Shown one piece after another: positions 1 through 64,000 of a stretch of DNA of 64,000 nt. The DNA is from Oscillospiraceae bacterium. Its GTDB lineage: Bacteria > Bacillota > Clostridia > Oscillospirales > Oscillospiraceae. A program made the translations under genes and the position numbers. Each line of letters opens with the position of its first letter. The first letter of the stretch is position 1. Under the pieces are notes generated by a model. That model was not told the DNA's origin. It ran no database searches and saw only the letters and a program-made list of their open reading frames with translations. The stretch covers positions 16,698-80,697 of the forward strand of contig CACYYN010000033.1 in NCBI GenBank assembly GCA_902778665.1, given 5' to 3'.

Positions 1-257
1 AATTACCCCCAGAGAAGACAATTTATCCGTAAGCGTCAAACAAGTGGGCGGGTTTCAGGGCCGGAGCAGAAGGAGTATATTTTCCAGTAAATAAAGGCAA
101 CCGGCCCGATCCGTCAGCTCCGTCAACCTCTGACCCTGCAATAAAGGCAGACAGTGCAGCATGAATATCAAAGTCCTTCAAGAGAAACCCGTAAGGGCTT
201 TTCAATGAGACCCGCCCTGCCGTAAGGAAAAAGGAATATAAACAGATCAAATCGCTC
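1..257. other. Left flank, no convincing gene
   Basis: This stretch precedes the hsd promoter. The minus strand has an open frame of 75 codons (250 to 23) but its only start is TTG, it has no internal methionine and no clear ribosome binding site, so I do not call it a gene. The word CCGTAAGG occurs twice (about 189 and 220). Nothing else is recognisable. Confidence 0.4.
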
Positions 258-286
258 TTGAAAAGCCAAACTCTATCCTATATAAT
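258..286 (+). promoter_or_regulatory. Promoter of the hsdRMS operon
   Basis: TTGAAA (258-263) and TATAAT (281-286) are separated by exactly 17 bases, a near-consensus vegetative sigma promoter. It lies 46 bases before the hsdR start, and no other promoter of this quality is seen before the end of hsdS. Confidence 0.75.
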
Positions 287-331
287 GATATGATGTGTTA
301 ACATAATCTTATCTTGAGGGGACGAGGTTTT

Positions 332-2674
332 ATGATTCTGGATAAGAAGAAAATGAGCGAAGAGGATATCAAGCTTCAATATATTACACCGGCAATCACA
401 TCGAAGTGGCAAATACAGAAAATCACCATGGAGACACAGCTCACAGATGGCAAGATCAACCTGAAGGGCAATATTGTCTTCCGTGAGAAGCCGAAACGGG
501 CTGATTATGTGCTTTATCTGAATGCCAACAACCCGATTGCGATTATTGAGGCCAAAGATAACAATCATTCAGTATCCTATGGTCTTCAGCAGGCCATGGC
601 TTATGCCCAGATGCTGGATCTTCCCTTTGCATTCAGCTCGAACGGGGACGGATTTGCTGAGCACGACTTTCTCACCGGGAAAGAGCGTGAGTTTGGATTG
701 GATGAGTTTCCCTCCGAAGCGGAACTGATTGCCCGCTATAAGGCAGAGAGGAACGGAGGAGCCGGAATCACTCCTTCACAGCAGACTCTTCTGGATCAGC
801 CCTACTATTCCAGCCAGAACACCTATCCGCCCCGTTATTATCAGCGTATTGCCATCAACCGGACGCTTGATGCCATTGCCCAGGGTCAGAACCGGCTTCT
901 CCTTGTCATGGCGACCGGCACAGGCAAAACCTATACCGCTTTCCAGATCGTATATCGCCTGCTGAAAAGCGGAATGAAGAGGAAGGTTCTTTATCTCGCT
1001 GACAGAAACATTCTGGTGGATCAATCCATCCAGCAGGATTTTGCTCCCCTGGAGAAAGTAATCCATAAAATCAACGTCTCAAAAGACGATAAAAGCACAA
1101 TCACCTCTCATGAGGTCTACTTTTCTCTTTATCAGCAGCTTGTGGGCGATGATGAGCAGGAGCATTTTTCGGAGCTGTTCACACCGGACTTCTTTGACCT
1201 GATCATTGTGGATGAGTGTCACAGGGGGTCCGCTAAAGAAGAAAGCCGCTGGCGCAGAATACTGGAGTATTTCAGTTCTGCAACACAGATCGGTATGACA
1301 GCCACCCCGAAAGAGACAAAGTATGTCTCCAACATCAACTATTTCGGTGACCCGATATACAGCTACAGCCTGAAAGACGGAATTGATGACGGATTTCTGG
1401 CGCCTTTCAAAGTGATCAATATCACGCTGGACATTGCAGACGGCTGGCGCCCGAGGAAAGGACAGCTGGATAAGTTTGGCAATCCCATTGAAGACAGGGT
1501 CTATACCAACAGCGATTATGACTATAATATTGTCCTGGAGGACAGAATCTATCAGGTAGCTTCAGAGATCACCCGGTATTTGAAGTCAACAGACCGAATG
1601 GCGAAAACCATTGTTTTCTGTGCTACGGAAGAAGCCGCTGAACGGATGCGGATTGCACTTGTCAACCTGAACGCTGACATGGTGAAAAAGAACCCTGACT
1701 ATGTGGTGCGTATCACCGGAAGCGATATTTACGGCAAGAGCAAGCTGGATTATTTCATTTCGGTCTCTGCGGCCTATCCGGTTATTGCCACGACTTCCAA
1801 GCTACTGTCCACCGGTGCTGATTGCAAAATGACCAAGCTGATCGTGCTTGATGAGATGATCGGCTCCATGACTGAATTCAAGCAGATTATTGGGCGAGGA
1901 ACCCGCCTGCGTGAAAAAGAAGGAAAAACACACTTCGTGGTCATGGACTTCCGAAATGTCACCCGCCTTTTCGCCGACCCTGATTGGGATGGCCCGGTCC
2001 AGATCGTTCCGGGGTTCAATCCCGATCCGGAAAAGCCGGACCCCAACAACCCTCCTCCTGGTCCGGATGATACACCGCCGCTTCCTCCGAAGCCCCCGAA
2101 ACCCGTTGTGAACAGAGACGGGTGCAGAGTTGAGATTATTCACAAAACAGTCTCTGTATATGATGCGGACGGGAAGCTCCTGCGCCATGAGAGCATTGTG
2201 GACTATACAAAAGAAAATATCGTCGGTGAATATGCTTCCCTGGATAACTTCATTCTGGAGTGGCGGAAAGACCCGAAAAAAGAACGCATTCGTGATATGC
2301 TTCTGGAACGTGGCATTGACCTTGAGATGATGAAGGCGGATCAGAACATGCGGGATGTGGACGATTTCGACTTTATCTGCCATGTCGCCTATGACAAGAA
2401 ACCGCTCACCAGATGGGAGCGTGCAAACAACGTGAAGAAGCGTGACTTTATCAGCAAATATAACGGTGTTGCACGTGAGATTATAGAGGCTCTGCTGGAT
2501 CGATACATGAACACCGGCATCTACGAAATAGAAAAGACCGAGATACTGAAGCTGGACCCGTTCCTCAAATACGGCAAGCCCTCCAAAATTTCCTCCTATT
2601 TCGGTGGAAAAGAGGGTTATCTCAAAGCCGTCCAGGAACTGGAAGACGCAATTTATATGGATGAGGTAGGATAA
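332..2674 (+). CDS. hsdR: Type I restriction enzyme R subunit (HsdR)
   Basis: Motor and nuclease subunit of a type I restriction-modification complex: it translocates and cuts unmethylated DNA using ATP. The 780-residue protein has an N-terminal PD-(D/E)xK-type nuclease (RADY near residue 59, IIEAK near 75, then QQAMAYA), then superfamily 2 helicase lobes with Walker A ATGTGKT near residue 197 and the DEAH-like box DECHRG near 298, and QIIGRGTRLR (motif VI) near 520. A proline-rich linker (about residues 560-595) leads to a C-terminal EcoEI-type domain. It is shorter than EcoKI HsdR, as in the EcoEI-like branch. I chose ATG 332, preceded by GAGGGGACGAGG, over the upstream TTG at 314. hsdM follows after 5 bases. 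Confidence 0.95.
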   Translation: MILDKKKMSEEDIKLQYITPAITSKWQIQKITMETQLTDGKINLKGNIVFREKPKRADYVLYLNANNPIAIIEAKDNNHSVSYGLQQAMAYAQMLDLPFAFSSNGDGFAEHDFLTGKEREFGLDEFPSEAELIARYKAERNGGAGITPSQQTLLDQPYYSSQNTYPPRYYQRIAINRTLDAIAQGQNRLLLVMATGTGKTYTAFQIVYRLLKSGMKRKVLYLADRNILVDQSIQQDFAPLEKVIHKINVSKDDKSTITSHEVYFSLYQQLVGDDEQEHFSELFTPDFFDLIIVDECHRGSAKEESRWRRILEYFSSATQIGMTATPKETKYVSNINYFGDPIYSYSLKDGIDDGFLAPFKVINITLDIADGWRPRKGQLDKFGNPIEDRVYTNSDYDYNIVLEDRIYQVASEITRYLKSTDRMAKTIVFCATEEAAERMRIALVNLNADMVKKNPDYVVRITGSDIYGKSKLDYFISVSAAYPVIATTSKLLSTGADCKMTKLIVLDEMIGSMTEFKQIIGRGTRLREKEGKTHFVVMDFRNVTRLFADPDWDGPVQIVPGFNPDPEKPDPNNPPPGPDDTPPLPPKPPKPVVNRDGCRVEIIHKTVSVYDADGKLLRHESIVDYTKENIVGEYASLDNFILEWRKDPKKERIRDMLLERGIDLEMMKADQNMRDVDDFDFICHVAYDKKPLTRWERANNVKKRDFISKYNGVAREIIEALLDRYMNTGIYEIEKTEILKLDPFLKYGKPSKISSYFGGKEGYLKAVQELEDAIYMDEVG

Positions 2675-2679
2675 TAAAA

Positions 2680-4158
2680 ATGGCAAATCTTTCCGGTTTT
2701 GTTAAAAGACTCCGGGATATCATGCGCAATGACGCCGGCATCAACGGAGATGCACAGCGTATTGAGCAGATCGCCTGGATGCTCTTTCTGAAAGTATATG
2801 ATGCGAAGGAGCAGGATTGGGAATGGGACGATGAAAACTATGTCTCCATTATCCCCGCTGAATGCCGCTGGGCTAACTGGGCTCACGATGATCACTCAGG
2901 GAAAGCCATGACCGGCGACACTCTCCTCGACTTTGTGAATAACACGCTGTTCCCCACGCTGAAAAAGCTGCCGGTGGATGCTTCAACCCCTGTTAAAAAG
3001 GCGATTGTTCAGACCACCTTTGCGGATGCAAACAACTATATGAAAGACGGTGTTCTTCTCCGCCAGGTAATCAACGTGATTGATGAACTGGATCTCAGCG
3101 ATTATGAGGAGAGCCATGCTTTCGGCGAGATCTATGAATCCATCCTGAAAGAACTGCAGAGCGCAGGCTCGGCAGGTGAATTTTATACGCCCCGTGCCGT
3201 AACGGATTTCATGGCACAGCGGATTGACCCGAAAATCGGTGAGCATATGGCAGACTTTGCCTGCGGCACCGGAGGCTTTCTCACATCCTGGCTGAAAGAG
3301 CTGAAGAAAAAAGTGAATACCACAGAGGATGAAAGCGCCTACAGTCATTCGATCTACGGCATCGAGAAGAAGCAGTTTCCATACATGTTGTGTATCACAA
3401 ATATGTTGCTCCACGACCTGGACGTCCCTCAGGTTTTCCACGACAATTCTCTTCTGCGGGATGTGCTGGATTATACAAAGGACGACCAGTTTGATGTTGT
3501 GCTGATGAATCCTCCCTACGGTGGAAGCGAGAAAGCAGAGGTAAAAAATCACTTCCCTGCTGACCTTGCCAGCAGCGAGACGGCTGATCTTTTCATGTCT
3601 GTCATCATGTACCGGCTGAAAGAGAACGGACGTGCTGCAGTGATTCTCCCCGACGGTTTCCTCTTCGGCACTGACAACGCCAAAATCAACATCAAGAAAA
3701 AGCTGCTGTCAGAATTCAACCTCCACACCGTCATCCGCATGCCGGGCAGTGTCTTCTCCCCCTATACTTCCATCACAACCAATATTCTGTTCTTCGACCG
3801 TACCGGACCCACGACCGAAACATGGTTTTATCGTCTTGATATGCCGGAGGGCTATAAGCACTTCAGCAAAACCAAGCCTATGAAGCTGGAACATTTCGAC
3901 CCTGTTGTGGAATGGTGGAATGACCGTAAGCCTTTGAATGTTGACGGGTATGACAAGGCAAGATGTTTCTCTGTGGAAGAGCTCTCTGACGAGCTGGGCT
4001 ACAATCTGGATCAGTGCGGCTTCCCGCATGAGGAGGAAGAAATCCTCGCTCCCCTGGACCTGATCCAACGGTATCAGGAGGAACGTGCCTCCCTGAATGC
4101 TGAAATCGACAGGGTTCTCGCCGAGATCACCGAAAAACTCGGGGGTATAAAACTATGA
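2680..4158 (+). CDS. hsdM: Type I restriction-modification DNA methyltransferase (HsdM)
   Basis: Modification subunit (492 residues) that transfers a methyl group from S-adenosylmethionine to the N6 of adenine in the target site. An N-terminal helical HsdM_N domain (about residues 5-135) is followed by the N6-adenine methyltransferase fold: motif I FACGTGGF near residue 195 binds AdoMet, and the catalytic motif IV NPPYGG lies near 276. The start has a GAGGTAGG ribosome binding site inside the end of hsdR. The stop codon overlaps the hsdS start (ATGA), typical of translational coupling of M and S. All key motifs are intact, so the methylase should be active. Confidence 0.96.
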   Translation: MANLSGFVKRLRDIMRNDAGINGDAQRIEQIAWMLFLKVYDAKEQDWEWDDENYVSIIPAECRWANWAHDDHSGKAMTGDTLLDFVNNTLFPTLKKLPVDASTPVKKAIVQTTFADANNYMKDGVLLRQVINVIDELDLSDYEESHAFGEIYESILKELQSAGSAGEFYTPRAVTDFMAQRIDPKIGEHMADFACGTGGFLTSWLKELKKKVNTTEDESAYSHSIYGIEKKQFPYMLCITNMLLHDLDVPQVFHDNSLLRDVLDYTKDDQFDVVLMNPPYGGSEKAEVKNHFPADLASSETADLFMSVIMYRLKENGRAAVILPDGFLFGTDNAKINIKKKLLSEFNLHTVIRMPGSVFSPYTSITTNILFFDRTGPTTETWFYRLDMPEGYKHFSKTKPMKLEHFDPVVEWWNDRKPLNVDGYDKARCFSVEELSDELGYNLDQCGFPHEEEEILAPLDLIQRYQEERASLNAEIDRVLAEITEKLGGIKL

Positions 4159-5609
4159 CCCCTCAGGAACTGAAAAACAGCATCCTGCAGCTTGCCATTC
4201 AGGGCAAGCTTGTTGAACAGCGCCCTGAAGAAGGCACCGGAGAGGAGCTTTATAAACAGATCCAGGCTGAGAAACAGGCTCTTATCAAAGCAGGAAAGAT
4301 CAAAAAAGAAAAGCCTCTGCCGGAAATTACAGAGGATGAAATTCCCTTTGAAATCCCGGAGAGCTGGAAATGGGTCCGATGGGGTGATTTGTCTGAATCT
4401 ATTCAGTATGGTTATAATGCCCCTGCACAAGAAACGGGCCGCATTAAAATGGTGAGAATCAGCGATATTCAAAATGACCACGTAATTTGGGAGACGGTTC
4501 CGTATTGTGAAATATCTGAGCAAGATATCGCCTCATATTTGCTGTATCCTAATGACATTCTTTTTGCTCGAACAGGTGGAACAGTTGGAAAGTCATATCT
4601 TGTAAGAGAGGTACCGGAAGCGTCAATTTATGCCGGCTACTTAATCCGAACACGATATAGTTCTCTCCTGTGTCCTGATTTTTTAAAGCGCTTTATGGAA
4701 AGCCAGCTATATTGGGATCAGCTTCATGAAGGTACTATAGCAACTGCACAACCAAACTGCAATGGTAAAACGCTTTCAAAAATGATCTTGCCGCTTCCCC
4801 CCCTGGCAGAGCAAAATCGCATTGTCGCCAAAATTGAAGATCTGCTGCCACTGATTGATCGCTACGAAAAGGCATGGAGCCGACTGGAAGAGTTCAACAA
4901 GCGTTTCCCTGGGGATATGCAAAAGTCTATCCTGCAGATGGCCATTCAGGGCAAGCTTGTGGAGCAACGCCCCGAGGAAGGCACAGGAGAGGAACTGTAT
5001 CAGCAGATTCAGGCTGAAAAGCAGGCTCTTATCAAAGCCGGAAAGATCAAAAAAGAAAAGCCCCTGCCGGAGATTACAGAGGATGAAATTCCTTATGAAA
5101 TTCCGGAGAGCTGGAAGTGGGTGAGACTCTGTCAGGTTGGTTATACGCAGACAGGTAATACTCCATCAAAATCTCATCCGGAATACCTTGGGAATTACAT
5201 CCCATTTATTACACCAGGTGATATTGTATATGGTAGAATCTATTATGATAACCAAGCACTCTCTCCTTCGGGAAAAGATGTAGCTCGAGTTTGTCCACGA
5301 GGAACCATATTGCAAGTTTGCATTGGTGGTTCTATTGGGAAAGCAGGAATAGTTGAAATGGAGGTCTCTTTCAACCAGCAAATCAATGCTATTACCGCCA
5401 TTCTTTGTAGTAATGAATATCTTTTTTCAGTTTTGACATCTTCGTACTTTATAAAAAGTATGAAGGATAGTGCTGGGGGAACAGCTACCCCGATAATCAA
5501 CCGGGGACTTTGGGATTCATTGTTAATTCCCCTTCCTCCTCTCAATGAGCAAAAGCGCATCGTCGCCCGGTTGGAAGAACTCTTGCCTCTGTGTGAGAAA
5601 TTGAAGTAG
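4155..5609 (+). CDS. hsdS: Type I restriction-modification specificity subunit (HsdS)
   Basis: DNA-recognition subunit (484 residues). It consists of two target recognition domains, each preceded by an almost identical conserved block of about 66 residues (residues ~9-75 and ~258-324) containing AIQGKLVEQRPEEGTGEELY and ESWKWVR. Each TRD ends in the PLPPL.EQ.RIVAxxE.LLPL signature (about 215 and 465), the start of the spacer helices. The TRDs are visibly more AT-rich than hsdR, hsdM and the conserved blocks, which fits replacement of recognition domains by recombination. Two different TRDs imply a bipartite asymmetric target, which cannot be read from the sequence. The gene overlaps hsdM by 4 bases. 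Confidence 0.95.
   Translation: MTPQELKNSILQLAIQGKLVEQRPEEGTGEELYKQIQAEKQALIKAGKIKKEKPLPEITEDEIPFEIPESWKWVRWGDLSESIQYGYNAPAQETGRIKMVRISDIQNDHVIWETVPYCEISEQDIASYLLYPNDILFARTGGTVGKSYLVREVPEASIYAGYLIRTRYSSLLCPDFLKRFMESQLYWDQLHEGTIATAQPNCNGKTLSKMILPLPPLAEQNRIVAKIEDLLPLIDRYEKAWSRLEEFNKRFPGDMQKSILQMAIQGKLVEQRPEEGTGEELYQQIQAEKQALIKAGKIKKEKPLPEITEDEIPYEIPESWKWVRLCQVGYTQTGNTPSKSHPEYLGNYIPFITPGDIVYGRIYYDNQALSPSGKDVARVCPRGTILQVCIGGSIGKAGIVEMEVSFNQQINAITAILCSNEYLFSVLTSSYFIKSMKDSAGGTATPIINRGLWDSLLIPLPPLNEQKRIVARLEELLPLCEKLK
4182..4378 (+). repeat. HsdS conserved block, copy 1 of direct repeat
   Basis: About 197 bases of hsdS that recur 747 bases (249 codons) downstream at 4929-5125 with few substitutions. 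The offset is constant from one end of the block to the other, so there are no indels between the copies. Recombination between them would remove one TRD in frame. Confidence 0.85.
4929..5125 (+). repeat. HsdS conserved block, copy 2 of direct repeat
   Basis: Second copy of the 197-base block at 4182-4378. Differences are mostly at third codon positions (for example AAG/AAA and CTG/CTT changes), so the encoded segment is nearly unchanged. Confidence 0.85.
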
Positions 5610-5712
5610 GCTTTTCATCTGCAATACCTGCTGACCATTTGATCATTATGGGTCATCGCTAAGCTCGGATTTGACAGCAATAAACAGCTTCCCTTAATAA
5701 GGAGATTCGATT

Positions 5713-6141
5713 ATGAAATACTTAAATTTTGGTGGATGGCACTGGTATGCTACCGACAATGCTGAAAAAATTGATCCCGAAAAGGGCGGAAAATGGATGC
5801 ACTTCTTTTCCGATGAGGTATTCGCCAGAATTGCCTGTGAGAGAGCTATTGAAGAAGGTGTCTGCGATAGCTGCAAATGCACCGACACTGCTGCAACAGG
5901 AACGGCAACGGGAGTCATTTGCTTCTATCTGAACGCTGATGATATTGACGGGCATAAACGTGTGATTGAATTCATGCTTCAGAATAATATGATTCAAAAA
6001 ACTAAAAACGGAAAGCTCTATAATATCAGCTTCAAATTTAATTCCCAGACCAGAGCTCATGAATATGGAGACGACTACAAAGGCAAAATAACCCTTGATC
6101 AGTTTGTCGATCTGAAGACCGGAGAATGGATTTACAAGTAA
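5713..6141 (+). CDS. Unknown 142-residue protein downstream of hsdS
   Basis: Start ATG has AAGGAG 8-14 bases upstream. A TTGACA/TAATAA pair with an 18-base spacer (about 5671-5700) could give the gene its own promoter. The protein is soluble, without signal peptide or membrane segment. It carries GGKWMHFF near residue 24, a Cys pair CDSCKC near 52, GVICFYLN near 65 and a late K.N.QT-type stretch. That order (GKWM.F, then gvI.fY, then QT) reminds me of small proteins annotated as 'putative phosphothreonine lyase domain', but this is a pattern recalled, not a tested match. Its position next to hsdS suggests cargo of the restriction island. Function unknown. Confidence 0.7.
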   Translation: MKYLNFGGWHWYATDNAEKIDPEKGGKWMHFFSDEVFARIACERAIEEGVCDSCKCTDTAATGTATGVICFYLNADDIDGHKRVIEFMLQNNMIQKTKNGKLYNISFKFNSQTRAHEYGDDYKGKITLDQFVDLKTGEWIYK

Positions 6142-6167
6142 TTGATTTATAAATGCGGAGACATAGA

Positions 6168-6641
6168 ATGATAAAATTTATTGACGAAGAAAAAGGCTAC
6201 AGATTTATCAGCTCCTTAACCGGGAAGGAATATGCCATTCTTGATTTGGTCAATCTCGGCGGTACAGGTTCTTCCGGGCTGATAGCTATTGCTGATCCGA
6301 AAAACGAGAAGAGAGATGGTGGCCCTGAAATCCTCGGTTATCTGACCAGCAACTACACCAGCAAAGACGATGACAGCTTTCTTGATGATCTCGACCATTT
6401 CTTTTCAAGTTATATAGAAAGCATTGAAAAGGAACAAAGTTCATCAGAGGACGTCGGTCCAGCCGATAACATTGTCAATTTTAGAGACATTGAAAAGCAA
6501 ACGGATGAGCCCATGTACGACTGGTATTGTTATGATGCAGATACCGGGAAAATGATGAGCGTTTATGGCGCTGATGCCGAGAATGCAGCAAATCTGGCAA
6601 ATCATTTAAAGAAGTGGATGATGAAAAACATGTATTTGTAA
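6168..6641 (+). CDS. Unknown acidic 157-residue protein
   Basis: I chose ATG 6168 because GCGGAGAC precedes it at good spacing; an in-frame ATG at 6153 lies inside that binding site. The protein is acidic, with an Asp/Ser-rich centre (around residues 75-105) and a C-terminal segment DWYCYDADTGKMMSVYGAD followed by a short amphipathic helix. No signal peptide, membrane segment or catalytic motif is seen. It follows the previous gene by 26 bases, so both are probably co-transcribed cargo of the restriction island. I do not recognise a family. Confidence 0.65.
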   Translation: MIKFIDEEKGYRFISSLTGKEYAILDLVNLGGTGSSGLIAIADPKNEKRDGGPEILGYLTSNYTSKDDDSFLDDLDHFFSSYIESIEKEQSSSEDVGPADNIVNFRDIEKQTDEPMYDWYCYDADTGKMMSVYGADAENAANLANHLKKWMMKNMYL

Positions 6642-6980
6642 GAAGGTTCAAATACGAATAATACGTCGTTGTACAGAGTATTTCCTGCCAAGCGGCCATC
6701 CTGTGACGGAGACTTAAAGGTGATTACTAACTATGAATGAAACAAAGATATTTTCCTCCCCTGCTATAGCCGGGACAATACTTGTATAAAATGTCTCGGA
6801 TAATAAAGAGCTTGCAGTATTGCACGGATAAAAATTGTATTAGAATTTGGAATGAGAATTTATTAGACCAAGATCTAATAGATAATATTTTATCATCTGA
6901 CAAAGAGAGCATTGTCCTGGACAAAGCCCTCACCATAATAGAAACTGACTGACGCCATCATTTTATTAGGAGGCTATTAT
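6642..6980. other. Intergenic region with only tiny open frames
   Basis: No gene of normal length is visible. The plus strand holds an 18-codon frame from ATG 6733 that ends at TAA 6789, followed by a 53-codon frame 6791-6952 described separately. The A+T content is higher than in the flanking genes. These short frames may be debris of a decayed gene. Confidence 0.4.
6791..6952 (+). CDS. Possible 53-residue small protein
   Basis: An open frame from ATG 6791 to TGA 6952. The encoded peptide is plausible as a helical protein (IIKSLQYCTDKN early, then NENLLDQDLIDNIL and KALTIIETD at the end). There is no good ribosome binding site before the ATG, and the frame is closed upstream by TAG at 6767. 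It may be the remaining C-terminus of a lost gene. No family recognised. Confidence 0.25.
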   Translation: MSRIIKSLQYCTDKNCIRIWNENLLDQDLIDNILSSDKESIVLDKALTIIETD

Positions 6981-7970
6981 ATGACAAGCAAAAGAGTATT
7001 AATACTGATTGTATACACTCTTGTTCTGTCCACTTTCTTGGCGTGTTTTTCCGCATACGCAGAAGAGTCAGTGCCGGTTATAACAAAAAATCCCACCAGT
7101 GAGGCGATTGCCATCGGTGGGAAGACATGGTTTATTGCCCATGCTGACAATGCGACGGGCATGACATGGGAACTGGTGGATGCGAACGGGAATATCTATT
7201 CTCTTGCCGATGCAATGGCAATTCATCCAGGGCTGAAGCTGGAAGCTCTTGAAGGTGACACGATTGCCGTGAGCAATGTACCGCTTTCATTGAACGGATG
7301 GGGTGTACAGGCCACATTTTACGGCCAGGGCGGAGCTGTGTCCACCCCTCCTGCCTATATCTATGTGGGAGATTTTCTGACTGCTTATGGAAGTGTCATT
7401 AATAAATATCGTACTGCATTGTCAAACGTTTTGAATGGTAATGGGTCGGCATTTGATTATGGTGTAAGTGAATGGGTCAACTCAGCAGAGCACGTTGGAT
7501 ATGCTCTAAAAGATATCGATAAAAATGGTATACCTGAGCTGATAATAGGTGGAATCAATACGCAGGAGTATTATGTCGGCTCTGTTATATTCGAAATCTT
7601 CACGCTCTCAAATAATTTGCCTGTTTCAGTCGCAACAAGCCATGAAAGACATTGGTTTTATCTCTTGACTGATAACCGTCTGTATTATGAAGCTTTTGGT
7701 GGCGCCGGGCATACATATTATGAAACATATCAGTTGGTTAATGACCACATAGAGTTTCTGGAAGGATTTTATAGTACATCCTTTGATAACAACGGCAATG
7801 TTGCTTACAGGTTAGACCATACATTACTATGGAATGGCGCGACCAGCGATTACCCTCAACCCAGTGGAAACTATGATAATCCGGATTACTCTATCGTAAT
7901 TGATAATTATGATGATTTAAATGTTTTTAGGGCTGCGAGCTGGATGCCGCAATTAACTCTGATTGCCTGA
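6981..7970 (+). CDS. Secreted protein of unknown function
   Basis: A 329-residue exported protein with an AGGAGG site 7 bases before ATG. Residues 1-27 form a signal peptide (hydrophobic core LILIVYTLVLSTFLACF, cleavage near AYA-EE). Residues about 30-120 look like an immunoglobulin-type beta domain (VITKNPTSEAIAIGGKTWF, then WELVDANGN). The remainder has the phrase ALKDIDKNGIPELIIGG near 176, a D.D.NG.PELI pattern common in clostridial secreted proteins of unknown role. A wall-anchor motif is absent. It sits just before a decayed SRAP gene at the edge of the accessory block. Function unknown; export is well supported. Confidence 0.8.
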   Translation: MTSKRVLILIVYTLVLSTFLACFSAYAEESVPVITKNPTSEAIAIGGKTWFIAHADNATGMTWELVDANGNIYSLADAMAIHPGLKLEALEGDTIAVSNVPLSLNGWGVQATFYGQGGAVSTPPAYIYVGDFLTAYGSVINKYRTALSNVLNGNGSAFDYGVSEWVNSAEHVGYALKDIDKNGIPELIIGGINTQEYYVGSVIFEIFTLSNNLPVSVATSHERHWFYLLTDNRLYYEAFGGAGHTYYETYQLVNDHIEFLEGFYSTSFDNNGNVAYRLDHTLLWNGATSDYPQPSGNYDNPDYSIVIDNYDDLNVFRAASWMPQLTLIA

Positions 7971-7976
7971 AAACTT

Positions 7977-8541
7977 ATGTGTACACGATTTTATATTGAC
8001 AACACCATACAACTGGAAAACTACGTTGAGCAGGCGAGGAATACTTTACTTGGACGGGAGATGCAGATATGGCTGCCAAACAACCTGACCGGAATGCGAG
8101 GTGAAATCCGGCCAGTAATGGCGACACCCGTAATTGCATCCAACCGGAGCTTTGAGCGGACGGTATTCCCGATGCAGTGGGGTTATGATCTTGGTGTCCG
8201 CCATCCCCTGCTCATGGTATTTTGAATGGCAGCATGTAAAGCAGCCGAACGGGCAGACTACTACAGGAACAAAATACCGCCTGCAACCGAAAGACGGGAT
8301 GATAACGTGGCTATGCGGTTTATACCGGATGGAAGGCGAGTTCCCACATTTCGTGGTGCTTACACAGCACGCAGCCGAGGATATAGCATTCATTCACGAC
8401 CGAATGCCGCTGATGCTGCCGGAGGAGGCTGTGGATGACTGGATCAACCCGAGGAATAATAATCCGTCTGAGCTGCTGCCGCTGGCTTTAACGGATATGA
8501 ATTTCGAAATCGCCGATAGCGGTGCAAAGGAAGGTCTGTAG
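7977..8541 (+). pseudogene. Decayed SOS-response-associated (SRAP/YedK-type) gene
   Basis: The N-terminal part is in one frame (7977 to about 8210: MCTRFYID, then FPMQWGYDLGVRHPLL) and the C-terminal part in another (about 8205 to 8541: CSWYFEWQH, WLCGLYRMEG, FIHDRMPLMLP). Together they match the order of SRAP proteins, which crosslink abasic sites in single-stranded DNA through Cys2. Between PLL and the YFEWQH motif about 20-25 residues, including the conserved NARSE segment, are missing and the frame shifts. This points to a small internal deletion near 8205-8215. Cys2 remains but the protein cannot be made intact. It starts 6 bases after the secreted protein gene. Confidence 0.8.
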
Positions 8542-8552
8542 GAGGCGCTAAA

Positions 8553-8855
8553 ATGTACTGCAGGAAATGCGGAAAGTTGATACCGGATGACAGCAATTAC
8601 TGTAATTTCTGCGGGAACAAAATCACATTAGACAAAAAAGGAAAAAGAGCAATCTGGCTTCTGGTTCTGTTTATTATTCTCTGCCTGATTGCTTCTTATT
8701 TCCCCATCAGGTACCTCTGGAAGCTGAAATATCCGGCTCCTCTGGATTATGAAAAGCTCTCCCAGTCTGTGGTGAAAATCAACACCTATTCCGGCAAATG
8801 GAAATGCACAGTCTATGGGTTTGAAAACAGCGTAACGAAGAAGGATATCATATAG
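8553..8855 (+). CDS. Zinc-ribbon single-span membrane protein
   Basis: A 100-residue protein with AGGAGG before ATG. Residues 1-24 form a double CxxC zinc ribbon (CRKCGK and CNFCGN), followed by a transmembrane segment at about 33-51 (AIWLLVLFIILCLIASYF). The short outside part has SVVKINTY and ends abruptly at KKDII. Zinc-ribbon plus membrane span is a frequent head for larger proteins with a periplasmic or extracytoplasmic domain, so this may be a truncated remnant. A strong terminator follows after 39 bases. Confidence 0.7.
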   Translation: MYCRKCGKLIPDDSNYCNFCGNKITLDKKGKRAIWLLVLFIILCLIASYFPIRYLWKLKYPAPLDYEKLSQSVVKINTYSGKWKCTVYGFENSVTKKDII

Positions 8856-8894
8856 GGGCTTTATAAACGAGCCTCTTCCCCGTATAAAAGCTCT

Positions 8895-8935
8895 CCCCTG
8901 CTGCAATTGAAAACGTTGCAGCAGGGGATTTTTTC
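8895..8935 (+). terminator. Rho-independent terminator after the zinc-ribbon gene
   Basis: CCCCTGCTGCAA (8895-8906) pairs perfectly with TTGCAGCAGGGG (8916-8927) and is followed by ATTTTTTC. It closes the left accessory block and separates it from the convergent gene on the minus strand. Confidence 0.9.
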
Positions 8936-9029
8936 AAGGTGAAATAATCCTCCAACGATAACCCCGGCACATTTACTGTGACCGGGGCGAGGTTAGAGGA
9001 GCCGTGGGAAGAAAGCGACCCGTACTCGC

Positions 9030-10013
9030 TCACCTGCTCTGCTCAAACAGCCAGTCACGGACAGCTTCCAGCTTATAAGCATAATCGAAAGACGTCATAT
9101 GCTCACCGGCACCGCTTCCGGCACTCTGGCCTTCCTCAAGCGTCGTCCCCAGGGTGAAGGTCACAAAGTTTGCGCTGTTTCCTTCTGCCAGCATGGCAGC
9201 TACAGCCGAATTCTGGGTTTCGGCATCATCCTGTGCACTCCACTCCGAACGGCTGCAGGCAGCACCGTCTGCATCGAACAGATCGAGAAGCTCAGCCTGA
9301 CCGGCAGATGCCTTGGGATCACCGGCAGAAACCACATAGAAAAAGTCTTCCTGTTCCAGTCCCGTCAGCACTTCGGTATCCCACTGGCTTCCGACAAACA
9401 GGTAGGCAGCGAAGAAATCCGGATACGCAGTGCTCAGATAAAATGAGGTCATGCCACCCATGGACTGGCCGGTCGTATAGATCCGGTTCGTGTCGATGGC
9501 ATAGGTCTCCGTCAGTGATTGAAGCAGGCGCATGGCCACATCGATCTGGCCGGAGTGATTGAAGCTGTCATCTACAACCGTTTCAGTGAAGACAGGCACA
9601 ACAACAAAGGCGGGATGTTTGGCCTGCTCTTCCTCTGCGGCCCAGATCAGGCCACCCCAGCCCTGTGTCAGAACATAATCCGTGCCACGGCCGACAACAC
9701 TGGAATCAGGGATAAACTGGATCAGGGGATAGCTTTGTGTCTCGTCATAGTTTTCAGGGATGTACAGCTGATACTGCAGGGCGGTGCCGGTTTCCGCATC
9801 CTCGTAGGTAAGCAGCTGAAACTTTGGGGCGACCTCGGCAATCATGGTCTGGAGCTCTGCATCACCGGATTTATCCGTGCCGCCCCCGTTGCCGCCCCGC
9901 ATACTGCCGGGGCCGCCGTTTCCGCCACGCATGCCGCCAGGTCCTTCAGCGAAAGCCGAGCCGGCAGCACAGAGAAGCGAAAGGGCAAGAACCATAGAGA
10001 TTATCTTTTTCAT
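9030..10013 (-). CDS. Secreted alpha/beta hydrolase, esterase-like
   Basis: Exported 327-residue protein: signal peptide at residues 1-22 (MKKIISMVLALSLLCAAGSAFA), then a Gly/Met-rich low-complexity segment (PGGMRGGNGG twice, residues about 25-46). The alpha/beta hydrolase domain carries the nucleophile elbow GQSMGG near residue 178 and a likely catalytic His in GEHMTSF near 306; an Asp in SAGDPKAS near 232 may complete the triad. The order YQLYIPENYDE, then GQSMGG resembles feruloyl esterase or polyhydroxybutyrate-depolymerase-type hydrolases that act on polymers outside the cell. Substrate cannot be named. GAAGGAGGATA precedes ATG, and TATACT (complement of 10082-10087) is a likely -10 element. 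Confidence 0.85.
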   Translation of the reverse strand: MKKIISMVLALSLLCAAGSAFAEGPGGMRGGNGGPGSMRGGNGGGTDKSGDAELQTMIAEVAPKFQLLTYEDAETGTALQYQLYIPENYDETQSYPLIQFIPDSSVVGRGTDYVLTQGWGGLIWAAEEEQAKHPAFVVVPVFTETVVDDSFNHSGQIDVAMRLLQSLTETYAIDTNRIYTTGQSMGGMTSFYLSTAYPDFFAAYLFVGSQWDTEVLTGLEQEDFFYVVSAGDPKASAGQAELLDLFDADGAACSRSEWSAQDDAETQNSAVAAMLAEGNSANFVTFTLGTTLEEGQSAGSGAGEHMTSFDYAYKLEAVRDWLFEQSR

Positions 10014-10187
10014 AAGGAATATCCTCCTTCAGTGATTTTGATATCCGGTCTTACGCTTTCGCTGCTCGATATCATGGGCGCAGTATAACACGGAAAACTG
10101 AACAAAACCGGAAAAAACAGTGAACAATTTTTTAATTTCACAGGAAGAACCGTCGATATTCGCGTGGCACACAAGAATGATGAATGT

Positions 10188-11198
10188 TCAGATAATGTCC
10201 TGGGCAATGGGCGTCTCAAACAGCTCCTGGATCTGGTCCAGGGTCTCGGCATAGGACAGTGCCCACATGAGTTTCGCGGAAATGGATTCCAGCGTCATGT
10301 TGTGTGCCTCGATCACCGGAAACTGCTCCTTCAGCTCGACGCCGACCCGATAGACGGAGAGATCCCCGCCCTCATAGGGAACCTGGGTTGTCAGCACGAC
10401 AGGCTTTCCGTCCCGGATCCACTCGCTTAAGGCATTGGCCAGGTCACCGGAGCCGCCTCCGGGCAGCCCGCCGACCCCGAAGCTCTGAATGATCAGAGCG
10501 TGATAATTGTCTTTCAGCCGTCTGACCGCTTCCCCCGTCAGGCCGGGGATCAACGTTACCACCAGCACATTCGGATCAATATTATGATAGAAAACCGGCC
10601 TGCTGCCGGGCGGGATTTTCCCCTCCAGGTATCGGATAATCTTCCCCTCCCGAATGACCGCAATCTCCGGATAATCCACGCTGGAAAAGGCGTTATAGCT
10701 TCTTGTCCGTTCTTTTCTTGCACGCGTGCCGATGATCACCTTGCCGTCAAACACGATGCTGATGCCCTGGGAGCGGTCATCAGAGGCATAGAGAAAGCTG
10801 TCTCTCAGGTTCTGCCTGGCATCCGTATCATGGAGAGAAATGGATTTCTGGGCCCCGGTCAGGACCACCGGCTTGGGGCTGTTCTGCACCAGATAGGAAA
10901 GTGCTGCAGCAGTGTATGCCATGGTATCGGTACCGTGGGTAATGACAAAGCCGTCGTACGCTCTGTACGTCCGCTCGATCTCCTCGGCAATCTGAATCCA
11001 GTTGAGAGGGCCGATATCGGTGCTGTCAAGATTCATCAGCTGGATGGTATCCACATGGCAGATGCTGCTCACTTCCGGAACGGCACGAAGGAGGTCGTCA
11101 GATGTTAGTGACGGGCTGAGCCCGTGCCCGGACTCGGCAGATGCAATGGTTCCTCCCGTCGCAATCATCAGAATATTCTTCAAATTTTGAGATTTCAT
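10188..11198 (-). CDS. L-asparaginase, cytoplasmic type
   Basis: Hydrolyses L-asparagine to aspartate and ammonia. The 336-residue protein has both family signatures: the N-terminal ATGGTIAS (residues ~13-20, nucleophilic Thr) and THGTDTMAY near 91, with DSTDIGPLNW near 60. No signal peptide, so it acts in the cytoplasm. I chose ATG 11198, which has AGGGGAGAAA upstream, over a TTG at 11228. It follows the broken reading frame at 11250-11720 by about 50 bases on the same strand and could be co-transcribed with it. Confidence 0.92.
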   Translation of the reverse strand: MKSQNLKNILMIATGGTIASAESGHGLSPSLTSDDLLRAVPEVSSICHVDTIQLMNLDSTDIGPLNWIQIAEEIERTYRAYDGFVITHGTDTMAYTAAALSYLVQNSPKPVVLTGAQKSISLHDTDARQNLRDSFLYASDDRSQGISIVFDGKVIIGTRARKERTRSYNAFSSVDYPEIAVIREGKIIRYLEGKIPPGSRPVFYHNIDPNVLVVTLIPGLTGEAVRRLKDNYHALIIQSFGVGGLPGGGSGDLANALSEWIRDGKPVVLTTQVPYEGGDLSVYRVGVELKEQFPVIEAHNMTLESISAKLMWALSYAETLDQIQELFETPIAQDII

Positions 11199-11249
11199 CT
11201 GTGCTTTCTCCCCTTGTGATTTTTCCAAAAAGCTGATGGAATAAACGCC

Positions 11250-11720
11250 TCAGTATACAACCACTTTATAATGCTTCCGGATATGGTTGAGCTCGGTGAG
11301 CTCCTCCGTATCCGGATTTCTGTATTGATTGAGCACCTGCAGAAAGGCAAGGTAGTAGAGAATGGAGAGGGTCTTCCGGTAAAGCTCTTCCGCCACTTTG
11401 TAATACTTCCTGCCGGTCAGAAGATTCATTTCCACATTGCTGTAGATATTTCATGTCAGCTGGGCCTCCGTGGCTCCGTTTTTACGCAGAATGTCATGCA
11501 GCTTCTCCAACAGGCTATCATAGACCCGGGTGGCATCGAGAAGATCCGCCTTCAGGCTTTCGTACTTTTCTTCCAGGGCTGCGGTATCCGTAAAGTCCGC
11601 ATTTTTCGCTTCCAGCTCCGCCTGCAGAATATCTGCCATTTCATCCACGGCCCGGGATGAGGACTTGTCCACCCGGTCCAGCTTTTTCCACAATGAAATA
11701 CTGCCAAGCTCAAAACTCAT
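11250..11720 (-). pseudogene. Reading frame interrupted by one in-frame TGA
   Basis: Codons from ATG 11720 run to TGA at 11453-11451 (89 residues, coiled-coil-like: LGSISLWKKLDRVDKSS, then charged helices). The same frame continues without a break to 11250, giving LLTGRKYYKVAEELYRKTLS and more helix. Both halves read as one helical protein of about 156 residues split by a single stop. The second half could restart at ATG 11429, but I see no ribosome binding site. Either a nonsense mutation, a sequencing error, or two coupled genes. No family recognised. It lies 15 bases after the spermidine-synthase-like gene in the same operon. Confidence 0.6.
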
Positions 11721-11735
11721 TGATTGTCTCCTGTT

Positions 11736-12542
11736 TTACAAATCCGCATCGGTGAGAATCGGATCAAAACGACTCACATGATAATGGAGCCTCTCTGACG
11801 GCTCAATCTTCTGATCCGTCGCCATGACCACGTAATTGCCCCAGTTGAGTCCGTTCCGGTCCTCCTGTCTGGTGTAGAGGACATAGACATAGCGGAAAAC
11901 CCGTTTTGCGGTCGCGATCATGGATTTTGTAAATTCAGCTTCCCGGCCGACAGTGCAGCCGATGATGTTGGACATGTAGATTCCGTTTTCCGACAGATGC
12001 TCTCTGATGGCCGAAACCGCCTCAAGTGTGGCCAGCTTCCGGACAGGGTCAGGACCGCTGAAGGCGTCATTGAAGACTGCATCATAGGTTTTATCCGTTT
12101 CTGCCAGATAATCTCTTGCGTCCGCCGTGATGCAGGCAAGGCGCCCGGTGTGCTGCAGGTCAAAGTCATGACAGAGATCATCCAGAAAGAACCATTCTCT
12201 GGCTATTTTTTCTGCCATGGGGTCAATCTCAACCACATCCATGGTCCCTTTGTGGTGGCTGATATAATACTTCGGATACTGATAACCGGCCCCGCCGATC
12301 ATCAGGGCACGCCGGATATCCAGAAATCGGAAGGCTTCCTCGTACCTTTTGGGATAATCAAAAACCAGCTCGTATTTCTTCTCGTCTGAGAGAAATGTTC
12401 CGGAGGAGAAGGCCCCGTTATGCCGGTAATAGCGGACTTTTTCCCCATAGAGAACAGCCTCTTCGATGCGGATGCTGCCGTAATCTGTTTCGATCTGTTC
12501 AGGCGGCTTTCTGCTTTCGGTGACAGTTTCTTTTCTCGGCAT
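11736..12542 (-). CDS. Spermidine-synthase-like class I methyltransferase-fold protein
   Basis: A 268-residue protein with the Rossmann fold of polyamine synthases: GGAGYQYPKY near residue 95 takes the place of the GGGDG nucleotide loop, VEIDP near 119 is the acidic motif for the ribose, and FNDAFSGPDP near 157 corresponds to the gate-keeper DAFDP region. Such stand-alone homologues often do not make spermidine and have unknown substrates, so I avoid the symbol speE. It starts 2 bases after the stop of the repeat protein gene 12545-13837, implying one transcript and translational coupling. Cytoplasmic; no signal peptide. Confidence 0.8.
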   Translation of the reverse strand: MPRKETVTESRKPPEQIETDYGSIRIEEAVLYGEKVRYYRHNGAFSSGTFLSDEKKYELVFDYPKRYEEAFRFLDIRRALMIGGAGYQYPKYYISHHKGTMDVVEIDPMAEKIAREWFFLDDLCHDFDLQHTGRLACITADARDYLAETDKTYDAVFNDAFSGPDPVRKLATLEAVSAIREHLSENGIYMSNIIGCTVGREAEFTKSMIATAKRVFRYVYVLYTRQEDRNGLNWGNYVVMATDQKIEPSERLHYHVSRFDPILTDADL

Positions 12543-12544
12543 AT

Positions 12545-13837
12545 TCAGCCCAGGCCTTCGTAAAACCGGTCCCCGTAAAACCAGTCAACCCGTTCCCCCA
12601 CAACCGGTTCACCGTGGGGTGTGGTGAAGTAAGGATCGCTGGTGGAAAAACTGTAATTCAGGTTATTCTCCGTCCCGTAATGGAAAATGGAAACAATGCT
12701 CTGATATTGCGGGGTTCTGTTTTCCGGGGTGTTGTATGCATGAATGGGGTCTTTGAAGCGCCAGTAATAACCGACGGAATTATCCGTGTCGTTGACTTCA
12801 CAATCGGGATGATTGCGTTTGAAGGCGTCGATCTGTTCCTGCGGGATCTGCCCTGGCGTCAGCCAGAGTCTCCGGAGCTTGGGAACCCGGTCTGCAGGCA
12901 CAATGGGGGAAATATCATTGAGATTATAGCAGTACCCCAGCTGCAGATCCGTTAATTCATACAGTTCTCCGATTGCATTGATGTTATGCATGGAGCTGCC
13001 GTACAGCTCCAGATATTTCAGTTTCTTGCTGTAGACCAGGTCGTCCACATCACGCAGATAATTGTTATAGGTGATAAACACTTCAAGGTTCGGCATATAG
13101 CGCAGAAAGCTCAGGGTTCGCATATTGTTGTTATGCCCGGCATCAAAATTGACAAGCTCGGTGCAATAGGTGAGAGGCTTGCAGCCTTCTTCATCCGTCA
13201 GGCCGATTCCGCACAAGGAGCAGAGAATGGTTTTGACATCTGTTCTGCAGCTGTAGTCCATATTGGTAAAGCGGACACGCCACACCACTTTCACATGCGG
13301 GAATGCGTCCCGAATAACCGCCATATGCTCATTGTCTACGCCGCTCTGATCCATATCCAGATAAGTGCATTTCTTCATGCAGGGCAGGGCAGCCATGACG
13401 GCAGCTCCGTTGTCCTCCACCTTGATCTTTCGGAGATCAATATACTCCGTGTCAAGGGTCATGGGCTCGCCGTAGAGGCTGAAGCTGTAAGAGAGATGTA
13501 CCCCCGGGACGGCTTCCTGCAGCATGGCGATGAGGTCCCAGCTGACAGGGGTGTCTGCTTCGTCGCCTAAGTTGATATTTCGGAGATTGCGGGCATAGGG
13601 CGCCGCCTGCCTCAGTATTTCGATATCCGGGATATTCTGCTCGGTCATGCCGGACAGATCGATTTCTTCCGCATCAATCGGATAATGGGTGCCTGCTATG
13701 GAAAACCCGTCCGCAAAGGCAGTTTCCGCCTGCCCGGACGGTTCCTCCCCATCGGCAAACGTTGCCGCACAGAAAAAAAGGCAGATGATAAGGGACAGGA
13801 TAATCGCAGGCATCAAAGCAGGAAAACGTCTATTCAT
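12545..13837 (-). CDS. Secreted leucine-rich-repeat-like protein
   Basis: A 430-residue exported protein. I chose ATG 13837 because AAGGAGCTGAAGG precedes it. Signal peptide or anchor at about residues 6-28 (ALMPAIILSLIICLFFCAA). Two irregular repeats carry the phrase xIDLSGM/YIDLRKI then a pattern of L..L..L spacing, and leucine-rich-like strands follow (LVNFDAGHNNNMRTLSFLRYM, LKYLELYGSSM, LTDLQLGYCYNL). It closely parallels the C-terminal half of the protein at 14502-16523 in order and wording, for example IRDAFPHVKVVWRVRF against IRDAYPNVNVVWRIWF. Presumably a surface or secreted binding protein; no enzyme motif. First gene of the minus-strand operon with the spermidine-synthase-like gene. 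Confidence 0.8.
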   Translation of the reverse strand: MNRRFPALMPAIILSLIICLFFCAATFADGEEPSGQAETAFADGFSIAGTHYPIDAEEIDLSGMTEQNIPDIEILRQAAPYARNLRNINLGDEADTPVSWDLIAMLQEAVPGVHLSYSFSLYGEPMTLDTEYIDLRKIKVEDNGAAVMAALPCMKKCTYLDMDQSGVDNEHMAVIRDAFPHVKVVWRVRFTNMDYSCRTDVKTILCSLCGIGLTDEEGCKPLTYCTELVNFDAGHNNNMRTLSFLRYMPNLEVFITYNNYLRDVDDLVYSKKLKYLELYGSSMHNINAIGELYELTDLQLGYCYNLNDISPIVPADRVPKLRRLWLTPGQIPQEQIDAFKRNHPDCEVNDTDNSVGYYWRFKDPIHAYNTPENRTPQYQSIVSIFHYGTENNLNYSFSTSDPYFTTPHGEPVVGERVDWFYGDRFYEGLG

Positions 13838-13873
13838 TCTTACCTTCAGCTCCTTCTCTTTTATACAAGGGAA

Positions 13874-13902
13874 ATTGTACAAAAGAGATTCTTCCGTGTC
13901 AA
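13874..13902 (-). promoter_or_regulatory. Promoter of the 13837-to-11250 operon
   Basis: On the minus strand TTGACA (complement of 13897-13902), a 17-base spacer and TACAAT (complement of 13874-13879), a near-perfect vegetative promoter 36 bases before the start codon. It is back to back with the plus-strand promoter at 13946-13974. Confidence 0.8.
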
Positions 13903-13945
13903 TCGGTTTTTGCGTTCGGATCGGTTTTCATGGCAAGAAAACCCC

Positions 13946-13974
13946 TTGCCTTCATGCGAAACATCCGCTATAAT
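13946..13974 (+). promoter_or_regulatory. Promoter of the 14008-16523 operon
   Basis: TTGCCT (13946-13951), 17-base spacer, TATAAT (13969-13974), 33 bases before ATG 14008. Confidence 0.75.
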
Positions 13975-14007
13975 GTTTGCCGAAAAATCTCTGAGGAGGT
14001 TTTCAAA

Positions 14008-14505
14008 ATGGACAGCACCCCGTTATTCAAAGAAGATCATCGTCCGGCTCTCGCCTCAGCCGCAGCGGAATACAGCAAAGACAGGAGTGCAGGAAACCAT
14101 CGGGTTCTCATGAGCATCCTCTCCCGGTGCTTTCAGGACGGCACACACCTGACCATATCCTACGAACCGTGTGAAGATGAAAACTATTCCCGGCAGGCCA
14201 TGGTGGAGGTGCACGGAAAGCACTTTCTCCTGCTTTTCATTCATCCGGAAGACGCGTTGGAGACGGAATTTTACCGGCTGATGGAGGTTTCCGTCACCAG
14301 CTTGCTGCTGAGCTTTCATGAGCAGCGTGATGAGGTTGATCTGGAGGGCATCGCCCTCTACACCGGGGAAGACACCCCTCCCTGCTTCATCTCCAGGAAA
14401 GACTGTTTTCAGCTCGTAGATAACTATCTGCACACCTATGCATATCTCGGCATCCCCCATTCAAACCACTGGCGGTTCCCGCAAAAGAGGATAAGAGAAT
14501 CATGA
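14008..14505 (+). CDS. Unknown 165-residue protein, partner of the large repeat protein
   Basis: ATG 14008 is preceded by GAGGAGG; an upstream in-frame ATG at 13930 lies before the promoter and is not used. The protein is soluble, with a predicted mixed alpha/beta fold (HLTISYEPCEDENYSRQAM, VEVHGKHFLLLFIHPED). It vaguely recalls SseB-like accessory proteins, without a diagnostic motif. Its stop overlaps the start of the 673-residue repeat protein (ATGA at 14502), so both are translationally coupled. Function unknown. Confidence 0.7.
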   Translation: MDSTPLFKEDHRPALASAAAEYSKDRSAGNHRVLMSILSRCFQDGTHLTISYEPCEDENYSRQAMVEVHGKHFLLLFIHPEDALETEFYRLMEVSVTSLLLSFHEQRDEVDLEGIALYTGEDTPPCFISRKDCFQLVDNYLHTYAYLGIPHSNHWRFPQKRIRES

Positions 14506-16523
14506 AATTAAAAAGAAATATCCCCTACTTCCTTACCGTAATCCTTATCCTGATTATTCTCGGCTGCTTCCTGGCTTTCGGCCCGTCCTACTCGGGTAAT
14601 CTGCTGGGGAACATCTCCACTATCGGCACGCCCCGGGTGGAGCTTTCCTCCGGGAGCTATCCGGCAGATACGGCAGAACTGACAGCTGTGATCCTGCCGG
14701 AAGATCTGCCGATTCTGGACACCTTCACTGCTCTGACTGCCGCAGATTTTTCCGGCAGCACCTGCTATGAGGATATCCGGGCCTGGGCTGCAGCCCATCC
14801 CGAGGTAGCGGTGCGATACACCGTCACTCTCCCCAACGGAACGGCTGTAGAAAGCACTGCAACCTCGGTTGATCTCTCCGGGCTGGACAGAAACACCGTA
14901 AGTGCTGTGATTGAGTCTCTGCAGCAGCTGCCTTCTCTTTCCGCCATCAATCTCGGCAGCTCCTCCCAGTCATCCGCACCTCTCACCGGTGACGATGTGA
15001 ACCTGATTCAGAATACATTTCCGGGTGCGGCCGTGTCTTATTCCGTTGATTTTCTCGGGCAGGCGCTTCCGATCTCGACAGAGTCGGTTGATCTGTCCGG
15101 ACTGACTTCTGCACAGGTATCGCAGGCCGTATCAGGGCTCTCCATGCTGCCCAATCTGAAAACAGTAAAGCTTGCCGACAACGCCGTGACCGACGGCAGC
15201 CTGACCTGGGATGACCTCACGGCAATTGCGCAGGCCGCCCCGGGGGCTGCACTGGATTATAACTTCTCCATCGGCGGCACAAGAATAACCACCGCAGACA
15301 CCGCCATTGACCTCAGCTCCGTCAGCCCATCCGAAAGAGCAAGCCTGGTGGCCATTCTTTCCGGCATGAGCCAGCTGCAGACCATCAACCTGGGATCCTA
15401 TCAGAACGGATGGACCTTTGAGGATCTCTCAGCCATATCCGCCGCCTGCCCGAATGCCGGCATCGCCATGGAAGTTCAGGCATACGGCAAAACCTTCAAT
15501 CTGGCAGACACGGTGCTGGATCTCAACCACATTCCGATCACCGACAACGCAGAACAGCTGAAAGCTTTTCTCCCTTATATGAAAAATCTCTCCGGCCTGG
15601 ACATGGATTCCTGCGGCGTGCCGGACGAGGTGATGGCTCAGATTCGTGATGCGTACCCCAACGTGAATGTGGTATGGCGTATATGGTTCGGAACGGATTA
15701 CAGCGTGCGAACCGACGTTGTGAAGATTCTGGCCTCAAAACCATCCAAGGGCGGACGGCTGAACAACAGCAACACCGCTGGCCTCAAATACTGCACGAAG
15801 GTACGGTATCTGGACCTCGGGCACAACTCCGATCTCTCTGACTTCTCCTTTGTTTCCTATATGCCGGATCTGCAGATCGTGGTAATCTCCATGACCGGTA
15901 TTACCGATCTGACGCCCTTTGCCAGCTGCCAGGAGCTGCTGTATCTGGAAATGGGCAACACCCATGTTACGAGCATCGCTCCCCTTGCCCAGTGTGCCAA
16001 GCTCAAGCACCTCAACATCGGCACAAACCTCGGCATATCTGACATCACCCCCATGTATGACCGCTCCCTGCTGCGTTTCTGGATCGGAACATACACTTCC
16101 GTTCCCAGAGAGCAGATGGAAACCTATCAGAGCATGCACCCGGAGTGTGAGGTCAACATGACTGTCACCTCCGGCCTTGACCGGGATGAGAGAGGCGAGC
16201 TGATCTCTGAGGGCTATACGGCAGAGGGCTGGAAGTACTACCAGCAGCAGCTGACTGCCGACTGGCAGTATTATGAAGTCTATCACTACTTCCCCGAGCA
16301 GAGGCCTCTGGGATATTTCAAGGTTGCCTACCAGGCATTCGAGTATCATCACGGGGAGGCGGCATACGCCTTTTCCTGGAATGACCCGATGTTGGAACCC
16401 CACGGGGATGATGTGGAGCCTGTCAACATGAAGATTGTGGATGTCTCCCTGCTCTCCGAGCACTGGGAACAGGATCTCTCCGTCTATACCCCGATCTATC
16501 CGGACGATCCGTCCTACGGCTGA
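14502..16523 (+). CDS. Exported protein with four ~73-residue leucine-rich repeats
   Basis: A 673-residue protein with an N-terminal membrane anchor or signal (YFLTVILILIILGCFLAF, residues 9-26). Four repeats of about 73 residues start near residues 122, 195, 268 and 338, each opening with xDLS or LDLN, followed by a helix, P.L..INL, and a segment ending AxVxYxVxxxG. Classical-looking leucine-rich strands follow (VRYLDLGHNSDLSDF, LLYLEMGNTHVTSI, LKHLNIGTNLGISDI). The C-terminal 150 residues are aromatic-rich (KYYQQQLTADWQYYEVYHYF). It is a longer paralogue of the divergent protein at 12545-13837. Likely displayed on the surface for binding; no catalytic motif and no sortase signal seen. Confidence 0.82.
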   Translation: MKLKRNIPYFLTVILILIILGCFLAFGPSYSGNLLGNISTIGTPRVELSSGSYPADTAELTAVILPEDLPILDTFTALTAADFSGSTCYEDIRAWAAAHPEVAVRYTVTLPNGTAVESTATSVDLSGLDRNTVSAVIESLQQLPSLSAINLGSSSQSSAPLTGDDVNLIQNTFPGAAVSYSVDFLGQALPISTESVDLSGLTSAQVSQAVSGLSMLPNLKTVKLADNAVTDGSLTWDDLTAIAQAAPGAALDYNFSIGGTRITTADTAIDLSSVSPSERASLVAILSGMSQLQTINLGSYQNGWTFEDLSAISAACPNAGIAMEVQAYGKTFNLADTVLDLNHIPITDNAEQLKAFLPYMKNLSGLDMDSCGVPDEVMAQIRDAYPNVNVVWRIWFGTDYSVRTDVVKILASKPSKGGRLNNSNTAGLKYCTKVRYLDLGHNSDLSDFSFVSYMPDLQIVVISMTGITDLTPFASCQELLYLEMGNTHVTSIAPLAQCAKLKHLNIGTNLGISDITPMYDRSLLRFWIGTYTSVPREQMETYQSMHPECEVNMTVTSGLDRDERGELISEGYTAEGWKYYQQQLTADWQYYEVYHYFPEQRPLGYFKVAYQAFEYHHGEAAYAFSWNDPMLEPHGDDVEPVNMKIVDVSLLSEHWEQDLSVYTPIYPDDPSYG

Positions 16524-16544
16524 TATCTTTCATGCCGGAAACAG

Positions 16545-16587
16545 ACAGCCCGCAGCAACTTTTCAGTTGCTGCGGGCTGTGTTTTAT
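16545..16587. terminator. Hairpin terminator between convergent genes
   Basis: ACAGCCCGCAGCAACT (16545-16560), loop TTTC, AGTTGCTGCGGGCTGT (16565-16580), then GTTTTAT. A 16-bp perfect stem serving the plus-strand repeat-protein operon; it also ends just beyond the minus-strand flavodoxin gene. Confidence 0.85.
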
Positions 16588-16600
16588 ACCTTTGTTCAGA

Positions 16601-17089
16601 TTATTGATTCTCTTCACCGAAATCAAGAATCCGGTCAAGCCGGTCTACCCATTCTTCAATCTCAGCGCTGCCGGAAAGCACTTTCGCGGCGATGATCTTG
16701 CCCTGAATTTTATCCTCCAGGCTTTTTCTGGCTCTCTGAATATCGCTGCCGCCGGAGGTTGCAAAGAGGATGATTTTCTTTCCCGTCCAGTCGTATCCTT
16801 CCACGAAGGAATCAATAATACCCGGCTCCTGATAATACCAGATCGGAAAGCCGATGAAAACAATTTCATAATCGGAAAAATTACCGATTTTCTCCCTGCA
16901 GGCAATACCCCTGTTAAAGACCTTTTCTCTGTTGCATCTGGCCAGGGGATTTTTCCAGTTGAGGTCAGCAGCAGTATAGGGTTTCTCCGGCTGGATTTCA
17001 AAATAATCTGCTTTTATCTGATCTGCCAGTTCTCTTGCAATTGCTTTCGTCGTTCCGGTCGGTGAGAAGTAGGTTACAAGTATATCCAT
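16601..17089 (-). CDS. Flavodoxin
   Basis: Small electron carrier binding FMN, 162 residues. The N-terminal FMN phosphate loop SPTGTTK follows the first beta strand (MDILVTYF), and the FIGFPIWYYQEPG segment near residue 77 supplies the aromatic residue stacking on the flavin; LFATSGGS near 108 is the third loop. GAAGGAGACATCA precedes ATG. The long-chain insert is absent, so it is of the Flavodoxin_4 type found widely in Clostridia. Redox partner unknown; no reductase gene is adjacent. Confidence 0.9.
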   Translation of the reverse strand: MDILVTYFSPTGTTKAIARELADQIKADYFEIQPEKPYTAADLNWKNPLARCNREKVFNRGIACREKIGNFSDYEIVFIGFPIWYYQEPGIIDSFVEGYDWTGKKIILFATSGGSDIQRARKSLEDKIQGKIIAAKVLSGSAEIEEWVDRLDRILDFGEENQ

Positions 17090-17174
17090 TGATGTCTCCT
17101 TCCTGGGGTTGTAGCGATATTATACACAGCAGGAACAAAAAAGCAAAGCTTTTCCTGTACCAGATTTTCTGACT

Positions 17175-17837
17175 TTACCGCCAGTCGATCGGTTTTATCC
17201 CATTAGCCTGCAGAAATGCATTAGCCTTCATAAAGTGATCGCAGCCGTCAAACCCCCTGTACACGGATAAGGGGCTGGGGTGAGACGTCTTGAGAATCAG
17301 ATGCTTCGCACTTGTCCCTTTGAGGATCTTTTCCGCCTTTCGCTGTGCAGGATTTCCCCAGAGCAGGAAGACCATCGGTCTGTCCTGCTCGGAGAGTGTG
17401 CGGATCACCGCATCGGTGAACTGCTCCCATCCGTGTCCCGCATGGGAATTCGCCTCATGCTCCCGCACTGTCAGCACGGTGTTGAGCAGCAGCACTCCCT
17501 GCTTCGCCCAACGTTCCAGATTGCCGGATGCAGGGATGCCGCAGGCATATTCCCGGTCGATTTCCTTATAAATATTCATCAGGGAGGGCGGAATCTGCAC
17601 CCCGTCGGGAACCGAGAACGCAAGCCCCATCGCCTGATGTTCCTCATGGTATGGGTCCTGCCCGCAGATGAGAACGCTGACCTCCTGAAGCGGCGTCAGC
17701 TCAAGAGCACGGTAGATGTTTCTCCGCTCCGGAAACACCTTGCAAGCGGCGTACTCTGCCTCGACAAAGGGTTTGAGTTTCTCCCTGTAGTACGGCTTCT
17801 GAGATTCAATTTCAATCAGTTCCTTCCAGGAACGCAT
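17175..17837 (-). CDS. ung: Uracil-DNA glycosylase
   Basis: Removes uracil from DNA to start base excision repair. The 220-residue protein is the normal family size. It has the catalytic water-activating loop GQDPYHEEHQAMGLAFSV near residue 60 (Asp62-type catalytic residue), VLLLNTVLTV near 116, and the minor-groove loop HPSPLS near 186 with the catalytic His. It lies 38 bases downstream of the aldo/keto reductase gene on the same strand. The nearest binding-site-like sequence is GGAAAGG, about 11 bases before ATG. Confidence 0.95.
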   Translation of the reverse strand: MRSWKELIEIESQKPYYREKLKPFVEAEYAACKVFPERRNIYRALELTPLQEVSVLICGQDPYHEEHQAMGLAFSVPDGVQIPPSLMNIYKEIDREYACGIPASGNLERWAKQGVLLLNTVLTVREHEANSHAGHGWEQFTDAVIRTLSEQDRPMVFLLWGNPAQRKAEKILKGTSAKHLILKTSHPSPLSVYRGFDGCDHFMKANAFLQANGIKPIDWR

Positions 17838-17875
17838 TGCAGCATCAGACCTTTCCGGACAGGCTTTCTCTCTTT

Positions 17876-19075
17876 TCAGCTGCGGGAGCTGTTCTTTGCC
17901 AGGGCAGCGGCTTCCGCCCTTTCTCTGCAGATCTCATCCCAGGTCTTCTGGCCGGCCATAATCACGCTGAGCTTATGCAGCTCCTCCGGTACATTGATTT
18001 TCTGGGGGCAGGCCTCTGCACACTGGCCGCACCCGATGCAGGCATCCGCCCGCTTTTCTTTTTCCAGACCGCCGTAACGGGCGACCGTGTTCATGCTGTT
18101 GTGAATGGCCATATCATTCGCCATGCTCAGAAGCGTGGGAATGTCCAGCCCCATGGGGCAGCCGGCACAGCAGTAACGGCAACCGGTGCAGGGGATAAAT
18201 TTTGCAACTTTCCCTGCAATTTCCTTTAAAAGAGCCTGCTCCTCATTATTGAGCGGCTTGAGGTCCGAAAACGTCCTGATATTGTCCTGCATCTGCTCCA
18301 GATTGGACATGCCACTGAGAACCATGGTAGGCTGCGGAACCGTCTGCAGCCAACGGAAGCCCCATGCAGGGATGCTCTCATCCGGGCGAAGGGCACGCAT
18401 CCGCGCTTCGGTTTCCGCATCAAATGAGGCGAGCTTTCCGCCGCGAACAGGCTCCATCACCCACACGGGAATTCCCGCCTGCTTCAGAATGGCACATTTC
18501 TTCTCTGCATTCTGCAGCGTCCAGTCCAGATAATTCAGCTGGATCTGGCAGAACTCCATATACTGCCCGTAAAGATTCAGGAAGTCAGACAGTGCTTCAG
18601 CCGCTGCGTGACAGGAAAAGCCGAGATGGCGGATTCTGCCCTTTCGCTTCTGTTCCAGGAAAAAGTCCATGAAGCGGTTTTCCGGATTCCCGTAATAGCG
18701 GAGAGAGCTTTCATTCACATTATGCAGGAGGTAAAAATCAAAATAATCCACCCCGCATTTTTTCAGCTGATCTTCAAAAACTTCCTCCGGGTCAAGGGGT
18801 GTTACGCCCGGGACATTCTGATGGCCGGGGAATTTATCCGCCAGATACCAGCTCTCTCTGGGATAGCGGGAGAGAGCTTTACCGACGGCGATCTCAGACT
18901 TTCCGCCGTGATAGGGATAGGCCGTGTCAAAATAGTTGATGCCGGAAGCAATGGCCGTGTCCACCATCCGGTCCAGCTGGGCCTGATCAATTTCTCCCGA
19001 TTCGTCGGTGGGCAGGCGCATCGTGCCAAAGCCGAGGGCGGAGAGCTGCAGATCCTGAAAAGAATGGGTAAGCAT
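17876..19075 (-). CDS. Aldo/keto reductase with C-terminal 4Fe-4S domain
   Basis: A 399-residue fusion. Residues 1-280 form the TIM-barrel aldo/keto reductase: FDTAYPYHGGKSE near residue 49 carries the catalytic Asp/Tyr, ADKFPG near 77 the Lys, and LLHNVNE near 117 replaces the catalytic His context. The C-terminal 100 residues hold two cysteine clusters, CTGCRYCCAGCP near 297 and CIGCGQCAEACP near 345, expected to bind iron-sulfur clusters. Such proteins are common in anaerobes, with unknown substrates. ACAGGAGGAATAAA precedes ATG 19075. Upstream of ung in a probable operon. Confidence 0.9.
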   Translation of the reverse strand: MLTHSFQDLQLSALGFGTMRLPTDESGEIDQAQLDRMVDTAIASGINYFDTAYPYHGGKSEIAVGKALSRYPRESWYLADKFPGHQNVPGVTPLDPEEVFEDQLKKCGVDYFDFYLLHNVNESSLRYYGNPENRFMDFFLEQKRKGRIRHLGFSCHAAAEALSDFLNLYGQYMEFCQIQLNYLDWTLQNAEKKCAILKQAGIPVWVMEPVRGGKLASFDAETEARMRALRPDESIPAWGFRWLQTVPQPTMVLSGMSNLEQMQDNIRTFSDLKPLNNEEQALLKEIAGKVAKFIPCTGCRYCCAGCPMGLDIPTLLSMANDMAIHNSMNTVARYGGLEKEKRADACIGCGQCAEACPQKINVPEELHKLSVIMAGQKTWDEICRERAEAAALAKNSSRS

Positions 19076-19162
19076 TTTATTCCTCCTGTTGTTTTTCCGT
19101 TATCATAACACAAGCACATTTCCTGTACAAGTGACGAAATGAACAGTTGTGCACCGAACCCG

Positions 19163-19468
19163 TTATTTTCTGATCTCCACGTCTCTGATTTTTATCCCGA
19201 TGTCCTGCTCATCCAGCAGCTTCTCTGCCCGGGAAAGGAGCCTTTCCTTGTTGGCATTCAGCAGATGCACCGCCAGATCGTCCTTCATGCCCTTCGGCAG
19301 CATCTCCACTACCTTTCGAACCTGATCGGGCGGAACTTCGCTGAGCTTACTCAGAAGCATGCCCCCCATTCCGTCCCCGCCGCGAATTCTGTCTTTCACG
19401 AGAGGGTAATATTTCTCCACAAAAGAGCCGTAGTCAATGTCGTCTACCGTAATAACAATTTCCATCAT
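19163..19468 (-). CDS. Unknown 101-residue protein coupled to a LOG-type gene
   Basis: Small soluble, mostly helical protein: IVITVDDIDYGSFVEKYYP at the start, a Gly/Met patch GGDGMGGMLLSKL near residue 32, then charged helices. Its start overlaps the stop of the LOG-type gene upstream and has AAGGAG nearby, so both are read together. The start could be either of two adjacent ATG codons (19468 or 19465). No family recognised. Confidence 0.65.
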   Translation of the reverse strand: MMEIVITVDDIDYGSFVEKYYPLVKDRIRGGDGMGGMLLSKLSEVPPDQVRKVVEMLPKGMKDDLAVHLLNANKERLLSRAEKLLDEQDIGIKIRDVEIRK

Positions 19469-20034
19469 TTTTCTCCTTCTTTTCCTGATAAATTATCATT
19501 TTGGTTTTGCAGAATATGAATAATCTGGCTGAGATTTTCGGCGAAACAGATTCCTTCCTGCCGTTCTTCGGAGGAAAGCCCCAGTTCCGTCATGTGCAGC
19601 AGGAGCTGACGCAGCCCGTCATAATAGCCGTTCAGGTTATAGAGAATGCAGGGAGCACGCAGATATTTCATGGAAACCATTGACATAACTTCTGCGATTT
19701 CCTCCAGCGTGCCGGTTCCTCCGGGGAACGCGATGAAGGCGTCGCCCAGCTCGATCATTCTCGTTTTCCGCTCCGTCATCGTTTCCGTCACAATGAGCCT
19801 GGTGATGTCATCATAGACATATCCGGCTTCCACGAAAAATCTCGGTTCCACGCCGGTTACCTTTCCGCCGGCTGTGAGGACGCTCTCGGCCAGCACACCC
19901 ATAAGCCCTGATTTTGACCCGCCGTATACAAGGGTGTTTCCGCTCTCGCCGATCCATTTCCCCAGCTCTGCCACCGCAGTCTTCAGTGCCGGATCATTCC
20001 CTTCATTCGCCCCGAGATAGACTGTAATATTCAT
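19465..20034 (-). CDS. LOG family protein (TIGR00730-type)
   Basis: A 189-residue Rossmann-like protein with the diagnostic lysine-decarboxylase-like motifs: YGGSKSGLMG near residue 39 and PGGTGTLEEI near 103. Characterised homologues release free base from nucleoside 5'-monophosphates (cytokinin phosphoribohydrolase activity) rather than decarboxylate lysine; the bacterial role is usually unknown. Ribosome binding site is weak (AGGT). Transcription must start between 20034 and the terminator at 20050-20078, or read through it. Confidence 0.88.
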   Translation of the reverse strand: MNITVYLGANEGNDPALKTAVAELGKWIGESGNTLVYGGSKSGLMGVLAESVLTAGGKVTGVEPRFFVEAGYVYDDITRLIVTETMTERKTRMIELGDAFIAFPGGTGTLEEIAEVMSMVSMKYLRAPCILYNLNGYYDGLRQLLLHMTELGLSSEERQEGICFAENLSQIIHILQNQNDNLSGKEGEK

Positions 20035-20049
20035 ATAATACCTGCATAC

Positions 20050-20078
20050 AAAAAATTCCCGGCTCGAAATGAGCCGGG
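20050..20078 (-). terminator. Terminator after the Phd-type antitoxin gene
   Basis: On the minus strand CCCGGCTC, loop ATTTC, GAGCCGGG, then AATTTTTT. It ends the single-gene antitoxin transcript. Confidence 0.85.
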
Positions 20079-20103
20079 TTTCATCATAACTTATGAACAG
20101 GTA

Positions 20104-20355
20104 TCAGTCAAGTCTCAATTCTTCCACACTTCTCGCCAGAACTTCTTTGTTGCGGTGGTAGGACGGGTCATCTGTAAGGCCGGAGAGAAACTCAGAGGTT
20201 TTTCTGGCTTCCTGCAGCTGACGGTATGCTCTCTCTGAAATAATGAACACATTTTTATCGCCGGATCTCGGGATAAAAACATCTTCCCCACTCCAGGCAA
20301 TGTCACAATAATCCATAATATTTGCCTGAAAATCCTTGGACGCTGCAGTAACCAT
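20104..20355 (-). CDS. Phd/YefM-type antitoxin, no partner toxin visible
   Basis: An 83-residue protein resembling the DNA-binding, toxin-neutralising antitoxins of type II systems: N-terminal TAASKDFQANIMDYCDIA, beta strands DVFIPRSGDKNVFIISERAYRQL, then a C-terminal helix that normally wraps the toxin (EFLSGLTDD, EVLARSVEEL). CGGGAGGCACTCAC precedes ATG 20355. It has its own promoter, an imperfect palindrome in the leader and a terminator 26 bases after its stop; no RelE/Doc-like gene lies on either side. So it is a solitary antitoxin, either a relic, a repressor or a neutraliser acting on a distant toxin. Confidence 0.8.
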   Translation of the reverse strand: MVTAASKDFQANIMDYCDIAWSGEDVFIPRSGDKNVFIISERAYRQLQEARKTSEFLSGLTDDPSYHRNKEVLARSVEELRLD

Positions 20356-20381
20356 GTGAGTGCCTCCCGATTCTTCTATTC

Positions 20382-20403
20382 GAACCGATAATTTTACCGA
20401 TTC
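20382..20403 (-). promoter_or_regulatory. Imperfect palindrome, candidate antitoxin operator
   Basis: A 22-base imperfect inverted repeat (8 of 11 pairs match) with two copies of ACCGAT, lying between the promoter at 20422-20450 and the start codon. Phd/YefM antitoxins usually bind such palindromes to repress their own gene, hence the inference. Confidence 0.45.
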
Positions 20404-20421
20404 GTAATTATTTGTTACTTA

Positions 20422-20450
20422 AATATACTCTTTTCTCCTACCACTGTCAA
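20422..20450 (-). promoter_or_regulatory. Consensus promoter of the antitoxin gene
   Basis: Minus-strand TTGACA (complement of 20445-20450), 17-base spacer, TATATT (complement of 20422-20427). Confidence 0.8.
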
Positions 20451-20519
20451 GATAAAAATTTATGATTCGTGAATTTTTTTACCCCGCCCGTATCCTGTAA
20501 CGCCCCGTTATCGATTCCC

Positions 20520-20548
20520 TTGCCGGATTTCTCCGTTTGCGATATAAT
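20520..20548 (+). promoter_or_regulatory. Promoter of the 20599 gene
   Basis: TTGCCG (20520-20525), 17-base spacer, TATAAT (20543-20548). Confidence 0.7.
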
Positions 20549-20598
20549 CATTACTACAGCTCAGAATTTGTGAATCAGGATGTTTGGAGGTCTGTGAA

Positions 20599-21006
20599 AT
20601 GAAGAAAACTGTTGAGGAACTGCTTCAATGCTCATACTGGATTATTGATATATTGCCGTCACAGGTACCTGAAGGCAGCCCCGGACAGTACTTTGCTGTT
20701 GAAGAGTTTTTTCTGCAGGGCGATCGGATAGAAGAGATAAAACGAAAACATATCGACCTGATTCTGAAGCTGAACTGCTACAGGGACATATCAATAGGCG
20801 ATGAAAATGTGATCAATCCGTTACCGGAGCACATAGCCGACGAGATGAAAAAAAGGTATCTCTATATTATGACAGGCGAAAGCATGATCCTTTCCGAACC
20901 TGATGACACGCATCTGACTGTTTTTAATCCGGATTCACAACTGTTGGAACTAATCAGGCAGCTTGCTTCCGGCGAGGGTCTTTTTGTCTGGAAGCCCACC
21001 TTTTAA
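20599..21006 (+). CDS. Unknown 135-residue protein
   Basis: ATG 20599 has GGAGG ten bases upstream and its own promoter. The soluble protein starts MKKTVEELLQCSYWIIDILP, with YFAVEEFFLQ near residue 36 and DEMKKRYLYIMTG near 82. Its look is that of a conserved small clostridial cytosolic protein, but I cannot assign a family. Convergent with the membrane protein gene at 21027. Confidence 0.7.
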   Translation: MKKTVEELLQCSYWIIDILPSQVPEGSPGQYFAVEEFFLQGDRIEEIKRKHIDLILKLNCYRDISIGDENVINPLPEHIADEMKKRYLYIMTGESMILSEPDDTHLTVFNPDSQLLELIRQLASGEGLFVWKPTF

Positions 21007-21026
21007 GCAATGAGGCAGAAGGCTGG

Positions 21027-21803
21027 TCAGCCTCGTCGGAGTCTCCTTGTCCGCTCTGCGGTAAACTTCGCGATATGCTTCCAGAGGCTGTGCAGCTGTT
21101 TTTTATGGCTGCACAGCTTTTCCGTGCAGTTTTCACACTTCAGGTAATCGTTCGTGTTTTCCGAAAAACGTTCCGGGAAGCGGAAGAAGGTGATTTCCCA
21201 CCGGAAGAGCAGGATGACGGAGGTGGCAAGAAGACTCCACGCATAGAGCTTTCTGACAAAGAAGAGAGGCGTGAACATCATGGCATAATCCCAGTTATAG
21301 ATTCTGCATGCGCTGCAGCACTTATTCTTCAGAAACCAGCTCTGAAACGGGCAGAAAAACAGAATGCAGATCATATCGCAGACGGAATAGGCGCTTGCGA
21401 TGAGCACCATGATGCCCTCATCAAATATGCCGAGCATATAAAGAGCGCCGAAAACGGCATTGAAGCTGATCCAGATCAGTGCCACCAGAACGGTGGCGTT
21501 GTTTTCCTGAATGGAGATGTCCGTTCGGCCGCTTCTGATATAGTTTTTTGCAAACTGCTTCTGGCAGCCGGGGCTTTCCAGCCTGGAGGGGAAAAACCGG
21601 AACACCATTTCAACCATGAAGATCAGCCAGATGATGCCCAGGATGACAGGCCGGCTTTCCAGATGCTCTGTGATGCCTCTGCTCTGCCGGATCCGGTTGG
21701 AAATATAAACGGCGAGAAGGATAAGGAAGAGCAGAGATCTGTAAACAAGCCTGAAATAATGCCACGTGCTTACGGCAGTCAGTCTGATTTTCGTTTTTTT
21801 CAT
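21027..21803 (-). CDS. Multi-span membrane protein with Cys pairs
   Basis: A 258-residue protein with about five to six membrane segments (SLLFLILLAVYIS near residue 23, VILGIIWLIFMVEMVF near 53, ATVLVALIWISFNAVFGAL near 104, GIMVLIASAYSVCDMICILFF near 129, and a last one near 187). A cytosolic-type loop KNKCCSACRIYNWDY near residue 160 and a late KCENCTEKLC carry paired cysteines that could bind a metal. Starts 14 bases after the ROK kinase gene ends, so probably the same operon. Function unknown. Confidence 0.7.
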   Translation of the reverse strand: MKKTKIRLTAVSTWHYFRLVYRSLLFLILLAVYISNRIRQSRGITEHLESRPVILGIIWLIFMVEMVFRFFPSRLESPGCQKQFAKNYIRSGRTDISIQENNATVLVALIWISFNAVFGALYMLGIFDEGIMVLIASAYSVCDMICILFFCPFQSWFLKNKCCSACRIYNWDYAMMFTPLFFVRKLYAWSLLATSVILLFRWEITFFRFPERFSENTNDYLKCENCTEKLCSHKKQLHSLWKHIAKFTAERTRRLRRG

Positions 21804-21817
21804 CCCGCATCACCTGA

Positions 21818-22753
21818 TCATCCGATCCGTATTCCCTCTGTCTCCGGCGGCGTCTGCTTCATCAGATCCATCGCAAAATACGCTGCGCCGACAACACCTT
21901 TTTCCGGCCTGTCCTCCGGGAAAAGAAGCTGCAGATTTTCCGCCGGATACGGTTTTCTCACCCGCTTCAGAAGCATCTCCTCGAGCGTCCGGCGTGGAAA
22001 GTCTTTCATGGCGAGGACGCCTCCGCCGATGAGCACATAGTCCGGATCCAGAATATTGATTTCCGTGGCGACAGCCTGTGCCATGCGGTCGACATACCGG
22101 ATCAGCGGAGGCTCGGACGAGTGCCGGGTAAAGAGCTCTCCGATGGGTGTATCGGGATAAACGGTTTGCGTCAGAGAGGCGAGATACTTCCCGCCGGCCA
22201 GGTTTTCCATACAGCCGACGTTCCCGCAGCCGCAAATTAAGGTGCTGCCGTCTACCGGGATATGGCCAAGCTCACCGGCCGTTCCGTTTTTTCCGATCAG
22301 GGGGGAGCCGTCCAGAAAGATGGCATTGCCCACACCCGTTCCGAAGTAGAAGCCGGAGATGATGCCTCTCCTGGGGATATCATAGGCAATCATATCATAG
22401 CAGAGGACAAAGGTCACATCCCGTTCGATGAAAACAGGGATTCCCAGCTCCTCTGTCAGGTATTCCACCACCGGGAGATTCTCCATATAGGGGAGATTCG
22501 GTGCCTGAAGGACCCTCTTCCGATCCCGGTCTATCGTCGCAGGAAAACCGATGCTGATGGCAGTAATTTCTATTCGGCCTTCCGAAATGTAGCGATGCAG
22601 AAACGTACACAGATCCTCCAGCGGCCCGGCAGAACGGAAGACTTCACGGACGGGAATCTTCCGGAATTGCTGCACGGTTCCGTCCGTGGCGATGGTTCCG
22701 ATCCGGAAATTGGTCCCGCCTACATCGATGCCGATAATTCCCGCATTACTCAT
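21818..22753 (-). CDS. ROK family sugar kinase
   Basis: A 311-residue sugar kinase or ROK protein: the ATP-binding N-terminal IGIDVGGTNFRIG (residues 7-19), catalytic-region GFYFGTGVGNAIFLDG near 130, and the zinc-binding ROK signature CGCGNVGCME near 170. There is no N-terminal helix-turn-helix, so it is a kinase rather than a repressor. Candidate substrates are glucose, N-acetylglucosamine, N-acetylmannosamine or allose; they cannot be separated here. I chose ATG 22753 with GAGGGGGG upstream; the open frame extends further 5' without a plausible start. Confidence 0.88.
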   Translation of the reverse strand: MSNAGIIGIDVGGTNFRIGTIATDGTVQQFRKIPVREVFRSAGPLEDLCTFLHRYISEGRIEITAISIGFPATIDRDRKRVLQAPNLPYMENLPVVEYLTEELGIPVFIERDVTFVLCYDMIAYDIPRRGIISGFYFGTGVGNAIFLDGSPLIGKNGTAGELGHIPVDGSTLICGCGNVGCMENLAGGKYLASLTQTVYPDTPIGELFTRHSSEPPLIRYVDRMAQAVATEINILDPDYVLIGGGVLAMKDFPRRTLEEMLLKRVRKPYPAENLQLLFPEDRPEKGVVGAAYFAMDLMKQTPPETEGIRIG

Positions 22754-22822
22754 AAGAATGATTCCCCCCTCAAAGATCAGGCCGATAGTCTGGCAGGCCT
22801 GCGCTTCAGCCGGCTGTTTTTG

Positions 22823-22868
22823 CAAAAGGGCACCGACAGGGGCTGCCGGCAACAGGCCCCTTCGGTGC
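22823..22868 (-). terminator. Terminator after the nitroreductase gene
   Basis: On the minus strand GCACCGA pairs with TCGGTGC and an inner GGGGC with GCCCC; the stem is followed by CCTTTTGC. It separates the nitroreductase from the ROK kinase operon. Confidence 0.65.
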
Positions 22869-22885
22869 ACACTCCGGTTTTCGTA

Positions 22886-23398
22886 TTAAAGATAAGAGAC
22901 CGTATCCGTCAGCGGTTTGCGTTTTTCATGGTTCGGAAGGGGGCCCGCATCTTCGGCAGCATAGCCGAGGTCCATCACCATGAGAACCTTTTCATTTTCC
23001 GGCAGGCCGAACTCAGTGGCCAGCTCATCCGGATCCAGACGATTGATCCAGCAGCTGTCTATCCCTTCATCCGCTGCGGCAAGGATCATGTGGGTGGCGA
23101 CGATGGTGGCGTCCTCCATGCCGGAATCCTGTGTTCCGCCCGGATAAGTGAACACATTGCTGCCGTCATACGCCACCACCAGAACGGTAGAAGCGCCGTA
23201 ACGGCATGGTGTGATCTTATCAAGTTTAGCCAGGGCCTCTTCCGACTGGAGAACATAGACGTGCTGCTCCTGCAGGTTCTTCGCTGTGGGGGCCAGTCTG
23301 CCGGCTTCCAGAATCGCAGCCAGCTTCTCCTCCTCCACCTTTTTTTCGCTGTATTTTTTGCAGGAATACCGTTTTCTGATTACTTCTTTGAATTCCAT
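22886..23398 (-). CDS. Nitroreductase family protein
   Basis: A 170-residue FMN-dependent oxidoreductase, at the short end for the family. RKRYSCKKYSEKKV near residue 8 is the N-terminal phosphate-binding motif (usually RRSxRxF), followed by ILEAGRLAPTAKNLQ near 29, and a GxGSCWI-like EGIDSCWINRLD near 111. It would reduce nitro compounds or quinones with NAD(P)H in the cytoplasm; physiological substrate unknown. Preceded by AAGGAGATTAAATCC. Confidence 0.9.
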   Translation of the reverse strand: MEFKEVIRKRYSCKKYSEKKVEEEKLAAILEAGRLAPTAKNLQEQHVYVLQSEEALAKLDKITPCRYGASTVLVVAYDGSNVFTYPGGTQDSGMEDATIVATHMILAAADEGIDSCWINRLDPDELATEFGLPENEKVLMVMDLGYAAEDAGPLPNHEKRKPLTDTVSYL

Positions 23399-23587
23399 GG
23401 ATTTAATCTCCTTACAATGTGATTTTGTTACCGGTTGCTATGATTCAGTATACCTTTCACGGGAGACATTGTCAAATCCAATTGTCGGAAAAAAAGCTTG
23501 TCAGGCGGCCTTCAGAGAGAATATAATGAAGCTGTCATGAAGTGCACAAAACGTGGATCAACCCACGGTGGTAACAGAGGTTTGAAC

Positions 23588-24301
23588 ATGATTTATTCTG
23601 CCATGATCAACGACATTCCAGTAGAGGCCGAATTCTCCGATCAGGACGTTCAGGAGGTCTATATCCCTCTGCTCCGGAAGCTGCGGCAAATGCAAGAGAA
23701 TAAAAAGGGAAGAATTCTTATTTTTCTGGCGGCACCGCCGGGTGTAGGAAAAACAACACTGGCGATGTTTTTACAGATGCTCTCCGAAACAACGGAAGGG
23801 CTCAAAAGAGTCACGGCAATCGGGATTGACGGTTTTCATCACTACGAAACCTACCTGAATACGCACACAACCGTGAGGGACGGAACCGAAATTCCTCTGA
23901 TCAAGGTAAAAGGAGCCCCCGAAACCTTCGACCTGCAGAAGCTTACGGCAGGAATTCAGAAAATCGCAGCAGGAGAAGACTGCATGTGGCCGACTTACAG
24001 CCGCATTCTGCATGACCCGGTGGAAAACGCCGTGAAGGTGAACGGAGACATCATTCTGCTGGAAGGAAACTATCTGCTGCTGGATGCGCCCGGATGGAGG
24101 GACCTGAAGCAATATGCCGATATGACCGTCAGCCTGATGCCCCCGGACCGGAAGATATTGAAAGAGCGGCTCGTAGCAAGGAAGGCCGCCAGCGGCTTCT
24201 CTCTTGAAGAAGCAGAGGCACACGTGACATTCAGTGATCTATATAATGCAGATCTTTGCATGGAGCACGCACTGCCGGCAGATCTGACAATCCACTCTTA
24301 A
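23588..24301 (+). CDS. P-loop nucleoside/phosphoribulokinase-like kinase
   Basis: A 237-residue kinase of the PRK/uridine-kinase superfamily. Walker A APPGVGKTT (residues ~41-49), the DGFHHY motif near 78 that binds the phosphoacceptor (as in fructose/panthothenate-type kinases), and the Walker B-like LLEGNYLLL near 157. Acceptor unknown: a sugar, nucleoside or pantothenate. I chose ATG 23588 (CAGAGG upstream); upstream in-frame starts lack a site. An aldo/keto reductase follows 23 bases later in the same direction, suggesting a carbohydrate operon. Confidence 0.85.
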   Translation: MIYSAMINDIPVEAEFSDQDVQEVYIPLLRKLRQMQENKKGRILIFLAAPPGVGKTTLAMFLQMLSETTEGLKRVTAIGIDGFHHYETYLNTHTTVRDGTEIPLIKVKGAPETFDLQKLTAGIQKIAAGEDCMWPTYSRILHDPVENAVKVNGDIILLEGNYLLLDAPGWRDLKQYADMTVSLMPPDRKILKERLVARKAASGFSLEEAEAHVTFSDLYNADLCMEHALPADLTIHS

Positions 24302-24324
24302 GGCATTCAGGAAAGGAGAACAAA

Positions 24325-25290
24325 ATGGAACTGTATGCAACGATTCCCTCAGTAGACAAGCCGGTCTCCAGACTATTCTTCGGGACCGCCTCAAAGCCCT
24401 TTCTCGCAGGGGAAAACTGCAACCGCCTGCTGGATGAAATGTTTGACCTGGGCATTCAGACCATCGACAGTGCACGCAATTATCAGTCTTCCGAAATATC
24501 CATCGGCAGATGGTTTCAGGAGAGCGGAAAACGGGAGCAGGTGGTCCTTCTGACCAAGGGCGGGCATCCCGATTTGCTGGGCAGAAGACGCATCAATGAA
24601 AAGGAAATCCGGAAGGACATTGAGTGCAGCCTGCGCAATCTTCACTCGGACTATATTGATATCTATCTGCTGCACCGGGATGACCCGCGAAAGCCGGCAG
24701 GAGAGATTGTGGAGATTTTCAATGCTCTCTACCGGGAGGGGAAGATCCGGGCATTCGGCGGGTCCAACTGGACCCACACCCGCATCGAAGAGGCAAACCG
24801 GTATGCACAGGAGCACGGCCTTATCCCGCTGACCGTCTCCAGCCCCAACTTCAGTCTGGCAGAGCAGGTGAGGGACCCGTGGGGCGGAGGTTGCGTCACC
24901 CTAACCGGGAAGGACAACGAACAGGCCCGTGCCTGGTACCAAGAGAACGGCATGCCCGTGATCGCCTATTCCAGCCTGGGGCGCGGGCTTTTATCGGGGA
25001 AGATCACATCCGGGAACATGGCCGACTACGCGAAACTCATGGATGAACCCGCCCGGAAGGGATACGCCTGCGAAGAAAACTTTGAGCGTCTCAGAAGATG
25101 TGAGACGCTCGCGAAAGAAAAAGGAATTACGGTTTCTCAGGTTGCACTCGCCTGGTTTTTCCGCCAGCCCATGAATCTGTTTGCCATTGTCAGCACCTCC
25201 AGCAGAGAGCGGATGCAGGCGAACATGGAGGCTCTCAACATTATTCTGACGGCGGAAGAATGCTCTTATCTGAACCTGCAGCAGACCTGA
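24325..25290 (+). CDS. Aldo/keto reductase
   Basis: A 321-residue NADPH-dependent oxidoreductase with a TIM barrel: TIDSARNYQSSEISIG near residue 47 (catalytic Asp and Tyr), LLTKGGHP near 75 (Lys), LLHRDDPRKPAGE near 116 (His), and a C-terminal NADPH-binding IVSTSSRERMQANM near 287. AAAGGAGAACAAA precedes ATG. It has no iron-sulfur extension, unlike the reductase at 17876. The last 50 bases overlap tail to tail with recD2. Confidence 0.9.
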   Translation: MELYATIPSVDKPVSRLFFGTASKPFLAGENCNRLLDEMFDLGIQTIDSARNYQSSEISIGRWFQESGKREQVVLLTKGGHPDLLGRRRINEKEIRKDIECSLRNLHSDYIDIYLLHRDDPRKPAGEIVEIFNALYREGKIRAFGGSNWTHTRIEEANRYAQEHGLIPLTVSSPNFSLAEQVRDPWGGGCVTLTGKDNEQARAWYQENGMPVIAYSSLGRGLLSGKITSGNMADYAKLMDEPARKGYACEENFERLRRCETLAKEKGITVSQVALAWFFRQPMNLFAIVSTSSRERMQANMEALNIILTAEECSYLNLQQT

Positions 25291-27421
25291 GACGCTCAGC
25301 AAGCATGGTGTTTCGCTTCAGGACCGTCATATTCCGCACCGCGATTCCCAGGGCTTTTTTCGTACCCACAATCACCATCACCTTTTTGGCTCTGGTACAG
25401 CCGGTATAGATCAGGTTGCGCTGCAGCATCACAAAGTGGCTCATAAGCACGGGCATCACCACAATCGGGTATTCCGAGCCCTGGGCCTTGTGCACGGTTG
25501 TGGCATAGGCCAGAACCACCTCATCCAGCTCCGTGACATCATAGGTCACCGCTCTGCCGTCATAGACAATGGTCAGTTCCCGGTCCTCCAGATCCACAGC
25601 GCTGACAATGCCGATGTCTCCGTTGAAAACTTCCTTCTCATAGTTGTTGCGGATCTGCATCACCTTATCATTGGCTTTGAACAGAGTGCCTCCCCGCCTC
25701 AACCCTTCACCGCCGGGATTAACTGCCTCCTGCAGGATCTGATTCAGATTTGCGGCACCCACAGTGCCCCTCTGCATGGGGGTGAGCACCTGGACAGCGT
25801 TTGGCGGGACATGATAGTGCTTCGGAAGCCTATTTTTCACCAGCTCCACGATTTCTCCGGCAGCGGCATCCGGATCCTCCTGCTCAATAAAGAAGAAGTC
25901 ACTTCCCCGCCCGTTGCTGAGATCAGGCATCTGGCCCCGGTTGATCCGGTGGGCATTTGTAATGATTCTGCTGGATTGGGCCTGACGGAAAATTCTCGTC
26001 AGGCGGACAACCGGGAACTGAGCCGAGTCGATCATGTCTCGCAGCACGTTGCCCGCCCCCACGGAGGGAAGCTGGTCAATGTCTCCCACGAAAACAAGGC
26101 TCATGGAGTCCGGCACGGCCTTCAGCAGGCTGAACATCAACATAAGGTCGATCATGGAGCATTCATCCACAATGAGGACATCGCCTTCCAGCGATGTCTT
26201 TTCATTTTTCTGATAGCCCTCGGGCGGTTTGAACTCCAGCAGGCGGTGGATGGTTTTTGCCTCCATACCGGTGGCCTCCGAAAGCCGCTTTGCAGCCCTG
26301 CCCGTGGGTGCAGCCAGCAGGACGGATGCCCCTGCCTCCCGAAGGGCGGAGATTATCCCGAGGGTGGTGGTGGTTTTTCCCGTTCCGGGGCCTCCCGTCA
26401 GAATCAGGATTTTGCTTTTCACGGCGGTTGAGATCGCCTTAAGCTGAATCTCGTCATAGTCCATGCCGGTTTTTACCCGGATGCGCTCCTCCAGGCCTTG
26501 GGGAGAGATGGTGATTTTTCTCTCTCCGCCGTAAATCTCCCAAAGCCGTTTCGCCACGCCGATCTCGGCATAATAGAAGGGCGGAAGATAGACTGCGGTC
26601 TCTCCGGAGGAAGGAACAGGCTCGTGCTTTACGTCCTCCTCCTGAAGCATCCGGTCAAGGGCCTGAGAGAGGAGGGAAACGTCCACATCCAGAAGCTCGC
26701 TTCCCGTTTCCAGCAGCATCTTTCGGGTCGCGTAGCAGTGCCCTTCCTCCGAGAGTTTATTGAGTGTATACAGCAGGCCGCTGCGAAGCCGAACATATTT
26801 GTTGTGGTCAAAACCCATTTTTTCGGCAATGGTGTCAGCTGTGCGAAACCCGATGCCCCAGATGTCATCCGCAAGGCGATAGGGGTTTTCCTGCACGACC
26901 CTGACACTGTCTTCCCCATAGGTTTTGTAGATCTTTGTGGCATGGGACGTGGAGACATCGTGAGACTGGAGAAACAGCATGATGTTTTTGATCTCCTTCT
27001 GTTCCTGCCAGCTGGCTTTGATCCGCTCCACCCGGACGGAGCCGATGCCGGGAACCTTCAGCAGCTCATCCGGCCTCTCCTCAATCACATCCAGGGTTTC
27101 CGTCCCGAAGGCGTTGACGATACGCCCGGCGAATTTCGGGCCGATGCCCTTCACCAGGCCGGACCCGAGATACTTTTCGATCCCGGCCACTGTGGCGGGC
27201 AGCGTTTCCTCACAGGACTCGGCGGAAAACTGCCGCCCGTATTTCGGATCCATTTTCCAGTTGCCCGTCACAAGGATCACCGCTCCCACATGGGTTTCCG
27301 GCATGGTCCCCACCACGGTGATCAGGTCGTTATACCCCTTTGCCCTGCATTTGATGACAGAATAACCATTCTGCTCATTCTGGTAGGTAATTCTCTCCAC
27401 GACACAGCGTAAACGTTCCAT
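25241..27421 (-). CDS. recD2: SF1B DNA helicase RecD2 (copy 1)
   Basis: A 726-residue 5'-3' helicase of the RecD2 (RecD/TraA) family, the version found in bacteria without RecBCD. Domains: N-terminal OB fold (residues 1-80), helix-hairpin-helix tract (GSGLVKGIGPKFAGRI near 85 and VPGIGSVRVERI near 122), then the motor with Walker A GGPGTGKTTTT near 340, DECSMIDL near 417, GDIDQLPSVGAGNVL near 448 and the C-terminal motif VHKAQGSEYP near 647. Length is normal. Own promoter at 27450-27479 and AAGGGGTGA before ATG. A second, divergent copy lies at 34083-36338. Confidence 0.93.
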   Translation of the reverse strand: MERLRCVVERITYQNEQNGYSVIKCRAKGYNDLITVVGTMPETHVGAVILVTGNWKMDPKYGRQFSAESCEETLPATVAGIEKYLGSGLVKGIGPKFAGRIVNAFGTETLDVIEERPDELLKVPGIGSVRVERIKASWQEQKEIKNIMLFLQSHDVSTSHATKIYKTYGEDSVRVVQENPYRLADDIWGIGFRTADTIAEKMGFDHNKYVRLRSGLLYTLNKLSEEGHCYATRKMLLETGSELLDVDVSLLSQALDRMLQEEDVKHEPVPSSGETAVYLPPFYYAEIGVAKRLWEIYGGERKITISPQGLEERIRVKTGMDYDEIQLKAISTAVKSKILILTGGPGTGKTTTTLGIISALREAGASVLLAAPTGRAAKRLSEATGMEAKTIHRLLEFKPPEGYQKNEKTSLEGDVLIVDECSMIDLMLMFSLLKAVPDSMSLVFVGDIDQLPSVGAGNVLRDMIDSAQFPVVRLTRIFRQAQSSRIITNAHRINRGQMPDLSNGRGSDFFFIEQEDPDAAAGEIVELVKNRLPKHYHVPPNAVQVLTPMQRGTVGAANLNQILQEAVNPGGEGLRRGGTLFKANDKVMQIRNNYEKEVFNGDIGIVSAVDLEDRELTIVYDGRAVTYDVTELDEVVLAYATTVHKAQGSEYPIVVMPVLMSHFVMLQRNLIYTGCTRAKKVMVIVGTKKALGIAVRNMTVLKRNTMLAERLRSAAGSDKSILPPSE

Positions 27422-27449
27422 TTTCTGTCACCCCTTCCGCCGGTTTCCT

Positions 27450-27479
27450 ATTATATGGTAGAAAGGCGCCGATTGGCAA
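27450..27479 (-). promoter_or_regulatory. Promoter of recD2 copy 1
   Basis: Minus-strand TTGCCA (complement of 27474-27479), 18-base spacer, TATAAT (complement of 27450-27455). Confidence 0.65.
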
Positions 27480-27496
27480 GGAAAATCCGGTGGCTA

Positions 27497-27525
27497 TTGA
27501 AAAAAAGCCGCTTTCGTGTTACGAT
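27497..27525 (+). promoter_or_regulatory. Promoter of the 27564-30406 operon
   Basis: TTGAAA (27497-27502), 17-base spacer, TACGAT (27520-27525). A 16-base palindrome overlaps its -10 end and the expected start point. Confidence 0.65.
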
Positions 27526-27539
27526 AAACTTAAGTTTAT
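27524..27539. promoter_or_regulatory. Perfect 16-bp palindrome at the transcription start
   Basis: ATAAACTTAAGTTTAT reads the same on both strands and covers the base after the -10 box through the predicted +1. Placement at the start point is that of a repressor operator; the regulator is not identifiable. Confidence 0.5.
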
Positions 27540-27563
27540 GCACCATATCACGGGGAGGAGCTT

Positions 27564-28706
27564 ATGGACAATCTGTCAGATTATATTCTATGGATGGGCG
27601 ATTACCCCATCTCTCTGACCGGCTTTCATGAGCCGGACGCCGTCATTTTGTGTCTGCTCTCCTACATTGATTTTCGCCCCGCGTTCACGGCTGAAAGACG
27701 GTCGATTCCCCTGAAGGACACCCTGCCCATTCTGCAGGGCAACGGGCTCCGGGTTATGATCACAGGCGACAGCAAAGAGCATGAGAAGATTTATGAAACC
27801 GCCGCGAAGTCAAAGCGATTCGGCGAGCTGATTCTGTCAGACTATGTGGATCTTCTGGACGACTCTCCCACGGTTCAATTCTCGGCGGTATGCTTCCACG
27901 GAAGTAACTGGTCCTTTATCGCCTACCGGGGAACGGACAGCTCCGTGACCGGCTGGAAAGAGGATTTCATGATCAGCTTCACAAAGACGGAAGCCCAGGA
28001 GCTGGCCCTGAACTATGCCAAAGACCATCTCACCGATGACAGAATCTGGTATATGGGTGGTCACTCCAAAGGCGGGAACGAGGTGCTGTACGCTTCCGCT
28101 ATGCTGCCGGAGGAAACGCTGAACAAAGTCAGACACATCTACCTGCTGGATGGGCCCGGCCTCTGCCCGGAGGTTACCGATGTGGATATCACCAAGCGGA
28201 TTGACGGGAAGGCCACCCGGATCATACCGGAATTCTCAATCGTCGGTAAGCTGTTTGAGCCGGAAATCGCCGACACGAGAATCGTCCAATCCTTCGGCAT
28301 GGGCATTGACCAGCATGGGCTTGCCACATGGGCAATTGATCACGGAAAGCTTGCCTATGCGGAAGAGAACGACGCCGTCAGTGAATGGCTCTGCGAATCG
28401 CTGAATGAGTGGATCGGCCATATACCGCAGAACGACAGGCCTGTTTTTGTGGAGGAGTTTTTCGATGCAATTTCGGTGGGCGGAACAACCGATCTCAACA
28501 GGATCCTGCGTGGAAGTTGGAGCGATATAGATGCCATCCTGAAACGGATTGATGCGTCCAGTGAGCTCACGAAAAAGGTGCTTACCGAACTGCCCCGGCT
28601 GGCATTTCAGAATGCTGTGGATCAGGTCCGGCAAAAATTAGAAGAGACCGCTGCATCCCGAAAAAAGGCGAAATCGGACAATGCAACGGATGAAGTGTCC
28701 TGCTGA
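27564..28706 (+). CDS. DUF2974 (Mbeg1-like) lipase-fold protein
   Basis: A 380-residue alpha/beta hydrolase-fold protein of the DUF2974 type common in Firmicutes. The SFIAYRGTDSSVTGWKEDF segment near residue 118 is the typical oxyanion region and GGHSKGGNEVLYAS near 163 the nucleophile elbow with Ser; LLDGPGL near 192 follows. A lipase-like role on an unknown ester is inferred; no signal peptide, so cytoplasmic. First gene of a four-gene operon starting at the promoter 27497-27525; GGGGAGGAGC precedes ATG. Confidence 0.88.
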   Translation: MDNLSDYILWMGDYPISLTGFHEPDAVILCLLSYIDFRPAFTAERRSIPLKDTLPILQGNGLRVMITGDSKEHEKIYETAAKSKRFGELILSDYVDLLDDSPTVQFSAVCFHGSNWSFIAYRGTDSSVTGWKEDFMISFTKTEAQELALNYAKDHLTDDRIWYMGGHSKGGNEVLYASAMLPEETLNKVRHIYLLDGPGLCPEVTDVDITKRIDGKATRIIPEFSIVGKLFEPEIADTRIVQSFGMGIDQHGLATWAIDHGKLAYAEENDAVSEWLCESLNEWIGHIPQNDRPVFVEEFFDAISVGGTTDLNRILRGSWSDIDAILKRIDASSELTKKVLTELPRLAFQNAVDQVRQKLEETAASRKKAKSDNATDEVSC

Positions 28707-28737
28707 ATCTGTCAGCAGAAAACAGGGAGGAACCGAT

Positions 28738-29235
28738 ATGAAAACAATTTATCTTGCGGGCGGGTGCTTCTGGGGTATGCAGAAGTTCTTCGATCAGTTT
28801 GAGGGCGTCATTCAGACAGAGGTGGGCTATGCCAACGGCCCGGACGCCGCCCCCAGCTATCAGGATGTGTGCAAAAACAGCGGCCATGCCGAAACGCTGC
28901 TCATCAAATATGATGAAAGCGCCATTTCTCTGGCGGAGCTTCTGAAGTTTTATTTTATGGTGATCGATCCGCTGTCGGTCAACCGGCAGGGAGAGGACGC
29001 CGGCATTCAGTACCGGACCGGCATCTATTATACGGAAGAAGAGCAGCTGCCGGAAATTCAGTCTGTCTACGCTGCGGAAGAAGAAAAGGCGGGTGCGAAG
29101 CTGGCTGTTGAGCTCATGCCCCTGAAGAACTTCTTCCCTGCAGAGGAATACCACCAGAAATATCTGGAAAAGAACCCGAAGGGATACTGCCATATTCCGG
29201 CAGCTTATTTCAATCTCCGAAAGGGAACAAAATGA
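28738..29235 (+). CDS. msrA: Peptide methionine-S-sulfoxide reductase MsrA
   Basis: Repairs methionine-S-sulfoxide in proteins. 165 residues, with the catalytic motif GGCFWGMQ at residues 8-15 (catalytic Cys), EVGYANGP near 30, and the AEEYHQKYLEKNP tail near 143. No extra resolving Cys-rich tail or MsrB domain. ATG 28738 is preceded by GGGAGGAACCGAT. Starts 31 bases after the DUF2974 gene and overlaps the next gene by 4 bases. Confidence 0.96.
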   Translation: MKTIYLAGGCFWGMQKFFDQFEGVIQTEVGYANGPDAAPSYQDVCKNSGHAETLLIKYDESAISLAELLKFYFMVIDPLSVNRQGEDAGIQYRTGIYYTEEEQLPEIQSVYAAEEEKAGAKLAVELMPLKNFFPAEEYHQKYLEKNPKGYCHIPAAYFNLRKGTK

Positions 29236-29795
29236 CCATTCTTGTTGACATGGATGACACCATCGAGCAGCTGCTTCAGGCCTGGGTCAGGGCTGTGAAC
29301 GAGAAGTATCGGCAGTCTGCCAGGTATGAGGATATCCGGTCATGGGATGTGTCGGCTGCGTTTCCGGATCTGACATGGGAACAGGTATACGGCGTGACGG
29401 CTGAGCCCGGCTTCTGGAAGACGGTGGAACCCATCCCCGGAGCGGCTGAAGCTCTGCAGAGGCTGATGCGGGACGGGCATGATGTGTATATCGTCACGGC
29501 AACCACCTATCGGTCTGTTCCGGAAAAGATGGATGATTTGCTGTTTCGTTATTTTCCCTTTCTCAGCTGGGACCAGGTGATTATCACCAAAAACAAGCAG
29601 ATGATCCGGGGTGATGTGCTCATTGATGACGGCATTCACAATCTGGAAGGCGGAGACTATGCGAAGATCCTGATGACGGCACCCCATAACCGGGATTATG
29701 ACGCGAAGGCAAACGGCATGATCCGGGTTGAGAACTGGGATCAGATTGAAGCGGAAATCCGGAAGCTGGAGCAGGCGACAGCAGGCAGTTTATGA
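29232..29795 (+). CDS. 5'-nucleotidase, NT5C (deoxyribonucleotidase) type
   Basis: A 187-residue HAD-family phosphatase. Motif I DMDDTIEQLL at residues 6-15 has both catalytic Asp residues; VTATTYRS near 90 is motif II; the Lys of ITKNKQM near 120 and DVLIDDGIHNLEGG near 131 supply motifs III and IV. This motif set is that of the bacterial 5'(3')-deoxyribonucleotidase-like group, which dephosphorylates nucleoside monophosphates. ATGA overlap with msrA indicates coupling. Confidence 0.88.
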   Translation: MTILVDMDDTIEQLLQAWVRAVNEKYRQSARYEDIRSWDVSAAFPDLTWEQVYGVTAEPGFWKTVEPIPGAAEALQRLMRDGHDVYIVTATTYRSVPEKMDDLLFRYFPFLSWDQVIITKNKQMIRGDVLIDDGIHNLEGGDYAKILMTAPHNRDYDAKANGMIRVENWDQIEAEIRKLEQATAGSL

Positions 29796-29827
29796 ACCCG
29801 TCAGGCAGCTGAAATTTGGAGGCAGAC

Positions 29828-30406
29828 ATGCTATACATCGTTCGTCACGGCCAGACAGCACAGAATCTGGCACAGGTGCTTCAGGGCAGAAGTGACTATC
29901 CTCTCAACGAGGCAGGACTCAGGCAGGCCCACGAGGCCGCAAGGCTTCTTCGGTCTGAAGGCATTTTCTTTGACCATGTATTTTCAAGCCCTCTCATCCG
30001 GGCAGTTCAGACCGCTGAAATCCTTGCCCCCGGCAGAAGTCCGACATTGGACAACCGGCTGATTGAAATGGATTACGGCCCCTATGAGGGGACCGATCTG
30101 AATCATCTGCCGCAGGAGATTCTCACCTTTTTCAGTGACTTTGTGCATAACCCTGCCCCGGAAGGCATGGAGCAGCTGTCTTCCGTTGTACAGCGGGCAG
30201 GCAGCTTTCTGGACGAGGTCCGGAATCTTCCGGGGAATATTCTGATCTCCACCCATGCCATTGCCATGAAAGGGATTCTGGAATACTGCACGCCGGAGTC
30301 AAAGGGCAGCTACTGGTCAAAATATATCGGGAACTGTGAAGTTTACACAGCAGAAAACCGGGAGGGCAGAATCGGCATTCCGACGCCGTTCACGGCTGCA
30401 GGCTGA
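29828..30406 (+). CDS. Histidine phosphatase family protein
   Basis: A 192-residue phosphoglycerate-mutase-like phosphatase. The phosphohistidine motif VRHGQTAQN sits at residues 4-12, SSPLIRAVQTAE near 52 adds the second Arg, EMDYGPYEG near 79 the acidic residue, and STHAIAMKG near 142 the second His. ATG 29828 with TTGGAGG upstream is preferred to a TTG at 29816. Last gene of the operon; a terminator follows at 30435. Confidence 0.92.
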   Translation: MLYIVRHGQTAQNLAQVLQGRSDYPLNEAGLRQAHEAARLLRSEGIFFDHVFSSPLIRAVQTAEILAPGRSPTLDNRLIEMDYGPYEGTDLNHLPQEILTFFSDFVHNPAPEGMEQLSSVVQRAGSFLDEVRNLPGNILISTHAIAMKGILEYCTPESKGSYWSKYIGNCEVYTAENREGRIGIPTPFTAAG

Positions 30407-30434
30407 GTTTTTTCCCACAGCACAAGTGCATAAA

Positions 30435-30481
30435 ACCGGGGCCGTCTGATCGATCTTCAGACGTCCCCGGTGTTTTCTTTT
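30435..30481 (+). terminator. Terminator of the 27564-30406 operon
   Basis: ACCGGGGcCGTCTGA (30435-30449) pairs with TCAGACGtCCCCGGT (30457-30471) with one internal mismatch, followed by GTTTTCTTTT. Confidence 0.85.
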
Positions 30482-30558
30482 CACTTTTTGCACAATCGGA
30501 GGAAGATTTTTCCGGTTTATTTTCAGCAAATATTGCCCATTTTGTACAGATCCGTCAA

Positions 30559-30587
30559 TAGACAAACGTTGTTTTTTCTGATATATT
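30559..30587 (+). promoter_or_regulatory. Promoter of the candidate structured RNA
   Basis: TAGACA (30559-30564), 17-base spacer, TATATT (30582-30587). No long coding gene follows on this strand before the terminator at 30910-30964. Confidence 0.65.
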
Positions 30588-30886
30588 ACACGCACTCAAA
30601 CGAATCTCCTTTTTTATATAGCCGCAAATCATTCTGCATAAGAAGCTTCATGATTTAGGGATAACCCGCTTTGGGATAATGGAAATAAGAGTAAATACTG
30701 GTAAGCGGAATCTGCAGAATGAAGCGGCAATTTCAACAGAACCCGCCGTATCGGATGCCGGAGCATTTAATTCATAACCCGCTAATGAAAGGCAAGCGTG
30801 TAAAAGGGTAAAGGCATCGCAGCAAAGAACCATTACGGCAATTCATGCGACACGAATAAAATTGAAGAAAGAAGAGGTAACCAGGA

Positions 30887-30916
30887 TGTTAGATACAAAA
30901 ACAGAACGGAAATAAC
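30887..30916 (+). CDS. Nine-residue mini-ORF at the end of the RNA
   Basis: ATG 30887 to TAA 30916 encodes MLDTKTERK, with AAGAAGAGGTAACCAGG just upstream as a ribosome binding site. The stop codon lies inside the ascending arm of the terminator hairpin. It may be a true leader peptide or the first codons of a deleted gene. Confidence 0.3.
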
Positions 30917-30964
30917 CCTTGACTCCAGTTTTCGAAGGCGAAGTCAAGGGTTATTTCTTTTTTG
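30910..30964 (+). terminator. Strong terminator of the structured RNA
   Basis: AAATAACCCTTGACT (30910-30924) pairs perfectly with AGTCAAGGGTTATTT (30942-30956), followed by CTTTTTTT. Confidence 0.9.
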
Positions 30965-31049
30965 TCCGTTATATTTTCATGATTACCTGCCTCATCTGAA
31001 TAGGAAATGAGGCAGGTTTTTTACGGGATTTTCAGGCCGGGACCCAACG

Positions 31050-31346
31050 TCATTCTTCCCCGTCATCCAGCCCGTACCACAAAAGCATGTTGTAGGCCGC
31101 ATTGGATTCCTGGGCTTCTTTTTTCTCCCGCCAGGTGTCGATTTCAGAGCGGATGGCAAGTGCTTCATCCACAATCATTTCCACGCTCTGCACTCCGGAA
31201 TACTGCAGGTACATCGTCATGCGTTCGATGGCACCGGGGCTCCCGAGAATCTTCGCGATTTTCTGCCCCAGCTCTGCCGGGAACCCGAGATGAACAATCT
31301 CCCTCACGAGCCCGTCTCTGGCATAGAGCCATTCTTCGTTTGTCAT
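31050..31346 (-). CDS. Unknown 98-residue protein
   Basis: Soluble helical protein (MTNEEWLYARDGLVREIVH, then AIERMTMYLQYSG and a charged helix EIDTWREKKEAQE). Its ATG overlaps the stop of the upstream PHP-domain gene (ATGA), so it is translated from the same message. It looks like a conserved clostridial accessory protein; no motif identifies a function. Confidence 0.7.
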   Translation of the reverse strand: MTNEEWLYARDGLVREIVHLGFPAELGQKIAKILGSPGAIERMTMYLQYSGVQSVEMIVDEALAIRSEIDTWREKKEAQESNAAYNMLLWYGLDDGEE

Positions 31347-32098
31347 ATCGTCCGGTTACCCTGCACCAGTGGCATATACGATCCATCCGAGGTCTGGACA
31401 AAGGGACGCATCTTTTCTTCCTTCACAAGGCGGATATAATCCCGGACGGATTCGAGGGGCTCTTCCGAGCACATCCCGGCGATCTCCGGCTTGTAACCCT
31501 TCTCCGCCAACTTTTCAAACACCCTGCTTCCCCAGTGGTTGTCAGAGCCTGCGGTTTTGAGCAGATGATATTGCTCTGCATAGATTTCCGCCATCCGGTT
31601 GGAAAGCTCGGCCTGACTGGAATTGATTATTTCCGCCCCGTGAACACTTCTGGGGAACAATCGGATATGATTGATATAATGGGCTTCTCTGTAGGGGTGC
31701 GCCTGAATGACGAGGGCCCCGGCTTCCATCATCACGGGAAGCTCGTCCGTCTTTTTCATTTCCATTATTTCCGGATGAGCCTTGTACCAGGCCTTGTCCA
31801 GGCCGTAAATCAGAAAATCGGTTCCTTTATAGGACAGCTCTACCCCCGGGAATACCTTGAAGCCGATTCTCTCCCCCTCCTGAAGGGCATCTTCATAATC
31901 GGAAAAATAATAGTCAATCTGTTCCTCGTAAGAGAGGCTTTTACTATCCGGGTTGATATTCCCATCCAGGAAATGATTGGTGAGGAAGATGCCGTCATAG
32001 CCGATGGCGTGATAGAAGTGAACCGTGTCCCGGGCGGTTGCTCTGCCGCAGAAGCTGACCGGCGACGTATGGCAGTGGGTCTCATATCTGAAAAGCAT
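31343..32098 (-). CDS. PHP-domain metal-dependent phosphoesterase
   Basis: A 251-residue member of the PHP family. HCHTSP at residues 8-13 is motif I (His-x-His metal ligands), GVELSYK near 83 motif II, IQAHPYR near 131 motif III and GSDNHW near 184 motif IV, all intact for a trinuclear metal site. Related proteins hydrolyse nucleotides or histidinol phosphate; the substrate here is unknown. ATG 32098 is preceded by GAGGACACAG; upstream in-frame starts fall inside the preceding gene. It lies 32 bases after the secreted protein gene 32131-33831. Confidence 0.88.
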   Translation of the reverse strand: MLFRYETHCHTSPVSFCGRATARDTVHFYHAIGYDGIFLTNHFLDGNINPDSKSLSYEEQIDYYFSDYEDALQEGERIGFKVFPGVELSYKGTDFLIYGLDKAWYKAHPEIMEMKKTDELPVMMEAGALVIQAHPYREAHYINHIRLFPRSVHGAEIINSSQAELSNRMAEIYAEQYHLLKTAGSDNHWGSRVFEKLAEKGYKPEIAGMCSEEPLESVRDYIRLVKEEKMRPFVQTSDGSYMPLVQGNRTI

Positions 32099-32130
32099 TC
32101 TGTGTCCTCGTTCCCTGCTGCTTTTGCATC

Positions 32131-33831
32131 TCAGCCGGCTTTCGCTTCTCTGATCCCTGCATGCTCTGCTGCAGCATAATACCACTCCTGCATAATCTCG
32201 GCATAGGACATGTTGTCATCAACCCATGCCGCTTGGAAGAGGGTTTCCCTGTCGCCGGACACAATGCGGGCGTAGGCCCCGGGCGCGAAGAAGAAGTCTA
32301 CCCTGGTGTTCTCATCGGGGAAATTCAAAACAATATATTCCCCGTCAGGTGCTTCCTTGGCATCGGAATAATTGAACCAGCCGCCCATGATCATCTCTGC
32401 GTATTTGCTCCCGTCCACGCCGGCAATATCCACAGGGCCGTACTCGGTGGTGCTGAGGGTTGCATTGACACTGTCCATATAGGCAGCACGTGCCACATAG
32501 ATATCCACGGCGGAGTTGTTGTAGGATACATATTCAAGATTGTTTTTGTCTGCAAGACGGTCCGGCACGGAATTGGCCCACTCGCAGAGCATCGTCCACT
32601 GTGCTATCCCGGCATCAAATTCTTCGGGATTTGCACGGTCAAAACGAACATCTGTGGGATGATAATACATATAATAGCTGCCTTCGCCGTCTTTTGCGAA
32701 CACCTGTGCCCCGGACATGTCAGAGCACATCATCTCGTGGAGTCTGTCTTCCGTCACCTTCCCGATGGAGAAGAGCCAGCCGGCGCCGTCGAATTTCCCT
32801 GCTTCGAGAGATGCGGTTTCCGAGACCTTGAAAAGAACACCGTCAGCATCGTCTGCAGGGACTTCAACGGTGATCAGATCATTATACTTCGGCTGAATGT
32901 CCAGACGGATACCGCCGTTTTCGTATTCACCCCATACCTGGGCAGGATACTGCACAGAAATGGGCTCGAGCGCTGTCTTTTCCTGCTCGGCATGATCATC
33001 CCTGTTTTCCGTTTCCGACACGCTGAAATTGACCGTGAAGTTTTCAAAACCCTTCAGCTGACTGATTTCGCCTTCGAAGCTCATCCAGCCGGCACATTTT
33101 TTGCCGGGAGCAACGGATGTGCCGTAATAGATATAATCGCAGAGGTGACCGTCCGCCTCGGCAATATCGGCGGCAATGTTGAGCCAGTTGTCTGTTTTGT
33201 TCTCCGCATAGACATAGACCGTCGGGCCGAACCAGTCGTCATAGTCCTGTTCCCCGATCACAAGCGTGAGCTGATCGTTGTCCGCACCGACCGTGCCGAG
33301 AGAAGCAAGATCTACAGGCTGTTCCTCTCCCACAGAGATGACAACCGGATCGGAAACATAGTCCGGCCAGATATACTCCCCTTCCGCCTCCGTGAAGCAG
33401 AACTCCATGGTTCTGAGCTCTTCGGTATTCACACCGGGGACGTCCAGCTTATAATAGCTGAGGGCATAATTCCCCGTGCTGCCTGCGGGGAGAGTGAGCA
33501 TGTCCGTGTAGTCCGCCCCGATTATCTTCCCGTCTTCTTCCTTAAAGTTCACAAGAAGGACATCACTCATGAAGCCGTTTACAGACCCGTTTGTGACGCC
33601 GAAATAGGCATCTGTCTCTCTGCCGTTGGCAATCTCAATCCGGATAATCGGCTGAACATTACTGTCGGTAGGGTCTGTGTCCAGCCCGCACGTGGTGACT
33701 TTCAGCCCCTCTTTCTCAAAAATCACGCTGCCGTCTGCCGAAAAAGCCTCCTGCGCATCAGCAGATGCCGCCATGCTGAAAATGCTGACAATCAGAGTCA
33801 GGACAATCCAGAAACCTGCAATTCTTTTCAT
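32131..33831 (-). CDS. Large secreted protein of unknown function
   Basis: A 566-residue exported protein: signal peptide at residues 1-24 (MKRIAGFWIVLTLIVSIFSM, cleavage near ADA-QE). Residues about 30-290 look like two related beta-sandwich segments (VTTCGLDTDP..., IEIANGRETDAYFGV; VYVYAENKTDNWLNIAAD), each of the 'DUF4352-like' Ig style. The C-terminal half (about 330-560) has VEVPADDADGVLFKVSE then YYMYYHPTDVRFD, a pattern I have seen in clostridial proteins of unknown role. No lipobox or sortase signal. AAGGAGAGAACGATA precedes ATG; promoter at 33863-33891. Confidence 0.8.
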   Translation of the reverse strand: MKRIAGFWIVLTLIVSIFSMAASADAQEAFSADGSVIFEKEGLKVTTCGLDTDPTDSNVQPIIRIEIANGRETDAYFGVTNGSVNGFMSDVLLVNFKEEDGKIIGADYTDMLTLPAGSTGNYALSYYKLDVPGVNTEELRTMEFCFTEAEGEYIWPDYVSDPVVISVGEEQPVDLASLGTVGADNDQLTLVIGEQDYDDWFGPTVYVYAENKTDNWLNIAADIAEADGHLCDYIYYGTSVAPGKKCAGWMSFEGEISQLKGFENFTVNFSVSETENRDDHAEQEKTALEPISVQYPAQVWGEYENGGIRLDIQPKYNDLITVEVPADDADGVLFKVSETASLEAGKFDGAGWLFSIGKVTEDRLHEMMCSDMSGAQVFAKDGEGSYYMYYHPTDVRFDRANPEEFDAGIAQWTMLCEWANSVPDRLADKNNLEYVSYNNSAVDIYVARAAYMDSVNATLSTTEYGPVDIAGVDGSKYAEMIMGGWFNYSDAKEAPDGEYIVLNFPDENTRVDFFFAPGAYARIVSGDRETLFQAAWVDDNMSYAEIMQEWYYAAAEHAGIREAKAG

Positions 33832-33862
33832 TATCGTTCTCTCCTTATATTTTTATATACCG

Positions 33863-33891
33863 ATTGTATCATCTCTGCCTCAATTCAGCAA
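33863..33891 (-). promoter_or_regulatory. Promoter of the 33831-31050 operon
   Basis: Minus-strand TTGCTG (complement of 33886-33891), 17-base spacer, TACAAT (complement of 33863-33868), 32 bases before ATG. Confidence 0.65.
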
Positions 33892-33944
33892 GGAGAATTC
33901 ATTGATCGTGAGAAAATGGTGTGACAGTTTTGCGATTCTTCCTG

Positions 33945-34077
33945 TGCTATACTCTGCTCATAAAAAACAAAGTTGATTCCCGACAAAGCCGGTGGGGCGG
34001 CGTCGGTTTATATAGAGGAAGGTACAAATGAACAAAAGAACGTAGCCCTCAGCAACGGGAAATGTTGCTGAGGGCAA
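33945..34077 (+). ncRNA. Short transcript with mini-ORF and terminal hairpin
   Basis: An extended -10 box (TGCTATACT ending at 33953) starts a region of about 115 bases. It holds a hairpin CCGAC/GTCGG (33980-33984 with 34002-34006), the ribosome binding site AGAGGAAGG, a five-codon frame MNKRT from ATG 34028 to TAG, and a perfect 11-bp stem CCCTCAGCAAC/GTTGCTGAGGG (34046-34074) starting right after the stop codon. The T-run after the stem is weak. The layout repeats that at 30887-30964. Confidence 0.4.
34046..34074. terminator. Hairpin between mini-ORF and recD2-like gene
   Basis: Perfect 11-bp stem with a 7-base loop. It lies 9 bases beyond the stop of the minus-strand helicase gene and could end transcription from both sides, although neither side has a long T-run. 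Confidence 0.6.
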
Positions 34078-34082
34078 ATTAT

Positions 34083-36338
34083 TTATGGTCTGATATTTCC
34101 TTCCGATCCGCCTGCGGCAGCAAGAATACGCGTCTTCAGGAAGGTGAAGCGGGGATCTCTTCGCTGATTGTCAATCATGCGAAAAGCCACATTCTCATCC
34201 CCAACCAGAATCAGCAGCTCCTTTGCTCTCGTAATGCCGGTGTAGAGAACGCTTCTCGTCATAAGCATACGGGAGGAGGCACTCAGGGCGAAAACAACCG
34301 CTCTGAATTCACAGCCCTGGGCCTTATGCACCGTCACCGCCCAGGCATGATCCAGCTCGTTGAGATTGGTGAAGCTGTATAATGCCAGCTTTCCGTCAAA
34401 ATCAATTTCCAGAGATTCATTCACGGCATCCAGCTTGCGGATATACCCGATATCCCCGTTGTAGATGCCGGTTCCGGAGGTTTTGCCGTCAACGGTCTGC
34501 CAGATGATGTCATAGTTGTTTCGGACCTGCATCACCCGGTCTCCCACGCGGAAAACCGTATCTCCGTAGAGCTTCTCGGCCTTATCCTGACGGGCAGGGT
34601 TGAGTGCCTGCTGCAGGCTTCTGTTCAGGTTGATGGTGCCCAGCTCTCCCTTGCGTGTAGGAGAGAGCACCTGAATATCCTCGGGCGGAATGTGCATGCG
34701 GTTCGGCAGTCTCACTGCACACAACTCGGTGATCGTCTCCACGGAGGAAGCGGCCTCCAGCCGTTTCAGACGGAAGAAATCCGCCGTGTTCGCGGAGAAA
34801 TCCGGATGGGTGCCCTCGTTGATCAGATGCGCATTGCGTACGATCAGACTTTCGCCGGACTGCCGGAAAATCTCGGTAAAGCGGACCGTGGGAAAGGTCT
34901 TACTTTCTATTATGCTGCGGAACACATTGCCCGGCCCAACCGGCGGGAGCTGATCAATATCGCCCACCATGATGAGCCTTGCATTTTCCGGCATGGCACG
35001 CAGAAGTGCCGCGAGCAGGAGCAGATCCACCATGGAGCTCTCATCCAGCACAACCGCATTGCAGTCAAGAGGGTCTCTCTCATTTTTGGAGAACAGCACC
35101 TTTTCGCCGGTGTCGTCATATTTTGCCCCCAGCAGCCGGTGGACGGTGGAGGCCTCTCTGCCGGACAGCTCACTCAAACGTTTTGCCGCCCGCCCTGTGG
35201 GCGCTGTGAGAAAAGCCTTCACGCCCATGGCATCAAAGAGCTCCAGAATGGCACGAATACAGCTGGTTTTGCCGGTTCCCGGCCCGCCCGTGATAATCAG
35301 CAGGCGGTTGGAAAGAGCCAGCTCCAAGGCCTCTTTCTGGGCAGAAGCATAGGCAATGCCCTCACTCTGCTCGATTTTCCGAATCAGTGCGGTGACGTCC
35401 GTGCTGCCGGAAACAGGCTGCCTGCTCATGCTCACGAGGCGGGAGGCCACATACGTCTCTGCTTCGTAGAGCTCCGGCAGGTAGCAGATGTTCCTACCCC
35501 GCATGTTTTCCCGGATGATCTGGCCGCTTTCCACGAGATCATCCATCCCGTGCATGGCAGCCTCTTCCTCCACTTCGATCAGCCTGCAGGATGCCTGCAG
35601 CAGATCAGGCTCCGGAATAAAGCAGTGCCCGTTGTTGAGATTATGGACCAGTTCAAACCGGATGGCCGCCCGGACTCGCTCCAGACTGTCGGTTGCAAAT
35701 CCCAGCTGCAACGCCATGGTATCCGCTTCCGAGAAGGTGCCGCCGATGTGGTTTGAGGCGATAATATACGGATCGGTATGGAGGGTTTCCAGCGCGTGCT
35801 CGGCATAAAACCGGTAAAGCCGGACCGCAATAATGGGGCGAACACCGTAGGAACAGACAAAATCGATCAGATGCCGCATGCCTGCCTGCTGTCTGTAGAA
35901 TTCGGAAAACTCCTTTGCCCGGGAAAGGCTGATGCCTCTGATTTCCGCCAGCTTTTCCGGATGGTTCTCCAGAATATCCAGTGATCTGCCTTCAAAGGTG
36001 TTGACGATCAGAGATGCTGTTGCGGCTCCGATCCCCTTTACGGCTCCGCCGGCCAGATAGGCATAAATCTCATCCGTGGTGGTGGGCAGCATCCGAATGG
36101 CATACCCCGCCTTGAACTGCTTCCCGTAGGTGGCATGGGTCACCCAGGTTCCGGTGGCAATGATGCTTTCACCGGGGGCCATATAGGGAAAGCATCCCAC
36201 AACGGTCTGCTGCTGATCGTCGGAATCTCTGAGGCGGAGCACCGTATAGCCGTTTTCCACATTGCTGTAAAGCACGGCCGTGACAATTCCGCTCAGTTCT
36301 TCCTGAAGTTCAACATCCTGATCCATAAAGTCTTCCAT
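34083..36338 (-). CDS. SF1B DNA helicase, RecD2-like (copy 2)
   Basis: A 751-residue paralogue of the helicase at 25241. N-terminal OB fold (SGIVTAVLYSNVENGYTVLRL), helix-hairpin-helix segment (GGAVKGIGAATASLIV near 95), then Walker A GGPGTGKTSCIR near 349, DESSMVDL near 423 (DE-S instead of DE-C), GDIDQLPPVGPGNVF near 455, and VHKAQGCEFR near 667. All helicase motifs are intact. ATG 36338 is used here; ATG 36326, with AGGATGGAAG upstream, is also possible. It starts 22 bases after uvrA ends, so it belongs to the HD-uvrA operon and probably acts in repair. Confidence 0.9.
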   Translation of the reverse strand: MEDFMDQDVELQEELSGIVTAVLYSNVENGYTVLRLRDSDDQQQTVVGCFPYMAPGESIIATGTWVTHATYGKQFKAGYAIRMLPTTTDEIYAYLAGGAVKGIGAATASLIVNTFEGRSLDILENHPEKLAEIRGISLSRAKEFSEFYRQQAGMRHLIDFVCSYGVRPIIAVRLYRFYAEHALETLHTDPYIIASNHIGGTFSEADTMALQLGFATDSLERVRAAIRFELVHNLNNGHCFIPEPDLLQASCRLIEVEEEAAMHGMDDLVESGQIIRENMRGRNICYLPELYEAETYVASRLVSMSRQPVSGSTDVTALIRKIEQSEGIAYASAQKEALELALSNRLLIITGGPGTGKTSCIRAILELFDAMGVKAFLTAPTGRAAKRLSELSGREASTVHRLLGAKYDDTGEKVLFSKNERDPLDCNAVVLDESSMVDLLLLAALLRAMPENARLIMVGDIDQLPPVGPGNVFRSIIESKTFPTVRFTEIFRQSGESLIVRNAHLINEGTHPDFSANTADFFRLKRLEAASSVETITELCAVRLPNRMHIPPEDIQVLSPTRKGELGTINLNRSLQQALNPARQDKAEKLYGDTVFRVGDRVMQVRNNYDIIWQTVDGKTSGTGIYNGDIGYIRKLDAVNESLEIDFDGKLALYSFTNLNELDHAWAVTVHKAQGCEFRAVVFALSASSRMLMTRSVLYTGITRAKELLILVGDENVAFRMIDNQRRDPRFTFLKTRILAAAGGSEGNIRP

Positions 36339-36360
36339 CCTGATGAAATGAAAAATAGTT

Positions 36361-39144
36361 TCAGACAGCCTGCAGCATTTTCTTCAGATACTGTCCCGTA
36401 AAGCTCTCCTCACAGGCAGCACACTCCTCCGGCGTGCCGGAGAAAACAAGCCTGCCGCCCCCGTCTCCGCCCTCTGGGCCGAGATCAATCACGGTGTCTG
36501 CGGTTTTGATGACATCCAGATTGTGTTCTATCACCACAATCGAGTTACCTGCATCCACCAGGCGGTCAAGAATGCCGAGGAGCCGGCGAACGTCGTCTGC
36601 ATGGAGGCCGGTGGTGGGCTCATCCAGCACATAAAGGGTATTCCCGGTGCCGTGCTTTGACAGCTCTGTAGCCAGTTTTACACGTTGGGCTTCGCCGCCC
36701 GAGAGGGTGGTGCTGGACTGACCAAGCTTCACATAACCGAGACCCACATCATACAGCGTCTGGATTTTATTGAGAATTTTGCTCTGGTTGGCAAAGAAAG
36801 AGCACGCCTCTTCAATGGTCATGTCCAGAACATCGGCAATATTCTTTCCTTTATATTTTACTTCCAGGGTCTCCCGATTGTACCGCTTTCCGCCGCAGAC
36901 TTCACAGGGTACGTATACGTCCGGCAGGAAGTGCATCTCGATCTTCAGCAGACCGTCACCGCCGCAGGTTTCGCACCGACCGCCCTTGACATTGAAGGAA
37001 AACCGGCTGCCGGTATAGCCCCGGAGCTTTGCATCCTGGGTGGAGGCAAAGAGGTCTCGGATATCGTTGAAGACACCCGTGTAGGTGGCCGGGTTGGATC
37101 TGGGCGTTCTGCCGATGGGCGTCTGATCGATGCAGATCACCTTGTCGATATTCTCCAGCCCGTCAATGCCCTTGCAGATGCCCGGCCTGGTCTTGGCACG
37201 GTTTTTCACTGCTGCAACTGTCTTATAGAGAATCTCGTTGACCAGGCTGCTCTTCCCCGAGCCGGAAACACCCGTAACGCATACGAACTTCCCGAGAGGA
37301 AATTCCACATCGATATTCTTCAGGTTGTTCTCGGCTGCACCCCGGATCACAAGGCTCTTCCCGTTCCCCTGCCTGCGTTTTCCGGGCACCGGAATAATCT
37401 CTTTTCCGCTGAGATATCTGCCCGTTACCGAATCCTCACAGGCACAGATCTCATCATAGGTTCCGGCACAGACCACCTGGCCGCCGTACTGCCCGGCTCC
37501 CGGACCGATATCGATGATATAGTCCGCAGCCTCCATGGTCTCGGCGTCATGCTCCACCACCAGCAGAGAGTTGCCCAGGTCACGCAGGTCACACAGCGTC
37601 TTCAGGAGCTTTGCGTTGTCACGCTGATGCAGGCCGATGCTGGGCTCATCCAGCACGTAGAGAACACCCATCAGACCGGAGCCGATCTGGGTTGCCAGGC
37701 GGATCCGCTGGCTTTCGCCGCCGGACAGGGTGGCCGCATGGCGGGAGAGGGTCAGATAGCCCAGGCCCACGCTGATGAGGAAGTTCAGCCTGGCCCTGAT
37801 CTCTTTCAGGATCTGGCCGGCAATCATTTTCTCCGTATCCGTCAGCGTGAGATTATCGACGAACTCTTTTGCCCTGATGATGGAATAATCCGTAAACTCC
37901 GAGATGCTGAGCCCGCCGACGGTAACGGCAAGGGCTTCTTTTTTCAGCCTTTTGCCCCGGCACTCAGGGCACGGGATCTCCGCCATGCATTCTTCAATTT
38001 CCGCCCGCATTGCGGGACTGGTGGTCTCGGCATAGCGGCGGTTCAGGTTGTTCACAAGCCCTTCAAATTCCCGTTTCAGGGTGCCGTAACCCTCGCTGCG
38101 TTCGTAATGCAGATCCAGCTTTTCGCTTCCTGTTCCGTAGAGGATCGCGTGAAGGGCATCTTTGGAAAGCGTCTTAATGGGGTCAGACAGCTTGAAATGA
38201 TACCGCTTCGCCAGTGCGTCGTAATACATGCGGGAGATGGAATCCCCCTTTGCGTTGCCCCAGCCGGAGGCCTTGATGCCTCCGTCCAGAATGCTGAGCT
38301 CCGGATTCGGTATAATCAGGTCCGGATCCACCAGAAGCTGCATGCCGAGACGGGGTGAGAGCTCCTCGAGAGAGATGCCGCAGTCTTCGCAGGCATAGTT
38401 CTGGGAGAAGGTCATCCGTTCGCCCTCCGGGGCGGTCTCCACGTACAGGATTCCGCCGGAGAGAGCAAGGGCCGTCTCTGAAGAGTCTGTCAGGCGGCGG
38501 ACAATATCCGGCCTGATCACAAGCCTGTCCACCAGAATGTCAATATTGTGCTTGTTGTTCTTCGCAAGAGAGATCGGGTCTGAGAGATCATAGATCTCTC
38601 CGTCAATTCTTGCCCGGACATAGCCGGAGCGTCTGGCGTCTTCCAGAACCTTGACATGCTCACCCTTCTTGCCCCGGATGACCGGCGCAAAAATCTGGAG
38701 CCTGGTGCCCTCCGGCAGTTCCATCACCCGGTCAACCATCTGGTCGATGCTCTGCTGATGGATTTCCTTCCCGCATTTCGGGCAGTGGGGAATGCCGATT
38801 CTGGCCCAGAGAAGACGGAGATAGTCGTAAATCTCCGTAACGGTTCCGACTGTGGACCGGGGGTTTTTCGACGTCGTCTTCTGATCGATGGAAATGGCCG
38901 GAGAGAGACCGTCAATATAATCCACATCCGGTTTGTCCATCTGGCCGAGGAACATTCTGGCGTAGGAGCTCAGGCTCTCCACATACCGCCGTTGCCCTTC
39001 GGCATACACCGTGTCAAACGCCAGGCTGCTCTTTCCCGAACCGGATTTGCCGGTGATCACCACCAGCTTGTTCCGGGGGATTTCCACATCGATATTCTTG
39101 AGGTTATTTTCTCTTGCGCCTTTAACAAAAATGCTGTTCTGCAT
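36361..39144 (-). CDS. uvrA: Excinuclease ABC subunit A (UvrA)
   Basis: DNA-damage recognition ATPase of nucleotide excision repair, 927 residues, close to the usual 940. First Walker [10 protein letters not shown] near residue 33; first zinc site CPKC near 119 and the damage-binding domain; ABC signature LSGGESQRI near 470; C-terminal half with [10 protein letters not shown] near 624, the zinc finger [14 protein letters not shown] near 725 and the second signature LSGGEAQRV near 810, followed by [12 protein letters not shown]. All parts are present. Second gene of the operon starting at 39821. Confidence 0.97.
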
Positions 39145-39188
39145 GCAGGTATCTCTCTTGTTCCGTATTTTATAATATGATAGGCTGT

Positions 39189-39755
39189 TTATTCCTGCGT
39201 CCCCGCCAGGCCGAGCTCGTCCGCGTGTTCCTTCATGCCTTCAATGCAGATCTCTGCCACGTCTTTCAGCTCCATGCCGAGCATCTCGCAGCCCTGCAGG
39301 ATCAGCTCCCTGTTGCACTTTGCGGCGAACTTCTTATCCTTGAACTTTTTCATGAAGCTCTTCACTTCCAGATCCTTAATCCCGTTGGGACGCATTCTGG
39401 CACAGGCCTGAATGATTCCGGTCAGCTCATCCACCGTAAAAAGGGATTTTCCCAGATTCGTTTCCGGCTTCACATCGTTCACAATCCCGTAACCGTGGGA
39501 GAGAATCGCGTGCACATCCTCCTCCGGCACGCCGTGAGCAAGGAGAGGCTCTTTCGTATGCTGAAGATGCTCTTCCGGATACTTTTCATAATCATAGTCA
39601 TGGAGCATACCGACCGCCTGCCAGTGTTCCGCGTCTTCTCCGAAATGTTTCGCCATTGCGCCCATCGCGTAGCATACATTAAGTGCATGAAGAATCAGAT
39701 GATCTTCGGAAACCATCGTTCCGTTCAATTCCCGGGCTCTTTCCAGCGTAAGCAT
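39189..39755 (-). CDS. HD-domain hydrolase
   Basis: A 188-residue HD-superfamily phosphohydrolase: conserved His in HALNVCYAMG near residue 24, the HD pair LHDYDYEKYP near 50, and a further His in SHGYGI near 85. This 'HDIG-type' clostridial family is usually annotated only as a hydrolase; nucleotide substrates are likely. I chose ATG 39755 with TTTAAGG upstream rather than TTG 39761. First gene before uvrA and recD2-like, 44 bases from uvrA. Confidence 0.85.
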   Translation of the reverse strand: MLTLERARELNGTMVSEDHLILHALNVCYAMGAMAKHFGEDAEHWQAVGMLHDYDYEKYPEEHLQHTKEPLLAHGVPEEDVHAILSHGYGIVNDVKPETNLGKSLFTVDELTGIIQACARMRPNGIKDLEVKSFMKKFKDKKFAAKCNRELILQGCEMLGMELKDVAEICIEGMKEHADELGLAGTQE

Positions 39756-39792
39756 AGCCAAAACCTTAAACCTTTCCTGTAAGAATCAAAGT

Positions 39793-39821
39793 ATTATACA
39801 GTGCTTCCCGAACCCTGTCAA
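39793..39821 (-). promoter_or_regulatory. Perfect consensus promoter of the HD-uvrA-recD2 operon
   Basis: Minus-strand TTGACA (complement of 39816-39821), 17-base spacer, TATAAT (complement of 39793-39798). Both hexamers match consensus exactly. No LexA-type palindrome is obvious around it. Confidence 0.85.
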
Positions 39822-39949
39822 GGACGGCCTTGCCCGTAAAGCCCAATTCCCCCGCCGGCCCTACGAGTCTCCCTGCAGGCCCTGTCCTGCTACTGCGAGA
39901 TCTCCCTTAGCAGCTTTCTCTTACGAATTTGACTATGCAGAAAGATAGA

Positions 39950-39994
39950 AATCCTGCAGCATGTGATCGTCGTTCTCATCACTGCTGCAGGATT
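39950..39994 (-). terminator. Long hairpin downstream of the 40491 gene
   Basis: AATCCTGCAGCA (39950-39961) pairs with GCTGCAGGATT (39984-39994), extended inward by GTGAT/ATCAC. On the minus strand the stem is followed by TTCTATCTTTC, a poor T-run. It lies 100 bases after the small exported protein gene. The remaining gap bases 39822-39949 and 39995-40098 show no gene. Confidence 0.5.
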
Positions 39995-40098
39995 ATAGGA
40001 ACCGGAGCATTGAACCGTGTTCCGCATATTCATTTTTCGCTCCGGACCATTTAACCGGGTTGGTAAGTCTTAATTATGGAGGAAGAGTGTTTTTTGGT

Positions 40099-40491
40099 TC
40101 AGTCGATATCAAACCAGGTGGCACCGTCGTAATCGGAAAGGGTGCCGTTATCATTCATAAATGCGGAGAACACGGTGTTGTTGCCGTCAACTACAAGCAG
40201 TTTCCCATTGTCTCCGACATAAGCATCGAAGTAGTAACCGACACGTGCATTGTCCGGGAGCTTGACAAGGGCTCTGCCGTCTTCTGTCACGTACATCGTG
40301 GAGGTTCCGTATCTGGGGTCAACCATCTTAAAGGTCTTGCCGGCATAGGGGTTCATCTCATCGGCGGAAGCCTTCGGGGCAAACACCGCTGCCACACATG
40401 CAACAGCCATAACACCGATCAGCATAGCGGCCAGGACAACACAGGTGATAACCTTCTTTGCAGCGACATAGGTAAGAATTGATTTGAACAT
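40099..40491 (-). CDS. Small membrane-anchored exported protein
   Basis: 130 residues. I chose ATG 40491 because GAGGAG lies at the right distance; in-frame ATGs at 40512 and 40569 have no site. Residues 13-35 form a membrane segment or signal (KVITCVVLAAMLIGVMAVACVAA). The outside part contains NPYAGKTFKMVDPRYG and then short beta strands (MYVTEDGRALVKLPDNARVG, LLVVDGNNTVFSAFMND). No enzyme motif. An extended -10 TGCTATACT on the minus strand just upstream (complement of 40571-40579) is a candidate promoter. Confidence 0.7.
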   Translation of the reverse strand: MFKSILTYVAAKKVITCVVLAAMLIGVMAVACVAAVFAPKASADEMNPYAGKTFKMVDPRYGTSTMYVTEDGRALVKLPDNARVGYYFDAYVGDNGKLLVVDGNNTVFSAFMNDNGTLSDYDGATWFDID

Positions 40492-40719
40492 TTTTGATTT
40501 CTCCTCGTTCATTTTCATTTTTTTCTTCAGCTCTGTGGGCTGATTTGTTTTTCTCTTGTTTACGGGCACAGTATAGCATAGGCATTATCACACATCTGTC
40601 ACAAAAACCTAAAGATTTTAATATTTTCTACTACAAGATTTATTTAGGAAAAGCAGAGACTGCTTCACCGATGCTGTCGAAACAGTTTTTGCTTCTCTGT
40701 ATCGCGGTACTCATTTGTG

Positions 40720-40748
40720 TTGATTTTCGGAGAGATAACTCTTATAAT
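40720..40748 (+). promoter_or_regulatory. Promoter of the DUF5684 gene
   Basis: TTGATT (40720-40725), 17-base spacer, TATAAT (40743-40748). Confidence 0.7.
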
Positions 40749-40783
40749 GGTAATATTCCAGAAAATGAAAGGAAATAAGGAAG

Positions 40784-41152
40784 ATGGAATACCATTCTTA
40801 CAGTTATGAATTTGTTCAGGAAAACCCCTGGAGCGGATATGTGGCTCTGGTGCTGCTGATTGTTGCTGTCATCGGCTGCTGGAAGCTTTTTGAGAAGGCC
40901 GGGGTGCCCGGTTGGCATGCGATTATTCCGTTTCTGAACACGTACGACCTTTGCAGAATTTCCCTTGCCGAGAGTGTAGGGCTCTGGACCGTGCTGAACA
41001 TTCTTCTGCCGGTTACCAGGATCTACACCGACATTAAGCTCGCGAAGGCTTTCGGGAAAGGAACCGGATTTGGCGTGCTCACATTCTTCTTTACATGGAT
41101 CGGCCTGCCGATTCTCGGCCTCGGCTCGGCAGAGTACGAGGGCGTCCGGTAA
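40784..41152 (+). CDS. DUF5684-like small membrane protein
   Basis: 122 residues with three membrane segments (GYVALVLLIVAVIGCWKLF near 18, SVGLWTVLNILLPVTRIY near 64, GFGVLTFFFTWIGLPILGL near 94). The motif KAGVPGWHAIIPFLNTY near residue 38 is the hallmark of the DUF5684 family, whose function is unknown; some relatives are fused to signal peptidases. AAAGGAAATAAGGAAG precedes ATG. A terminator follows at once. Confidence 0.85.
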   Translation: MEYHSYSYEFVQENPWSGYVALVLLIVAVIGCWKLFEKAGVPGWHAIIPFLNTYDLCRISLAESVGLWTVLNILLPVTRIYTDIKLAKAFGKGTGFGVLTFFFTWIGLPILGLGSAEYEGVR

Positions 41153-41173
41153 AAGAGGGTGTAACAGTTCAGG

Positions 41174-41199
41174 CGGGGCGAAAAGCCCCGTCTTTTTTT
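41174..41199 (+). terminator. Terminator after the DUF5684 gene
   Basis: CGGGGC (41174-41179), tight loop GAAAA, GCCCCG (41185-41190), then TCTTTTTTT. Confidence 0.9.
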
Positions 41200-41220
41200 C
41201 TCTTGTTCACAAAATATACC

Positions 41221-41249
41221 TTTACTGGATAAATGATTTTCATTATAAT
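41221..41249 (+). promoter_or_regulatory. Promoter of the sulfatase gene with inner palindrome
   Basis: TTTACT (41221-41226), 17-base spacer, TATAAT (41244-41249). The spacer contains AATGATTTTCATT, an inverted repeat resembling the core of Fur-family boxes (12 of 14 core bases), though the flanks do not match. Confidence 0.5.
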
Positions 41250-41289
41250 CATCACCGCTAAGAATGTGTTAATTTGGTGAGAGACACAG

Positions 41290-42762
41290 ATGACTAAAAG
41301 AGGTTATTCAAAAAAAGAAAAAACCGCTGCCATGTTTTTGTTTCTGGCAGACGTGCTGATTTTTCTGGCTGTTTTTCTGGGGCACACGTATGTGCAGGTG
41401 GATTTTGACCAGCTCCTTTTCCAGCTGAAAACCACCTCCACAGGGGTGCCCAGAGCACTTTGGGGCAGTGCGGTGATGCAGGTGGGGGTTTTTTCGCTGG
41501 TGTTATACGGTTTGGAAATCTGGCTTTACAGCAGCCTGACCGGCAAACACGATCTGTTTTTCATAAAAAAGAATATTTTGTCCTTTTCTCTTACGGCATT
41601 CGTTGTTTCGCTGCTTATTTGCGGGGCGACGGTTCATATTTTCCCGTTTGTGAAAGCGGAATTTAAAGAATCGGACTTTATACAAAGCCACTACGTAAAG
41701 CCCGAGGAGAATATCCTGCACTTTCCCGAGAAGAAGAGAAACCTGATTTACATTTTTCTGGAATCTATGGAGAGCACCTTTACCGATGCATCCGCAGGAG
41801 AGATGATAACCGGCTGCTATATTCCGGAACTGGCAGCACTGGCAGAAAAAAACACCAACTTTTCTCATAATGAGGGGATCGGCGGTGCTTTGTCATATCC
41901 CGGGACGACCTGGACGGCCGCCGCTATGGTTACACAGACCGCAGGCGTGCCGGTGAAGGTGTCTTTGCAGGCAGACACCTACGGGGCAGGAGATGTTTTT
42001 CTGCCCGGAGTCGTATCCATCGGCCAGATTCTGGAAGAGCAGGGATACAACCAGGTGCTGCTGCTGGGATCCAACGCCGAATTCCACGGGCGGGAAGTAT
42101 ACTTCACGGAGCATGGGAACTATGAGATTCTTGACACAGACGCTCTGAAAGAAGCAAAGCGCCTGCCTGAAGATTATGAAGCCTGGTGGGGATTTGAGGA
42201 TGAAAAGCTGTTTGCCTATGCCAAAGAGGAGCTGACGCGTCTGGCTGAGGCGGAGGAGCCTTTCAACCTGACGATGCTGACGGCTGACACCCATTTTCCG
42301 GACGGCTGCCCCTGCAGACTGTGCGAAGAGAGGTATGATATCCCCTACGCAAACGTGCTGGCCTGCTCTTCCAGGCAGGTTGCCGATTTCATCGCCTGGA
42401 TTCAGGAACAGCCCTTTTATGAAAACACAACGATTGTGATCAGCGGAGACCATCTCACGATGGACGGCGGATTCATGGAGGACATCGACCCGGATTATAT
42501 CAGGACGGTGTATAATTGCGTGATTCATGCACCTACCGAACCGGTGAGAGAGAAGAACAGGATGTTCGGCACGATGGATCTCTTCCCCACTACGTTAGCC
42601 GCTTTAGGTGTAAAGATAGACGGTGAGCAGCTGGGCCTCGGCACAAATCTGTTTTCTGACCGGGAAACTTTGACCGAGCAGTACGGCTATACGTTTTTGG
42701 CAGAGGAGCTGCAAAAACAATCGGCTTTTTACGATTCCGAATTTCTTCTTCTGGAGAAATAA
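41290..42762 (+). CDS. LTA synthase-like sulfatase (phosphoglycerol transferase type)
   Basis: A 490-residue membrane enzyme of the alkaline phosphatase superfamily. Three membrane segments in the first 120 residues (AAMFLFLADVLIFLAVFLG, AVMQVGVFSLVLYGLEIWL, SFSLTAFVVSLLICGATVHI) precede an extracellular sulfatase domain: LIYIFLESMESTF near 154 binds the metal, TTWTAAAMV near 207 holds the candidate catalytic Thr, and ISGDHLTMD near 390 gives the C-terminal metal ligands. It would transfer or cleave glycerol-phosphate groups on surface polymers. Classical LtaS has five membrane spans and is longer, so the exact activity is open. Confidence 0.85.
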   Translation: MTKRGYSKKEKTAAMFLFLADVLIFLAVFLGHTYVQVDFDQLLFQLKTTSTGVPRALWGSAVMQVGVFSLVLYGLEIWLYSSLTGKHDLFFIKKNILSFSLTAFVVSLLICGATVHIFPFVKAEFKESDFIQSHYVKPEENILHFPEKKRNLIYIFLESMESTFTDASAGEMITGCYIPELAALAEKNTNFSHNEGIGGALSYPGTTWTAAAMVTQTAGVPVKVSLQADTYGAGDVFLPGVVSIGQILEEQGYNQVLLLGSNAEFHGREVYFTEHGNYEILDTDALKEAKRLPEDYEAWWGFEDEKLFAYAKEELTRLAEAEEPFNLTMLTADTHFPDGCPCRLCEERYDIPYANVLACSSRQVADFIAWIQEQPFYENTTIVISGDHLTMDGGFMEDIDPDYIRTVYNCVIHAPTEPVREKNRMFGTMDLFPTTLAALGVKIDGEQLGLGTNLFSDRETLTEQYGYTFLAEELQKQSAFYDSEFLLLEK

Positions 42763-42783
42763 AAAAACATCATGCTGACACGC

Positions 42784-42814
42784 AAAAAGGCCGCTGAGGA
42801 TTGTCCTCAGCGGC
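42784..42814 (-). terminator. Terminator of the kinase/regulator operon
   Basis: On the minus strand GCCGCTGAGGA pairs with TCCTCAGCGGC around a 3-base loop and is followed by CTTTTTG. It lies 38 bases after the hybrid kinase stop and also faces the convergent sulfatase gene. Confidence 0.85.
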
Positions 42815-42851
42815 TCATTATATCCGACGAATCGATATGGGAAAATCCGAT

Positions 42852-45800
42852 CTATTCGGGGATCAGGTTTTCCAGGGTTTCGAAAAGAAGGTCGGGCTGG
42901 AGGGGCTTGCTCAGGTGAGCGTTCAGGCCGGCCATCATGCTTTTCTCCACATCCTCATCAAAGGCGTTGGCCGTGAGAGCGATGATGGGGATTTTTTTTG
43001 CGTCATCTCTGGGCAGGGCACGGATGGCTCTGGTGGCCTCCAGGCCGCCCATAACGGGCATGCGCATATCCATGAGGACGGCGTCATAATAGCCCTCCGG
43101 GTGGGAGGAGAATTTATCCAGGGCGATCTGGCCGTTTTCGGCGAGGTCCGCCTCCATGCCATGCATCTGCAGGACGGTGATGATGATTTCGGCGTTGATG
43201 GCCATGTCCTCGGCAAGGAGAATTCTTCTGCCGGTCAGCTCCGCCTTGGGTTTCTTTTTTCCGGAAGCTCTGGTTTTGCGTTTGAGCGCATCGCGGAATT
43301 CATCCATCACGGTTTTGGCAAAGAGGGGTTTGGGCAGGAAGCTGTCCACCCCAGCCTGAATGGCCTTTTCCAGCACGTCATCCCAGCGGTAGGCCGTGAG
43401 AATGATGATGGCAGAATCATGGCCGACGATGGAACGGATCTGCCGGGTGGTCTCCACCCCGTCCATATCCGGCATCTTCCAGTCGATGAGGATGAGGTTA
43501 TAGGGATCCATCCGGGCCTGGCGAAGCTTCACCAGCTCCAGAGCCTCCGCACCGCTCGAAACCGTTTCGGAGGAAATGCCGGCTTTTTCCAGCACCAGTT
43601 TTGCATGCTCGCAGGCTACGGGGTCATCGTCAACAATGAGAACGCTCATTTCATGAGGCTGTATCTCCTCATCGTCTCCGGTGTCCACTCTGTCGGTATC
43701 CATGAGGGTGACGGTGACGGTAAAGGTGGTGCCGACGCCCTTTTCACTCTGCACTTCAATGTGCCCGTTCATCAGCTCCACAATGTTTTTGGTGATGGCC
43801 ATGCCCAGGCCGGTGCTGCCGAAACGGTTGGAGACGGAGGTGTCTTCCTGGGTGAAGGAGTCAAACAGATGGGGGAGAAAGTCTTTGCTCATGCCGACGC
43901 CGGTGTCGGCAATGGTGAAGCAGAGAGCGGATTTGCCGCCGAACTGCCCGGTCCGCTCCACGGTGAGGGAGACCTTGCCGCCCTCCGGGGTGAATTTGAC
44001 CGCATTGCCGAGGATGTTGATGAGCACCTGGCGAAGCTTCATATTGTCGCCGATGTAATAATCGTCCACCTCGCCGTTGATATGGCACTGGTAATCAAGC
44101 CCCTTCTCCTGGCACTGCCCGCTGAACATGGTGTTGATGGTCTCCAGCAGGCGGGAGAAGGAGAACTCCTCATTTTTCAGCACAAGCCGGCCGGACTCGA
44201 TGCGGGACATATCCAGAATATCATTGATCAGGTTCAGAAGATGCTCGGCAGAGGCGTCAATCTTCTCCAGATAGGCTTTGGTCTTTTCCGGCGTTTCGGG
44301 ATCGTTGAGGGCAATGTTGTCCAGCCCGATGATGGCATTCATGGGGGTGCGGATTTCATGGCTCATGTTGGAGAGGAAGGCCGTCTTGGCCCGGTTGGCC
44401 TCCTCCGCTGCCGTCAGGGCATCACGGAGAGCCTGATTTTTGGCGAGAGACTGTCTTGTCTCCTCATCCACATCGGTAAAGCAGGCGCCCACATTGTGAA
44501 TGCGGTGATCGTCAGGGTGCTCCGTATCCGGGACTCTCGCAAAGCGGACCATCTCATAGGATTCCCTCCCGTGGCGGGCAACCTTATAGCGGTAGGAGAT
44601 GACGGGCTCTTTCTGCAGACCCTGACGGATAGCGTCGGGCTGAATGAACTGCAGGAAGTCTTCCAGATAGGGCTTGGCCACATAACGGTTGGCGTAGGCC
44701 GTGACCGAGGCGAGATAGGGGAAGTGATCCCCCACCCGAAAGCCGTCCTCCAGATCGGCATGGGACTGATAGCAGACACCCCTATCCTCGTCCAGCTCCA
44801 GATAATAGACACTCCAGTAGTCGGCCGCCAGGGCCGTCATCATCTTCTCCAGCTGTTCGCCTCTCTGCTTTTCCTGAAGGAGCTGATCCTGCAGGGAAAG
44901 CCGGTGCTCCAGTTCCTCCTGCTTGACACGGCTTTCAGCCTCCGAGGTCTCCTTTTCCAGAAGGAGCTTTGCATTCTTCCGTGTCTGGGAGAGGATGAAC
45001 AGGAACATGGCAACCAGAGCTGCGACCATCAGCAGAGACTGAACCACGCTCCGCCCGATCATCCGGTTGGAAATGGCGCTGATATTGTCGCTGATCACAC
45101 TCTCCCGGATGAGATAGGTGAGCATCCAGTCCGTCCCCTGGACGGGGGCGTAGCTGAGAGTCTCCCGGATGCCGCCATAATTAAAGGAAGCGACACCTCG
45201 CCTGCCTTCGGCAAAGTCAGCGGTCAGGTTTTCGTAGGAATAGCCCTTTTCAAACCGGGCACGCTTCATGGCCTCCAGCAGATTGTCCTCCACCGCGAGA
45301 CCGCCGAGAACGGTATTGCTCAGGGCGATGCCGTCAGCGGTGTAGATGTTGCAGAAGGTGGTGTCGGTTGACTCGGAGTGCATGGAAACGCCTTCCAGCA
45401 TTTTATCCATGTCGATTTCCGCAAAGCAGGCGATAAATTCTATGCCGTGATAATCAATCCCCTTCAGCGGCACCGCGAAGCAGACCTTTTTGTCTGTGCT
45501 GTCCGGGTTGGAGATGCCGATCTGAGCCTCTGTGAGGGCGGCGTAATCAAAGCGGGTGCTGTTCTCATCCCGGAGTGGGCCGGAGGAGGTATAGAGCCAG
45601 CCGTCAGCCTTGACGAAGGCAAACTTCTCCATATGAAAAAGCTGCTTGATGCGGGTCTGATAGGCCTGGAGATGCTCGGCATCGCTCAGGTCATCAGCCG
45701 TCATCAGGTTGACAGCCATGTTGATATCATCGATGCTCTGCCGGAGATTGGAAGCAACCACCTGCTCCCTTCTGCCGGCCAGCTCGTCGAGATAAAGAAG

Positions 45801-45938
45801 GCTGACGGAACGCACGGCGGCATCCGTGTCATTTTTCGCCTCGAAGGTCATCCATACGGTGCCGAGCACAAAAATGATCAGCACCAGAAGCCCCCCGACA
45901 ACCGCTACGGTAAGGGTGTTTTTTCTTTTCGTCCTCAT
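42852..45938 (-). CDS. Membrane hybrid histidine kinase with two receiver domains
   Basis: 1028 residues. Membrane spans at about 8-32 and 291-316 flank an extracytoplasmic Cache-like sensor domain. A coiled coil and a PAS-like segment (about 320-500) follow. The kinase core has the H box SNMSHEIRTPMNAI near residue 525 and the N box QVLINILGNAVKFT, with F and G boxes (GVGMSKDF, GSTGLGMAI). Two receivers come last: VLIVDDDPVACEH with phospho-Asp in LIDWKMPDMDG, and ILLAEDMAINAEI with Asp in LMDMRMPVMGG. There is no Hpt domain. ATG 45938 has GGAGG upstream. Last gene of the operon with the regulator at 45991 and kinase at 48235. Confidence 0.92.
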   Translation of the reverse strand: MRTKRKNTLTVAVVGGLLVLIIFVLGTVWMTFEAKNDTDAAVRSVSLLYLDELAGRREQVVASNLRQSIDDINMAVNLMTADDLSDAEHLQAYQTRIKQLFHMEKFAFVKADGWLYTSSGPLRDENSTRFDYAALTEAQIGISNPDSTDKKVCFAVPLKGIDYHGIEFIACFAEIDMDKMLEGVSMHSESTDTTFCNIYTADGIALSNTVLGGLAVEDNLLEAMKRARFEKGYSYENLTADFAEGRRGVASFNYGGIRETLSYAPVQGTDWMLTYLIRESVISDNISAISNRMIGRSVVQSLLMVAALVAMFLFILSQTRKNAKLLLEKETSEAESRVKQEELEHRLSLQDQLLQEKQRGEQLEKMMTALAADYWSVYYLELDEDRGVCYQSHADLEDGFRVGDHFPYLASVTAYANRYVAKPYLEDFLQFIQPDAIRQGLQKEPVISYRYKVARHGRESYEMVRFARVPDTEHPDDHRIHNVGACFTDVDEETRQSLAKNQALRDALTAAEEANRAKTAFLSNMSHEIRTPMNAIIGLDNIALNDPETPEKTKAYLEKIDASAEHLLNLINDILDMSRIESGRLVLKNEEFSFSRLLETINTMFSGQCQEKGLDYQCHINGEVDDYYIGDNMKLRQVLINILGNAVKFTPEGGKVSLTVERTGQFGGKSALCFTIADTGVGMSKDFLPHLFDSFTQEDTSVSNRFGSTGLGMAITKNIVELMNGHIEVQSEKGVGTTFTVTVTLMDTDRVDTGDDEEIQPHEMSVLIVDDDPVACEHAKLVLEKAGISSETVSSGAEALELVKLRQARMDPYNLILIDWKMPDMDGVETTRQIRSIVGHDSAIIILTAYRWDDVLEKAIQAGVDSFLPKPLFAKTVMDEFRDALKRKTRASGKKKPKAELTGRRILLAEDMAINAEIIITVLQMHGMEADLAENGQIALDKFSSHPEGYYDAVLMDMRMPVMGGLEATRAIRALPRDDAKKIPIIALTANAFDEDVEKSMMAGLNAHLSKPLQPDLLFETLENLIPE

Positions 45939-45990
45939 ACTGCCAACGCCTCCGCCTGCAGCCTCCCCTTCGGGAGGAATAACGTTTTGA

Positions 45991-48213
45991 TCAGAAAAGT
46001 GCACAACCGCACTGACGGACTTCCTTCATCCGTGCCAGTGCCGTGTCGGCATCCTGGAAGATGTCCCCTTCCGGATTCTCTCTGTCGGAAAAGGCAATGC
46101 CTACGCTCAGGGAGAGAGACGGGAGGTCGTCCTCCGGATGCTGCAGGATTTCATTGACCATCTCCACCTTGTCGATGACCTGGCTGCGCATGGCGCTTGT
46201 GACTCGCGTCATGATGACGACAAATTCGTCATCCCGCAGGCGGCAGATATCATCCACCGAGCGGAAGCTGCTGCGAAGCACCGACGCCACCTTTTTGGTC
46301 ACCTCTTCGGCACGCTTTCTCCCTTCCTCCGCACGGAACTTCTCAAACCCGTCAATATCGGCAAGGAGCACGGCAATATGGTCCTTGTCAGAGTCGTGGA
46401 AGAGAATCTCGAAGGCGGTGTGGTTATAAAGCCCGGTGAGAGGATCGTGGAGGGCATCATAGGTGAACTCATTCTTCCCCGTGGGAAGCCTGCCTGCATT
46501 AACCTTCTCCTCCTGCTCCTCCTTCTCCGCCACCAAGGGTTCAAACTCATCTGCTGGGAGGGGACGGGAGAAGTAGTAGCCCTGCACAATGTCGCACCCC
46601 ATGCTCTTGAGGGTGAGCATCTGCTCGGCCGTCTCCACGCCCTCGGCAATGGTGGGCACCTCCAGCGATTCGGCCAGATGGAAGATAACCTCCAGGAGCC
46701 TCGTGTCCTTCCGCTCACGGAAGGCGTTGCGGATAAACTGCATGTCCAGCTTCAGGGCGTCAATGGGCAGATCGGAAATCATATTCAGGGAGGAGTAGCC
46801 CGTGCCGAAATCGTCCATCTCGATGCGGAAGCCCTTTCCTCTCAGCTGCTTCACGGTGCTGACGATCTGGGCGGAATCCTCTGTGTAGGCAGACTCCGTG
46901 ATCTCCAAAAGCAGCTCCCGGTGCTCCAGACCGTTGCGAGCAACAATGTCGTCCAGCTTCTCAATAAAGTAGGGGTCGTACATATCGATGCGGGAGATGT
47001 TGACCGAAACCGGGACCGACACCCCGAACCGTTCCTTCCAGTCACGAATCTGGGCGGCGGCTTCATTCCACACATAATTGTCCAGCTCCTGGATGAGCCC
47101 GTTCTTCTCAAAAACGGGGATAAACGCCCCCGGGCTCACCATGCCCCGCTTCGGATGCTTCCAGCGGACGAGAGCCTCGGCACTGCTGAGCACCGGCTCA
47201 CTCCGGGTGATGTCATACTTGGGCTGGTAATAGACAAGAAACTGCTTTTCCCGGATGGCCGCAGCAAAATCCTCCAGCAGCTCTTCCGCATGCCGCTCCT
47301 GCTCGAGGAGGGAATCATCATAGATCCCGATGGCTTTGGCGAAGCTGTTTTTCACGGTGTCGGCCGCCTGCTTGGCCCGGTCAAACCGGCGCTCAATGTC
47401 GATGCTCTTGTCAACATCGGCATAAACCCCCATGCGAAGCCACACCCGGTTTTCCTTTTTGTCACTGCCGCTGAGCAGGACGGACACCCGGTCCAGAATC
47501 TCGGGATAATCACAGCGATGGGGGCAGTAGACCAGGAAGGTGTCGGCCGACCGGCGGCAGACAATGCCCCCGGCATCCTTCACCACGTCACGGACCTTTT
47601 CGCCGATTTTGCGAAGCACCTCGTCACCGTAGGCCTTTCCGTAGCGCTCATTGATCATGTGGAAGTGGTTGATATCCAGCACGATGGCATCGGTGGGCAG
47701 ATCTTTATGATAGCGATCATACTGCTCGGCGTAGCGGTAGAAGAACTCCCGGTTATAAAGGCCGGTCAGCTGGTCACGCTCCGTCTGGCCGATGATATCC
47801 CGGTCCTCCGAGAGCTCAATCGTCCTGCGGATGCGGACGCGAACCACCTCCGCCTGCGGATAGGGCTTGGGAATAAAGTCCACCGCACCTTCTTCAATGC
47901 TTTCCACCTCAGACTCTCTCTCCGACGTCATGACAATGACAGGGACCTTGGCAGCAGCCGGGTCAGCCTTCAGCTGCCGCAGGATATCCATGCCCTTCAT
48001 GTCCGGCAGATTCAGATCCAGCAGAATCAGGCTGAGGGTCTGGTGCTCTGATTCAATGATTTTCAGTGCTTCCGTCCCCGTGGCTGCAAACAGAATCTCA
48101 TAGGTCTCAGAGAGCATGATTCTCAGCAGCTCCTGATTGATCAGCTCGTCTTCAACAATCAGGATACGGCGTTTGCCGTTGACAGAATGAAATTTCAGAT
48201 GTGTTTCCGGCAT
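45991..48213 (-). CDS. Response regulator REC-GGDEF*-EAL-GGDEF*
   Basis: 740 residues. The receiver (1-130) has acidic residues in ILIVEDE, phospho-Asp in LLDLNLPDMKG and the KPYPQAE lysine. Next is a GGDEF fold whose signature reads RRSADTF near residue 220, so inactive as a cyclase. The EAL domain is intact: AEALVRW near 344, NISRID, EITESAY, DDFGTGYSS, LKLD and AEGVET, as required for cyclic di-GMP hydrolysis. A second GGDEF fold at the end has RLRDDEF near 657, also off consensus (Gly-Gly missing). Expected net activity: phosphodiesterase gated by phosphorylation. It starts 21 bases after one hybrid kinase and is followed by another, which makes them likely partners. Confidence 0.92.
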   Translation of the reverse strand: MPETHLKFHSVNGKRRILIVEDELINQELLRIMLSETYEILFAATGTEALKIIESEHQTLSLILLDLNLPDMKGMDILRQLKADPAAAKVPVIVMTSERESEVESIEEGAVDFIPKPYPQAEVVRVRIRRTIELSEDRDIIGQTERDQLTGLYNREFFYRYAEQYDRYHKDLPTDAIVLDINHFHMINERYGKAYGDEVLRKIGEKVRDVVKDAGGIVCRRSADTFLVYCPHRCDYPEILDRVSVLLSGSDKKENRVWLRMGVYADVDKSIDIERRFDRAKQAADTVKNSFAKAIGIYDDSLLEQERHAEELLEDFAAAIREKQFLVYYQPKYDITRSEPVLSSAEALVRWKHPKRGMVSPGAFIPVFEKNGLIQELDNYVWNEAAAQIRDWKERFGVSVPVSVNISRIDMYDPYFIEKLDDIVARNGLEHRELLLEITESAYTEDSAQIVSTVKQLRGKGFRIEMDDFGTGYSSLNMISDLPIDALKLDMQFIRNAFRERKDTRLLEVIFHLAESLEVPTIAEGVETAEQMLTLKSMGCDIVQGYYFSRPLPADEFEPLVAEKEEQEEKVNAGRLPTGKNEFTYDALHDPLTGLYNHTAFEILFHDSDKDHIAVLLADIDGFEKFRAEEGRKRAEEVTKKVASVLRSSFRSVDDICRLRDDEFVVIMTRVTSAMRSQVIDKVEMVNEILQHPEDDLPSLSLSVGIAFSDRENPEGDIFQDADTALARMKEVRQCGCALF

Positions 48214-48234
48214 AGTTTTCCCTTTCTCTATTGA

Positions 48235-51200
48235 TCAGCGAATCAGTCTTTCCAGTGTTTCAAACAGGGCATCCGGCTCCACCGGCTTGCTCAGATGGGC
48301 ATTCAGCCCGGCCTGCATGCTGCGCTGAACGTCTTCATCAAAGGCGTTGGCCGTCAGTGCAATGATGGGCACGGTGAGAGCATCCTTCCTGTTCAAAGAG
48401 CGGATTGCCCGGGTGGCCTCCAGCCCGTCCATCACCGGCATGCGCATATCCATCAGGATGGCGTCATAATAGCCTTCTTCTCGGTCAGTAAACATTTGCA
48501 ATGCAATTTTGCCGTTTTCGGCATGGTCAACGGTGATCTCCCGCATGGCGAGAACCATGGTCATGATCTCGGCATTGACCAGCACATCCTCCGCCAGAAG
48601 AATTCTGCGGCCCTTCAGGTCGGCCTTTCTGTCACGGAGGGAGGCATTTTTCTTGCGGAAGGCCTCACGGAATTCATCCATCACCGTGGAGGCGAAGAGG
48701 GGTTTGGGCACGAAGGTGTCTACCCCGGCTTTCTTTGCCTCATCGGCGATTTCATCCCAGTTATAGGAGGTGAGGATAATAATGGCCGACTCATGGCCGA
48801 TCACCGAGCGGATTTTTCTGGTTGTTTCGAGGCCGTCCATTTCCGGCATCTTCCAGTCCACGAGGATCAGGTTGTAGGGCTCCATCCTCGCATGGCGGAC
48901 CTTCACCATCTCCAGCCCTTCCGCCCCGGAAAGGGCAGCATCACAGCTGATGCCCACCTGCCCCAGCACAAGCTTTGCATGCTCGCAGGCCACCGGGTCA
49001 TCATCAATCACAAGGACGGACAGCTCGTGGGGGTGCAGATCCTCACTGCCCGTACCTGCCAGTTTCTGATCCACATCGCCCAGCGTCACAGTGACAATGA
49101 ATGTGGTGCCTTTGCCCTTTTCACTCTCCACCTCGATGTGGCCGTTCATCAGCTCCACCAGGTTTTTCGTGATGGGCATGCCCAGCCCCGTGCTGCCGTA
49201 TTTGCTGGTGGAGGAAGAGTCCTCCTGGGTGAAGGCTTCAAAAATCTTCGGCAGATACTCTTTGCTCATGCCGATGCCCGTATCCCGGAAGGTGAAGCGC
49301 AGAGTCGACTTATCGTCAAACCGGGCGGTTTCCTCCACGGTGAGAGACACCTTGCCGCCGGGCGGGGTGAACTTGACGGAGTTGCCGAGAATGTTGATCA
49401 TGATCTGGCGAAGCTTCATGTCATCGCCGATGTAGCTGTCAGCCACATTGCCCAGAACACGGCACTCGTAGGAAATCCCCTTGTCTCTGCACTGCCCGCT
49501 GATCATGGTGTTCACCTGTTCCAGGGTTTTGGCAAAGCAGAATTCCTCATGGTTGATCGTCATCCGGCCGGATTCAATTCTGGACATATCCAGAATATCA
49601 TTGATGATGCCCAGCAGATGCTGTGCCGATGTTCCGATTTTCACCAGATAGTCTCTGGTTTCATCGGAGAGATCCGGGTTATTGAGGGCAATACTGTCAA
49701 GCCCGATAATGGCATTCATGGGGGTGCGGATTTCATGGCTCATGTTGGAGAGAAAAGCGGTTTTCGCTTTATTCGCCTCTTCCGCGGCTTTCAGTGCCTC
49801 ACCCAATGCCCGGGCCTGGGCGAGACTTTTGCGGGTTTCCGCATCCACATTGGAAAAGCACATACTGACTGCGTGCACCAGATGATCGTCCCGGTCCTCC
49901 GGGTGTCTCACACCGGCAAAACGGATCATCTCGTAGGACTCTTCCCCGTGATGAGAAACCAGATAGAGGAAGGTGATCACACGTTCCTGCCGCAATCCCT
50001 CCCGGATGGCATCCGGCTGAATAAAACGCTGGAAGTCCTCCCGATATTGGGGCGTGACGTACTTCTCCCCATATCCGGAAATGACTTTTTTATAATCGAA
50101 GGCCTCTCCGAGGCACAACCCGCCTTCCAGCTCGGGATATTCCTGATAGCAGATGCCTTCGTTTTTATCCAGCTCCACGTAATAGACCCCGCGATAATCG
50201 GAGGAGAGTGCCGTGATCATCTTGGTGTTTTCCAGCAGCTCCTCCTGCAGGGCGAGCTGTTTTTCCAGCTCCTCCTGCCGGGCCTCAGCCTCCTTGTATC
50301 GGGTGATTTCCGAAACATCAACACACATGCCCAGGGTGCAGAGCCTGCCGGAGGGGTCTGTAAACTTCAGCTTGGTGGTCTGGAGATTCCGGATAACAGA
50401 GCCGGCCGCATCCGGCACATCCTCAAAGAAGATATAGGGCTCATCCATCTCCAGCGCCTTCCGGTCGTCCTCCACAAAGTGGGCTGCGGTCTTGGGATCG
50501 AAGATCTCAAAATCCGTCAGCCCGACCACGCCGTCGGGAGAATCCTTATGGGCGTACTCGGCAAACGCCTGGTTGCAGGCGAGATACTTGCCTGTTGCAG
50601 CCTCTTTGGAGAAGCTCATGGCCGGCATGTTGGACATGAGGGAGAGCACCGAGCCCATCAGATCTGCCAGTTTGGCGGCAGACTGGACTTCCTCTATCAG
50701 ACGGCGGTTCTCCTCTTCGGCTTTTTTTGCCTCTCTCAGTGCCTTCTGCACGGCCTGTCCCTGTCTGACGTCATCATCCACATCTTTAAATCCGCAGACA
50801 ATGCCCATTTTCCCGCCGGGCATATTCACTTTTGCAAATTCGATGCGGAAATAGCGCTCACTGCCGTCTTCCATCTTACGCAGATAATTGACGGTATACT
50901 GGGGCCTGTCCTGCAGCCGGCGGACAATGCTGTCAAGGGTCAGGTCCTCCTGGAGCCTGGCCTGGTCAGCCTCAGCCACAGTCGTCCGGATATAATATTC
51001 CTTGGCTTTGGAGTATTTCAGCTGGCCGAGGGCGTCCCGGATGGGGGCTGCATGGGTGGTATCACCCCGAGTATCCCCGCGATAGAGGGAAAAGGTCTCG
51101 GTTTCCACATCATTGATCAGCCAGACCGTGTGATAGGACTCGCTGAGGGCCTCAATCACCGCCTGCCGGACGGCCAGAACGGACTCCATCTGCTTCCTTT

Positions 51201-51603
51201 TATCCGTGATATCTGAGACGAAGACATAGAAAATCCCGCCGTAGGCTTCTGTCTCCGTATAGTGGCCGTAGTCATCCACCCAGCGGACTTCCCCGTCCTT
51301 CCGGATGATGCGGTATTCCACATGGTCCAGCTTTTCCTTCCCGGCAAGGAGCTGAGCGTTCACATCTTGGCAGACGGCCTCATAATCGTCGGGATGGACC
51401 ATCCCACGGAAGGTGTTGCCGGTCAGTGTTTTAAAGTCTTCGGCATTTTCACAGCCAAAAATGCTCATAACGGCCCCGTTGGCATAAAGCAGCTCTCCGG
51501 GCTGTTCCGCCCGGTAGATGAAGAACCCGCCGGGCATATGCCTGCCGATTGCTTCCACAATGGAGAGCGTCTGCTCATTCAATTGAAAATGTTCTCCAAA
51601 CAT
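48235..51603 (-). CDS. Soluble PAS hybrid histidine kinase with two receiver domains
   Basis: 1122 residues without membrane segments. I chose ATG 51603, preceded by TGGAGGATTTCAG; in-frame starts at 51618 and 51654 have no binding site. PAS-like domains: first near 20-125 (FFIYRAEQPGELLYANGAV), a second near 145-280 (TVWLINDVETETFSLYRGD) and a third near 330-450 (MPAMSFSKEAATGKYLACNQ). A coiled coil leads to the H box SNMSHEIRTPMNAI near 618, N box QIMINILGNSVKFT, and two receivers with LVDWKMPEMDG and LMDMRMPVMDG. The kinase core and both receivers are near copies of those at 42852-45938, while the sensor part differs. No Hpt domain. First gene of the three-gene operon. Confidence 0.92.
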   Translation of the reverse strand: MFGEHFQLNEQTLSIVEAIGRHMPGGFFIYRAEQPGELLYANGAVMSIFGCENAEDFKTLTGNTFRGMVHPDDYEAVCQDVNAQLLAGKEKLDHVEYRIIRKDGEVRWVDDYGHYTETEAYGGIFYVFVSDITDKRKQMESVLAVRQAVIEALSESYHTVWLINDVETETFSLYRGDTRGDTTHAAPIRDALGQLKYSKAKEYYIRTTVAEADQARLQEDLTLDSIVRRLQDRPQYTVNYLRKMEDGSERYFRIEFAKVNMPGGKMGIVCGFKDVDDDVRQGQAVQKALREAKKAEEENRRLIEEVQSAAKLADLMGSVLSLMSNMPAMSFSKEAATGKYLACNQAFAEYAHKDSPDGVVGLTDFEIFDPKTAAHFVEDDRKALEMDEPYIFFEDVPDAAGSVIRNLQTTKLKFTDPSGRLCTLGMCVDVSEITRYKEAEARQEELEKQLALQEELLENTKMITALSSDYRGVYYVELDKNEGICYQEYPELEGGLCLGEAFDYKKVISGYGEKYVTPQYREDFQRFIQPDAIREGLRQERVITFLYLVSHHGEESYEMIRFAGVRHPEDRDDHLVHAVSMCFSNVDAETRKSLAQARALGEALKAAEEANKAKTAFLSNMSHEIRTPMNAIIGLDSIALNNPDLSDETRDYLVKIGTSAQHLLGIINDILDMSRIESGRMTINHEEFCFAKTLEQVNTMISGQCRDKGISYECRVLGNVADSYIGDDMKLRQIMINILGNSVKFTPPGGKVSLTVEETARFDDKSTLRFTFRDTGIGMSKEYLPKIFEAFTQEDSSSTSKYGSTGLGMPITKNLVELMNGHIEVESEKGKGTTFIVTVTLGDVDQKLAGTGSEDLHPHELSVLVIDDDPVACEHAKLVLGQVGISCDAALSGAEGLEMVKVRHARMEPYNLILVDWKMPEMDGLETTRKIRSVIGHESAIIILTSYNWDEIADEAKKAGVDTFVPKPLFASTVMDEFREAFRKKNASLRDRKADLKGRRILLAEDVLVNAEIMTMVLAMREITVDHAENGKIALQMFTDREEGYYDAILMDMRMPVMDGLEATRAIRSLNRKDALTVPIIALTANAFDEDVQRSMQAGLNAHLSKPVEPDALFETLERLIR

Positions 51604-51713
51604 TCTGAAATCCTCCATTGGTGATTGGACTCTGTCAGGATGATAAGTTATCATATTTATACGATTGTATTATATGTTAAAATGCCTGAAAACTCAAGAG
51701 ATAATCGGCAAAA

Positions 51714-51745
51714 AGAAAAAAGCCCTGAAACCTTAACAGTTTCAG
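51714..51745 (-). terminator. Terminator after tRNA-Thr
   Basis: On the minus strand CTGAAAC, loop, GTTTCAG, GGCTTTTTTC. It closes the tRNA transcript just before the kinase gene start region. Confidence 0.85.
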
Positions 51746-51758
51746 AACTTTTCTTTAA

Positions 51759-51831
51759 AGCTGGATGCGAGATTCGAACTCGCGACCTCATGATTACGAA
51801 TCAGGCGCTCTACCGGCTGAGCTAATCCAGC
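51759..51831 (-). tRNA. tRNA-Thr (anticodon CGU)
   Basis: Read on the minus strand the acceptor GCTGGAT pairs with ATCCAGC, the D arm is GCTC/GAGC, and the T arm GCGAG/CTCGC has loop TTCGAAT. The anticodon loop TTCGTAA gives anticodon CGT, reading ACG codons. The anticodon stem CCTGA/TCATG has one mismatch (C28 against U42). The CCA end is not encoded. A promoter lies at 51861-51889 and a terminator follows. Confidence 0.93.
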
Positions 51832-51860
51832 ATTCACCGTCTTTCTCGACAGCGAATGAT

Positions 51861-51889
51861 AGTTTAGCATAAATGCGTCCGTTCGTCAA
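51861..51889 (-). promoter_or_regulatory. Promoter of tRNA-Thr
   Basis: Minus-strand TTGACG (complement of 51884-51889), 17-base spacer, TAAACT (complement of 51861-51866), 30 bases before the tRNA. Confidence 0.75.
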
Positions 51890-51943
51890 CAGAATTTTTT
51901 GCAGCCGGTCAAGATTCCTGTGTGCGGGACCAATCCGCATAAA

Positions 51944-54900
51944 TCAATAGATCATGCAGCCGTTTCTGCCGGCTTCCTTGACCCGATAAAGGGCAGTGTC
52001 GGCATCGGAAAAGATATCTCCCGACGGATTATCACGGTCTGAAAATGCGACGCCGACGCTCAGAGAAACCGGCGGCAGGTCATCCTTGGGATGCTGCAGC
52101 AGGTCATTGGCATGGGCGATTTTGTTCAGCACCAGCTGACGCATAGAACTGTTGGATCGCGTCATGACAACGACAAATTCATCCCCGCCGAAACGGCAGA
52201 TAATATCCACCGAGCGGAAGTTCTGCTGCAGGATCTCTGCAACCCGCTTCAGCACCCGGTCACCGACCGCATGGCCGTAGGTATCGTTGATCTGCTTGAA
52301 ATAATCCACGTCCACGATGATCAGTGCCATATGCGCAGTGTCCACGGTTTTCATCAGAAGGTCGTAGGCACCACGGTTCAGCAGGCCTGTCAGGGCGTCA
52401 TGGGATGCCTCATGGCTGAGCCTTTCTTTCGCGTCTTTATTCTCCCGGAGGATCGCATTATAGGTCTCCGTGACAAAACGGAGCTCTTCTGCTCCCGTAG
52501 GCGGAATCTCCTCTTCCGCCTTCATCTTTTCCACCATGATGGAGAGAGGTCTTCGAATCTGTCCCCGGATGATCGCCACAAAGCCGGTCACAATGAGGAG
52601 GATGAGAATCGTCATCGCCGTCTGGATGTGGACCAGAAGAGACATCTTTGAGGACGCCGCTTCCAGTTCCTGGCTGGAGGAACGAATCAGAGACTGGGTG
52701 CAGAGCGCAACATTTTCCCGGATCCGGTCTTTATAATGCATGTAGTCATTGTCAAAGACCAGATTCTCGCTCTTTGCTCTGAGCTCCTCTTTCGTAAGCG
52801 CTTTCTCCTCGGGGGCGAGCGAAACGGAAAGGACCTCATCCGGTATTCTGCTCCGGTCGTAGTCCCCCGTCTCAAGCACGAGGCGCATGGCATGATATTC
52901 CGTATCGATCAGATCGTTGGACAGCTGCAGGGCCGTGTTCAGGCTCTGCAAAGCCGTGCTGTCCTTCCCTTCCAGGAGCAGCTCGAGATTTTCCACTGCG
53001 TGGTCTCTCCGTTTGGTCACGTTGACCTCCTCGAAGAAGTCCTCCAGATAGCTGATCTCACCCGTAACCACGAAGCACCGGACACGGTCGGTCAGATAAT
53101 CGGAGCCGGACTCCATATCGGAAGCCGCAAACTGGGCAGCGATATACCGGTCACTCGCCTGTTCCATTCTGCGATATCCGTTCGTAACGGAAATGTCTGA
53201 GACAAACAGGGCAACCGCAGCAAGAAACGCCATGATGGAAAAGAAAATGTTGGCTGTGCGAAGCTGAAGACCGCCTCCTGAACGGGACTGCACCCGTCCT
53301 TTCATAAAATCCTTCTTTTTAAAATCGGATTCCTTCGGTTCATCTGCTCCTGCTGTTTGCTTCCCCTCCTTTTCAGAGGCAGAAACCTGATTTGCTATAG
53401 CCTGTACCCGGGCAGCCTTCTTTATGTTCTCTATCTTCTCTACTTCTTTCCGCTGCATGATGAACGGCTCAAAGTCTTTTGCAGGAACCGGTTTTGAGAA
53501 GAAATACCCCTGAATATATTCACAGCCCAGGCTTTTCAGTGCGTCCATCTGCTCTTCATTTTCCACACCTTCCGCTATCACGGGCACATTGAGGTAACCG
53601 GCAATCTGGAGGATAACCTCCATCATGTGGGTGCTTCCGCCCTCCCGAAATGCCATATGGACAAACTTCATATCCAGCTTCAGGGCATCAATCGGCAGAG
53701 AGGAGATCATATTCAGCGAGGAGTAGCCCGTGCCGAAGTCATCCATTTCAATATGGAAGCCCAGTGCCCGAAGCTGCTGTGCCACGTCTATGATCTGCTG
53801 GGAATCCTCCGTATAGGCAGACTCCGTAATTTCCAGCACCAGGTCGGCAGGTGCAAGAGCGTTTTCCGAAAGGATCGCTTTCAGGGTTCCGATCAGGTTC
53901 GGATCATACAGGTCGATGCGTGAAACGTTGACGGATACCGGAATCGAGAAGCCGTAAAGCTCCTTCCAATGGCGGATCTGGGCAGCCGCTTCCCGCCAGA
54001 CAAATTCATCCAGCCTCTGGATCAGGCCGTTTTCCTCAAAGAGAGGGATAAACGTCCCCGGGCTCACCATGCCGAGCTTCGGATGATTCCATCGAACCAG
54101 CGCTTCAGCACTTGCAAGAACGGGCGGCTCTCTTGTCACATCAAATTTCGGCTGGTAATAGACGACAAACTGCTTTTCTCCGACGGCTGCAGGAAAGTCC
54201 TCAATCAGCTGCTCATTTAAAATCTGCTTCTCATGCAGCGCCTCATCATAGAAGCCGATGGTGTTGGTGAAACTCCCCTTGACGGTATCGGCGGCCATTT
54301 TTGCCCGGTCGAATCTGCGCTCGATATCAATGCCCTTATCCACATCGGAATAAATCCCCATACGGAGCCGGACACGGTTATTGGCCAGCTCCTCTCCGGC
54401 AAGCCCGACGGAGGCGTTTTCCAGGATCTCCTTATAATCCGTGCGGTGGGGGCAGTAGACCATAAAAGTGTCCGCCTCGCGACGGGAGACAATCCCTCCG
54501 GATTCCTGCACGATCTCACGGAGTTTTTCTCCGATTCTCCGGAGGACCTGATCGCCGTATCCCTTTCCGTAGCGCTCGTTGAGCATGCGGAAGTGGTTTA
54601 CATCCACCATCACGGCATCCGTTGCCGTGTCTTTATGGAACTGGTCAAACTGCTCAGCATAGCGGAAGAAGAATTCCTTGTTGTAAAGGCCGGTCAGCAG
54701 GTCTCTCTCGGTCGATTCCAGCGTCTCTCTGTCTTCATGAAACTGAATGGTTCGCTCCACTCTCGCGAGAATAACGCCGGCGGCGGGATAGGGCTTCGGG
54801 ATAAAATCAGCCGCACCCAGCTTCAGACTCTCGATCTCCGCCTCCTGTTCGGAAGTGAGCACGATAATGGGAATGGCGGCGAGAGATGCATCCTCCCGGA

Positions 54901-55141
54901 CGGCTTTCAGAACCTCCGTGCCGGATTTTACGGGCATCAGCAGATCCAGCAGCACAAGAGACAGTGTTTCTCTGTGCTCACGCATCATCCGCAGGGCTTC
55001 CGCCCCGTCATTGGCAAAGATCACCTCATAGTCCGCTTTCAGGATTGTGCCGAGGATCTCCCGGTTGATGAGTTCATCATCTGCTACCAGGATAAGCCGT
55101 TTTCCGTTGGTTGAATGGAATTTTAAATGACTGTTCGGCAT
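51944..55141 (-). CDS. Response regulator fused to a membrane diguanylate cyclase
   Basis: 1065 residues. Residues 1-560 match the regulator at 45991-48213: receiver with phospho-Asp in LLDLLMPVKSG, a dead GGDEF fold (RREADTF near 220), and a complete EAL domain (AEALVRW near 344, NVSRID, DDFGTGYSS, AEGVEN). A charged linker (about 560-620) leads to a membrane span at about 627-649 (IFFSIMAFLAAVALFVSDI), an extracytoplasmic four-helix-like sensor (650-830), a second span at 833-857 and, after a HAMP-like stretch, a canonical GGDEF domain with FGGDEF near 982. So one chain can both make and break cyclic di-GMP. GAGGGAAGACGCT precedes ATG. Confidence 0.92.
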   Translation of the reverse strand: MPNSHLKFHSTNGKRLILVADDELINREILGTILKADYEVIFANDGAEALRMMREHRETLSLVLLDLLMPVKSGTEVLKAVREDASLAAIPIIVLTSEQEAEIESLKLGAADFIPKPYPAAGVILARVERTIQFHEDRETLESTERDLLTGLYNKEFFFRYAEQFDQFHKDTATDAVMVDVNHFRMLNERYGKGYGDQVLRRIGEKLREIVQESGGIVSRREADTFMVYCPHRTDYKEILENASVGLAGEELANNRVRLRMGIYSDVDKGIDIERRFDRAKMAADTVKGSFTNTIGFYDEALHEKQILNEQLIEDFPAAVGEKQFVVYYQPKFDVTREPPVLASAEALVRWNHPKLGMVSPGTFIPLFEENGLIQRLDEFVWREAAAQIRHWKELYGFSIPVSVNVSRIDLYDPNLIGTLKAILSENALAPADLVLEITESAYTEDSQQIIDVAQQLRALGFHIEMDDFGTGYSSLNMISSLPIDALKLDMKFVHMAFREGGSTHMMEVILQIAGYLNVPVIAEGVENEEQMDALKSLGCEYIQGYFFSKPVPAKDFEPFIMQRKEVEKIENIKKAARVQAIANQVSASEKEGKQTAGADEPKESDFKKKDFMKGRVQSRSGGGLQLRTANIFFSIMAFLAAVALFVSDISVTNGYRRMEQASDRYIAAQFAASDMESGSDYLTDRVRCFVVTGEISYLEDFFEEVNVTKRRDHAVENLELLLEGKDSTALQSLNTALQLSNDLIDTEYHAMRLVLETGDYDRSRIPDEVLSVSLAPEEKALTKEELRAKSENLVFDNDYMHYKDRIRENVALCTQSLIRSSSQELEAASSKMSLLVHIQTAMTILILLIVTGFVAIIRGQIRRPLSIMVEKMKAEEEIPPTGAEELRFVTETYNAILRENKDAKERLSHEASHDALTGLLNRGAYDLLMKTVDTAHMALIIVDVDYFKQINDTYGHAVGDRVLKRVAEILQQNFRSVDIICRFGGDEFVVVMTRSNSSMRQLVLNKIAHANDLLQHPKDDLPPVSLSVGVAFSDRDNPSGDIFSDADTALYRVKEAGRNGCMIY

Positions 55142-55179
55142 AGCGTCTTCCCTCTTTTTTTCGAGTATAACGGTTTTTC

Positions 55180-57429
55180 TTACGTCTTGTCGTCAAGCAG
55201 ACTCATCTGCTGCTCTCCCCTGTCCTCAGGTTTCAGGATTGCCCCTGCGGCAGGAATCGTCTTCACACGATAGCGGGAAACATTTTCAACTTTCTTTTCT
55301 TCCAGAAGAGATGCATCTTCCAGCTTCTTCTGCTTTTTCAGGGTCATCACACCCACGCCCTGGGTGGATTTGCTGGTCTTCGTGGCAAGGAGTGATGAAT
55401 GGAAGATCAGCATTCTTCCATCGCTTGAGGTACAGGTGATGTTGGTTTCCTCCTGCAGGAGGATTGCCGAGACAAGCGGGCTCTTGTCTGAGAAAGCGTT
55501 GATCAGCTTCTTGCGGTTGGTCTTGGTGGCATATGCGCTGAGAGCAATTCTTGCAGCCTTTCCGTTTTCAAAGAAGAGGATAATATCCTTATTATAATCT
55601 CCCGGATCCATCACCGTGAGAACCTTCTCCCCCTCATCCATGCTGAGCTTCGTGGCCAGATAGGTACCGAGAGCTGAGGCCTTGGTGTCATCAAAGTCAG
55701 ACAGCTTTGCCTTATAAACCTGCTGGCGGTCTGTAAAGACAAGCAGGTCGTGGCTGTTCATCGCCTCAAAGCTCAGCCGCAGAGAATCATTTTCCTTGAA
55801 CTTCTGTTCTCCGCTCATTCGCAGCGACTGGGCCGTGATCTTCTTCAGGTACCCCTCTTTCGAGAGGAAGACGGTAACCGGATAGTCGTTGACCGGCTCC
55901 TCCTCCGGAGTCTCGGGGATCTCACTGGCATAGACCAGGTCGGTTTTCCGGGGCGTCTTATACTTCTCATTGATTTTTTCCAGTTCCCCGATGATCACCG
56001 CTTTGACTTTGCGGCGGTTGTTGAGTGTCGCCTCCAGATCGGCAATGTCTTTCTCCAGATCGGAGGTCTCAGCCGTCCGTTTGAGAATATACTCCCGGTT
56101 GATGTTTCTGAGGCGGATATCTGCAACGTAATTGGCCTGGATCTCATCAATGCCGAAGCCCATCATCAGGTTCGGCACCACATCACTCTCCTGCTCCGTG
56201 TTCCGGATGATGGAGATGGCCTTGTCGATGTCCAGCAGGATCCGCTCCAGACCTTTCAGGAGATGGAGCTTCTCCTTCTTTTTCTGCAGGTCAAAGTAGA
56301 TCCGGCGCTTGGTGGATTCAATTCTCCAGGCGGTCCACTCCTCCAGAATCTCACGCACGCCCATCACCCTCGGGCTGCCCGCCACAAGGATATTGAAGTT
56401 GCAGGAGAAGGTATCCTGCAGGGTCGTCATGCGAAAGAGCTTCTGCATCAGCTTTTCCGGGTCAGTGCCCCGTTTCAGGTCAATGGCAATGCGAAGGCCG
56501 TTCAGATCCGTTTCATCGCGGATATCATTGATTTCGCGAACCTTGCCCTGCTTGCTCAGATCCACGATTTTATCGATGATGATATCCGTGGTGGTGGTAT
56601 ACGGGATCTGATAGACCTCTATGATATTATCCTTCGGAACATAACGCCATTTTGCCCTGATCTTGAAGCCGCCGCGACCGGTACGGTAGATATTCTCCAT
56701 CTCCTCCCGGTCAAAGATGATCTCTCCGCCGGTGGAAAAATCCGGTGCGGGGAGGGTTTCAAACAGATCACACTCCGGATCCCGGAGATACGCAATCGCC
56801 GTGGAGCAGACCTCATTCAGGTTAAAACCGCAGATCTCACTCGCCATACCTACCGCAATGCCGGAATTGGCAGAAACCAGCACATTCGGGAATGCTGTGG
56901 GCAGAAGAGAGGGTTCCTTCTGGGTTCCGTCATAGCTGTCCACCATGTCCACGGTGTCCTTGTCGATATCCCGGAAGATCTCATTGCAGATCGGTGCCAG
57001 CCGAGCCTCGGTATATCGGGAGGCTGCATAGCTCATATCCCGGGAATAGACCTTGCCGAAATTTCCCTTAGAATCCACAAAAGGCGTGAGCAGGGCATCA
57101 TGCCCGGCGGAAAGCCTCACCATGGTGTCATAGATGGCTGCATCCCCGTGGGGATTTAAGCGCATGGTCTGGCCGACGATGTTGGCACTTTTCTGCCGTG
57201 GCCCGTTCAGAAGACCCATTTTATACATGGTGTAAAGCAGCTTTCTGTGGGACGGCTTGAACCCGTCAATCTCCGGAATCGCACGGGAGACAATCACGCT
57301 CATGGCGTAGGGCATGTAATTGGTTTCCAGCGTCTCGGTGATGGGCTGCTCCAGCACCTCGGAATGGAGGCCGATCACATTGGGATTATCAAACTTCTTC
57401 TTTTCGTTTTCCTGTTTCTTTTTTGCCAT
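55180..57429 (-). CDS. parC: DNA topoisomerase IV subunit A (ParC)
   Basis: 749-residue breakage-reunion subunit that decatenates chromosomes. The DNA-gate domain starts near residue 30 (YAMSVIVSRAIPEIDGFKPS); the catalytic Tyr is in YAASRYTEARL near 132, and the quinolone-determining region around HGDAAIYDTM near 94. IAVGMASEICGFN near 192 is the conserved GxGxA-like segment. The C-terminal part (about 500-749) is a short beta-pinwheel without the GyrA box, which favours ParC over GyrA. Downstream of parE by 13 bases in one operon. Confidence 0.88.
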   Translation of the reverse strand: MAKKKQENEKKKFDNPNVIGLHSEVLEQPITETLETNYMPYAMSVIVSRAIPEIDGFKPSHRKLLYTMYKMGLLNGPRQKSANIVGQTMRLNPHGDAAIYDTMVRLSAGHDALLTPFVDSKGNFGKVYSRDMSYAASRYTEARLAPICNEIFRDIDKDTVDMVDSYDGTQKEPSLLPTAFPNVLVSANSGIAVGMASEICGFNLNEVCSTAIAYLRDPECDLFETLPAPDFSTGGEIIFDREEMENIYRTGRGGFKIRAKWRYVPKDNIIEVYQIPYTTTTDIIIDKIVDLSKQGKVREINDIRDETDLNGLRIAIDLKRGTDPEKLMQKLFRMTTLQDTFSCNFNILVAGSPRVMGVREILEEWTAWRIESTKRRIYFDLQKKKEKLHLLKGLERILLDIDKAISIIRNTEQESDVVPNLMMGFGIDEIQANYVADIRLRNINREYILKRTAETSDLEKDIADLEATLNNRRKVKAVIIGELEKINEKYKTPRKTDLVYASEIPETPEEEPVNDYPVTVFLSKEGYLKKITAQSLRMSGEQKFKENDSLRLSFEAMNSHDLLVFTDRQQVYKAKLSDFDDTKASALGTYLATKLSMDEGEKVLTVMDPGDYNKDIILFFENGKAARIALSAYATKTNRKKLINAFSDKSPLVSAILLQEETNITCTSSDGRMLIFHSSLLATKTSKSTQGVGVMTLKKQKKLEDASLLEEKKVENVSRYRVKTIPAAGAILKPEDRGEQQMSLLDDKT

Positions 57430-57442
57430 GGTTTGCTATACC

Positions 57443-59437
57443 TCAAGATACATCCAGCATATCCAGATACTGTGCCCCACAGGTTGCGATATGCTGCTTT
57501 CTTCCTTCCAGATTGTCCCCCAGCAGGAGCTCGAAGACCTCTGCCATTTTTTCCGCATCCTCCGGAAGGACTTTGATCAGTCTTCTCGTCTCCGGGTTCA
57601 TGGTGGTCATCCACATCATGTCCGGGTCATTTTCTCCCAGACCTTTGCTGCGGTTGATGGTGCACTTTGCCCCGTTCAGGCTCTCCAGAATTTCCGCCTT
57701 CTCCCGGTCGGAATAGGCGAAATAGGTTTTGTCCTTGCATTCAATCTCATAGAGAGGTGACTCCGCAATATATACGTAACCCTCTTTTATCAGCGTAGGC
57801 ACCAGTCGGTAGAGCATGGTGAGAATCAGCGTGCGGATCTGGAACCCGTCCACATCTGCATCAGTGCAGATGATTACCTTATTCCAACGGAGATTGTTCA
57901 GATCAAAGGTGCTGAGATCCTTGCTGTGCTTGTCCTTCACTTCAACCCCACAGCCCAGAACCTTCAGCAGGTCCGTGATAATCTCGCTCTTGAATATTCT
58001 CACATAATCCGCCTTCAGGCAGTTCAGGATCTTCCCACGGACGGGCATAACACCCTGGAACTCTGCATCCCGGCTCTGCCGGCAAGCACCCGCTGCGGAA
58101 TCTCCTTCCACGATATAGACTTCCCGGCGGCCTGTGTCTTTTGACCGGCAGTCAATAAACTTCTGCACACGGTTCGCCATATCAATTTTCTGCTGAAGAT
58201 TGTTCTTGATATTCTGGCGCGCCTTCTCTGCATGCTCACGACTGCGTTTGTTCACCAGCACCTGGTCCGCGATCCGATCTGCCTCCGGCTTATTTTCAAT
58301 AAAGTAGACTTCCAGCTGGGCCTTAAAAAACTCCGTCATCGCCTGCTGGATAAACCGATTGTTAATGGCTTTCTTCGTCTGGTTTTCGTAGGAAGTCTGG
58401 GTGGAAAAGCAGTTTGTCACCAGGATCAGACAATCCTGAATATCCTGCCATTTGACAGAGCTCTCATTTTTGGTATACTTGCTCTGCTGCTTGATATAAT
58501 TATCGATGGCAGATGTGAATGCGCTTCTCGCAGCTTTTTCAGGAGAACCTCCGTTCTCTAGCCAGGAGGAATTGTGATAGTACTCCTGAATCTGCGTATC
58601 CTTGGAAAAGCAGAAGCAGGCGGAAATTTTCACTTTATAATCCGGCAGGTCATCCCTGTCCCGTCCTTTGCGCTCAGCAGAAATCATCACCGGCAGGGTC
58701 AGCGGGTTCTCGCCCGCAAACTCCCTGACATAGTCTTCTATTCCGTTGGCATAGAGATATTCCTTTGTTTCAAACCTGCTGCCCTTCTGAACCCGGAGGC
58801 GGAAAGTAACCCCCGCATTCACCACAGCCTGTTTATGGAGCATCTCCTCAAAATACTCCACCGGTATGTCGATATCGGTGAACACCTCGAGATCGGGCCG
58901 CCAGCGGATGGTGGTGCCGGTCTTTTTGCGGTCGGCGGGCTCAATCGTCAGCTCCTTGCCCTTCTTCCCGCAGACCTTGCCCTTTTTAAAATGAAGGGAA
59001 TACTTCTTCTCGTCACGCCATACCGTCACGTCCATATATTCGGAGGCGTACTGCGTCGCACAGGACCCGAGGCCGTTGGTGCCCAGGGAATAGTCATAGT
59101 CTCCGCCTTCATTGTTTTTATATTTGCCCCCGGCGTACAGCTCGCAGAAGACCAGCTCCCAGTTCCAGCGTTTCTCGTTGGGGTTCCAGTCCATGGGGCA
59201 GCCCCGCCCGAAGTCCTCCACTTCAATGGATTTATCCTCAAAATAGGTCAGGGTCACGAGGCTGCCGTGCCCCTCCCTCGCCTCGTCAATCGCGTTGGAG
59301 AGAATTTCAAACGCGGCGTGCTCGCAGCCCTCCAGGCCGTCCGACCCGAAGATGACCGCCGGCTTCTGCCGGACACGCTGCTCATCCTTCAGCAGCTGTA
59401 TGCTCTCATTTCCGTATTGCGTGGTTGTGTTTGCCAT
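57443..59437 (-). CDS. parE: DNA topoisomerase IV subunit B (ParE)
   Basis: 664-residue ATPase subunit. The GHKL ATP site has EILSNAIDEAREG near residue 43, EDFGRGCPMDW near 72 and GTNGLGSCATQYAS near 118. The TOPRIM part has EGDSAAGACRQSRDAEF near 454, where classical GyrB has EGDSAGG, and CTDADVDGFQIRTLIL near 520. This wording matches the topoisomerase IV B-like subunits of some Clostridia. Followed by parC with 13 bases between, as expected for a parEC operon. Confidence 0.88.
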   Translation of the reverse strand: MANTTTQYGNESIQLLKDEQRVRQKPAVIFGSDGLEGCEHAAFEILSNAIDEAREGHGSLVTLTYFEDKSIEVEDFGRGCPMDWNPNEKRWNWELVFCELYAGGKYKNNEGGDYDYSLGTNGLGSCATQYASEYMDVTVWRDEKKYSLHFKKGKVCGKKGKELTIEPADRKKTGTTIRWRPDLEVFTDIDIPVEYFEEMLHKQAVVNAGVTFRLRVQKGSRFETKEYLYANGIEDYVREFAGENPLTLPVMISAERKGRDRDDLPDYKVKISACFCFSKDTQIQEYYHNSSWLENGGSPEKAARSAFTSAIDNYIKQQSKYTKNESSVKWQDIQDCLILVTNCFSTQTSYENQTKKAINNRFIQQAMTEFFKAQLEVYFIENKPEADRIADQVLVNKRSREHAEKARQNIKNNLQQKIDMANRVQKFIDCRSKDTGRREVYIVEGDSAAGACRQSRDAEFQGVMPVRGKILNCLKADYVRIFKSEIITDLLKVLGCGVEVKDKHSKDLSTFDLNNLRWNKVIICTDADVDGFQIRTLILTMLYRLVPTLIKEGYVYIAESPLYEIECKDKTYFAYSDREKAEILESLNGAKCTINRSKGLGENDPDMMWMTTMNPETRRLIKVLPEDAEKMAEVFELLLGDNLEGRKQHIATCGAQYLDMLDVS

Positions 59438-59618
59438 TAATATGGTGCTCCTTATCGGGCGAATCTCTCTTTATCCGCCTATGTGTATATATTTTCAGTT
59501 TAGTATACCATATTCTGATAATTTTTCAAGTAAAAGGTTGCGTATACTTTTATTTACATAATATTGTTTCATTCTTTTATCTATTACTTTCTCTCATATA
59601 TAAATGCTAAATTAACAT

Positions 59619-61032
<1,414 letters not shown>

Positions 61033-61054
61033 TTTCTCCTATTAGTTTTTGCAC

Positions 61055-61087
61055 GGCCTCCGATATTTCGGAGGCCGCTTTTTCTTT
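61055..61087 (+). terminator. Terminator of gdhA
   Basis: GGCCTCCGA (61055-61063) pairs with TCGGAGGCC (61068-61076), followed by GCTTTTTCTTT. Confidence 0.9.
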
Positions 61088-61174
61088 ATTCCGGAGGCAG
61101 CTTTTCATTTGATTCCGTATGCTATTTTTCTTCGGCTTTTCTCTTCCTGAGCGCCCCTATCATTCGATTTCCGC

Positions 61175-61204
61175 TTGTCTCTCTCTGTCATTCCGTGATA
61201 CAAT
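61175..61204 (+). promoter_or_regulatory. Promoter of the 61235 gene
   Basis: TTGTCT (61175-61180), 18-base spacer, TACAAT (61199-61204) with a TG element just before it. Confidence 0.55.
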
Positions 61205-61234
61205 ATGCCTACTTAATTTCAGGAGGTTGAACCT

Positions 61235-61657
61235 TTGAAAATATACATTGCTGCACCGCTCTTTAATGAAGCCGAGCGTTCTTTCAATGCCCACATTGCC
61301 GATATTCTGGAATCTTGCGGGCATGAGGTTTTTCTGCCGCAAAAGGCAGGCGGATGTGTAGCCGACCTGCCTGATCTCATCGATGGAATGGAAAAGAGAA
61401 AGTATCTGTTCCGGCTGGATTGTGCCCATATGGACTGGTGTGATACCCTTCTCTTCCTCTTTGACGGGCGTGTTCCCGATGAGGGAGCCTGTTTTGAGCT
61501 GGGTTACTGCTATGCCAAGGGCAAACGTTGCATCGGCTATAAAACCGATGCCCGAAGCTTCATAGACGGCTATGACAATGTAATGCTCCACGGTGCTCCC
61601 GAGATTGTTCTTCGGAATGAGGATGAGCTTTCATCTTTCTTCCGCAGCAACCCATAA
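61235..61657 (+). CDS. Nucleoside 2-deoxyribosyltransferase-like protein
   Basis: A 140-residue protein of the nucleoside 2-deoxyribosyltransferase superfamily: KIYIAAPLFNEAERSFN at the start, then a short middle with CDTLLFLFDGRVPDEGACFELGYC, whose DGxxxDxGxxxExG form is the active-site signature (nucleophilic Glu). It would move deoxyribose between bases in nucleotide salvage, or hydrolyse deoxynucleotides. The start codon is TTG, with AGGAGG eight bases upstream and no nearby ATG. 28 bases before the radical SAM gene. Confidence 0.85.
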   Translation: MKIYIAAPLFNEAERSFNAHIADILESCGHEVFLPQKAGGCVADLPDLIDGMEKRKYLFRLDCAHMDWCDTLLFLFDGRVPDEGACFELGYCYAKGKRCIGYKTDARSFIDGYDNVMLHGAPEIVLRNEDELSSFFRSNP

Positions 61658-61685
61658 CCGCCTGCCTCTCTGATCTTTCAAAATT

Positions 61686-62624
61686 ATGATGTCACGCTAT
61701 CGCAGCATCAATTCCTATCTACGGGAACAATTCGGCGAAAAGGTATACAAGCTTTCCCTGGACGGTGGCTTCACCTGTCCGACCAGAGACGGCACAAAGG
61801 GAACTCGTGGATGTATTTTCTGCTCCGGCGGAAGCGGTGAATTTTCCATTCCGGTAGAAAATGATGTATATCAGGCCATTGAAACAGCGAAGTCTCTCGT
61901 TGCAGGCAAAGGAGCAAAAAAATATATCGCATATTTTCAGAGCTATACCGGAACCTATGCACCTGTCGAACGGCTTCGATATCTCTATACGGAAACGATC
62001 CGTCACCCTGAAATCGTCGCTTTATCCATCGCTACCAGGCCGGACTGCATCAGCGATGAAGTCCTTTCTCTTCTCTCTGAACTGAACAAGATAAAACCTG
62101 TCTGGGTTGAACTGGGCCTGCAGACCATTCATCCTCAGACTGCCGAATATATACGTCGCGGATATCCTTTATCAGACTATGACAAAGCCGTACAAGATCT
62201 CTCGGAGATCGGCATCAATGTAATCGTGCACATGATTATCGGTCTTCCCGGCGAAACTCCGGAAATGATGGTTGAGACTGCCCGCTATATCGGGCAGAGC
62301 GGAGCCGACGGTATTAAATTTCAGCTTCTTCATGTGTTAAAAAACACCGACCTTGCTGATGACTATCTCTCAGGCCTCTTTCACACTTTATCTCTTGACA
62401 ATTATATCTCTGTTCTTGAACAATGTATTGAGCAGATTCCTCCCTCTATGGTAATTCATCGCCTTACAGGAGACGGTGCAAAGCGTGATTTGCTAGCCCC
62501 CCTTTGGAGTGCTGACAAGAAACATGTTCTCAACGCAATTCAATGTTCATTTGTAAGGGACAATATCATTCAGGGCAGCAAATATTCATATAATCGTTTT
62601 TCTGCAATCTTTCACAGTATATGA
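61686..62624 (+). CDS. Radical SAM protein, TIGR01212 (YhcC-like) family
   Basis: 312 residues. The radical SAM cluster is in the family's special form CPTRDGTKGTRGCIFC (residues ~30-45), with CxxC at its end. The barrel has IAYFQSYTGTYAP near 79, SIATRPDC near 118, VELGLQTIHPQTAEYIRRGY near 141 and HMIIGLPGE near 180. The substrate of the family is not known to me. The ATG has no clear ribosome binding site, so translation may depend on the gene upstream. Its stop codon lies inside the terminator stem. Confidence 0.88.
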   Translation: MMSRYRSINSYLREQFGEKVYKLSLDGGFTCPTRDGTKGTRGCIFCSGGSGEFSIPVENDVYQAIETAKSLVAGKGAKKYIAYFQSYTGTYAPVERLRYLYTETIRHPEIVALSIATRPDCISDEVLSLLSELNKIKPVWVELGLQTIHPQTAEYIRRGYPLSDYDKAVQDLSEIGINVIVHMIIGLPGETPEMMVETARYIGQSGADGIKFQLLHVLKNTDLADDYLSGLFHTLSLDNYISVLEQCIEQIPPSMVIHRLTGDGAKRDLLAPLWSADKKHVLNAIQCSFVRDNIIQGSKYSYNRFSAIFHSI

Positions 62625-62656
62625 CATTTTAATTTGTCATATACTGTTTTTCTTTT
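62614..62656 (+). terminator. Terminator overlapping the radical SAM stop codon
   Basis: ACAGTATATGACA (62614-62626) pairs perfectly with TGTCATATACTGT (62635-62647), followed by TTTTCTTTTT. The TGA stop at 62622-62624 is within the left arm. Confidence 0.9.
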
Positions 62657-62872
62657 TGTCAGTTGCTCTTTTCATGATTCCTTCTATATAAATTCAACTT
62701 TTCTTACCGTTTCACAAAAACACTATTTTCTGATTTTTTTCTCTGTATTTCAGGGCTTCTATCCTCTGTTTTTTCGGGCTCTTTCTTTTTCCTGTCTTTT
62801 TTATTCTTATTTGATCACTTTTTCCATTAATTTTCCCTTTTAACGGGCTCTTTCCATTTCGAGTTTGCATAC

Positions 62873-62888
62873 AGTTTCACGTGAAACT
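62873..62888. promoter_or_regulatory. parS-like centromere site
   Basis: AGTTTCACGTGAAACT is a perfect 16-base palindrome. It differs from the Spo0J/ParB consensus TGTTNCACGTGAAACA only at the outermost base on each side. It lies about 600 bases before a ParA-type gene, which strengthens the call. Confidence 0.8.
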
Positions 62889-62964
62889 CATTTCTCATGT
62901 TCTCACATTGTCTCGTTCCCTTTTTTCTTTTTTGAGCTTATTTCTTCTGCATTGTATGATATAC

Positions 62965-63450
62965 TTCTAATATGTTTCTAATATATTCCTATTGCATTTA
63001 TTTGTTCTATTCTTCCTTCGCATTATTAATTATCTTTGGTTATATGCTTCTTATGCTCTGTTGCTATTATGATTCTGTTATCTTTCAGTTATATTTCTAA
63101 TATATTATAGATGAGTTTCTTCGATCTCCTCATCAACTCAATATAACACATATGACAAATATATTATATAGTATATTAGAAGTCTGTTGCGATTATATTA
63201 CAATGTAAACGTTTGGCATTTTCTAATCTGTTTAAAATGGAGTTCTATTATATTAGTGGTATATTAGAAGTATATTAGTTTAACAAGAAGATACTTTCAG
63301 TCCATATCTATAATACACCTATATTCTATTTCTATTAGATTTTATGATGCAATATAGATTAGATTATCAATAAAACATGCTTGTAAAATCAGGAGAAATA
63401 TGGTAATATATATTGCACTTAGAATATATGGTATAACAGATTTCTAATAT
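62965..63450. repeat. TTCTAATAT repeats in both orientations
   Basis: At least six exact copies of the 9-mer TTCTAATAT: plus orientation at 62965, 62976, 63095 and 63442; minus orientation (ATATTAGAA) ending at 63181 and 63269. Several near copies lie between (63221, 63271, 63330). Spacing is irregular apart from the first pair at 11 bases. They could be binding sites for ParA/ParB-type or initiator proteins. Confidence 0.6.
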
Positions 63451-63485
63451 ATTTCAATTACAACTGCAGTAGCAAGGAGCAAATA

Positions 63486-64000
63486 ATGAAAATAATCAGC
63501 GTAGGCACATTAAAAGGCGGAACAGGGAAGTCCATGATGGCATTCAATCTGGCCGGAGCTCTGGCCGAAGAAAAGAAAGTACTTCTAATGGATGTAGACC
63601 CGCAGTGCAATCTATCCAACAACGTAGGCATCAACATCGCTCAGCAGGACACCTACACGATAAAAGACATCTTTGATAATCCGAACATCGATCCGGAAAA
63701 ATTAACTGTAAGACATCCCATTGAACCACTGGAAAACCTGGACATAATCCCCGGACATATCCAGCTTACTGCAACCGAGCTGCTGTTAAGCTCCAAACCG
63801 GCAAGAGAGAGAATACTCGAATATTATATTGAGGATAACAGAGACTTCTTTGAACAGTATGATTACATCATAATCGACACCAATCCCAGCATGGGCCTTG
63901 TCAACCAGAATGCGTTCTGCGCTTCCGATTCTATTATTCTCGTGTCAGATATCGATGACAACAGCAGAATCGGCCTCGAACTGTTTATATATCTCTGGGA
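63486..64000 (+). CDS. ParA/Soj-type partition ATPase, 3' end beyond window
   Basis: Open from ATG 63486 to the window end (171 codons). The deviant Walker A KGGTGKS (residues 10-16) has the signature Lys of the ParA/MinD class; LLMDVDPQCNLSNNVGI near 36 is motif A' and YIIIDTNPSMG near 127 the Walker B. There is no N-terminal helix-turn-helix, so it is of the short Soj-like type. CAAGGAGC precedes ATG. With the parS-like site upstream it should act in chromosome or plasmid partition; a parB gene would be expected just beyond the window. Confidence 0.9.
   Translation, partial: MKIISVGTLKGGTGKSMMAFNLAGALAEEKKVLLMDVDPQCNLSNNVGINIAQQDTYTIKDIFDNPNIDPEKLTVRHPIEPLENLDIIPGHIQLTATELLLSSKPARERILEYYIEDNRDFFEQYDYIIIDTNPSMGLVNQNAFCASDSIILVSDIDDNSRIGLELFIYLW

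Follow-up and report, generated by a model that had tools for sequence, protein, structure and literature searches.

The 64,000-nucleotide stretch of DNA analysed here (the window) covers contig positions 16698-80697 of an Oscillospiraceae bacterium assembly, the source genome, which measures 2.73 Mb and is 84% complete. Between a histidine-phosphatase-superfamily gene and a convergent gene lies an RNA gene (Table 1), which is one of six source-genome copies of a seemingly undescribed RNA gene family, present in part of the class Clostridia. A first-pass annotation had placed a promoter here, and that promoter is as claimed, its spacing and one upstream motif matching the family consensus; the claim of some 370 bases devoid of a long frame is equally sound, since no ATG, GTG or TTG frame above 62 amino acids lies inside the stretch (the list of frames began at 60). 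The same holds for a nine-codon frame with a ribosome binding site that ends inside the terminator, and for the perfect terminator stem, which was put at 15 bp and extends over 16 bp (30909-30924 with 30942-30957, followed by T6). An independently promoted RNA gene ending at this terminator, its transcript predicted, is supported by the promoter features and by a 3' module conserved in many dispersed copies. The RNA gene at 30594-30964 is real, on grounds other than those first given.

Table 1. Features of the RNA gene and its flanks, in positions of the window.
Feature	Position	Strand	Remark
Histidine-phosphatase-superfamily gene	29816..30406		upstream neighbour, PF00300
Operator-like TTTTGTACAG	30540..30549	+	19 bases before -35, the family's fixed place
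Promoter TAGACA-N17-TATATT	30559..30587	+	10/12 matches, TG before -10
Predicted transcript	30594..30964	+	start inferred from -10, end from T tract
UCUCCUUUUUU, possible partner of micro-ORF ribosome site	30605..30615	+	paired in MFE fold
First drawn fold (GCCGC/GCGGC, TCATTCTGCA/TGCAGAATGA)	30621..30728	+	complementarity; stability not above chance
Second drawn fold (GCCGTA/TACGGC, GATGCC/GGCATC), enclosing TTCAT-AACCCGCTA-ATGAA	30745..30839	+	read from sequence
Extended Shine-Dalgarno GAAGAAAGAAGAGGT	30864..30878	+	duplex with an assumed 16S tail, -12.3 kcal/mol
Micro-ORF MLDTKTERK-stop (ATG..TAA)	30886..30915	+	family coding signal
Hairpin HP1 and T6 tail, stop codon TAA in 5' arm	30909..30963	+	covariation across family
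Second hairpin terminator (ACCTGCCTCAT / ATGAGGCAGGT, then T6)	30985..31017		by eye
Downstream gene	31050..31346		convergent; no Pfam match

The annotation had taken the transcript for a large structured non-coding RNA built of two mirrored folds. Its complementary strands are there (TCATTCTGCA/TGCAGAATGA over 10 bp, together with GCCGC/GCGGC, GCCGTA/TACGGC and GATGCC/GGCATC), and the word ATAACCCGCT does occur twice, but the body fold is not above chance. Relative to shuffles the whole transcript folds at z -2.92; its first 267 bases (30594-30860), the body without the terminator, fold at z +0.29, and 114 of 200 shuffles fold equally well. When the 371 bases were searched against 60 relatives, 29 of the 60 genomes gave a match, all of the genus and the source genome included, and the non-self matches were confined to bases 256-371. 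Since matches fall only there, and the fold signal disappears without the terminator, the signal is that of the 3' module. The mirrored folds and the proposed pairing from repeat to repeat found no support, a verdict that concerns this copy only, for which there is no alignable body orthologue. What stands is an RNA gene that is not simply non-coding, because its best-conserved feature is the terminal mini-ORF.

A known structured RNA (raiA, 6S, ROOL or similar), as the annotation had suggested, would suit a stand-alone clostridial RNA of some hundred nucleotides, but can hardly be entertained: at gathering thresholds, Rfam 15 matched only a tRNA in the window (51759-51831) and only tRNAs in 40 further loci, none of them overlapping an element. 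Within 30500-31010, the ten Rfam matches up to E 10 all fell on the terminator hairpin and none was raiA, 6S or ROOL, and, as far as Rfam 15 and the scanned loci go, a known class is refuted. The window module had no match in phage or plasmid records. A pattern search of IMG/VR returned one sequence that reads as another gene (L120) and one 6194-base contig that breaks off inside a module (L121), and two further patterns found no match. Beyond that one contig, a phage- or plasmid-borne element gained no support. Literature outside supplementary tables yielded no description of the module, which may stand unnamed among the 3161 candidates of PMC8040213, a source available in part.

Members of the family share their 3' end, and the RNA that precedes it differs from copy to copy. 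From 36 diverse aligned modules, each with ribosome site, micro-ORF and hairpin, we built R1, a covariance model for the 3' module, and searched evenly drawn genomes with Infernal's stricter filters. At a limit of 1e-3, and with the source genome counted each time, R1 modules occurred at the genus level in 57 of 61 genomes, in 102 of 400 genomes and 37 of 106 genera of the family, in 48 of 295 genomes and 29 of 149 genera of the order, and in 14 of 291 genomes and 11 of 181 genera of the class; at the phylum level (limit 1e-4) the source genome was the only one of 299. Six copies lie in the source genome, no two in one body cluster, and R1's seventh match there is the window hairpin on the other strand. 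Tandem groups are known in the family, for example five modules within 3 kb at L158. An exact module pattern gave 89 stretches, and the 80 listed came mostly from metagenome assemblies of rumen and gut that bear the names Oscillospiraceae, Ruminococcaceae or Clostridiales bacterium, names from which the class was taken to be Clostridia.

The first set comprised 98 modules, of which four were dropped when a T-rich stretch was missing in the scan, and merging identical stretches reduced the element set from 206 to 196: 103 from R1 and 93 from the exact pattern, the first search and the source genome. Part of ATG-YTAGATA is prescribed by the exact pattern, and R1 in turn derives from 36 such modules, so recall is biased towards the same sequence. 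Control stretches were mostly 400-1300 bases away, often within genes.

The 3' module runs from GAAGAAAGAAGAGGTAACCAGG through ATG TTA GAT ... and a stop codon to the hairpin, and the conserved core of the family is a predicted nine-codon frame. This putative frame evolves as coding sequence does, with Leu specified by six codons, swaps of Asp and Glu, three stop codons and length changes by whole codons. Behind the ribosome site an ATG was present in 101 of 103 R1 modules; the other two were read as having a GTG (L208) and a TTG (L206) start. The first choice of start was scored by motif and nearness of a stop, and the count was repeated blind on the 101 modules, with no such reward. Read from the last ATG, 98 of 101 modules reach an in-frame stop at codon 7-13, compared with 7 and 11 modules for the two other frames; taking the first ATG, the corresponding numbers were 93 against 10 and 13. 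Blind calls from the last ATG gave Leu 84, Ile 6, Val 2, Ala 1 and others 8 at residue 2, Asp 81 and Glu 12 at residue 3, and Lys 88 at residue 5. For 195 of the 196 modules, in a count for which the search had demanded GA in the Asp/Glu codon, Leu by six codons stood in 184, Asp in 182, Glu in 13 and Lys in 189. TAA, TGA and TAG are all in use as stop codons, and there are EPK versions of the frame in which the nucleotides differ and the residues are similar. A short ORF under coding selection, which characterizes dual-function small RNAs, was found here.

Conservation of this kind might mean that the micropeptide M-[LIVA]-[DE]-x-K-... is the product, acting as a peptide or, in the ribosome, as a nascent chain, with the RNA as its mRNA and the body as a regulatory leader. 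The constancy of residues 2, 3 and 5 in most of the 101 modules, the EPK versions and the single GTG and TTG starts all speak for it. Nonetheless we consider it unlikely: the peptide is about nine residues, hydrophilic by eye, with a variable C-terminal half; the usual stop is lost in L043 and L068 of the first set, as it is in L186 (no stop in range) and L234 (stop at codon 16), and the L211 match reads MTKN only; and the bodies covary as RNA. Type I toxin-antitoxin systems combine a hydrophobic toxic peptide with an antisense antitoxin; the peptides read here look hydrophilic by eye.

The scan located the hairpin of the module, HP1, in 192 of 196 elements, with a median of 20 pairs. In the 36-row alignment 97.2% of cells pair, compared with 25-47% in slid registers, and 14 of 17 pairs have changed on both sides, a number reached by 0 of 500 shuffles. 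Of the 186 stop codons that could be placed, 185 lie no earlier than the first base of the arm and 146 at arm bases 4-9. A short ORF that overlaps a predicted intrinsic terminator, one trait of uORF-terminator attenuators, is present here, with both coding-type evolution and covariation. At least six T in eight follow HP1 in 38 of 191 elements, a figure that is too low wherever the arm extends into the T's. In 82 of 188 elements, versus 19 of 534 controls, another canonical terminator comes within about 100 bases, so that HP1 may not be the true 3' end. Some 20 bases past HP1 in the window we noticed a further hairpin terminator, the loop of which is too long for the terminator scan; it may serve the convergent gene too.

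These features could also be read as a terminator gated by translation, in which ribosomes on the 3' ORF would block HP1 and let transcription continue to the second terminator or into neighbouring genes. The stop codon within the stem and the excess of second terminators are in its favour, and uORF-terminator attenuators are known (PMC8632094). It is quite improbable given the neighbourhood: among 93 elements, with genes called by our own caller, the next downstream gene is on the opposite strand in 49 and on the same strand in 36 (none was called in 8), and the largest cluster of neighbour proteins covers 8 elements only, so that no downstream gene is common to more than a few. Attenuation of a downstream gene as a general role was rejected on the same counts. 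The RNA gene stands alone, and its neighbours are not widely shared.

Ribosome sites in the module are very strong. The duplex with the 16S tail, an assumed tail whose pattern was not found in the incomplete source genome, has a median of -14.4 kcal/mol over 196 elements; this compares with -10.9 at the best start in 377 gene calls, of which 15% match that strength. Pairing of UCUCCUUUUUU with the ribosome site gave a mixed picture in the eight copies tested: it beats shuffles in L030 and L026, where 0 and 0.5% of them do as well, is equalled by 6.5-19% of shuffles in L123, L122 and L124, and is no better than shuffles in the window copy, L125 and L004; in one five-sequence set most pairs are invariant.

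In many relatives the predicted RNA starts like CAGAAAGGGTGATACCAATGTACAGGTAA, with a ribosome site and a frame of 2-4 codons. Among 151 elements whose promoter call was good, 79 have this 5' mini-ORF, as against 89 of 3020 shuffles; the first set has it in 23 of 70, the family set in 28 of 46 and the order and class set in 28 of 35, and its second codon is TAC in 47 of 79. It is absent from all six source-genome copies, the window copy included, and looks ancestral and lost in the source genome. Elements with a score below 14, which include the window copy, do not enter the counts of the 5' mini-ORF and of the divergent promoter described below; four of the six source-genome copies, again including the window copy, fall under the promoter limit of the mini-ORF count. 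The heuristic -10 finder rewards AGAAAG and places some starts wrongly (L124). By eye, the body of L221 (about 1045-1330) holds three repeated units of a ribosome site and ATG AAA TAA or ATG AGA TAA.

Both frames could be minigenes of a ribosome or tRNA trap, where the hairpin would abort translation, peptidyl-tRNAs drop off, and ribosomes or tRNAs be titrated under the condition that switches the promoter on. The ribosome-site duplexes, the near-universal HP1 with its stop codon at arm bases 4-9, the repeated units of L221 and the drop-off of dipeptidyl-tRNA, averaging 10.5% in an Escherichia coli pth(ts) strain (PMC10192219), agree with such a device. We think it fairly unlikely, given that it leaves unexplained the residues of the 3' ORF, the covarying bodies and the occurrence, in one genome, of up to seven copies that differ in body.

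Upstream, promoter spacing is 17 nt in 118 of 127 family promoters, with an extended -10, TGcTATAtTATA, and three motifs precede the -35: aatT at -51, gttTT.caCAA at -43 and TTtTGTACAAaat at -19. These motifs keep fixed places in the family, and the region bears TTGTACAA; sibling small RNAs under one regulator would carry a shared operator at such a fixed place. The source genome deviates: the consensus promoter pattern has no match in it and its six copies depart from the family consensus; only the window copy carries the -19 motif (TTTTGTACAG, TTTTGTACA), with no clear match to the -43 motif, and the CAATAGACAA form is common to only four of the six, by eye. A 90-base profile of the RNA promoter, trained on 119 promoters and cut at the lower quartile of the training set, gave 111 distinct hits in 1.12 Mb of loci, of which 107 had a module within 750 bases; the remaining four were three duplicate loci of known modules and L230, with its module about 1.1 kb on. 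The loci were chosen around modules, so the profile's specificity is shown for this sample rather than for whole genomes.

A second, divergent promoter (at least 10/12 matches) lies upstream in 116 of 147 elements, compared with 18 of 394 controls, and in 114 of the 116 it stands 110-139 bases from the -10 of the RNA. A hairpin of at least 6 bp starts within 22 bases of the divergent -10 in 91 of 114 cases (146 of 342 shuffles, 101 of 274 other places), and a hairpin with a T-rich tail in 68 of 114 (41 of 342 and 18 of 274, respectively). The window copy is without this promoter, which among the six source-genome copies only L125 possesses. Upstream of L158, L101 and L072, for example, the divergent transcript is predicted to be a short RNA that often starts with TGTTGGG and forms an early hairpin.

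The body ranges from near nothing (L137, L143, L147, L152 and L162) to about 1.1 kb of repeats (L230), and the near-absent bodies indicate that it is not always the business end of the RNA. Bodies are rich in purines (median 0.60; above 0.55 in 112 of 126). In a random subset of 60 middle-length elements the mean stability was z -1.53, with 42% below -2, against -0.22 and 7% in 54 controls. With structures derived from the same alignments as were tested, 13 of 68 pairs had changed on both sides in one orthologous set of nine bodies and 9 of 61 in another of eight, neither being reached by any of 500 shuffles; for the number of pair types, 16 of 500 and 415 of 500 shuffles, respectively, did at least as well as the observed sets. 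In a third set of five sequences, too alike, 2 of 60 pairs covary. Because covariation was seen in two orthologous sets, and stability on average exceeds that of shuffles, some bodies at least are under constraint. A common closing helix shows a weak excess (91 of 131 versus 375 of 655). A hairpin with a CTTA-type loop is present in 56 of 169 long elements, the window copy not being counted, versus 15 of 458 controls; by eye, the second drawn fold of the window copy resembles it.

Two observations on bodies were made by eye. On the reverse strand of L230, at about 46-1330, the body consists of diverged AAAACATCAAAAGRTG..ATGCATGAAATG repeats, and this 1.1 kb is flanked by a 5' mini-ORF (Met-Tyr-stop) and the 3' module. 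The class-level elements L200, L202, L203, L207 and L209 have the body words ACACGRCGGTG, ATATAGATT, TTCGCCTTTTG and AAAAGGTAGACAA in common, which suggests that class-level relatives have a common body.

The reading that we tentatively favour, by analogy and from sequence, is that of sibling regulatory RNAs guarded by ribosomes, with a body acting in trans. Each cassette would consist of a promoter with shared features, a purine-rich variable body and the common 3' module, that is, a very strong ribosome site, an ORF of about 7-12 codons and a long hairpin holding the stop codon. One transcription factor would control all siblings, and sibling small RNAs under one factor do exist. The ends of the RNA may be shielded from exonucleases by ribosomes that sit on the 3' ORF and, in copies that have it, on the 5' ORF; a ribosome at the 3' stop codon would open the hairpin, making the RNA's lifetime or 3' end depend on translation capacity; and the variable body would work in trans. 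Since the window copy has neither 5' ORF nor divergent promoter, only the 3' guard could work there. In Bacillus a strong 5' Shine-Dalgarno stabilises a long untranslated RNA (PMC3997798), and a ribosome bound to a mini-ORF can protect a transcript (PMC8708949). The stand-alone setting, the promoter spacing and motifs, the 3' ORF, the 5' mini-ORF of relatives and the covarying bodies also speak for this reading. Against guarding by ribosomes stands the conservation of M-L-D-x-K, residues superfluous for a mere guard, and this keeps the peptide and the trap alive as explanations. Also counting against the favoured reading are the missing 5' mini-ORF of the six source-genome copies, the near-absent bodies, the chance-level fold of the window body, the weak closing helix, the uneven covariation of bodies and the second terminators.

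A broader arrangement, which we regard as possible if rather doubtful, is an RNA-cassette regulon across much of one class, with a conserved control region, divergent promoters, a short hairpin RNA on one side and a body RNA with ribosome-held ends on the other. The hairpin RNA is predicted at about 35-60 nt, often starting UGUUGGG. The exchangeable body, absent to about 1.1 kb long, folded or repetitive and purine-rich, would be displayed between two micro-ORFs, and its lifetime would be a direct readout of translation capacity.

The csRNAs of CiaR and LhrC of Listeria are sibling small RNA families under one regulator, and lambda bar is a minigene. With csRNAs and LhrC our family shares dispersed intergenic copies, operator-like motifs upstream, terminators of their own and diverged bodies; it differs in the conserved 3' micro-ORF of each member, the 5' one of about half, its spread over many families of one class, and a regulator that is putative. 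The uORFC motifs (PMC8632094) likewise combine a promoter, a ribosome site and a short ORF beside an intrinsic terminator, whereas the present elements have no conserved downstream gene, a stop inside the stem and a variable body before the ORF. Like the cryIIIA STAB-SD and the ermC leader (PMC3997798), they carry a strong Shine-Dalgarno at the extreme 5' end of a long, largely untranslated RNA; unlike them, they have an ORF of 2-4 codons there and a second site at the 3' end, and the 5' feature is absent from the window copy. Very short ORFs with strong ribosome sites recall lambda bar and the axe-txe minigene (PMC8708949), but here they sit in a stand-alone RNA family, with TAC as the predominant second codon. 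We rate the anatomy as unlike any known kind, each part (sibling small RNAs, uORF-terminators, minigenes and 5' stabilisers) being known by itself.

An RNA family with up to several copies per genome in many gut and rumen Clostridia families is without an Rfam 15 match; its defining frames are too short for gene finders, and RNA finders may discard them as coding. Should ribosomes guard these RNAs, this would be a new route to stable bacterial RNA, its level coupled to ribosome availability; should the peptide be the product, this would be a family of conserved, very short peptides that extends to the class level. Elsewhere in the window, two genes lying close together on the minus strand (25241-27421 and 34083-36338; 726 and 751 aa, frames by eye) have the look of RecD-type helicases.
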